32,081 nt of DNA, taken from assembly GCA_022448165.1 (NCBI GenBank), contig JAKVAS010000008.1:1-32081 (forward strand), written 5' to 3'. The translations under genes were made by a program, and so were the position numbers. How positions within the stretch are numbered: position 1 is the stretch's first letter; every line of letters starts with the position of its first letter. This DNA is from Crocinitomicaceae bacterium (GTDB lineage: Bacteria; Bacteroidota; Bacteroidia; Flavobacteriales_D; Crocinitomicaceae). Positions 1 to 32,081 of this stretch are shown here, in pieces. The notes beneath the pieces were generated by a model that worked only from the letters and a program-made list of their open reading frames with translations, was not told where the DNA came from and did not search any database.

Positions 1-617
1 TCCGCATCTAGAATATTCATCGCACTCAAGGAAGAAACATGTGTTTGCTCCAAATAATCAATTGCTGCACCTTCAAGGCTATATCCATTTAAATCTTTGC
101 CAATCAGATTTACAATCTCCTGATTAAATTCATCACGTTTATTGTAAAGATCAACAAACTGAAACTGTTTACCTACCGTTTTCAACGCTTCTGAAAATTT
201 CGCTTCAAACAATTCATTTAACGCTCTTGGATCAGAAGCTCTTACACAACCAACTGACTGGGCGACATTGGCAACGGCACTTGCATCTTTATTTACACGC
301 ACGAAGAAAGTAACCTTAATATCTGCTCGCATATTATCTCGACAGATTAATCCATCTTTACCTAACCTCTCTATGACAATAGTCTTTAACGAAATGTCCA
401 TTTTCTCCATCTTATGAATCACCGGCCAAACCATCATCCCCGAAAAGGAAACGCGGGTTTTCCCCATTCCATTTCTAACAATTGCCTCACCTTGTGAAGC
501 TTTCTTGTAAAATTTAGCAATTGCGATAATTAATGCCAATATCAGTACTGCACCAAAAATTGACAAAATCATAGTCATATTCATGGCTAAATCACCTGTC
601 CCTACTTTTAAGTTCAT
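1..617 (-). CDS. Flotillin / SPFH-domain membrane protein, YqiK-like (3' end outside window)
   Basis: About 205 codons are visible; the C-terminal part lies beyond the window edge. The product starts MNLKVGTGDLAMNM, has one hydrophobic membrane segment at about residues 15-35 and then a basic stretch leading into a band-7/SPFH domain (GEAIVRNGMGKTRVSFSG, then a region with RADIKVTFFVRV). This arrangement matches YqiK-type flotillins, which oligomerise on the inner membrane and organise membrane microdomains. The start at 617 is 14 bases after the stop of the YqiJ-like gene; an alternative in-frame ATG at 584 would remove 11 residues but keep the membrane segment. It is the last visible gene of the psp operon. 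YqiJ and YqiK are also adjacent in E. coli, which supports the call. Family assignment is confident; the exact physiological role is inferred. Confidence 0.85.
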   Translation of the reverse strand, partial: MNLKVGTGDLAMNMTMILSIFGAVLILALIIAIAKFYKKASQGEAIVRNGMGKTRVSFSGMMVWPVIHKMEKMDISLKTIVIERLGKDGLICRDNMRADIKVTFFVRVNKDASAVANVAQSVGCVRASDPRALNELFEAKFSEALKTVGKQFQFVDLYNKRDEFNQEIVNLIGKDLNGYSLEGAAIDYLEQTHVSSLSAMNILDA

Positions 618-631
618 AGTTGTTTTTGTGT

Positions 632-1258
632 TTAGATTATTATTTGTAATTCCACTAAGTAGTACTCGTCTTTATTTTTATCACTGATAATCATGACCGA
701 GTCACCACGATTTACCATTCCTTTCTTTGTTCTAATATTTAATGTTAAAAAGGCATCATCTAACTGAAATTCTCCCTGTCCTGTCTTCTCATTAGACGCT
801 GTATAACGAACAGTACCAACAACACCAAGAATATCGCGTTGCTCATTTCCTTTGTCTAATGCTGCAAATATTTTTACAAAAGGAGTTGTCAAGATTTTTG
901 CAACAAATAAACATGGGATTAACAAAGCAATAAGAATCAATAAGCCCAAAAGGAAACTCTCAATTCCCAAGATATTATTGACAAGGATAGTTCCAAACCA
1001 CCATGGTATAGTTAAAAAGGTTAGGAAAACCATGAATGGTATTTTTCCAAGGTTAAAGAAGGTTAGGATCTTATTCAACCCAAAGACATTGGAACTATCC
1101 ATTTCCATATCCGTATCTACATCCGTATCAATATCTAAGTCAAAATCAAAGACATCAAAGTCTAGAGCACCTAACAAGACAGTAATCCAGTAGAGAACTA
1201 TGACCAAGAAAAGTATGGTCGGAATAAGATTTGACGGTAGGAAAAATATTTCAATCAT
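632..1258 (-). CDS. YqiJ-like membrane protein with C-terminal OB fold (NfeD-related)
   Basis: 208 residues. A hydrophobic segment lies at about residues 10-30, an acidic stretch of alternating Asp (DLDIDTDVDTDMEMD, about residues 39-53) follows, then two or three further membrane segments (about 75-125), then a soluble C-terminal beta-rich domain (about 140-208, GVVGTVRYTA...GEFQLDD...GDSVMIIS) of the OB-fold type found in YqiJ and NfeD proteins. Such proteins are partners of flotillins in the inner membrane, and here a flotillin follows 14 bases downstream. PspA lies 13 bases upstream, so these genes are almost certainly cotranscribed. The acidic stretch comes from short imperfect DNA repeats (GATACGGAT units near 1100-1130) and probably varies in length among relatives. 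Function at the molecular level is not known; the family call is fairly sure. Confidence 0.8.
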   Translation of the reverse strand: MIEIFFLPSNLIPTILFLVIVLYWITVLLGALDFDVFDFDLDIDTDVDTDMEMDSSNVFGLNKILTFFNLGKIPFMVFLTFLTIPWWFGTILVNNILGIESFLLGLLILIALLIPCLFVAKILTTPFVKIFAALDKGNEQRDILGVVGTVRYTASNEKTGQGEFQLDDAFLTLNIRTKKGMVNRGDSVMIISDKNKDEYYLVELQIII

Positions 1259-1271
1259 TGTATAGAGTTAA

Positions 1272-2021
1272 TTAAGCCTCTTCCCCATTTTTCCCTTCTT
1301 CTTCTGTCTCTCCACTCTCAATGATTCCAAGTTTGGCCTTTAATTTAGCAAGTTCTTCGTTAGCAGCAAGTTTATTTGTATCACCAATTGCATCTTCAAT
1401 TTCATCATCTAACGATCTGCTTTCATTCGCAATGTCTCCATATGACTCAGCAAGCGCCTCTTCTTCTGCTACTTTATCCTTCATTCGTTCAAGCATTGCA
1501 ACTGTCCCGTGTGAATCGATATTAGACATTTGTTTGTTAATATTCTTAGTTGCAGTCGCCACTTTCACACGTGCTTTTAATGTCTTTAACTCATTTTCAA
1601 AGTGCGCGATTTTAGAACGAAGATCTTTGATATTACCATCTAACTTCTTGACAGAATTCTCAAAATTCGCCTGATCTGCAACTGCATCTGAAGCAAGTTT
1701 TTCATTTTCGCTCTTTCGAAGTAAAGCCTCCGAAGCTAATCTATCCGCCTCTGAAGCATCAATTTTACCCTCTTGCGCCTGCTTCAAAAGAAGCATTGCT
1801 TTTCGTTCGTAACTTTTCCCTTTTTCAGCATAAGACGCACTATCATTCCTAGAACGAATTGCCATCGCCTTCACTTCTGCCAATGCCTTCAAGCTGCTTT
1901 CCAAATTTTCTTTCAAATCACGAATCCCTTGTTCCGTCATTTTGATTGGGTCTTCTAACTTATCGAGTGCTGAATGTGCTTCAGCTTTTCCGATTCTAAA
2001 AAGTCGTTTAAAAATATTCAT
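1272..2021 (-). CDS. pspA: PspA/IM30 family phage-shock protein
   Basis: 249 residues, nearly all predicted alpha-helical coiled coil. The N-terminus MNIFKRLFRIGKAEAHSALD is the amphipathic helix that PspA/IM30 proteins insert into stressed membranes, and it is followed by the family signature DKLEDPIKMTEQGIRDLKENL. The C-terminus is acidic (ESGETEEEGKNGEEA). PspA-family proteins are ESCRT-III-like: they assemble on the inner membrane and limit leakage and proton loss. It sits 11 bases after the YbjN/CesT-like gene and 13 bases before the YqiJ-like gene. No PspB, PspC or PspF is present; the nearby candidate regulator is the divergent XRE gene. The family call is sure. It could equally be named YjfJ-like, the PspA paralogue of enterobacteria. 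Confidence 0.92.
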   Translation of the reverse strand: MNIFKRLFRIGKAEAHSALDKLEDPIKMTEQGIRDLKENLESSLKALAEVKAMAIRSRNDSASYAEKGKSYERKAMLLLKQAQEGKIDASEADRLASEALLRKSENEKLASDAVADQANFENSVKKLDGNIKDLRSKIAHFENELKTLKARVKVATATKNINKQMSNIDSHGTVAMLERMKDKVAEEEALAESYGDIANESRSLDDEIEDAIGDTNKLAANEELAKLKAKLGIIESGETEEEGKNGEEA

Positions 2022-2032
2022 GTTTTTCTTGT

Positions 2033-2428
2033 TTAATTTTTTGAAAATGAGATAATCTCATCTGAGTATTCACTTAATAAAAGACTCAAAGAATTCAATG
2101 AGCCTTCCAATTCGTTTCTATCCAAATTTTCTATTTGAAGTGTGTCTCGAAAAATTACTTTTTCACCTGATTCATCGAGCACAAATGCACCGTGAACGAT
2201 ATCACGATTTTTCATTAATAACGCCTTAAAAACTTCCGAAGAATCTTTTTTAAGATCGAATAAATGTTGTTCCATAATGAGTATTGGATCTGCGCAACCG
2301 ATAACCAAGTTATTAATCCCATCATCTTCACTGCTCACAACAAATACTCCCGTATTCTCTTCTTCGTGACAGATGATGTAATGCATATCCAAAAGATAGT
2401 TTCTTACCTTTTCAAAGTTAATGTCCAT
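2033..2428 (-). CDS. YbjN/CesT (Tir-chaperone-fold)-like small protein, first gene of psp operon
   Basis: 131 residues, no signal peptide or membrane segment. The motif HGAFVLDESGEKVIFRDTL at about residues 77-95, followed by QIENLDRNELEGSLNSL, is what I associate with YbjN/type III secretion chaperone-like proteins that accompany PspA and flotillin genes. DUF2170 (YjfI, also next to a PspA homologue in E. coli) is an alternative family name. Its start at 2428 is about 74 bases downstream of a predicted TATATTTG -7 box. By position it heads the operon and may bind PspA or another partner, but that is inference. Gene reality is high, family name moderate. Confidence 0.65.
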   Translation of the reverse strand: MDINFEKVRNYLLDMHYIICHEEENTGVFVVSSEDDGINNLVIGCADPILIMEQHLFDLKKDSSEVFKALLMKNRDIVHGAFVLDESGEKVIFRDTLQIENLDRNELEGSLNSLSLLLSEYSDEIISFSKN

Positions 2429-2506
2429 AGTTAATTATTTTGTTAATTTGTGGTCGGTACTCATTTTAACCCTGCGCACCTCGTGGTCTTTTTGTTGTCA
2501 ACACTT

Positions 2507-2514
2507 CAAATATA
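2507..2514 (-). promoter_or_regulatory. Predicted -7 box of the psp/flotillin operon
   Basis: TATATTTG on the minus strand matches the Bacteroidota TAnnTTTG element, predicting a start near 2502 and a leader of about 74 bases. No clear TTG -33 element is present at the usual distance; instead the region upstream is occupied by operator-like repeats. Confidence 0.55.
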
Positions 2515-2548
2515 CTAAAAATAATTTCATTTGCTAATATTTTTAGCA
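2515..2548. promoter_or_regulatory. Operator-like inverted repeats between psp operon and XRE gene
   Basis: CTAAAAATA (2515-2523) is a perfect inverted repeat of TATTTTTAG (2538-2546). The right arm is shared with a second palindrome, TGCTAA (2532-2537) / TTAGCA (2543-2548). The repeats abut the minus-strand -7 box and cover the -33 positions of both divergent promoters, as expected for a site bound by the adjacent XRE protein. The DNA is very A/T-rich, so part of the match could be chance. Confidence 0.5.
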
Positions 2549-2564
2549 TTTAATAAAAATAAAT

Positions 2565-2572
2565 TATCTTTG
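2565..2572 (+). promoter_or_regulatory. Predicted -7 box of the XRE gene; transcript may be leaderless
   Basis: TATCTTTG is a perfect TAnnTTTG box ending only 4 bases before the ATG at 2577. With usual spacing, transcription would begin at or within a base or two of the start codon, giving a leaderless mRNA. Confidence 0.6.
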
Positions 2573-2576
2573 TACC

Positions 2577-3323
2577 ATGGATGCGCTAAATAAGAACATA
2601 AAGAAACTTAGAACTCTAAAGGGTTTGAGTCAAACAGAATTTGCTAGAATATTTGACCTTTCCAGAGCAAACATTGGTTCATATGAAGAAGGTCGTGCAC
2701 AACCCAAAATGGATGCCGCAATGAAGATTGCCAACTATTTTAGCATCAGCCTTGATGATTTTGTTAATAAAGAACTAACCGTTAACGACTTACTACACTT
2801 TGAAGCTCCCGAAAACATGGAAGTTCCAAAAACACTTTTAGCTGCATCTGAAGATTTTACGAAAATCCCGTTTATAAAAAGTGAAGAGCTTTCAATATAC
2901 ACATCGCTAGGGCGTGCAAAGAATCACATATTACTTCCTAAATCCTTTGATGCTGATTTAGCCTGGCAACATGAAGGAAATCACCTTTCAGGATCCGAAG
3001 GAATTGAACATCAATCTATTTTACTACTTAACGCTATAGAACCTCAATCAATTCGCCATGGTTCCATACATACAATCCTCCATGAAAAGCGGTTTATTAC
3101 TGGAATCTGTTTATTGGATGGTAAAACCGTTCATATTCGTGGGATGAAGGAAGACAACACACTCTTAACAACTGAAATAGAAAAAATTAAAAAAGCATGG
3201 AGCTTAAAGTCGGTACTTGGACAACACAGTGCAAATTATGAGTATGTCTTCCTAAAGAAACGAATTGAAGAATTAGAAAAAACACTTCAACACGTAATTG
3301 AATCACGAAAAAAAGTCAAATAG
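2577..3323 (+). CDS. XRE-family transcriptional regulator with LexA/CI-like C-terminal domain
   Basis: 248 residues. An HTH_3 domain occupies about residues 7-61 (KNIKKLRTLKGLSQTEFARI, then SRANIGSYEEGRAQPKMDAA). The middle (about 95-215) resembles the S24/LexA-CI beta domain of phage-type repressors, but I do not see the Ser-Met-x-Pro nucleophile motif, so self-cleavage is unlikely. The C-terminal 25 residues (KKRIEELEKTLQHVIESRKK) form a short coiled coil suited to dimerisation. The gene is divergent from the psp/flotillin operon, with inverted repeats between the two promoters, so it probably controls that operon and itself. The start at 2577 is the only good one: the -7 box ends at 2572. 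Family call is sure; the target is inferred from position. Confidence 0.88.
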   Translation: MDALNKNIKKLRTLKGLSQTEFARIFDLSRANIGSYEEGRAQPKMDAAMKIANYFSISLDDFVNKELTVNDLLHFEAPENMEVPKTLLAASEDFTKIPFIKSEELSIYTSLGRAKNHILLPKSFDADLAWQHEGNHLSGSEGIEHQSILLLNAIEPQSIRHGSIHTILHEKRFITGICLLDGKTVHIRGMKEDNTLLTTEIEKIKKAWSLKSVLGQHSANYEYVFLKKRIEELEKTLQHVIESRKKVK

Positions 3324-3426
3324 TACTTTTATTTATTGCTCTTTCGTGAGCAAGTCATTCCTTCTGGTCAGATTTTCATACGCCTAATTCTCATTTTCCT
3401 CAAGGCACTTTCTTATTTTGTTTAAC

Positions 3427-3460
3427 TTTTGTATATTTATATTAAACAGAATTATATTTA
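3427..3460 (+). promoter_or_regulatory. Possible promoter of the SDR-SRPBCC-flavin reductase group
   Basis: TTTTG (3427-3431) and TATATTTA (3453-3460) are 21 bases apart, resembling the Bacteroidota TTG / TAnnTTTG pair with one mismatch in the -7 box. The predicted start near 3465 precedes the ATG at 3476 by about 10 bases. Confidence 0.35.
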
Positions 3461-3475
3461 ATAGTAGCAACTATT

Positions 3476-4174
3476 ATGAAAACACATCTAATCATAGGGG
3501 CATCAACCGGAATTGGAAAATCTCTTACAGCAAGACTCCTTCACCAAGGAAACAAAGTAATTGGCACATACAACTCTACCCCGTGTCAAACAGACAACCC
3601 AAATCTTACATACACTCACCTCAACATATTAGAAGAAGACCTAAATTTCGATTTTATTCCTGACAAGCTTGATGGATTAGTATATTGCCCTGGAGCAATA
3701 AAACTACTGCCTTTCAAACGTTTAAATTCGAATGAAGTTAATCTCGACTTTCAATTACAAGTTGGAGGAGCGATAAAAATCATTCAGAAATGCCTTTCTG
3801 CACTGAAAAAAGGCAACAGTCCATCCATCATTCTTTTCTCTACAGTAGCTGTTCAAAGTGGATTTAACTTCCACACACAAGTGGCGATCTCAAAAGGAGC
3901 AATTGAAGGGCTTACCAAATCACTTTCCGCAGAACTAGCACCAACAATCCGAGTAAATGCCATAGCTCCAGGCCTGACCTATACACCACTTTCAGAAAAG
4001 CTATTAAATACACCAGAAAAAATAGCTGTAAACACTCAAAAACATCCAATGAAACGAATTGGACAACCGGAAGATTCAGCAAATATGGCAGCCTTTCTTT
4101 TATCCGACAACTCTTCATGGATAACCGGTCAAATAATACATGTCGATGGCGGCATGTCAACCATTAAAAATTAA
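3476..4174 (+). CDS. Short-chain dehydrogenase/reductase-like protein lacking the catalytic Tyr
   Basis: 232 residues with a Rossmann fold: GASTGIG at 8-14 is the cofactor-binding TGxxxGxG-type motif, and the C-terminal IRVNAIAPGLTYTP and ITGQIIHVDGGMS are classical SDR signatures. The active-site Ser is present (S122, LFSTVAV) and the Lys is K140, but the position four residues before it, normally Tyr in YxxxK, is Val (VAISK). I recall the same substitution in SDR relatives encoded next to photolyase/cryptochrome genes. It either uses another acid or has lost dehydrogenase activity. It leads a same-strand group with Lacal_2735, SRPBCC and flavin reductase genes; the next gene begins 5 bases downstream. 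Fold assignment is sure; substrate unknown. Confidence 0.85.
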   Translation: MKTHLIIGASTGIGKSLTARLLHQGNKVIGTYNSTPCQTDNPNLTYTHLNILEEDLNFDFIPDKLDGLVYCPGAIKLLPFKRLNSNEVNLDFQLQVGGAIKIIQKCLSALKKGNSPSIILFSTVAVQSGFNFHTQVAISKGAIEGLTKSLSAELAPTIRVNAIAPGLTYTPLSEKLLNTPEKIAVNTQKHPMKRIGQPEDSANMAAFLLSDNSSWITGQIIHVDGGMSTIKN

Positions 4175-4179
4175 TTATT

Positions 4180-4359
4180 ATGATTTCCATTTTCAAAAAA
4201 AAGTCCCCCATATCAGTACTACAAAAAGAATATAAAAAATTAATGAAAGAAGCCTACGAGCTCTCTACTTCAAACAGAACCTTGAGTGACGAAAAAATCG
4301 CAGAAGCTGAAACCATTTTACTTAAGATGAAAGAACTTGAAATGTCACAAAAAAACTAA
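4180..4359 (+). CDS. Lacal_2735-family small protein
   Basis: A 59-residue basic/acidic helical protein (MISIFKKKSPISVLQKEYKK at the N-terminus, then LMKEAYELSTSNRTLSDEKI), matching the short Lacal_2735 family of Bacteroidota, whose members share a short hydrophobic MxxLF-like start, a lysine cluster, and a Leu-Met-x-Glu-Ala-x-x-Leu-Ser-x-x-x-Arg core. It lies 5 bases after the SDR stop and 2 bases before the SRPBCC start, so translation is probably coupled across all three genes. No enzymatic motif is visible and the function is unknown. The tight spacing and the coding pattern leave little doubt that it is real. Confidence 0.8.
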   Translation: MISIFKKKSPISVLQKEYKKLMKEAYELSTSNRTLSDEKIAEAETILLKMKELEMSQKN

Positions 4360-4361
4360 CC

Positions 4362-4832
4362 ATGGCTTTCTATCAACTCGAACAAACTCAAAAAATAAAC
4401 GCATCCTTAAATGAAGTTTGGGACTTCATTTCTTCTCCCAAAAACCTAAAAAAAATAACTCCTGACTATATGGGATTCGATATCACATCAAAGGAACTAC
4501 CTGATAAAATGTATCCTGGTATGATAATCGGATATCATGTAAGTCCTTTATTAGGCATTAAAACCAAATGGGTAACTGAAATCACGCAAGTCCGTTATCA
4601 ATCTTACTTCGTAGATGAACAGCGCATCGGTCCTTATAAAATATGGCATCATCAACATTTTATCGAGCCAATCAAAGGAGGAGTACTCATGAAAGACATT
4701 GTAACCTATCAGCCTCCATTTGGCTTTTTAGGAGCAATCATGAACTCACTCGTTATTCGCAAAAAACTAAACGAAATCTTTGCCTATAGAACTCAGGCCA
4801 TAAAAAATCAATACGGAGAATTTAACGCCTAG
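4362..4832 (+). CDS. SRPBCC (START-like) ligand-binding protein
   Basis: 156 residues. The opening YQLEQTQKINASLNEVWDFI followed by SSPKNLKKITPDYMGF is the typical first strand and helix of SRPBCC/Bet v 1-like folds, and the C-terminal long helix (about 130-152) closes the hydrophobic pocket. Related bacterial proteins are often labelled cell-division inhibitor or CDK inhibitor-like without evidence. The ligand is unknown. It is placed 2 bases after the Lacal_2735 gene and about 80 bases before the flavin reductase gene, in a group I associate with photolyase neighbourhoods. Fold call is confident; function open. Confidence 0.82.
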   Translation: MAFYQLEQTQKINASLNEVWDFISSPKNLKKITPDYMGFDITSKELPDKMYPGMIIGYHVSPLLGIKTKWVTEITQVRYQSYFVDEQRIGPYKIWHHQHFIEPIKGGVLMKDIVTYQPPFGFLGAIMNSLVIRKKLNEIFAYRTQAIKNQYGEFNA

Positions 4833-4915
4833 CAAGGTAGTGTTCCTACTCATATGAAAGCAAAGAACCTCTACCCCGATGGAGCAACAAAATATAAACG
4901 TAACACCCGTTAGTT

Positions 4916-5560
4916 ATGCACATAACAAGAAAAGACTTAAATGAAATGCACCGTGTTAGAAGATTAAACCTAATAAACGGTATTACAGGGATTAAACCCG
5001 CAAACCTAATTGGAACACGATCCAAAACCAACATTCCGAACGTTAGCATTTTTAGTTCAATCGTTCATTTAGGAAGCGACCCAGCTCTTTTTGGGTTTAT
5101 ATTGCGTCCTACTGGAGAAGTTCCTAGAAATACTTATGAAAACATCTTAGAAACTGGATATTATACCTTAAACCACATTCATGAATCCTTTATAGAAAAC
5201 GCACATTACACTTCTGCAAAATTTGACGCCAATGTATCCGAATTTGAAAAATGTAGCTTAACAGAAGAATACCTATATAATTTTCCAGCTCCTTTTGTGG
5301 GAGAAAGTAAAATTAAATTAGGGCTTCATTTCGTAGAAGAATTATCCATAAAATCAAATGGCACAAAAATGATTGTTGGAGAAATCGAGCAATTAATCAT
5401 TCCTAAAAACTGCCTTGATGATAAAGGATATCTGCGACTTGATCAAATTTCCGATGTTGGAATTGGAGGCTTGAACAACTATTACAGCCTCAGAAGAATA
5501 AAAAGCCTACCATACGCTAGAGTAAGGGAAGTTCCAGATTTTGGATCCTACAAGACTTAA
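4916..5560 (+). CDS. Flavin reductase family protein (FMN-binding split barrel)
   Basis: 214 residues. The N-terminal segment RRLNLINGITGIKPANLIGT and the following NVSIFSSIVHLGSDPALFGF, then RPTGEVPRNTYENI, match the FMN-binding split-barrel flavin reductase-like family of Bacteroidota. Such proteins bind FMN and in several relatives reduce free flavin with NAD(P)H. ATG at 4916 puts the conserved RRLNLIN segment at residues 14-20, as in relatives. It follows the SRPBCC gene on the same strand after 83 bases without a recognisable terminator, so it may be in the same transcription unit. If the group is photolyase-linked, reduced flavin supply would fit, but this is inference. Confidence 0.82.
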   Translation: MHITRKDLNEMHRVRRLNLINGITGIKPANLIGTRSKTNIPNVSIFSSIVHLGSDPALFGFILRPTGEVPRNTYENILETGYYTLNHIHESFIENAHYTSAKFDANVSEFEKCSLTEEYLYNFPAPFVGESKIKLGLHFVEELSIKSNGTKMIVGEIEQLIIPKNCLDDKGYLRLDQISDVGIGGLNNYYSLRRIKSLPYARVREVPDFGSYKT

Positions 5561-5640
5561 AAAGTACGTCCTATTCATAAGCCCCTTTATTTAGTTGTTA
5601 CTTTCAAAAAAAATTGCGTTTTACTTAAAAACAAACACTT

Positions 5641-6318
5641 ATGATCCGTACAATTTTCATTTTCATCCTTGGTCTTACCCTTTATTTCTCAGCCTTTTCT
5701 CAAGTAGAAAAAGCTCCATTGAAGGTAATCGTTATGAATAAAGAACGAAAAGCAATTCCAAATGACAAAATCACTTTTATTGGTGAAAAGTCACATATAG
5801 AAATCACAGGTATCACCAATGAAATGGGACAGTTTATGGTTCACCTTCCTGCTGGAGATAATTATGGAATAAGAGTTGATGTAATTGGTGATGAGATAGA
5901 TTACAATACCTTTGAGGTCCCAACTCCACCGCCAGGATCTGTTTTTAATACCGTTACACTCGAAATTGTATATGACATGGAACAATCCATTACACTTGAT
6001 GATCTCCACTTTTCCTCTGGAAGTTCATCAATTAGTAAGCAAAGTTACGCACTCTTGAATCAACTTGCAGAATACCTCATTCGAAAAAAAACAACTAAAA
6101 TTAGAATTGAAGGGCATACTGATAGTGATGGAAACGAAACTTCGAATCAACAACTTTCTGAAGATCGCGCCAAAGCAATTCAAAGTTATCTCATAAAAAA
6201 AGGTGTTAATTCTAGTAATTTAACCGCTAAAGGTTTTGGCGAATCACAACCAATTGCAAGTAACGAAACAACTGAAGGGAAAGCCGAAAATCGAAGAACA
6301 GTGATTGTTGTATTATAA
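5641..6318 (+). CDS. OmpA-family outer-membrane/peptidoglycan-binding protein
   Basis: 225 residues. Residues 1-21 form a Sec signal peptide (ending FSAFSQ). A beta-rich middle (about 25-110) with VIVMNKERKAIPNDKITFIG and TNEMGQFMVHLPAG looks like a carboxypeptidase-regulatory or SpaA-like fold. The C-terminal 110 residues are an OmpA domain: the start SITLDDLHFSSGSS, the core RIEGHTDSDGNETSNQQLSE, DRAKAIQSYL, then GFGESQPIASNET and AENRRTVIVVL, including the Asp and Arg residues that bind diaminopimelate. It probably anchors the outer membrane to peptidoglycan. There is no transmembrane barrel, so it is a periplasmic or lipid-side anchor. Monocistronic by appearance. Confidence 0.85.
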   Translation: MIRTIFIFILGLTLYFSAFSQVEKAPLKVIVMNKERKAIPNDKITFIGEKSHIEITGITNEMGQFMVHLPAGDNYGIRVDVIGDEIDYNTFEVPTPPPGSVFNTVTLEIVYDMEQSITLDDLHFSSGSSSISKQSYALLNQLAEYLIRKKTTKIRIEGHTDSDGNETSNQQLSEDRAKAIQSYLIKKGVNSSNLTAKGFGESQPIASNETTEGKAENRRTVIVVL

Positions 6319-6343
6319 TTCAACACTCAATCCAAAGATCAAT

Positions 6344-6351
6344 TATCTTTG
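6344..6351 (+). promoter_or_regulatory. Predicted -7 box of the HI0933-family gene
   Basis: TATCTTTG, a perfect TAnnTTTG element 18 bases before the ATG at 6370. Transcription would begin near 6356. No matching TTG is found at the standard -33 distance. Confidence 0.5.
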
Positions 6352-6369
6352 CCTCAGAATTGAACACAT

Positions 6370-7587
6370 ATGCGAGTTGCAATAATTGGAGGTGGTGCTG
6401 GTGGTTTTTTTTCAGCCATTGCTGTGAAGGAAAACCATCCAGATGCTGAAGTTATAATTTATGAGAAATCACTAAAAGTCCTTTCTAAAGTTAAAATTTC
6501 TGGAGGCGGACGTTGCAATGTAACGAATGGATGTGATACTATAGGAGAATTATCTCAAGCATACCCTCGAGGATCCAAACAACTCAGAAAAGCCTTTGGA
6601 ATCTTCAACAACAAACACACAATGGAATGGTTTGAAACAAGAGGTGTTCCACTAGTAACTCAAGAAGATCTTTGCGTGTTCCCAGTCTCTCAAAACTCGC
6701 AGAGCATTATTGATTGCTTTCTTAAAGAAGTAAAACGTCTAGGCATTTCCGTTAAAACAAAACATGGAGTTCAATCTCTAGACCCTTCTAAAGGGAAACT
6801 ACAATTACAGTTTCTTGATGAAAATCAGCAGTCCGAAATTTTTGATAAAGTAATTATTGCTACTGGAGGACATCCTAAAGAAAAAGGGTTTGACTGGCTT
6901 CGAAATCTCGGGCATTCCATTGAAACTCCTGTGCCTTCACTCTTCACCTTTAATATGCCCTCTGAATCAATTACAGAACTAATGGGAGTTGTTGTGGAAG
7001 AAGCTCTCGTTAGTATTCAAGGAACAAAGCTAAAAGGAAACGGTCCGCTTTTAATTACACACTGGGGAATGAGTGGGCCAGCAGTTTTGAAGCTCTCTGC
7101 ATTTGGAGCACGAATTCTTAATGAATTAAATTATGACTGCAATGCTCAAATCAATTGGGTAAATAATATAAATACTGAAATTGTAAAAGAAACGGTTCTC
7201 GCACTGTTTAAAAAACATTCAAATAAACAAATTTCAAATGTTCGTCCTTACATGCTTCCTGTTCGTTTATGGCATTACCTAATTGATCGGTGTGGTTTAT
7301 CCAAAGAAACAACCTGTTCTCAACTCGGAAACAAAGTAATCAACAAAATCGTAAATGCATTGACAAATGATGTATACGCGGTAAAAGGAAAGACAACATT
7401 TAAGGAAGAATTTGTAACCTGCGGTGGCGTATCATTAAGCGATATCAATATCAAAACAATGCAAAGCAAAGTTGTTGAAAACCTATACTTCACAGGAGAA
7501 GTGCTAGATATGGACGGAATTACTGGAGGATTCAACTTTCAGGCTGCATGGACTACAGCTTTCATTGCAGGAAAGCTACTGGACTAA
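6370..7587 (+). CDS. HI0933/YhiN-family FAD-dependent oxidoreductase
   Basis: 405 residues. The N-terminus RVAIIGGGAGGFFSAIAVKE is the GxGxxG FAD-binding motif, with IIYEKS as the ribose-binding acidic strand end. SGGGRCNVTN (about 44-53) is the HI0933 family hallmark, and the C-terminal TCGGVSLSDIN with LYFTGEVLDMDGITGGFN closes the second FAD-binding half. These flavoproteins are common but poorly characterised; a clostridial member (BaiN) acts on bile-acid intermediates, and that specific reaction should not be transferred here. Length is normal and all family motifs are intact. It has its own predicted promoter and is followed by a gene with a different promoter type. Confidence 0.88.
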   Translation: MRVAIIGGGAGGFFSAIAVKENHPDAEVIIYEKSLKVLSKVKISGGGRCNVTNGCDTIGELSQAYPRGSKQLRKAFGIFNNKHTMEWFETRGVPLVTQEDLCVFPVSQNSQSIIDCFLKEVKRLGISVKTKHGVQSLDPSKGKLQLQFLDENQQSEIFDKVIIATGGHPKEKGFDWLRNLGHSIETPVPSLFTFNMPSESITELMGVVVEEALVSIQGTKLKGNGPLLITHWGMSGPAVLKLSAFGARILNELNYDCNAQINWVNNINTEIVKETVLALFKKHSNKQISNVRPYMLPVRLWHYLIDRCGLSKETTCSQLGNKVINKIVNALTNDVYAVKGKTTFKEEFVTCGGVSLSDINIKTMQSKVVENLYFTGEVLDMDGITGGFNFQAAWTTAFIAGKLLD

Positions 7588-7605
7588 GAACTTTACATTT
7601 TCTTT

Positions 7606-7621
7606 TGGCACGTACTTTGCA
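7606..7621 (+). promoter_or_regulatory. Sigma-54 (RpoN) promoter of the DUF3108 gene
   Basis: TGGCACG (7606-7612), four bases, then TTGCA (7617-7621) is a full match to the -24/-12 consensus TGGCACGNNNNTTGCA, with the invariant GG and GC 10 bases apart. It lies in intergenic DNA on the right strand; transcription would start near 7632, 19 bases before the ATG at 7651. Confidence 0.8.
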
Positions 7622-7625
7622 TTCT

Positions 7626-7646
7626 TGAGTGTAAGACAAACACTCA
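7626..7646. repeat. Inverted repeat across the predicted sigma-54 start site
   Basis: TGAGTGT (7626-7632) and ACACTCA (7640-7646) are perfect 7-base arms around a 7-base spacer. Since transcription should begin near 7632, only the right arm would be in the mRNA, so a protein-binding site is more likely than an RNA hairpin. Confidence 0.4.
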
Positions 7647-7650
7647 TACC

Positions 7651-8439
7651 ATGAAAAAGTATCTATATTCTTTAGGATTAGCAGGGCTTTTAGTCGCGAT
7701 GACAAGCTCATCAATGATTACTTACCCATCTGTTTCAAATACTGCATTTAAGCAAGGTGAAAAACTAAGATACCGTGTAACCTATGGGTTTATGGATGCC
7801 GGAGAAGCCATCTTAGAAGTAAAACCAACATCAAAGAAAGGAAATTCCCGTGCTTTACATCATACGGTGGCAACTGGTCGTACATTAGGAGGGTTCAACG
7901 CCTTCTACAAGGTAAATGACAAGTACGAAAGCTACATTGATCAAAAATCAATCATGCCTTGGTATTTCAAACGGGATGTAAACGAAGGAGGCTTTAAGAT
8001 CAACCAATATTATACATTCAAACAACATCACAGTAAGGTAAACAATGGGAAGAAGGATTTCAAGGTAAAGATGGGAATTCAGGATATGATCTCTTCTTTT
8101 TACAAGGCAAGAACCCTTAATTTCAAAGGAATGAAAAAAGGAAAAACCTTCTCATTCGATTGCTTTATGGATGATGAAGTTTTTAAACTAAAAGTTAAAT
8201 ATGTTGGAGATGAGATTATCAAGATAAGAAAGGGAAAATTCAAGTGTCATAAATTTGTTCCAGTTGTGCAAACAGGAAGGTATTTTAAGAGTGAAGAAGA
8301 TGTAAATTTTTGGGTAACCGCGGATAAAAATAAAATTCCGGTACTTGTAAAAGCAAAGATACCTGTTGGAACTGTGAAACTACATTTAGTTGAGTGGAGT
8401 GGTTTGAAGAATGAGTTAAGCAGCAAAGTGAAGAAGTAA
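7651..8439 (+). CDS. DUF3108-domain secreted protein, sigma-54 controlled
   Basis: 262 residues with an N-terminal signal sequence (MKKYLYSLGLAGLLVAMTSS). The mature part starts FKQGEKLRYRVTYGFMDAGEA, the characteristic opening of DUF3108, and continues with the beta-rich repeats FYKVNDKYESYID and FWVTADKNKIPVLVKAKIPVG typical of the family. The protein is basic and probably periplasmic or attached to the outer membrane. Molecular function is unknown. The gene is preceded by a complete sigma-54 promoter and followed by a strong terminator, so it is a single-gene unit switched on by RpoN and an unseen enhancer-binding activator. Family call is sure. Confidence 0.85.
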   Translation: MKKYLYSLGLAGLLVAMTSSSMITYPSVSNTAFKQGEKLRYRVTYGFMDAGEAILEVKPTSKKGNSRALHHTVATGRTLGGFNAFYKVNDKYESYIDQKSIMPWYFKRDVNEGGFKINQYYTFKQHHSKVNNGKKDFKVKMGIQDMISSFYKARTLNFKGMKKGKTFSFDCFMDDEVFKLKVKYVGDEIIKIRKGKFKCHKFVPVVQTGRYFKSEEDVNFWVTADKNKIPVLVKAKIPVGTVKLHLVEWSGLKNELSSKVKK

Positions 8440-8458
8440 CAATTTCAACAGTCATTGC

Positions 8459-8490
8459 AAATAGGGGTGAAATTTCACCCCTATTTTTTT
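8459..8490 (+). terminator. Intrinsic terminator of the DUF3108 gene
   Basis: AATAGGGGTGAAA and TTTCACCCCTATT form a perfect inverted repeat centred at 8472/8473, followed on the plus strand by seven T. The T-run is poor on the minus strand, so it mainly ends the DUF3108 transcript. Confidence 0.88.
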
Positions 8491-8497
8491 GCCGATC

Positions 8498-8845
8498 CTA
8501 TACGCTCCCAAACATATGGATCCAAATAATTCTTGAATACCTGTAATTAGGAACACTCAATAGAAAAATTGCAGCTAGGATAGATATTAGAAGAACTATT
8601 GGGTTATTTGAAAAAAAACTTCCGATTAAATACGCGATAATACCTTCCAATACAACCAAACCATAACTCACATACATTGCCCCAACAAAGAAACCAGGTT
8701 CTTTTTCAAATCTTATTGAACAATTCGGACATTTTTTATTCATCTTTGGAAATCCAAAAGAAAAAAAAGAATCCTTAAAGATTTTCGCGTGTTTCTCTTT
8801 ACAATTATGACACTTCCCATTTATCATACGAATAACTCTGCTCAT
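8498..8845 (-). CDS. DUF983 family small membrane protein
   Basis: 115 residues from the start MSRVIRMINGKCHNCKEKHA. Two Cys pairs (CHNC and CPNC, about residues 12-15 and 39-42) form a zinc-ribbon-like cytoplasmic part, followed by GFFVGAMYVSYG and two hydrophobic segments (about 56-98), the DUF983 layout. A longer in-frame ATG at 8875 exists, but the predicted -7 box lies at 8865-8872, downstream of it, so the start at 8845 is preferred. Function of the family is unknown. The terminator at 8459-8490 lies between this gene and the convergent DUF3108 gene. Confidence 0.82.
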   Translation of the reverse strand: MSRVIRMINGKCHNCKEKHAKIFKDSFFSFGFPKMNKKCPNCSIRFEKEPGFFVGAMYVSYGLVVLEGIIAYLIGSFFSNNPIVLLISILAAIFLLSVPNYRYSRIIWIHMFGSV

Positions 8846-8864
8846 AATGACTATTTTTACATTA

Positions 8865-8872
8865 CAAAGATA
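8865..8872 (-). promoter_or_regulatory. Predicted -7 box of the DUF983 gene
   Basis: TATCTTTG on the minus strand, a perfect TAnnTTTG. Transcription from near 8860 gives a leader of about 15 bases to the ATG at 8845 and excludes the upstream ATG at 8875. Confidence 0.55.
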
Positions 8873-8901
8873 CATTGTGAGTGGTTATTTTTTATTAATC
8901 G

Positions 8902-8931
8902 ATTGAGACACTCTCTTGTACTATTGAGACA
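8902..8931 (+). promoter_or_regulatory. Direct repeat (operator candidate) in front of the AraC gene
   Basis: ATTGAGACA occurs at 8902-8910 and again at 8923-8931, exactly 21 bases apart (two helical turns), ending 2 bases before the ATG at 8934. The second copy overlaps TACTATTG (8919-8926), a one-mismatch TAnnTTTG box. AraC-type proteins bind such same-face direct repeats, so autoregulation is likely. Confidence 0.55.
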
Positions 8932-8933
8932 TT

Positions 8934-9815
8934 ATGAACAAAGTTCCCGTTTTATCCATACAACCATTTAATTCAGAACTGAATGAATCTGAAATCTATG
9001 TAAATGATTTCAGATCTCACCTCATCAAGAATAAAGATGTAATTCTAAAACCGCACAAACATGATTTTTTCTTAACCATAATCTTCACTAGGGGCACGGG
9101 AAAACACACCATTGATTTCAATTCTTATCCGGTCCAAACTGGAAGTGTATTCATGCTTCGCCCAGGGCAATCGCACAATTGGGAACTTTCTGATGACATT
9201 GATGGATTTGTTTTTTTTCATTCTCCCACATTCTATTCTTTATTCAATCAAGGTGTAGAAATTCTAAGCTTTCCATTTTTCTATTCTAGCTACAATGCTC
9301 CAAATGCCAAACTTTCTTCGAGCGAAATGTCTGTTATCCGACCGTTATTCGAACTCTTATTGAAAGAATTCAAGTCCGATCAATTGCTACGTCAACAAAA
9401 AATTGGAGGACTAATAAAGCTCATTTATATTGAGCTGACACGATCTTACATTAAACAGCATACACATTCATCAGAAAACCCACCCATGTACCTTAAGAAA
9501 CTGAATGAATTCGAACAACTAATTGACAAGTACTTTATTCAAGAAAAATCCGTTACAGTTTACGCCAATTGGTTAAACATCTCAAGAAAACATTTAAATA
9601 GAATCACAAACCTTATGCTCGGAAAAACGGCGACACAAGTAATTAGCGATCGTGTTATCCTTGAAGCAAAGCGACTCATTGTAGAAAACAACGAAAGCTT
9701 GAAAGAAATTGGATTCCATTTAGGTTATTCAGATTACGCCTATTTTTCACGCGTCTTTAAAACCCAAACAGGGCTGAATCCAAAAGAATTTAGATTCAAA
9801 TATCACAAATCTTAA
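8934..9815 (+). CDS. AraC-family transcriptional regulator
   Basis: 293 residues. The N-terminal part (about 15-130) is a cupin-like sensor domain (LKPHKHDFFLTIIFTRGTGK, FMLRPGQSHNWELSDDIDGF). The C-terminal 100 residues carry two helix-turn-helix units: VTVYANWLNISRKHLNRITN and then the signature LKEIGFHLGYSDYAYFSRVF with FKTQTGLNPKEFR. The start at 8934 directly follows the 21-bp-spaced direct repeat. Its stop overlaps the stop of the convergent hydrolase gene by 4 bases, with no terminator between them. The effector and targets are unknown; the adjacent hydrolase or the divergent DUF983 gene are candidates by position only. Confidence 0.88.
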   Translation: MNKVPVLSIQPFNSELNESEIYVNDFRSHLIKNKDVILKPHKHDFFLTIIFTRGTGKHTIDFNSYPVQTGSVFMLRPGQSHNWELSDDIDGFVFFHSPTFYSLFNQGVEILSFPFFYSSYNAPNAKLSSSEMSVIRPLFELLLKEFKSDQLLRQQKIGGLIKLIYIELTRSYIKQHTHSSENPPMYLKKLNEFEQLIDKYFIQEKSVTVYANWLNISRKHLNRITNLMLGKTATQVISDRVILEAKRLIVENNESLKEIGFHLGYSDYAYFSRVFKTQTGLNPKEFRFKYHKS

Positions 9816-11554
9816 GGCTGAACAATTGGCAACGTAATGAATGAAAATTCAGTTTTACCGTGATGAATTGTCAATTTTGGTGTTCCCCGCTTAGGCAAAC
9901 GATCAAAAACACTTTTATCCGCACCTGCGATAGCAACACGAATCGAGTGCCCTTTTTTCACCAAGACAGATATTGGCCACAACTTAAACGCAACAAGCTC
10001 AACATTTCCAGGTTTCATCAATGCACTATCCTCCTCATTGAACGTATGCATATTAAACTGCTCATTCGTTTGTAACGCTTCTTTCCTATGAATAAGCCGT
10101 AACCCTCCTTCCGTTATATATGTGCTACTTCCATCCGGCGCAACATCTTCCAAATATACGAATACACCACCATCAGTATGTGTTGAGGATAATTTTAAAC
10201 TCACAGTTGGCGTTCCTGTTATTTGAACCTCTTCCTCAACAGGCTGAGACGTATACACCAACATTCTTTCATCCATTTCATTACGATGATGAAGACCTAT
10301 AACAGGTCCACCCATCTGCGTTGTCCAGCGATTCTTTTTACTAGTATAGACTCCAAAATCTACCTTGTATGTATCGCTACCTTCTACTTCTTTAGGTTTT
10401 ACTTTACTCAATCCACCCTCTTCTTGAAAGTAGTAATTAACAACAGTTGCATTAGGAACAGGCCATTCATTCGATTCTTTATACTTCTCTTCTCCTAAAT
10501 TGTAATATTTAATGAGTGGCCAATCTTCAACCCCTTTATCAATTCCCTTTATGTAATGGTCGAAAAAATCTAATTGTAACTGATTCTGCTCGCTTATTCG
10601 AGGGTTCGGAAAATACAATGTGTCATTTCCCCTAAACGGACTTGCATGACTCCAACCTCCATGCGAAGTTGCCATCAATAATACTTTTTGAGGATTATTG
10701 AAATGCTCAAGTCGTGTAATTGCCCCTTCTGCCGTTCCAGCATCCATCCAACTTGCCAAAATGAGCATGGGTACTTTAGATTGTTCAATCTCCTTTTTCC
10801 AGTGCACAACTGAACAATCTTCGTAATCAAAAACTCCATTTCCTGAATTTCGAAAATGATTATTACTAACCAAGTCATATACGTTAGGATTCTTCTTATG
10901 CTCTGAGATTGCCGCTTTTAAAGAATCTTCATCAACTGGATGTATAGAACTTCTCAATATTAGAGAGTTATTTCTATCTAACAACCTTACATATATACTC
11001 CATTTCCGAACAAATGAACTTGCCATCATACCATAAGGTCGAACCGGGCTTCTATAAACATCAAAGTCAGACCAGCCAGGTATCACTGCTTTTATTGATG
11101 GATGGTTTGTCGCACACAACAACTCTGCTGTGGTGCCTGTATAGGAGGTTCCGTACGACCCAACTTTCCCGTCAGACCAAGACTGTGAGACAACCCAATC
11201 CAAGACTACTGAAGCGTCCATCACTTGAACAGGAGAATATTCGGAAATCCTCGTTCCAAAAGAAGCTCCAGTTCCACGAGTATCAACAATCACAATAATA
11301 TAACCATTATCGTTAAAATACTTATCTCGACCATGTAATTGAGGTACAGGTTCTTTCTTAGTAACCGAAGCTCTCCAATAACGTTCAAATTGAATTAAAA
11401 CAGGTAACTTGCCTCCCTTATAATCTTTGGGTAAATAAACATCTACAGCAAGCTTGACCCCATCTTCCATTGGAACATAATAAGAACTTAGTTTTTGCGC
11501 TCTCAATTTTCCAAGCACAAAAAAGCTCATTAAAATTAAAATCAAAGTTTTCAT
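9812..11554 (-). CDS. Secreted CocE/NonD-family (X-Pro dipeptidyl-peptidase-like) hydrolase
   Basis: 580 residues with a signal peptide (residues 1-19, ending KLRAQ). An alpha/beta-hydrolase domain follows: VYLPKDYKGGKLPVLIQFER, the oxyanion region DTRGTGASFG (91-100), the nucleophile elbow YGTSYTG with Ser137, a helical cap, then probable catalytic Asp271 (ILASWMDAG) and His in TSHGGWSHASP (298 or 303). The C-terminal jelly-roll (about 400-580, VQITGTPTVSLKLSSTHTDG) is the PepX_C domain. Relatives hydrolyse esters, acyl-amides or peptides; the substrate here is unknown. It lies 80 bases after the tandem UvrA-like gene on the same strand. TTG-N16-TACTTTTT near the gene start could be its own weak promoter. 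Confidence 0.88.
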   Translation of the reverse strand: MKTLILILMSFFVLGKLRAQKLSSYYVPMEDGVKLAVDVYLPKDYKGGKLPVLIQFERYWRASVTKKEPVPQLHGRDKYFNDNGYIIVIVDTRGTGASFGTRISEYSPVQVMDASVVLDWVVSQSWSDGKVGSYGTSYTGTTAELLCATNHPSIKAVIPGWSDFDVYRSPVRPYGMMASSFVRKWSIYVRLLDRNNSLILRSSIHPVDEDSLKAAISEHKKNPNVYDLVSNNHFRNSGNGVFDYEDCSVVHWKKEIEQSKVPMLILASWMDAGTAEGAITRLEHFNNPQKVLLMATSHGGWSHASPFRGNDTLYFPNPRISEQNQLQLDFFDHYIKGIDKGVEDWPLIKYYNLGEEKYKESNEWPVPNATVVNYYFQEEGGLSKVKPKEVEGSDTYKVDFGVYTSKKNRWTTQMGGPVIGLHHRNEMDERMLVYTSQPVEEEVQITGTPTVSLKLSSTHTDGGVFVYLEDVAPDGSSTYITEGGLRLIHRKEALQTNEQFNMHTFNEEDSALMKPGNVELVAFKLWPISVLVKKGHSIRVAIAGADKSVFDRLPKRGTPKLTIHHGKTEFSFITLPIVQP

Positions 11555-11634
11555 AGTAATAGGTTAACGTGTTTTATTAAAATACATGACAAAGAACGAA
11601 AAAAAGTAATATCTGTTACAAAAACAATCCCATC

Positions 11635-14600
11635 TCAATTACAGATTAATTCGCCCCCTATCTGTCCACTTCCAGGTCCAAGTTCTACTAGCTCATCTGC
11701 CTGTTCTATTAAAGCTCGATTATGTTCAACAAAAATAATCGTATCACCATTATCCACAATCGACTTAAAAACCTTCATTAGATGAATGATGTCAAAATAG
11801 TGAAGTCCCGTACTAGGCTCATCAAACAAATATAACGTTGTTCCTTTTCTTTTCTCAACTAGTGCTGTAGCCAACTTCAATCGTTGAGCTTCACCTCCTG
11901 ATAAAGTATTTCCAGCTTGACCTAATTGTAGATGTCCAATTCCAACCTTTTGCAAAACATTCAACATTTCGACAAGCATTTCATCTTTAAAAAACAAACA
12001 AGCCTCATCAATTGTCATTTGTAACACCTCCCCAATAGAGTAATCATCAAGTTTACAAGCAAGAATTAATCTACTATATCGAAGCCCCTTGCAAGAATCA
12101 CATGGAAGCCAACAATCACTCATAAAATCCATACTTGTTTTAACCTTACCATTTCCTCCGCAGGTTACACATTTTCCTTTTTTACTCTGATAAGAAAAAT
12201 CTGCCTTTTTGAGAGAAGAAATCTTTGCTTCATCCGTTTTAGAAAAAATGGTTTTAATCTTATCCAAAATACCAGTATAAGAAACTGGTGTCGTCAACCG
12301 ACCTCCTATTAAAGCCTCTTGATCGATCAATAAAACAGTCTCAAACTGCTCAAATCCTTCGATTGATTCACAGCCAACTGCTCTCTTCTTAAGCCATGAA
12401 GCATGTAAAACACCCTTCATTAAACTAGATTTCCCACTACCTGAAACCCCTGTTATGGCAGTCATTCTTCCTAAAGAAAATAAAACATCAATGTTCTTAA
12501 GATTGTTGATGAACGCTCCCTTCACACCAAAACGACCTTCTTTCTTGTTTGTTTTTGACACCTGTTGAAGCATTGGTTCATTCAACAATCTATAGGTAAC
12601 AGAATTTGGACATTGATCAATTTCTTGCAACTCTCCTTGAAAAACAACTTCTCCTCCCAACTTCCCTGCAAGCGGCCCCATTTCAACCAAATAATCTGCA
12701 TTTTCAATAAATGTCTGATCATGCTCGACAACAATTACTGTATTTCCGTTAGAAACAATTTTTCGTAAAACATCAATTAAAACCTTCACTTGCCTTTGAT
12801 CCAATCCAATTGTTGGCTCATCTAACACATATGTCACTCCGAATAAATGGGCTGATGTTTGTCCAGCTAAAGTAACTCGTTGTCGTTCCCCTCCAGAAAG
12901 TGTTTTTACAGACCTATTTAAACTTAAATATCCGAGCCCAAGATCAATCATTGTCTTTAACGAAGCCTTTACCATTGGAATAATAGTTTCAGAAATTGCT
13001 ATGATTACCCGATTCTTCTCTATTGATAAATCCTCAATCAACTTCAAACAAGACGTAATAGGCATTTGCGAAACCTCATGAATCCCCATTCCTAAAAAAG
13101 TAGTGGTTAACAAGTCCTTTTTCAATCGACTCCCCTTACAACATTCACACGGAACCTCATGTAACAAATCCTCAAGATCTTTAATATTCTTATTATTTAG
13201 TTTTCGTTGATATTCATCATCAATATAATTGCAAAATCCCATCCATTTTGCTGTTAATGACTGAACCCCTGTACTTGATTTTGTGGTATAATTCCAAGTT
13301 ACATTCCACTCTAAATCTCCTGTTCCGTACAAAATTTTATTTTTGACCTCATTCTTTAGCTCCGTCCAGGGTAACTGAAGATTCCAGTCATATTGTAATG
13401 CCACCTCTCTTAACGTAGCCATAAACTGACCATTCAAATCTCCATAATACCTAATACCTTTTTTACTTGATATTGCTCCTTCAAGTACCGTTTTTTGAGG
13501 ATTGATTATGATTTTATCCGGATCACATGTCAATTGAACACCTAATCCTTGACACTCTGGGCATGCTCCCAAATGATGATTAAATGAATAATGTTGAGCG
13601 CTAATCTTTTTTCCTTCCTGCTGAGCTATTCGTGAATACAATAAGCGGAACGAATCATAAACACCTGACAATGTACCAACTGTGGATCGTTTAGAAGGGT
13701 TTCCTACCCTTCTATTTACTCCAATCGCAGGACCTAATCCCTTACACGAAAAAATCTCCGCTTCATTATTCTGATGTATAAAGCTTCTATTATATGTTGA
13801 TAATGATTCGGAAAAACGTGCTTTCGCTTCAGAAAACAATGTATCATACACCAATGATGACTTTCCACTGCCCGAAAGCCCCGTTACAACCGTGAGTTTA
13901 TTTTTAGGAAAGCGCACATCAACATTCTTCAATGAATGAGTAGTAACTCCCGTTAAGGCAATTTCCTTTTCACGATTTATTACTATCGATTCCTTTTGGT
14001 TTAATGCATACTTTTTTCTCTGAGGCTTTGGCTTTCCCTGATAAATAATTTCTCCTCCATTTCTACCGCTTTTGGAACCTAGCTCTATATGCCAATCACT
14101 CCAACCAATAATGATTTCACTCTGCTCAACGCAAACAATTGTATTTCCTTTTTCCTTGATCCGTTCAAAAAGGTTCATTAACGTTTTAATATCTTCATGA
14201 TGCAGCCCAACACTTGGTTCAACAATGACAAACAATGTATCACCCGTATCTTTCTTTTGTAATTGATTGGCAATCTTTATACGCTGTGCTTCTCCACCAG
14301 AAAGTGTTGTTGAAGATTGTCCAAGCGTTAAATACCCCAATCCTATTTCTTGCAGGATATTCAACCCCTTTAATACTTTTCTTTCGTCTGAGAAAAGTCT
14401 GATTGCTTCATTTACTGACAGCTTGTAAACATCAGCAATTGATAACCCCTTATATTTTATCTCTAAAGTTTCTTTATTGAAGCGATCTCCGTTACATGTC
14501 TCACAAAGCAAATCAACATTTCCTAAAAAATGCATTCCAATTTGCGTTTTTCCAGCTCCTTGACATTGCTCACACCTTCCTCCTTTATTGTTAAATGAAA

Positions 14601-16404
14601 ATCGCGACTTAGAATACCCCTTCGATTTTGCGTCAAAAGTTCCAGCGTAAATATCGCGAATATGATCAGACAACCCTAAATAAGTTGCAGGATTACTTCT
14701 AGGTGTTTTCCCTATTGGCGTATGATCAATAAAAATCAATTTATTAACCAACTCAACATTCATATGCTCTTTCAACTTCGTTGACGTCTCTATTTCCAAC
14801 CCTAAATGCTCTCGAACTACCTTCAACAAAGTTCCTTTAACCAAGCTAGATTTTCCCGCTCCTGACCTTCCACTAACGATATTGAGCATGCCCAATTGAA
14901 ACGTTACATCAACACGTTTTAAATTATTCTCAAAACATCCCAATAAGTTAATTGACGCTCCCTTCACTTTTTCCTTCGGTTCATCCTTTATAGTTCCCCC
15001 CTCCATTAAGGCCTTATAAGTAAGGCTTCTACTCCTCAAGGAGGACTCCTTGACAAACTGACATAACGAACCATTAAAGAGAACTTCGCCACCGTTTACA
15101 CCTGCTCTTGGCCCAATATCAATGATATGATCAGCACTTGCGATCGTATCTAAATCATGCTCCACAACGATAACCGTATTTCCACGCTTGACCAACCCTT
15201 TAAAATGGTGAATCATTCGTTGATTCTCTTCTGGGTGCAGCCCAATAGAAGGTTCATCAAATACATAAAGTACATCACTTAAAGATACCTCAATCTGATT
15301 TGCTACTCGAATTCGCTGAATTTCGCTAGCTGAAAGGGATTTTGCCGACCTTTCCAAAGAAAGGTGTCCCAAACCAAGATCCTCTAACAAATCAATTTGG
15401 CTTCTGATTTTTGCGACAATTTGTGTCCCAACCTCATTCCAATCATTAGATTTAATCCAAGCATTAAGTTCTGTCAAATCTAATGTTGTTAAATCATTAA
15501 TTGACCTTTCCTTCACTTTGACACTTAAGGCATCAACATTCAACCGTGCTCCATTACACTCTTCACAGTTAATTGAATGAACATATTTAAGAATATTTGC
15601 ATTTCTATCTCTTCGTAGAATATCCGACATAATTGAAATAATCCCTTTATAATATCCTTCTTCCCGAGGCTTAGCCTTTATTCCTGTCCACTTCAATCGA
15701 GATTCTAAGCTATGCTTACCGAAAGGAACCTTTATTTTATCACTTCCGTATAAAATCACATCTTTTTGTCTAGTCGTCAAATCATTCCATGCTATGTCAA
15801 CATTAAATCCTTCCGCTTCGCACACCTGATTCAGCACATCAATAGTTACTTGAGAATACATAATATAACCAGTGGGCAATGTCGGTGCTAGTGCTCCTTC
15901 ACGAATACTTCTTTCTGGAAACTGAACCAATCTATTTAAATCAATTCTCTCCTTACCTATTCCATTACACCGTTTACATTTCCCAATATCTGAATTAAAG
16001 GAAAATAGTGACCGTGAAAGTTCAATGTCCCTCTTAGATCTCCCTACTCTAGCAAACAGCAAACGTAACAAATCATATAAATCAGATATTGTCCCAACCG
16101 TTGAGCGTGCATGCATCCCTGTTGTTTTTTGGCCAATAACGATCACTGGTGAAAGTCCCTCAATCGTATCAACATCTGGACGATTTAATTTCCCCATAAA
16201 TTGCCGAGCAAAAGAAGGCATTGTTTCAAAATATCGGCGTTGACCTTCCTTAGCTAACACATCAAAAATCAAACTTGATTTACCCGAACCAGAGACTCCA
16301 GAAACCACAATAAACTTATTGTGTGGAATATTCACTGAAATATTTTTCAAGTTATTGGCCTTTGCACCTTTAATTACAATTTCTGAATGTTTTTTTGAGG
16401 TCAT
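11635..16404 (-). CDS. Tandem (double-length) UvrA-like ATPase with four ABC domains
   Basis: 1589 residues, about twice a UvrA2-type protein. Walker A motifs (GxSGxGKSS) are at about 36-44, 511-519, 842-850 and 1319-1327; zinc-type Cys pairs (CKRC, CEEC; CEQC, CETC; CPEC, CECC; CVTC, CDSC) mark four UvrA modules. After LLRLLFARVG and SFRLLYSRIA the chain goes straight to the next zinc motif, so both halves lack the UvrB-binding domain of true UvrA, as in UvrA2/DrrC relatives. The C-terminal half has intact signatures (LSGGERQR, LSGGEAQR), Walker B (VLDEPT, LFDEPS) and switch His. The N-terminal half has LSASE at 357 in domain 1, and in domain 2 IVEPS in place of DEPS and EQ in place of EH. 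It probably binds DNA as a built-in pair, in protection from DNA damage or intercalating compounds; canonical UvrABC excision is unlikely. Confidence 0.87.
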   Translation of the reverse strand: MTSKKHSEIVIKGAKANNLKNISVNIPHNKFIVVSGVSGSGKSSLIFDVLAKEGQRRYFETMPSFARQFMGKLNRPDVDTIEGLSPVIVIGQKTTGMHARSTVGTISDLYDLLRLLFARVGRSKRDIELSRSLFSFNSDIGKCKRCNGIGKERIDLNRLVQFPERSIREGALAPTLPTGYIMYSQVTIDVLNQVCEAEGFNVDIAWNDLTTRQKDVILYGSDKIKVPFGKHSLESRLKWTGIKAKPREEGYYKGIISIMSDILRRDRNANILKYVHSINCEECNGARLNVDALSVKVKERSINDLTTLDLTELNAWIKSNDWNEVGTQIVAKIRSQIDLLEDLGLGHLSLERSAKSLSASEIQRIRVANQIEVSLSDVLYVFDEPSIGLHPEENQRMIHHFKGLVKRGNTVIVVEHDLDTIASADHIIDIGPRAGVNGGEVLFNGSLCQFVKESSLRSRSLTYKALMEGGTIKDEPKEKVKGASINLLGCFENNLKRVDVTFQLGMLNIVSGRSGAGKSSLVKGTLLKVVREHLGLEIETSTKLKEHMNVELVNKLIFIDHTPIGKTPRSNPATYLGLSDHIRDIYAGTFDAKSKGYSKSRFSFNNKGGRCEQCQGAGKTQIGMHFLGNVDLLCETCNGDRFNKETLEIKYKGLSIADVYKLSVNEAIRLFSDERKVLKGLNILQEIGLGYLTLGQSSTTLSGGEAQRIKIANQLQKKDTGDTLFVIVEPSVGLHHEDIKTLMNLFERIKEKGNTIVCVEQSEIIIGWSDWHIELGSKSGRNGGEIIYQGKPKPQRKKYALNQKESIVINREKEIALTGVTTHSLKNVDVRFPKNKLTVVTGLSGSGKSSLVYDTLFSEAKARFSESLSTYNRSFIHQNNEAEIFSCKGLGPAIGVNRRVGNPSKRSTVGTLSGVYDSFRLLYSRIAQQEGKKISAQHYSFNHHLGACPECQGLGVQLTCDPDKIIINPQKTVLEGAISSKKGIRYYGDLNGQFMATLREVALQYDWNLQLPWTELKNEVKNKILYGTGDLEWNVTWNYTTKSSTGVQSLTAKWMGFCNYIDDEYQRKLNNKNIKDLEDLLHEVPCECCKGSRLKKDLLTTTFLGMGIHEVSQMPITSCLKLIEDLSIEKNRVIIAISETIIPMVKASLKTMIDLGLGYLSLNRSVKTLSGGERQRVTLAGQTSAHLFGVTYVLDEPTIGLDQRQVKVLIDVLRKIVSNGNTVIVVEHDQTFIENADYLVEMGPLAGKLGGEVVFQGELQEIDQCPNSVTYRLLNEPMLQQVSKTNKKEGRFGVKGAFINNLKNIDVLFSLGRMTAITGVSGSGKSSLMKGVLHASWLKKRAVGCESIEGFEQFETVLLIDQEALIGGRLTTPVSYTGILDKIKTIFSKTDEAKISSLKKADFSYQSKKGKCVTCGGNGKVKTSMDFMSDCWLPCDSCKGLRYSRLILACKLDDYSIGEVLQMTIDEACLFFKDEMLVEMLNVLQKVGIGHLQLGQAGNTLSGGEAQRLKLATALVEKRKGTTLYLFDEPSTGLHYFDIIHLMKVFKSIVDNGDTIIFVEHNRALIEQADELVELGPGSGQIGGELICN

Positions 16405-16464
16405 GAGGTGAAATTAGTGAAATGATCTTGGAGAAGAATTCTAAATTTAATCAAACGACAAAGC

Positions 16465-16485
16465 CTTGATCGAAATTCAATCAAG
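16465..16485. repeat. Near-perfect palindrome between TrmH and UvrA-like genes
   Basis: CTTGATCGAA (16465-16474), one base, TTCAATCAAG (16476-16485): 9 of 10 positions pair. No T-run follows on the minus strand, so an operator for the UvrA-like gene or a weak processing hairpin is more likely than a terminator. Confidence 0.35.
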
Positions 16486-16497
16486 ACTACCGAAATT

Positions 16498-16959
16498 CTA
16501 ACCTAATTTATTCACACGATCAAAAACCACCAAACTTCCAGCAACTGCAACATTTAGGGAACTATCTCCTGGCAATTCGATTAGTTCGTGACACTGCTCC
16601 TTAATTTCCTTCGGCAAACCATTATCTTCTGAACCGAGTAAATAAATTGCCCTACAATGATGCTCATATTCCTTAATTGAAATCGACGTTTTGTCTTGTT
16701 CAATTCCAACTAAACGACAACTATATGGCAAACTTGAACGAAAACTATCAAAGCTATCAAACTGAAACAATGGAATTTTTGACCAAACCTTCAAAACATC
16801 CGATGATTGCTTTTTGTACTTCGCGTCAATAAGAAAGATATAATCCGCCCCAAGAACATATGCAGTTCTCCAAAGGCTTCCAATATTCTCAGCTGTTTTC
16901 GGACGAAATACCCCAATGCCAAAATAACGCTCTTCGCTGATTGGCCATTTTCTGCGCAT
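16498..16959 (-). CDS. TrmH/SpoU-family RNA 2'-O-methyltransferase
   Basis: 153 residues, a minimal SPOUT methyltransferase without an N-terminal RNA-binding extension, like TrmL. The three SpoU motifs are visible: motif 1 AENIGSLWRTA (about 24-34), motif 2 IYLLGSEDNGLPKEI (about 109-123), and motif 3 IELPGDSSLNVAVAGSLVVF (about 131-150), which form the knotted S-adenosylmethionine site. The substrate is probably a tRNA or rRNA ribose. It begins 19 bases after the lepA stop on the same strand, so it is likely cotranscribed with lepA. Which nucleotide it modifies cannot be read from the sequence. Confidence 0.87.
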   Translation of the reverse strand: MRRKWPISEERYFGIGVFRPKTAENIGSLWRTAYVLGADYIFLIDAKYKKQSSDVLKVWSKIPLFQFDSFDSFRSSLPYSCRLVGIEQDKTSISIKEYEHHCRAIYLLGSEDNGLPKEIKEQCHELIELPGDSSLNVAVAGSLVVFDRVNKLG

Positions 16960-16978
16960 TTACGATAAATCTATACGG

Positions 16979-18775
16979 TTAATCGTTCAGTTTCAAAACT
17001 GCTAAGAAAGCTTCCTGCGGAATCTCTACACGACCAACTTGACGCATACGTTTCTTTCCTGCTTTTTGCTTTTCTAATAACTTACGTTTACGTGAGATAT
17101 CTCCACCATAACATTTCGCAGTTACATCTTTTCGCAACGCCTTAATTGTTTCACGAGCAACTACTTTTGCTCCAATTGCAGCCTGAACAGGTATTTCGAA
17201 CTGTTGACGTGGAATTAACTCCTTCAACTTTATACAAATCTTCTTTCCGAGATCATGCGCGTTACTTCTATGAACCAAAGCTGAAAGCGCATCTACCTGT
17301 TCTCCATTCAACAATAAGTCCAACTTCACAAGATCCGATTTACGGTAACCAATTGGATGATAATCAAACGATGCATAGCCTCTTGAAACCGATTTCAAAC
17401 GATCATAAAAATCAAATACAATTTCTCCTAGAGGCATTTCAAATGAAATCTCTACGCGGTCCTGCGTCAAGTAAACCTGATTTGTTAACTCACCCCGCTT
17501 GTCAATGCATAAGTTCATAATTTGTCCAACATAATCAGACTTAGTAATTACCTGCGCTTTGATATAAGGCTCTTCCAAAAACTCCATTTTTGAAGGATCA
17601 GGAAGTTCAGATGGATTATTCACGATAATCGCTACATCTGGTGTTTTTCTCATGTATGCTTTATACGACACGTTAGGAACAGTCGTGATCACAGTCATAT
17701 TAAACTCGCGCTCTAAACGCTCTTGGATGATCTCCATGTGAAGCATTCCAAGGAATCCACAACGGAATCCAAATCCCAAAGCAGCAGATGATTCTGGCTC
17801 AAATACGAGTGAAGAATCATTCAATTGCAACTTCTCCATTGAATATCGAAGCTCTTCATAGTCGTCAGTATCCACAGGATAAATTCCAGCAAAGACCATT
17901 GGTTTAACATCCTCAAACCCTTGAATAGCCTCAGCACAAGGATTAGCAACATTTGTGATTGTATCTCCAACTTTCACCTCTTCAGCGCGCTTAATTCCAG
18001 ATATAATATATCCGACATCTCCAGCTTTTACTTCTTTTCTTGGTGATAAATCCATTTTTAGAATTCCGACTTCCTCTGCACCATAATCCTTCCCAGTATT
18101 GAAGAAACGAATTTTTTCCCCCTTTCGGATAATTCCATTTTTCACACGGAAATAAGCAATAATCCCTCTAAATGGATTGAATACTGAATCGAAAATCATT
18201 GCTTCCAATGGAGCTTCCTCATTTCCTTCTGGAGCAGGAACTCTATTTACAACAGCTTCTAAAATTGCCTCAACTCCCAAGCCTGTTTTTCCTGAAGCAG
18301 GAATTACATCTTCAGGATCACAACCAATCAAATCAACAATTTGATCTGTTACTTCATCTGGCATTGCACCAGGTAAGTCCATTTTATTTAAAATTGGAAT
18401 AATTTCCAAATCGTGCTCTAGGGCTAAATATAAATTCGATATCGTTTGCGCCTCAATACCTTGAGAAGCATCAACAATTAATAATGCTCCTTCACAAGCT
18501 GCAATTGAACGAGATACTTCATACGAAAAATCCACATGTCCAGGAGTGTCTATCAAGTTCAAAACGTACTCCGTTCCTTCGTATGCATAATTCATTTGAA
18601 TCGCATGACTCTTGATCGTGATACCTCGCTCCCGCTCAATATCCATATCATCTAGAGCCTGATTCTGCATATCTCGATCAGAAATAGTCCCTGTTGTTTG
18701 AAGGAGTCGATCAGCAAGAGTACTTTTCCCGTGATCAATATGTGCAATAATGCAAAAATTTCGAATGTTCTTCAT
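16979..18775 (-). CDS. lepA: Elongation factor 4 (LepA), ribosome back-translocase GTPase
   Basis: 598 residues from the ATG at 18775, the usual LepA length. Domains: GTPase with AHIDHGKST (P-loop), [10 protein letters not shown] (switch I), [12 protein letters not shown] (switch II) and NKMDLPGA, then the EF-G-like domains II, III and V, and the LepA-specific C-terminal domain ([18 protein letters not shown]-type region near [16 protein letters not shown]). LepA binds the ribosome and acts in translation under stress or in initiation. An upstream TTG codon at 18814 extends the frame by 13 residues, but it lies inside the predicted -7 box, and the shorter start gives the conserved [16 protein letters not shown] beginning. 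The gene is 73 bases downstream of leuS with its own promoter. Confidence 0.96.
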
Positions 18776-18811
18776 ACCTAGAGTGCGTAATAATTTATGC
18801 CAAAACGCCCA

Positions 18812-18839
18812 CAAAAGTACGGGAATTTATCGAGATCAA
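18812..18839 (-). promoter_or_regulatory. Promoter of lepA
   Basis: On the minus strand TTG (18839-18837), 17 bases, then TACTTTTG (18819-18812): a good fit to TTG-N17-20-TAnnTTTG. The start near 18807 leaves a leader of about 32 bases to the ATG at 18775. Confidence 0.65.
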
Positions 18840-18848
18840 CTACTCATT

Positions 18849-21635
18849 TCAGATTACGATGTTTACAATCTTTCCTGGAACGACTATCACTTTTTTAGGT
18901 GCCTTTCCCTCTAACCACTTTTGCGCTTGCTCATTCGCCAATACTTCTTTTTCAATATCGTCCTTCGAAAGGTTCGTTGGCAACTCTAATTTGAATCGCA
19001 TTTTTCCATTAAAAGAAACAGGGTATCCAAAATTAGCTTCTACCAAGTGTTCTTTATTGAACACTGGAAATTTCGCTATCCCAACAGTTCCTGGTTCATT
19101 TCCAAGCTTCACCCAAAGCTCTTCAGAAATATGCGGAGCATAAGGTGAAAGTAAAACAACTAGATCCTTGATAATTGCTTTATTATTGCATTTTTGATCC
19201 GTTAATTCATTCACACAAATCATAAAGTTCGAAACCCCTGTATTGAATGAAAAACGTTCTAAATCATCCCCTATCTTCTTAATCGTTTTATGTAAAGTCT
19301 TCAAGGCATCCTTTGAAGGTGCCTCTTCACTTAAAGCTACATTTCCGTCCTTATCATGCATTAACCTCCAAAGCTTACGTAAGAAATTATGCACCCCATT
19401 AATTCCTTTTGTATCCCATGGTTTACTTTGTTCCAATGGACCAAGAAACATCTCGTACATACGTAAAGTATCTGCTCCATACCTTTCACACAACACATCG
19501 GGATTCACTACATTATACCAACGCTTTGACATTTTATCCACCTCACGCTTCACAATAATTTTCCCCTCTTCATTCTTAACCAAATCAATCGATTCAAATT
19601 GTGGCTGCCATTTTCTTAATTCGTTAAGAGCTATCGATTCATCATCATTAACCAAATCAATTAAAATCTTTACTTGACGATAATTAGAATCCTCCCCTTT
19701 TTTAATGAGGTCATATGAATATAGCTTCCCGTCTTCTTTTCCTATAAATGCAATGGCAGATTTTCCTAAAATCATCCCTTGATTAATCATCTTTTGGAAT
19801 GGTTCATTAAATGGAATATAATCTAAATCATTTAAAAATTTAGTCCAGAAACGAGCATACAACAAGTGACCAGTTGCGTGTTCAGCCCCACCTATGTACA
19901 AATCAACATTTTGCCAATAATCGACCTTTTCTTTCGCAACGAATTCATCTTCATTTTTAGGGTCCATATATCGCAAGAAATACCATGAGCTTCCTGCCCA
20001 ACCAGGCATCGTATTATACTCCATACGATCTCCTTCGAAATAATTCCAAGCATCATCCTCCGCTCTTGCTAATGGTGGCTCACCATCCTCAGTTGGAAGA
20101 TATTTATCGACTTCTGGAAGTGTAACTGGTAAATTTTCATCCGATACCAATTGAGGAACTTCGTCTTTGTAAGATATCGGAAACGGCTCTCCCCAATACC
20201 GTTGACGGGAGAACACAGCGTCTCTCAAACGATAATTTGTTTGCCCTTCTCCAATTCCACGTTGTTGAATCTCGTGAATTGCCCTTTTTATTGCCTTTTT
20301 TGCAGGCAAATCATTTAAGAAGTCTGAATTTGCAATTACTGAATCCTTCTCAGTATATGCCGCTTCAGAAATATCAATGTCTTTAAAAATATTCTTTATC
20401 TCAATATCAAAATGCTTGGCAAAATCCCAATCGCGCTGATCTCCACAAGGGACTGCCATTACAGCTCCTGTTCCGTATGAAGCCAACACATAATCTCCAA
20501 TCCAAATCTGAACTTTATCTCCGGTAAATGGATGCAATGCATATCCTCCGGTAAATTGCCCAGAGATATTCTTAACATCTGCTTGCCTATCACGTTCAGA
20601 CTTTAATGAGGCATTATGTTTATATTCCTCAACCCCAGCCTTGTATTCTTTCGTAGTAATTTCGTCAACATATGGATGTTCCGGCGCCAACACCATGAAT
20701 GAAACGCCATAAATTGTATCAGGACGCGTTGTAAAGACCTCAATCTTTTTATCTGAGTCAACCACATCAAACTTCACCGAAGCTCCTTGAGATTTTCCGA
20801 TCCAATTGCGCTGCATGTCTTTTATTGAATCCGTCCAATCAATTGTATCCAGCCCTGTCAATAAGCGTTCTGCATAGGCCTTAATTCTCATTGACCATTG
20901 ACGCATCAACTTTTGCTCTACTGGATGACCTCCGCGTTCTGACAGGCCATTTACTACCTCATCATTCGCGAGTACCGTTCCTAATTCTGCGCACCAATTC
21001 ACCCATGAGTCAGCCAAATAGGTCAATCGATAAGACATCAACACCTTCTGCTGCTCTTTTGCGGACATTGCTCCCCATTCACTCGCACTGAAAACTCCTT
21101 CAAAATCGTGCTCAGCATGTACAGCTTTGTTACCATTTTCTTCGAACTCAGCAATCAGCAGAGAAATTCGTTCAGCTTTATCCGTTTTCTTATTATACCA
21201 GCAATCGAATAATTGTTTAAAAATCCACTGTGTCCACTTATAGTACTCTGGAGATGATGTTCTTACTTCGCGATCCCAATCGAAAGAAAAACCAATTTTA
21301 TCCAATTGCTCACGATAACGCGCAACATTTTCCTCTGTAGTAATTCTTGGGTGCTGCCCTGTTTGGATTGCATACTGCTCAGCAGGAAGTCCAAAGGAAT
21401 CATAACCCATTGGATGCAAGACATTGAATCCTTGCAAACGTTTATAGCGAGCATAAATATCAGAAGCAATATATCCGAGTGGATGCCCAACATGCAACCC
21501 AGCTCCAGATGGATAAGGAAACATATCTAAGACATAATACTTAGGTTTATCTGTTACCTCTTCAGTTTTGAAAGTTTTGTGCTTTGCCCAAAATGCTCTC
21601 CAACTAGCTTCTATCTCTTGAAAATTATACTCCAT
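18849..21635 (-). CDS. leuS: Leucyl-tRNA synthetase
   Basis: 928 residues, bacterial-type LeuRS that charges tRNA-Leu. The class I HIGH motif is in YPSGAGLHVGHPLGY (HVGH at 48-51), the editing domain follows at about 225-420 with VFTTRPDTIYGVSF, and the second active-site motif is KMSKR at 701-705 (Arg replaces the last Ser of KMSKS, which I recall from other Bacteroidota LeuRS). The C-terminal anticodon-binding and Leu-specific domains end with PKKVIVVPGKIVNIVI. It is the first gene of the long minus-strand run and has its own promoter; the TPR kinase gene diverges from it. Confidence 0.97.
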   Translation of the reverse strand: MEYNFQEIEASWRAFWAKHKTFKTEEVTDKPKYYVLDMFPYPSGAGLHVGHPLGYIASDIYARYKRLQGFNVLHPMGYDSFGLPAEQYAIQTGQHPRITTEENVARYREQLDKIGFSFDWDREVRTSSPEYYKWTQWIFKQLFDCWYNKKTDKAERISLLIAEFEENGNKAVHAEHDFEGVFSASEWGAMSAKEQQKVLMSYRLTYLADSWVNWCAELGTVLANDEVVNGLSERGGHPVEQKLMRQWSMRIKAYAERLLTGLDTIDWTDSIKDMQRNWIGKSQGASVKFDVVDSDKKIEVFTTRPDTIYGVSFMVLAPEHPYVDEITTKEYKAGVEEYKHNASLKSERDRQADVKNISGQFTGGYALHPFTGDKVQIWIGDYVLASYGTGAVMAVPCGDQRDWDFAKHFDIEIKNIFKDIDISEAAYTEKDSVIANSDFLNDLPAKKAIKRAIHEIQQRGIGEGQTNYRLRDAVFSRQRYWGEPFPISYKDEVPQLVSDENLPVTLPEVDKYLPTEDGEPPLARAEDDAWNYFEGDRMEYNTMPGWAGSSWYFLRYMDPKNEDEFVAKEKVDYWQNVDLYIGGAEHATGHLLYARFWTKFLNDLDYIPFNEPFQKMINQGMILGKSAIAFIGKEDGKLYSYDLIKKGEDSNYRQVKILIDLVNDDESIALNELRKWQPQFESIDLVKNEEGKIIVKREVDKMSKRWYNVVNPDVLCERYGADTLRMYEMFLGPLEQSKPWDTKGINGVHNFLRKLWRLMHDKDGNVALSEEAPSKDALKTLHKTIKKIGDDLERFSFNTGVSNFMICVNELTDQKCNNKAIIKDLVVLLSPYAPHISEELWVKLGNEPGTVGIAKFPVFNKEHLVEANFGYPVSFNGKMRFKLELPTNLSKDDIEKEVLANEQAQKWLEGKAPKKVIVVPGKIVNIVI

Positions 21636-21661
21636 CTCTACTCAAAAAAATCATGAAGTTG

Positions 21662-21690
21662 CAAAGATAGCTAAATGACACAAATCAAAA
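21662..21690 (-). promoter_or_regulatory. Promoter of leuS
   Basis: On the minus strand TTTTG (21690-21686), 16 bases, TATCTTTG (21669-21662). Predicted start near 21657, leader about 22 bases. No T-box or other leader element is seen. Confidence 0.6.
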
Positions 21691-21774
21691 CCGCAATCTA
21701 CACATGGTTTTAATTAATCTTTTTCCATCATAAAACCCATGTCTTGAAACATAAAAATTTTACTTTTACTAAAG

Positions 21775-23994
21775 ATGAGTTTCTTTAATCGATATTTAGC
21801 ATTGTTCTTTTTGGTCTTCTGCCTTTTTACGGCAAGCAATTGTTATGGTCAGCAATCCCGAGAAGAACAGTTAATACGTGCCTACGAAGCAGAACCTCAA
21901 TCTAAAAAGAAATTCAAACGGCTCATGGCCTTAGGGGAATATTACAAAGAATCTAATATTCATTTAGCGGACTCTATACAACATATCATCCTATCTGAAA
22001 GTCGAAATTTCGAGGATTCACTTCGGTTCAACGCGTTATTTTTTAGTGCCGAAATAGCGGAATGTATGGGAGATCAAGATGAATACTTCAGAAAAATACT
22101 CGCTTGCCAACCCTTTATTAGTAAACTTAATTCGGATGACGTACTCTTTAAAGTATATCGTCATTTAGGATACTATCATAGTAGCATCCTAGAATCAGAA
22201 ACTGCAGACTTCTACCTTAATCTAGCCTTAAGAATAGCTAAGAAGAATCGAAGTAATGAAAAACTCTCCGAAGCCTATAACTACCTGGCGAAAAATTTCA
22301 TGATGCAAAACGAAAAGGACTCGTCCTTAATGTATGTGGAAAGAGCAATTCGATTTGGTCGACGAAATACAAACAAGACAATTTTGGCTAAAGCCTTTAA
22401 TACCCAAGCAGAGATTTATGATTTCTTTGGCCAAGTAGAGCTAAGTGTTGCCAAAAACCTTATCAGCTTAAAATTAGTAGAAGAAGTTCAAAACATCTAT
22501 CTGATCGCAAAACTATCAAGGGAAATAGGTCAAGAACAAGCATTAATACTAAACCTCGACGATGCCGAACTATATTTTAGACGATCATTAAAATATGCCA
22601 CCCAGATTCATGACTTTCGACAAATGGCCCTGGCATTATCCCATCTTGCTTCCGTTCAATTAAAACGTTCTCAATTTGAACTAGCTACAAAGAACGCTAA
22701 TCTAGCAATCAGTTATCTTTCTCAATTAAACGATGCAAACGGCCTTGGAAAAGTTCATAACATTTTAGGCATGGTCTACCAAGAACAACAAAATTATGAC
22801 GAGGCCTCAATTAATTTTAACAAAGCATTAGTCTATTACGAATCGAGTAAAAATCGGGAGAAAATTGCTGGAGTTTACCACAATGTAGGAACCGTTTTTA
22901 AGCAACAAGGAAAATATCGAAATGCGTTAAACTACTTAAATCGATCCATTGAGATTCGCTCAAAATTCGGTGCTAAAAATCAAATCTATAATACCTATCG
23001 AGTAATTGCAGACGTATATAAAGAGATCAATGACACCCAAAAGTCGATTGAATACCTAGAACTATACTTGAATTATATAGATAGCAACACAACTATACAG
23101 GCAGCAACAAAAATTGCCGAGCTAAGCGAGTCTTATCGTTCGGAACAACGTGAAAGATTAATTAATTCCCAAGCCGACTCTATCGAACGCGAGCGGCAAC
23201 GGAATTATGTCGCCAACACCAAGCTAGAAAACAGTCAATTGAAGAATAACTTTCAAATGTATATTATCATTGCATTTTTGATTATTATCATTTTAGCAGG
23301 GATAGTTCTATTTTACCGATGGAATCAGACAAAAATAAAACAAGAGCAAAAAGAAACAGAAATGTCTCAAAGGGTTTTAAGAGCCCAAATGAATCCACAT
23401 TTTGTCTTTAATGCTATGTCGGTTATCCAAAGTTACATCTACGAAAATGACATTGAGAACTCAACCAAATTCTTAGTTAACTTCTCTCGTCTTATGCGGT
23501 TAATCTTGGAAAATTCCCCAAAAGAATTCATCCCTATTCGGACCGAAATAGAAATTCTGCAAAAATATCTCGAAACACAAAAATTACGCTTTGAAGATCG
23601 CTTTCAATTTGAAATAGTTGCCGGAGATAGCGTTATGGATGAATTTGCAATTATCCCACCAATGATTACCCAACCATTTATTGAAAACTCAATAGAACAT
23701 GGTCAGCTGCATACAATCGAAGGGGGCTTCATTCGAGTTTTATTTGAGAAAAAAGATGACATGTTACACATTTCGATTCGAGACAACGGCATTGGAAGAA
23801 AAGCCTCTAGACTAAATAAGAAAAGCTCTGCTCATAAAAGTATGGCGATGGAAATAACTAGAGAACGAATTGATAATTTAAACAACAAATACAAGACAGA
23901 AGGTTATCTTACACTAGAAGATTTTGATAAAAAGAATGAAACTGGAACAAACGTTTTAATTTCATTACCTTACAATGTTGAACCAAACTCTTAA
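21775..23994 (+). CDS. TPR-containing LytS-type sensor histidine kinase
   Basis: 739 residues. A signal peptide (about 1-26) is followed by a periplasmic region of tetratricopeptide repeats (about 80-440; for example GKVHNILGMVYQEQQNYDEA and GVYHNVGTVFKQQGKYRNAL), a coiled coil, a membrane segment at 495-516 (MYIIIAFLIIIILAGIVLFY) and a cytoplasmic His_kinase/HATPase module. The phospho-acceptor is His542 in QMNPHFVFNAMSVIQ; the ATP site has PPMITQPFIENSIEHG and RDNGIGRKAS. This is the common Bacteroidota LytS-like design, in which TPRs sense or bind a periplasmic partner. The LytTR regulator begins 9 bases after its stop, so they form a two-component pair. Signal unknown. Confidence 0.92.
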   Translation: MSFFNRYLALFFLVFCLFTASNCYGQQSREEQLIRAYEAEPQSKKKFKRLMALGEYYKESNIHLADSIQHIILSESRNFEDSLRFNALFFSAEIAECMGDQDEYFRKILACQPFISKLNSDDVLFKVYRHLGYYHSSILESETADFYLNLALRIAKKNRSNEKLSEAYNYLAKNFMMQNEKDSSLMYVERAIRFGRRNTNKTILAKAFNTQAEIYDFFGQVELSVAKNLISLKLVEEVQNIYLIAKLSREIGQEQALILNLDDAELYFRRSLKYATQIHDFRQMALALSHLASVQLKRSQFELATKNANLAISYLSQLNDANGLGKVHNILGMVYQEQQNYDEASINFNKALVYYESSKNREKIAGVYHNVGTVFKQQGKYRNALNYLNRSIEIRSKFGAKNQIYNTYRVIADVYKEINDTQKSIEYLELYLNYIDSNTTIQAATKIAELSESYRSEQRERLINSQADSIERERQRNYVANTKLENSQLKNNFQMYIIIAFLIIIILAGIVLFYRWNQTKIKQEQKETEMSQRVLRAQMNPHFVFNAMSVIQSYIYENDIENSTKFLVNFSRLMRLILENSPKEFIPIRTEIEILQKYLETQKLRFEDRFQFEIVAGDSVMDEFAIIPPMITQPFIENSIEHGQLHTIEGGFIRVLFEKKDDMLHISIRDNGIGRKASRLNKKSSAHKSMAMEITRERIDNLNNKYKTEGYLTLEDFDKKNETGTNVLISLPYNVEPNS

Positions 23995-24003
23995 ACTAAC
24001 GCT

Positions 24004-24756
24004 ATGAGAAAAGTACTGATCATTGACGATGAAAATCGCACCCGCTCCTTAATTGCAAAAATGATAGACTCCTTTGGATATGACATCCAAACAATTCCTG
24101 AAGGGGAAAATGTACAATCAGGAATTAAAGCTATACAGAAATACAATCCGGATATTGTCTTTTTAGACATTCAAATGCCAGACGGAACAGGGTTTGATGT
24201 AATAAGATCAATTGAAGATAAAAACTTTCAAGTCATATTCATTACTGCGCATGAAGAGTTTGCTATTAAAGCCATTAAATTCAGTGCACTGGACTATCTT
24301 TTAAAGCCTGTAGATTCTTCTGAATTACGTTCAGCCTTAGACAAAGCGATTGAAGCAATTGAAGCAATTGAAGAATCTAAATCTAACACTCAATATGATG
24401 CTCTAAATTCAAATATTCAACCTAACGAAAAGCGCCGTTTAGTATTAAAAACTCAAGAAAGTGTTCATGTCGTGGAGCTGGACCAAATTATTAGATGTGA
24501 AGCAGATCGTAATTACACTTCGTTCTTTTTAAAAGAGAATAAGAAAATTCTTGTATCCAAAACACTAAAAGAATATGAAACACTTCTTTCAAGTCATAAT
24601 TTCCTACGTGTACAGCAATCACACCTTATAAATATCACCTATGTTGATCGCTACGACAAGAAGAATGGAGGCGCTGTAGTAATGAAAGATGGCTCTGAAG
24701 TACCATTATCTCCAGCAAAAAGAGACACCTTTTTTAAGCGTTTAGAAAATCTTTAA
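24004..24756 (+). CDS. LytTR-family response regulator
   Basis: 250 residues. Receiver domain 1-120: acidic pocket IIDDE (D8, D9), phospho-acceptor Asp55 in FLDIQMPDG, Thr81 in FITAHEE, Lys101 in LLKPVDSS. A linker with a triple AIE repeat (about 115-123) leads to a LytTR DNA-binding domain (about 146-250) with RCEADRNYTSFFL, SKTLKEYE, FLRVQQSHLINITYVDRY and EVPLSPAKRD, all family features. It is translated right after the kinase gene and is its partner. LytTR proteins bind pairs of short direct repeats; I could not define a site. The gap that follows it (24757-25137) contains an RNA-like structure. Confidence 0.94.
   Translation: MRKVLIIDDENRTRSLIAKMIDSFGYDIQTIPEGENVQSGIKAIQKYNPDIVFLDIQMPDGTGFDVIRSIEDKNFQVIFITAHEEFAIKAIKFSALDYLLKPVDSSELRSALDKAIEAIEAIEESKSNTQYDALNSNIQPNEKRRLVLKTQESVHVVELDQIIRCEADRNYTSFFLKENKKILVSKTLKEYETLLSSHNFLRVQQSHLINITYVDRYDKKNGGAVVMKDGSEVPLSPAKRDTFFKRLENL
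24346..24372 (+). repeat. Three tandem 9-bp units in the response-regulator linker
   Basis: GCGATTGAA and then two copies of GCAATTGAA, encoding AIE three times between receiver and LytTR domains. Length changes would stay in frame, so linker length could vary by slippage. Confidence 0.7.
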
Positions 24757-24855
24757 AGTAAAAAATAAACAGAAGAGGTGTTTTATTCATTCAGATTGTC
24801 CGAATATTCATTTCACCGACTTCAACTGGATTAATATCAGTAGATTGGTTCTAGA

Positions 24856-25044
24856 AATAAGGAGAAATGTCAGGCAATTTTCTTCATCGTTTCGAAATCT
24901 GAATAAGAGGATACACGCTGCTTGGAGAGGCAGTTTCATTTTCTAGTTTGATTAAAGAGTATAACAGTTCTTTTGTAAACTCTCATTCAGGTGGTGCTTT
25001 GCACAGAACTTCGAAGAGAATGCCTGATTTTTTTATTCCTTATT
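24856..25044 (+). ncRNA. Candidate structured RNA, possibly 6S-like
   Basis: This gap has no convincing gene but folds as a long bulged hairpin of about 189 nt. Closing helix: AATAAGGA (24856-24863) with TCCTTATT (25037-25044), TCAGGCA (24870-24876) with TGCCTGA (25021-25027), and TTTTCTTC (24878-24885) with GAAGAGAA (25013-25020, one G-U). A bubble follows (24886-24898 and 24991-25012) whose 3' side holds a small hairpin GTGC-TTT-GCAC (24994-25004). Then CTGAATAAGAGGATAC (24899-24914) pairs with 24975-24990 at 13 of 16 positions, with a further hairpin at 24918-24933 inside. Seven T follow the TGCCTGA arm. Length, central bubble and the small 3'-side hairpin resemble 6S RNA, which sequesters RNA polymerase. 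A degenerate -7 box TAGATTGG is at 24841-24848. Strand and identity are inferred; alternatives are a decayed element or chance. Confidence 0.4.
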
Positions 25045-25119
25045 AATATAAGGTTTAATTCTTCTAAAGAAGATATTGTTGTTGACACTGCTACTCAAAT
25101 TTAATTTACTACTAACGCT

Positions 25120-25151
25120 AAAAAGAGAGTTGAAAAATCAACTCTCTTTTT
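25120..25151. terminator. Bidirectional intrinsic terminator
   Basis: AAAAAGAGAGTTGA (25120-25133), loop AAAA, TCAACTCTCTTTTT (25138-25151): a perfect 14-bp stem with A/T-runs at both ends. It ends the minus-strand cyclase gene, whose stop codon lies inside the stem, and any plus-strand transcript from the regulator or the RNA candidate. Confidence 0.9.
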
Positions 25152-25893
25152 GTATTCTATATAGCAACGGCCTACTTGGCGCAGCGTCATTAACAAAAGG
25201 TGCTACTTGCAACTCTAATAAATAGTCACCATCCACTATTGAATTATCAACAAATATTAACTCTGTAATTGTCCTTTTAAAATTTGGCTGATTCGGAACT
25301 CCCCAAAAAGAATGATGAAAAGCTAGTACTCCACCATCCTCTTCTCTATCTACAGAAGGTGTGTCCACAAGCAAATGTTGGATGCCCGCTTCCAATATTT
25401 TCTCAACACAACTTTCATGAAAATAAGTAGGGTTAGTGGACGAATAATTCAATTTCATTTTCTTTCTGTCATTTGGAAGTGTTCTTACAACCAAAGCATC
25501 AACATTAACCCCTTCAAGCTCTAATTGCTCCGGTAAAATTACAAAATCAACATCTCCATTTTCCTGAATAATTCGCTTCGGAAGGACAGAAATCACAAGA
25601 GCCCGAAAAAAATACTCTGACATCACCTGATTAACCGAATGAACCTCATGAGTAATATGTCCTAAACATTCTGTGTGTGTTCCATGACCATGAGGATTGA
25701 ACGCAATATTGCGAAAATTAACAGCCCCTCCCTCTTTAACAGATCCAATATAATGCTCAGTTCTTACCGGTTCAATAACTGGCTTTTCTACATACCAAGC
25801 TCGCGGATTATCCTCTGTATTTGATAAAGGAATTGAAATATCAACGGCCTTCTCTGTTTCTACATATGTCTCCTTATCGATATATAACTTCAT
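25138..25893 (-). CDS. Cyclase-family (kynurenine formamidase-like) metal hydrolase
   Basis: 251 residues from MKLYIDKETYVETEKAVDIS. The metal-binding signature of the cyclase/formamidase fold (PF04199 type) is HGHGTHTE (about residues 68-75 of this start), with ECLGHI just after; other family points are LLVDTPSVDREEDGG and a late acidic FVDNS region. Members hydrolyse N-formylkynurenine or related amides and lactones; which one is not readable here, and no tryptophan catabolism gene is near. The frame can be extended to a TTG at 25923, but ATG at 25893 matches the family's beginning better. Single gene ended by a strong terminator. Confidence 0.85.
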   Translation of the reverse strand: MKLYIDKETYVETEKAVDISIPLSNTEDNPRAWYVEKPVIEPVRTEHYIGSVKEGGAVNFRNIAFNPHGHGTHTECLGHITHEVHSVNQVMSEYFFRALVISVLPKRIIQENGDVDFVILPEQLELEGVNVDALVVRTLPNDRKKMKLNYSSTNPTYFHESCVEKILEAGIQHLLVDTPSVDREEDGGVLAFHHSFWGVPNQPNFKRTITELIFVDNSIVDGDYLLELQVAPFVNDAAPSRPLLYRIQKES

Positions 25894-25971
25894 TCCTCGA
25901 AGATAAAGAAATACAACAACCAATTATGATATTTTTTCTCAAAGTATTTACCGTGGTAGATTTATTATTCG

Positions 25972-25979
25972 TACATTTG
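25972..25979 (+). promoter_or_regulatory. Predicted -7 box of the YceI-like gene
   Basis: TACATTTG fits TAnnTTTG. Transcription from near 25984 gives a leader of about 12 bases to the ATG at 25996. Confidence 0.5.
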
Positions 25980-25995
25980 AAAAAAACAAACTATA

Positions 25996-26634
25996 ATGAA
26001 ATTAAAAGAAATCTTAATAATGGCAACAAGTGCCGCACTGATAACATCTTGTTCAAACAATCCGGTAAGCGACATTCAAAACGAACTCGAAATAGAAGAA
26101 GTAACATATACCTTAGACACAGAGAATTCCAGCCTTGTGTGGAAAGGCATGATGAGTCCGGAGTATTTCCATGTTGGTAATATCACTATAAGTGACGGGA
26201 CTATTTCGATGAAAAACGACGTTCTAAGTTCAGGAACCTTCACTGTGGACATGAATTCAATTACAGCTACAATTAGCGATGACTTCCCAGAAGACAAAGC
26301 AAATTATTTAGCTGGACATTTAATGGGAACCGTAACGGATGAAGATCATCCCGCGAATCTATTCTTTAACACTCCCAAGTTTCCAAATACAACGGTTACT
26401 TTAGGGGAATACAATAATGGTAAATTAGATATTACACTATCAATTATCGGGAAAGAATTAAAACAAACTATCCCAGCTACAATTTCGTCAGATGATGATG
26501 AGGCCGCAATCAACGGGACATTTACCCTTGACTTATCTTCTTTAGAAATTCCAGGCCTTCAAGCAGACTCGGAAACAGGTGAAGGCATATCTCCATCTGT
26601 TGAGTTCAAACTTGATTTGCAACTTAATAAGTAA
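25996..26634 (+). CDS. YceI-like lipoprotein
   Basis: 212 residues. A lipoprotein signal peptide ends in the lipobox LITSC with Cys19. The mature domain is a YceI lipocalin-like barrel: YTLDTENSSLVWKGMMSPEY near its start, GTFTVDMNSITATISDD, the DEDHPANLFFNT strand and the closing FKLDLQLNK. YceI proteins bind isoprenoid-type lipids such as polyprenyl compounds in a long hydrophobic pocket; here it would be attached to a membrane facing the periplasm. It is a single gene with its own -7 box and its own terminator. The family is sure, the ligand unknown. Confidence 0.88.
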   Translation: MKLKEILIMATSAALITSCSNNPVSDIQNELEIEEVTYTLDTENSSLVWKGMMSPEYFHVGNITISDGTISMKNDVLSSGTFTVDMNSITATISDDFPEDKANYLAGHLMGTVTDEDHPANLFFNTPKFPNTTVTLGEYNNGKLDITLSIIGKELKQTIPATISSDDDEAAINGTFTLDLSSLEIPGLQADSETGEGISPSVEFKLDLQLNK

Positions 26635-26650
26635 TTTTTTAATTGAATAT

Positions 26651-26683
26651 AAAAAGGTGCTTCATAATTGGAGCACCTTTTTT
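26651..26683 (+). terminator. Intrinsic terminator of the YceI-like gene
   Basis: AAAAAGGTGCT (26651-26661) and AGCACCTTTTT (26672-26682) pair perfectly around a 10-base loop, followed by T. It lies just before the HAD gene start at 26698, so that gene needs a promoter within or after the hairpin, or read-through. Confidence 0.88.
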
Positions 26684-26697
26684 CGTTTCTTTATAAA

Positions 26698-27315
26698 ATG
26701 AATCTAGACAACATAGAAGCAATTATTTTCGACCTAGGAGGAGTTCTAATCAATCTAAACTACCAAACAACCATTGACCAATTCACTGAGCTTGGCATCA
26801 ACAATTTTGAATCATTGTATTCTAAAAAACAACAAAGTAACCTATTTGATGATTATGAAACTGGGCAAATATCATCTCAAGGATTTATAAATACCCTTTT
26901 AAAGCACTTACCTCAAGGAACCAGTCCGAATCAAGTAGTAAGTGCCTGGAATTCAATGATTTTAAACATCCCTAATTCCTCAATAAAACTACTCGACAAA
27001 CTCTCATCAAAATATCGCCTATTCATGTTAAGCAACACGAACGATATTCACTTTCAAAAAGTATACAATGAATGGATGAAGACAACAGATCGTGAACCAA
27101 AATCTTATTTTGAAAAAATATATCTTTCTCAAGAAATAGGAATGCGAAAGCCAAATCCTGAAATTTTTAAACATGTCTGTGAGGAACAAAACCTAAACGC
27201 ATCCACAACACTGTTTATTGATGATTCAATTCAACATATCGAAGGAGCAAAATCCATTGGACTTAACGTTCATCACTTATCCAACATAACATCACTAGAC
27301 TCGCTTTTTTCCTGA
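26698..27315 (+). CDS. HAD-superfamily phosphatase (YihX-like)
   Basis: 205 residues from MNLDNIEAIIFDLGGVLINL. HAD motif I is FDLGGV: the nucleophile Asp12 is present and the second Asp of DxD is Gly, as in YihX-type sugar phosphatases. Motif II is FMLSNTND, motif III is the Lys in IGMRKPNPEIF, motif IV is LFIDDS. A helical cap lies between motifs I and II, as in subfamily IA. The longer frame opens with a TTG at 26668 inside the upstream terminator and is rejected. The 3' end overlaps the convergent methylmalonyl-CoA epimerase gene by 43 bases. Substrate unknown; a glucose-1-phosphate-type phosphatase is one possibility. Confidence 0.86.
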   Translation: MNLDNIEAIIFDLGGVLINLNYQTTIDQFTELGINNFESLYSKKQQSNLFDDYETGQISSQGFINTLLKHLPQGTSPNQVVSAWNSMILNIPNSSIKLLDKLSSKYRLFMLSNTNDIHFQKVYNEWMKTTDREPKSYFEKIYLSQEIGMRKPNPEIFKHVCEEQNLNASTTLFIDDSIQHIEGAKSIGLNVHHLSNITSLDSLFS

Positions 27316-27704
27316 CAAAGCTCAACCAACAGTCCATTTGTCGATTTAGGATGTAGAAACGCGATCCTCTTGTTATCTGCACCATCTTTAGGGGTTTTAT
27401 GTATCAACTGAAACCCTTCATTTTTAAGACGTATCAATTCAGCATCAATATCATCCACTTCAAATGCCACATGATGAAACCCACCCTTTCTACTAGACAA
27501 AAACTTAGCGATTGGTGACTCATCATTGGTCGCTTCAAGTAGTTCTATCTTAGATTCTCCCACCTGAAGAAATGCAGTTCTCACCCCTTCCGATTCAACA
27601 ACCTCATTTTTATAGCAAGAAGTAGACAAAAGCACCTCAAATACCTTTATTGATTCTTCAATATTCTCTACAGCAATTCCTAAATGCTCAATTCGTTTTA
27701 CCAT
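27273..27704 (-). CDS. mce: Methylmalonyl-CoA epimerase
   Basis: 143 residues, vicinal-oxygen-chelate fold with two paired modules. The start VKRIEHLGIAVENIEESI, the middle GGFHHVAFEVDDIDAEL and the end IAFLHPKSTNGLLVELCQEK are the family signatures; His in IEHLGIAV, His in FHHVAF and Glu in LLVELCQ are the metal ligands. It interconverts (S)- and (R)-methylmalonyl-CoA in propionate/odd-chain metabolism. The last nine residues (SESSDVMLDK region) extend past the usual end and are encoded by DNA that is also the 3' end of the HAD gene. A terminator lies only a few bases upstream of the start codon. No mutase gene is in the window. Confidence 0.92.
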   Translation of the reverse strand: MVKRIEHLGIAVENIEESIKVFEVLLSTSCYKNEVVESEGVRTAFLQVGESKIELLEATNDESPIAKFLSSRKGGFHHVAFEVDDIDAELIRLKNEGFQLIHKTPKDGADNKRIAFLHPKSTNGLLVELCQEKSESSDVMLDK

Positions 27705-27709
27705 GACAC

Positions 27710-27738
27710 AAAAAAACCCTGCTCAATCGAACAGGGTC
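27710..27738 (-). terminator. Intrinsic terminator of the T9SS cargo gene
   Basis: On the minus strand ACCCTG (27737-27732), 10-base loop, CAGGGT (27721-27716), then a run of seven T. It ends just 5 bases before the epimerase start codon at 27704. Confidence 0.8.
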
Positions 27739-27757
27739 TACATTTTAATATTTTAAA

Positions 27758-28555
27758 TTAGTTCTTAATAAACTTCTCGTTCACATTGTCAAAGTTGATG
27801 TAATAAACACCTCTAAGCAGGTTCGAGCAATTAACTTTAGAACCAACACCTTTCTTTACAATATTTCCATAAGCATCATAAATCTCATAGCGTGTCTCAA
27901 CTTCTTCACCCTTTGCCAAGAATGTAATTTCATTCTTAACTTTAGCAGGAGTCTTACTCACTTCCGGGATTGGTGAGGTAAACCTAACTTCTTTAGAAGG
28001 ACGCTTTGTCCCAGAATGATCCACTTGAACAATACGAACCGTGTTTTCTCCAGAATGAGGAGTAACAATTACTTCATAGTTATTATCACCATTTGACCCT
28101 TGCCCCTGAACTTCTCCAACTGGCACCCACTTATTCCAACGATATTGTTCAATAACGAATGGAAGCTTTCCTTGCTCTCCATTAGTTACCCATTTCAATT
28201 TTCCAGCTGGACTAATCGTAATTGATTTAACTGTGAATGTAGAACGTGGAAGTAACACTTCCGGATTCAACACCTTAGGCTTGCAACCGTCATTGTGCTC
28301 TATCACAATAAAAACAGGCTCACCAATCTCAATGTTAAATAAAGCAAAGTCAATTTCAAAAGCTCCCATGCTCGTACCTCCAGGCATGATATCTCCATTA
28401 ACAGTAACCTTCGTGGCACAATACCCGAAGCCTTCATCATCCATTGGGTTTTGGACATACAGATTTTTACCTTGATAAGTTCCATCCACAGACATTGCTG
28501 ACCACGAGAAACCACTCGATAAAATAAGTATTACAAAAAGCATAAAATTTCTCAT
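27758..28555 (-). CDS. Secreted protein with type IX secretion C-terminal sorting domain
   Basis: 265 residues. Signal peptide about 1-20 (ILSSGFSWS). The N-terminal domain carries VDGTYQGKNLYVQNPM, GYCATKVTVNGDI, FEIDFALFNIEIGEP and HNDGCKPKVLNPEVL, a conserved beta-rich region I recognise from Bacteroidota proteins of unknown function. The last 60 residues are a T9SS type A sorting domain: YEIYDAYGNIVKKGVGSKV, CSNLLRGVYYINF, ending NEKFIKN. The protein should cross the outer membrane through the T9SS and be anchored or released. Promoter at 28624-28655, terminator at 27710-27738. Function beyond export is unknown. Confidence 0.82.
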   Translation of the reverse strand: MRNFMLFVILILSSGFSWSAMSVDGTYQGKNLYVQNPMDDEGFGYCATKVTVNGDIMPGGTSMGAFEIDFALFNIEIGEPVFIVIEHNDGCKPKVLNPEVLLPRSTFTVKSITISPAGKLKWVTNGEQGKLPFVIEQYRWNKWVPVGEVQGQGSNGDNNYEVIVTPHSGENTVRIVQVDHSGTKRPSKEVRFTSPIPEVSKTPAKVKNEITFLAKGEEVETRYEIYDAYGNIVKKGVGSKVNCSNLLRGVYYINFDNVNEKFIKN

Positions 28556-28623
28556 CTATCTCTTTCTTAGGCGTTTAGACTGACAACTGACGTAATCAGA
28601 CTGGTTTGATGACATTTAACCGA

Positions 28624-28655
28624 CAAATATAATACGTTTTCTTATTGATTCACAA
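28624..28655 (-). promoter_or_regulatory. Promoter of the T9SS cargo gene
   Basis: On the minus strand TTG (28655-28653), 21 bases, TATATTTG (28631-28624). The start near 28619 leaves a leader of about 64 bases. Confidence 0.55.
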
Positions 28656-28815
28656 TTTTTAAGGATTAAAATTCATGATTTTTTAACATTATCATTACTT
28701 CCTTAACGAATATAACTTCTCTCATCTAAACGTCTGTTTCCAAATAAGATGAAAAAAATTAGACTATTCGTAGAATTTTATTAATCTTGTAATACTGAGG
28801 TAAAGACACTTTTAC

Positions 28816-30561
28816 ATGAAAAAGCATTTATTCGCATTATTAATTTCGCTTCTATTCTTCTCGTCATGTTCAGATAATTCTGTTCAAAAATTCGAGCATG
28901 CCGGCGGGACTTTCACTATGGCTCTTGAAAATGAGCCATCCACATACATCTCTAGAGAAGTTGCTGACTATTATTCCGCCACTGTTCTCTCGCAAGTTAC
29001 AGAATGTCTTGTTGGAATGAATCCAAAAACGACAGAAATAGTACCTCAATTAGCCAGCAGTTGGGAAAAAGTGGACGGTGGAAAAAAGTATATTTTCACG
29101 CTAAGGGATGATGCATACTTTCATCCTCACAAAGTATTTTCAGGAAAAAAAGATCGTAAATTGACTGCTGAAGATGTAGTCAAAACATTCGAAATGGGAT
29201 GTCGGAAAAACGAACAAAACCTTCCTACAGCAATGTACTCATTCATTTTTAAATCACTTCTGAAAGGAGCCGATGAGTTTCATCAGGGAACAGCGAACAC
29301 TATTTCTGGACTATCCGTTAACAACAATAAACTAACAATTGAATTAACACATAAAGATCATAACTTCTTATATAAACTCTCTAACGTTAGTGCATCAATA
29401 ATCTCAAAAAAGATCATTGAGAGCGAAAACGAAACAGACGTGATAGGTACAGGTCCCTTTATGTACTCACAAATTAATGATGGTGATCAACGAGAACTAG
29501 TTCTACTCCGTAATAATGATTATTACTTGAAAGATGAGTCAGGAAATTCACTACCGTATCTAGATAGTCTCGTATTCATTTTTCAGAGTAGAAAGCTTGA
29601 ACAGCTTGATTTATTCGAATCTGGAAAAACGGATTTAATTGTCGGACTTCCCACAGGTAGGATTACACGTATGCTGGAAGGAAGAATTGAAGACTTTAAT
29701 TCAAAACCTCCCAAGTTAGTTTTAGCCAATAACCCTTTGCTTGAATCCCACTTTTATTTCTTTAATCTTTCTGATAAACGTTTTGAAGACCCGCGTGTAA
29801 GAAAAGCCTTTAACTATGCAATCGATAAAACAGTAATTGGTCAAGAAATCCTAAGAAATCAATTTTATGATTTAGGTGATTATGGAATAACCCCCCCTGT
29901 AAACAAAGCTTTAAAAGGATATGATTTCAAAAACATCAAATCCGCTGGATACGACTTCAATCCAGAAAAAGCTAGACAGTTACTTGCTGAAGCGGGCTAT
30001 CCAAATGGAGAAGGTTTCGGATCAGTTGAGTTAAGATATGACATAGACGACACACATTCTGCTGTTGCCGACGAGTTTTCCAAACAAATTTTTCGTGTAC
30101 TTGGGATCAATATTAACATTGACGGATCATCTTTTGAACAATTAAATGAAGACGGCGCAATAGGAAATGGTGATATTTTTAGAATGGGATGGAGTGCCGA
30201 TTATCCAAGTCCAGAAACATTTCTACTCAACTTTTATGGAAAATATGTTCCTGAAGATATAGAAGAGCCCTCAACTATCAACAAATCCCGTTACGTAAAC
30301 CCTGTATTTGATCAACTTTATGAAAAAGCTTCAGAATCTCAAAAGATAACTGATCAAATGAATTATTTCTGTAAAGCTGAAATCGCATTGTTGGAAGACC
30401 CTCCATTAATTCCTCTTTGGTATACTGGAGATATTGAAATCGTATATTCGTACGTTCGTAATTTTCATTTTAATGCACTGAATACCTTTAACTTTACTAA
30501 CGTCTATTTAAAAGAATGGACTACCGAAGAATACCAAGAATTCTTGGCGGAAAGTAAATAG
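28816..30561 (+). CDS. Extracellular solute-binding lipoprotein, oligopeptide/DppA-OppA type (SBP_bac_5)
   Basis: 581 residues. Lipoprotein signal with lipobox FFSSC, Cys18. The mature domain follows the family-5 order: FTMALENEPSTYISREVADY, LVGMNPKTTEIVPQLASSWE, FTLRDDAYFHPHKVFSGKKD with LTAEDVVKTFE, VIGTGPFMYSQ, the RVRKAFNYAIDKTVIGQEIL helix (here DPRVRKAFNYAIDK), and YDFNPEKARQLLAEAGYPNG. Such proteins bind peptides, nickel or haem and normally deliver them to an ABC permease; no permease is in the window. The TonB receptor begins 17 bases after its stop, so the pair is cotranscribed and probably works in sequence for uptake. A degenerate box TAATCTTG lies at 28782-28789. Confidence 0.9.
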   Translation: MKKHLFALLISLLFFSSCSDNSVQKFEHAGGTFTMALENEPSTYISREVADYYSATVLSQVTECLVGMNPKTTEIVPQLASSWEKVDGGKKYIFTLRDDAYFHPHKVFSGKKDRKLTAEDVVKTFEMGCRKNEQNLPTAMYSFIFKSLLKGADEFHQGTANTISGLSVNNNKLTIELTHKDHNFLYKLSNVSASIISKKIIESENETDVIGTGPFMYSQINDGDQRELVLLRNNDYYLKDESGNSLPYLDSLVFIFQSRKLEQLDLFESGKTDLIVGLPTGRITRMLEGRIEDFNSKPPKLVLANNPLLESHFYFFNLSDKRFEDPRVRKAFNYAIDKTVIGQEILRNQFYDLGDYGITPPVNKALKGYDFKNIKSAGYDFNPEKARQLLAEAGYPNGEGFGSVELRYDIDDTHSAVADEFSKQIFRVLGININIDGSSFEQLNEDGAIGNGDIFRMGWSADYPSPETFLLNFYGKYVPEDIEEPSTINKSRYVNPVFDQLYEKASESQKITDQMNYFCKAEIALLEDPPLIPLWYTGDIEIVYSYVRNFHFNALNTFNFTNVYLKEWTTEEYQEFLAESK

Positions 30562-30578
30562 TCATCCAATTGTCTACC

Positions 30579-32081
30579 ATGCAAAAGCTTATTCTATCGC
30601 TGTTTTTATTAGTCAGCTACTCTAGTCTTTCCCAACAACCGACACAAGTTGTACGTGGTCAAATAGTAGATTCTGAGACTCGTTACCCGCTTACTGATGT
30701 AAAGGTTCAAATTTTCACTGAAGATTCAACACTCACGCTACGTTCAAAAACAGATATTGATGGTTTTTTCGCAATCTCGAATGTTCCAATAGGAAAGCAT
30801 CAATTGCTCGCCACTTACATTACTTACAGCGCAAAAGAGATTACGATAGAGGTAAACTCCGGAAAAGAGACCGTATTAGACATTCCGATGCAAGAAACAA
30901 TCCTTAAAAAGGAAGAAGTTACCGTATTGGGAAGAAAAAGAGGTGAAGTAATCAATGAACTAGCCCTAATATCAGCACAACAATTCAGTGTTTCGGAAAC
31001 CGATCGTTACCCTGGATCAAGGTCCGATCCAGCTCGAATGGCTTCAAATTTTGCTGGTGTTGGCGGTGCTGATGATTCTCGAAATGACATTGTAATTCGG
31101 GGAAATTCTCCCCTTGGAGTAGTATGGAAAGTTGAAGGAATAGATATTCCAAACCCTTCTCACTTTGCCATCTCAGGAAGTACAGGTGGTCCCGTTTCTA
31201 TTCTCAACAATAAAATTTTAGGAAATTCTGATTTCTTCATGAGTGCGTTTCCTGCAGAATATGGCAACTCAACTTCTGGAATATTTGACCTAAAACTACG
31301 TAACGGGAACAATAACAAACATGAGTTTACCGGACAATTTGGTTTCCTAGGAACCGAGATAATGGCTGAAGGACCTCTTGGAAAAAATGGTAAATCCAGC
31401 TATTTGGCAATGGGTCGATACTCTACTCTAAGTTTATTTCAAGCCTTGGGGATAAAAATTGGCACCAATGCGGTTCCAACTTATGGCGACGGTGCGTTTA
31501 AATTAAACTGGCGTTTAAAAAAAGGAGGTTCTCTATCTGTTTTCGCTATAGGAGGTGCTAGCACCATTGACATTGTTATTTCCAATCAAATTGGGGATGA
31601 TCAAGAAGCATTTGGTGAAGGTGATCGAGATCAGTATTTTGGAACTCGCATGGGAGTTTCGGGAATTACTTACAAGAAACCATTGAATGAAAAAACCTTT
31701 ATCACTTCAACCATTGCCTATTCAATGGAACGTCAAAAATCCCGACATGATTTCTTAGCAAGATCGGCCAATTTCACTGACTCTACAATTTCAATTGATA
31801 GTATCTATCCCCTCATGGGATACTCTTTTAACATTCACAAAGCCTCGGCTTTTTTCAGTATAAATCATAAGTTTAATAAACGCCATTTACTTAAGGCGGG
31901 AATAAACATCGATGGGTATTACTATAGTATGATTGATTCTGTACTCGACTATACCCATACTTCATTTATCAATCGTTGGGATTACACTGGTACTTCGGCA
32001 TTAATTCAACCTTTTGTTCAATGGAAATGGCGAGCAACTGAAAATATGGCATTCACCGCTGGACTGCATAGTCAATATTTC
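30579..32081 (+). CDS. TonB-dependent receptor with CarboxypepD_reg-like domain (3' end outside window)
   Basis: 501 codons are open to the window edge. Signal peptide about 1-18 (SYSSLSQ). Residues about 24-105 are a carboxypeptidase-regulatory-like domain (VVRGQIVDSETRYPLTDVKV, DGFFAISNVPIGKHQL). The plug follows at about 135-240, with ARMASNFAGVGGADDSRNDI, VIRGNSPLGVVWKVEGIDI and FPAEYGNSTSGIFDLKLRNG. From about 245 on, alternating strands of the barrel begin. There is no SusC-specific TonB-box or partner SusD gene, so it is not a polysaccharide-type SusC. The start ATG at 30579 is 17 bases after the solute-binding lipoprotein stop. It probably imports a peptide or chelated ligand through the outer membrane. 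Confidence 0.9.
   Translation, partial: MQKLILSLFLLVSYSSLSQQPTQVVRGQIVDSETRYPLTDVKVQIFTEDSTLTLRSKTDIDGFFAISNVPIGKHQLLATYITYSAKEITIEVNSGKETVLDIPMQETILKKEEVTVLGRKRGEVINELALISAQQFSVSETDRYPGSRSDPARMASNFAGVGGADDSRNDIVIRGNSPLGVVWKVEGIDIPNPSHFAISGSTGGPVSILNNKILGNSDFFMSAFPAEYGNSTSGIFDLKLRNGNNNKHEFTGQFGFLGTEIMAEGPLGKNGKSSYLAMGRYSTLSLFQALGIKIGTNAVPTYGDGAFKLNWRLKKGGSLSVFAIGGASTIDIVISNQIGDDQEAFGEGDRDQYFGTRMGVSGITYKKPLNEKTFITSTIAYSMERQKSRHDFLARSANFTDSTISIDSIYPLMGYSFNIHKASAFFSINHKFNKRHLLKAGINIDGYYYSMIDSVLDYTHTSFINRWDYTGTSALIQPFVQWKWRATENMAFTAGLHSQYF

Follow-up and report, generated by a model that had tools for sequence, protein, structure and literature searches.

A single-chain double UvrA in Bacteroidota with one degenerate ATP site and a nearly frozen insertion domain

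Two UvrA-like units in one chain

We analysed a window of 32,081 nucleotides from a Crocinitomicaceae bacterium (GenBank GCA_022448165.1, contig JAKVAS010000008.1), the host assembly of which is a draft of 306 contigs that is 86.5% complete, with the gene of interest on contig 285. At positions 11635–16404 the minus strand contains a frame that starts with ATG and continues for 1589 codons without a stop, giving a protein of 1589 amino acids; the plus strand across this interval has many stops and is not open. A first-pass annotation made from the sequence alone had placed the gene at these coordinates with the right number of codons and had left its strand, which is minus, unstated. The protein consists of two UvrA-like units with a short link between them and carries four ABC domains and eight CxxC pairs (Table 1), an anatomy that we regard as virtually certain. 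As that annotation had proposed, the four ABC domains are in one chain and the four P-loops in one frame, with their lysines at residues 42, 518, 848 and 1325, and all eight Cys pairs were located as CxxCxG motifs starting at residues 143, 280, 611, 634, 948, 1086, 1412 and 1435. All 33 full-length doubles retain both cysteines of each of the eight motifs. The four signatures (357 LSASE, 701 LSGGE, 1169 LSGGE and 1501 LSGGE) and the four Walker B/Glu positions (384 DE, 729 VE, 1196 DE and 1529 DE) were found as well, but they are not all intact: one of each is degenerate, and the two belong to the same composite site.

The gene is preceded on the same strand by a small SpoU-type methyltransferase, lepA and leuS, and a CocE/NonD-type hydrolase adjoins it downstream. 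Next to leuS, on the opposite strand, the window also encodes a TPR sensor histidine kinase and LytTR response regulator pair (21775–24756).

Table 1. Features of the double UvrA gene, in coordinates of the window
Feature	Position	Strand	Basis
Whole gene: single-chain double UvrA, 1589 aa	11635..16404	-	open frame and relatives
Half 1 (residues 1-805), a full UvrA-like unit lacking the UvrB-binding domain	13990..16404	-	domain matches, model, translation
Half 2 (residues 806-1589), a full UvrA-like unit lacking the UvrB-binding domain	11638..13989	-	domain matches, model, translation
Link joining the halves, about residues 789-818	13951..14040	-	translation
Walker A of proximal site P1, intact	16276..16299	-	site scoring
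Half-1 insertion domain (residues 155-275), first of 16 regions in conservation	15580..15942	-	33 doubles
Near-invariant loop of half-1 insertion domain, residues 225-254	15643..15732	-	conservation and model
Degenerate ABC signature I, half 1 (LSASE), D1	15322..15336	-	site scoring
Walker A (GRSGAGKS), NBD-II of half 1; Lys present here, P-loop shorter in family B	14848..14871	-	site scoring
Degenerate Walker B, NBD-II of half 1 (VE instead of DE), D1	14218..14235	-	site scoring
Switch His position, NBD-II of half 1 = Gln761, D1	14122..14124	-	site scoring
Walker A of proximal site P2, intact	13858..13881	-	site scoring
Half-2 insertion domain, residues 961-1080, ordinary conservation	13165..13524	-	33 doubles
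Walker A of distal site D2, intact	12427..12450	-	site scoring

Both halves matched PF17755 (UvrA_DNA-bind, the insertion domain) in a Pfam scan. Neither half matched PF17760 (UvrA_inter, 'UvrA interaction domain'), which we took as the UvrB-binding domain, and the same scan recovered both families in the canonical UvrA of this genome. In an alignment, no residue of either half fell opposite residues 131–245 of E. coli UvrA, presumably the range of its UvrB-binding domain. The absence of this domain from both halves, which had been noted from the sequence alone, was thereby upheld. We modelled the halves separately with AlphaFold, with 20 of the 33 full-length doubles in the input alignments, and obtained mean pLDDT values of 82.0 for half 1 and 86.1 for half 2. 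The first 39 PDB matches of each modelled half were all UvrA, UvrA2 or Ecm16 chains, and both halves are thus predicted to have the UvrA fold.

Both halves exceeded the cut-off of the UvrA model TIGR00630 (830 and 741 against 729.8). This model fails to distinguish UvrA from UvrA2, since a Deinococcus radiophilus UvrA2 also exceeded its cut-off (759). Against NF001503, a canonical UvrA model with a cut-off of 1147, half 1 scored 850 and half 2 scored 746, and the whole chain exceeded the cut-off (1580.9) solely through the sum of its halves.

Distribution of the double UvrA

We searched for relatives at several taxonomic depths. A scan of species genomes for exact matches to six peptides from the window protein, which by design reaches close relatives and was the sole search to cover genomes of phyla beyond Bacteroidota, returned ten relatives, of which nine were complete and one was truncated by the end of its contig. 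In the order to which the window belongs, 28 of the 299 genomes sampled had a match at E 1e-190 or better. Eighteen of these carried proteins of the window's type, hereafter family A (some partial or split), and ten carried a second type, family B, at 37–39% identity and with frames of about 1500–1550 amino acids. The double was present in nine of the 16 genomes sampled from the window's genus and in eight of the 395 sampled from its class. Among those eight were genomes G944, G835 and G921, which form a third lineage at 44–47% identity. One family B member (G355) lay outside the window's order. Carriers include the isolate Crocinitomix catalasitica ATCC 23190 and metagenome-assembled genomes labelled Kordia sp. 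and Roseivirga sp. The distribution of the double is patchy.

For comparison of complete proteins we assembled a set of 33 doubles, comprising the window protein, 20 complete family A orthologues, 11 family B proteins and that of G944. Counts of site residues omit five partial proteins (L009, G443, G458, G473 and G921, of which L009 and G473 have contigs of equal length), the double of G670, which is in two frames, and that of G835, which has an in-frame stop. Seven loci (G558, G575, G669, G691, G867, G1001 and G1020) lie on contigs equal in length to one already counted and were taken once. In G670 (locus L103), the double is split into overlapping frames at 6117–8036 and 7864–10890, which match residues 1–621 and 617–1587. 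In G835 (locus L118, 1247–2374 and 2378–6103), the double is interrupted by a single in-frame TAA close to the first Walker B. The family A protein of G682 (locus L102, 3677–8767) has 1696 amino acids and exceeds the window protein by about 107 residues in half 2 (891 versus 784).

Origin of the fusion

The first-pass annotation had taken the fusion to be old and had proposed a tree of each half with single-chain relatives. We built such a tree by a quick method from 64 rows, namely 21 of the 33 doubles cut into halves and 22 single-chain UvrA and UvrA2 proteins. All half-1 rows fell into one clade and all half-2 rows into another, each with an SH-aLRT support of 100. Within the window protein, half 1 and half 2 share 34% identity; between half 1 of this protein and half 1 of a family B member the value is 45%. 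Because the two clades are separate and the halves are so divergent, the fusion looks single and ancient, its age being as had been suggested, and it cannot be a duplication introduced by assembly.

The halves may group with known class II proteins: the branch that has half 1, half 2 and single-chain proteins together on one side had a support of just 78, in a tree from which two long-branch single-chain proteins were omitted. The best tree, from 18 doubles and 20 single-chain proteins, left the two halves unjoined, and joining them was not rejected (p-AU 0.178). The double may therefore have arisen by one tandem duplication or by fusion of two different UvrA proteins, both of which are compatible with the trees.

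The distal ATP site of half 1

As described in an excerpt of PMC6486640, UvrA forms composite ATP sites, of which the proximal site (P) combines ATP-binding domain I with signature domain II and the distal site (D) combines ATP-binding domain II with signature domain I. We scored the P-loop Lys, Walker B Asp/Glu, switch His and signature of each site in 21 family A proteins, 11 family B proteins and the protein of G944. The proximal site of half 1 (P1) was fully canonical in all 33 doubles (32 of 32 in families A and B). The distal site of half 2 (D2) was fully canonical in 32 of 33 (again 32 of 32 in families A and B), the exception being G944, with LSAGE. The proximal site of half 2 (P2) was fully canonical in 20 of 21 family A proteins and in G944 but in none of the 11 family B proteins, all of which have the signature LSSGE together with intact Lys, Asp/Glu and His; these three elements of P2 are kept in all 32 proteins of families A and B.

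The distal site of half 1 (D1), by contrast, was fully canonical in G944 and in none of the 21 family A or 11 family B proteins. Family A proteins had lost the switch His and altered the signature without exception (21 of 21 for each), 19 of 21 had lost the Walker B Asp, and two (G545 and G579) had lost the P-loop Lys. In family B, the P-loop of D1 is shortened, with no aligned Lys, His is replaced by Asn and the signature reads ISSGD in 11 of 11 proteins, and Asp is replaced by Glu in ten of 11. Twenty-two single-chain controls (seven canonical UvrA proteins, 14 UvrA2-like proteins and the paralogue from the window's own genome) kept Lys, Asp/Glu and His in both sites; signature positions, chiefly those of the distal site, differ in some of these proteins. 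Six of six Bacteroidota UvrA2-type single-chain proteins (L017, L018, L019 and L022–L024) have LSPGE as signature I, a slight change that affects a distal site, the type of site that has degenerated in the doubles.

The third lineage varies at this site. D1 is intact in G944 and in G835, the two pieces of which were aligned apart, and G921 has Ser in place of the Walker B Asp, with signature I off the fragment. One particular composite site is thus degenerate throughout two families and is altered in a member of a third lineage. Since G944 and G835 have an intact D1, loss of this site is not needed for a double to exist. Trees of 14 doubles and eight single-chain proteins were compatible with decay of D1 in one event or in several, either of which may have occurred: the half-1 tree grouped families A and B (91/85), with p values of 0.078 for A with G944 and 0.137 for B with G944, and the best half-2 tree grouped B with G944 (64/51), with p values of 0.24 for A with B and 0.41 for A with G944.

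The insertion domain of half 1

A second asymmetry lies in the same half. Among the 33 doubles, mean pairwise identity was 0.51 over the whole protein and 0.76 in the half-1 insertion domain, which ranked first among 16 regions; the corresponding domain of half 2 had a value of 0.48. When family B was taken alone, the zinc stretch beside the half-1 insertion domain was higher still (0.86 versus 0.82). The domain was more alike than the rest of its half in 527 of 528 pairs of doubles (210 of 210 within family A and 53 of 55 within family B), compared with 267 of 528 pairs for half 2. The same comparison gave none of 276 pairs for 24 canonical UvrA proteins, seven of 28 for eight UvrA2-type single-chain proteins and none of six for four Deinococcus/Firmicutes/Streptomyces-type single-chain proteins; pairs in all these comparisons are not independent, and misalignment of a variable region could lower the identity in the canonical control. 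These two asymmetries, D1 and the insertion domain, both in half 1, mean that the protein is more than the covalent dimer of the first-pass annotation: its halves have specialised.

Across the 33 doubles, 47 of the 121 positions of the half-1 insertion domain are invariant, many of them around residues 225–254. Residues 229–249 of this loop have pLDDT values under 50 in our model. The loop is independent of the decay of D1, because G944 has both the loop and an intact D1. According to an excerpt of PMC6486640, the insertion domain sits on signature domain I. As signature I is the partner in the distal site, the frozen arm of half 1 stands on the domain whose ATP site is degenerate, so the doubles of families A and B would have a candidate reader loop, possibly disordered, on a signature domain with a dead ATP site.

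Used as a probe, the half-1 insertion domain matched two of 395 sampled genomes of the phylum, both of which carry doubles. It gave no match in plasmids and, among phage records, just two weak partial matches (33.8% over 74 residues), and against the PDB nothing better than E 0.015. Scans of viral contigs, which reached close relatives only, returned no confirmed relative.

Genome context

All 37 double-bearing genomes that we searched have a UvrA with PF17760, and in 36 of these same 37 there was a second match to a PF17760-bearing UvrA with a weaker score. The double is therefore an accessory gene, which supports the first-pass annotation as far as an accessory role goes. The window's own genome also has matches to UvrB and UvrC. 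Its second PF17760-bearing UvrA (G000:C12, locus L104, 6718–9420) has a diverged insertion domain.

The genes around the double share little. No neighbour cluster covers more than five of 36 loci, so the gene context neither supports nor names a target; one cluster of this largest size consists apparently of translation-type GTPases, and its member in the window is lepA. We scanned 125 neighbouring genes encoding at least 90 amino acids and lying within two places of the double at 33 of the 36 loci (all except L009, G670 and G835). Among the families listed (25 of 123), no Pfam theme emerged, the commonest family occurring in six of the 125 genes, and PADLOC matches, sought in neighbours of the doubles alone, were scattered. 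Single neighbours matched models of DRT9 reverse transcriptase, PDC-S02 and type II restriction or methylation, again among the 25 of 123 families listed. A DsbA-like gene, of which one copy was scanned, precedes the double on the opposite strand at five loci (L094, L096, L097, L102 and L103), all in genomes of the window's genus.

Discussion

On sequence evidence, this protein comprises two UvrA units that lack the UvrB-binding domain, joined in one chain by what seems to be one old fusion, with intact catalytic residues at three composite ATP sites, one degenerate site and a nearly frozen insertion domain in half 1. The explanation that we favour, with a confidence that is about even, is that the double is an accessory, UvrB-independent, single-chain UvrA pseudo-heterodimer that protects DNA. 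The nearest tested parallel is Ecm16, which according to an excerpt of PMC10192343 lacks the UvrB-binding domain and protects against bisintercalators. Its protection against echinomycin persists when uvrB is knocked out, and its insertion domain contributes to the choice of substrate. By analogy with Ecm16, the double would guard DNA against a single type of bound ligand or adduct, and we put the chances of such a protective, UvrB-independent role at roughly one in two.

How such a protein might work can be outlined from the two asymmetries. The two halves, which we modelled singly, would pack in cis around DNA in the manner of a UvrA dimer. The chain may then no longer need to dimerise, and it may act on intercalators, as the first-pass annotation proposed. 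Half 1 would be a fixed reader, in which the near-invariant loop of the insertion domain recognises one particular DNA-bound feature. The reader arm would be borne by signature domain I, and because this domain partners the degenerate D1, turnover at that site would no longer move the arm. Half 2, with two live sites, would together with P1 drive an ATP cycle of loading, grip and release. Lacking the UvrB-binding domain, the protein would clear or shield the bound ligand or adduct as Ecm16, DrrC and UvrA2 do, rather than feed excision by UvrB and UvrC. We hold this division into a reader half and a motor half with somewhat less than even confidence. The fuller proposal is more tentative, at about one chance in three. 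In it, half 1 is dedicated to reading one specific modification of DNA or one small molecule bound to it, half 2 is the motor, and the whole would be a separate, UvrB-independent DNA-protection system of Bacteroidota. The conserved insertion domain of half 1 could bind a protein rather than DNA.

We considered several other explanations. The double could be a helper in nucleotide-excision repair that finds damage and hands it over to canonical UvrA and UvrB. Its UvrA fold, the UvrB and UvrC matches in the same genome and the scores of its halves, just over the TIGR00630 cut-off, are in keeping with this idea, which we nonetheless consider rather unlikely, given that neither half has a UvrB-binding domain, that each half scores under the stricter NF001503 cut-off and that all 37 double-bearing genomes searched have another UvrA with that domain. 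It is improbable that the double is an anti-phage or anti-plasmid DNA-sensing ATPase. The patchy distribution across the order and the genus, the changing neighbourhoods and the single neighbours that match DRT9, PDC-S02 and type II restriction or methylation models would fit such a role. However, defence matches among the neighbours (those of the doubles alone were scanned) are few, the scans of viral contigs, which reached close relatives, found no relative, and the PADLOC matches of the double to mad3 and mad8 are unspecific, being given also by the genome's own canonical UvrA and by D. radiophilus UvrA2.

Decay of D1 might instead mark the start of loss of function under relaxed selection, a reading that draws on the degenerate site itself, the changed P2 signature of family B, the double in two frames in G670 and the in-frame stop in G835. 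This is very unlikely, because P1 and D2 are fully canonical in all 32 proteins of families A and B, the cysteines of all eight CxxC pairs are kept in every full-length double and the half-1 insertion domain is nearly frozen. An assembly artefact or a chance concatenation of two uvrA genes, which the incomplete draft state of the host genome might have suggested, was rejected and has next to no probability, as full-length relatives with this architecture occur in 20 further family A genomes (including an isolate scaffold of Crocinitomix, L011, and the single-contig genome G909) and in 11 family B genomes.

UvrA works as a symmetric dimer with four ATP sites, and its protomers are hard to tell apart in mutants. 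If the fuller proposal holds, the double would be, to our knowledge, the first natural UvrA in which the four ATP sites, and likewise the two insertion domains, have separate roles. As a natural, covalent and asymmetric version of UvrA it offers a means of assigning functions to individual sites and to each arm, and it hints that Bacteroidota contain a specific DNA target. It also suggests that a label such as 'excinuclease UvrA' would conceal a distinct protein family. Among the matches listed in a search of open PubMed Central papers, we found no title or abstract on a Bacteroidota double UvrA family.

Among the closest known systems are the class II UvrA or UvrA2 proteins, such as Deinococcus UvrA2 and Streptomyces Ecm16 and DrrC. 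These single units are presumed to dimerise. The double shares with them the UvrA fold, two ABC domains per unit, the insertion domain and the lack of a UvrB-binding domain, the last being a feature of Ecm16 in an excerpt of PMC10192343. It differs in having two diverged units per chain, where the 14 UvrA2-like proteins sampled are units of 744–888 amino acids, and in having one degenerate distal site, where these 14 keep Lys, Asp/Glu and His; none of the 14 falls within the half-1 or half-2 clade. Canonical UvrA (UvrA1) has the fold, zinc motifs and P-loops in common with the double, but it has about 940 amino acids, PF17760 and a variable insertion domain, whereas the double lacks PF17760 and its half-1 insertion domain is frozen.

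The main UvrA of Chlamydia is itself of double length, whereas the double described here is an extra gene beside another UvrA. Against NF001885, an NCBIfam model of 1809 positions that we take to represent the chlamydial double-length protein, the window protein reached 962.5 with a cut-off of 3054, and the genome's own canonical UvrA reached 729.5. The first-pass annotation had described known UvrA proteins as having two ATPase domains, but a double-length chain has a precedent, since Chlamydia ct333 (5,361 bp) already encodes, according to an excerpt of PMC6686042, a UvrA of 1,786 amino acids (CT333) in one polypeptide, as here. What is new is the asymmetry, with D1 degenerate and the half-1 insertion domain frozen, rather than double length as such.

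Asymmetric ABC ATPases with one degenerate site are familiar from TM287/288 and TAP. In these, as in the double, one composite site lacks catalytic motifs; they are transporters, whereas the double is a UvrA-family protein with four sites, one of which is degenerate.
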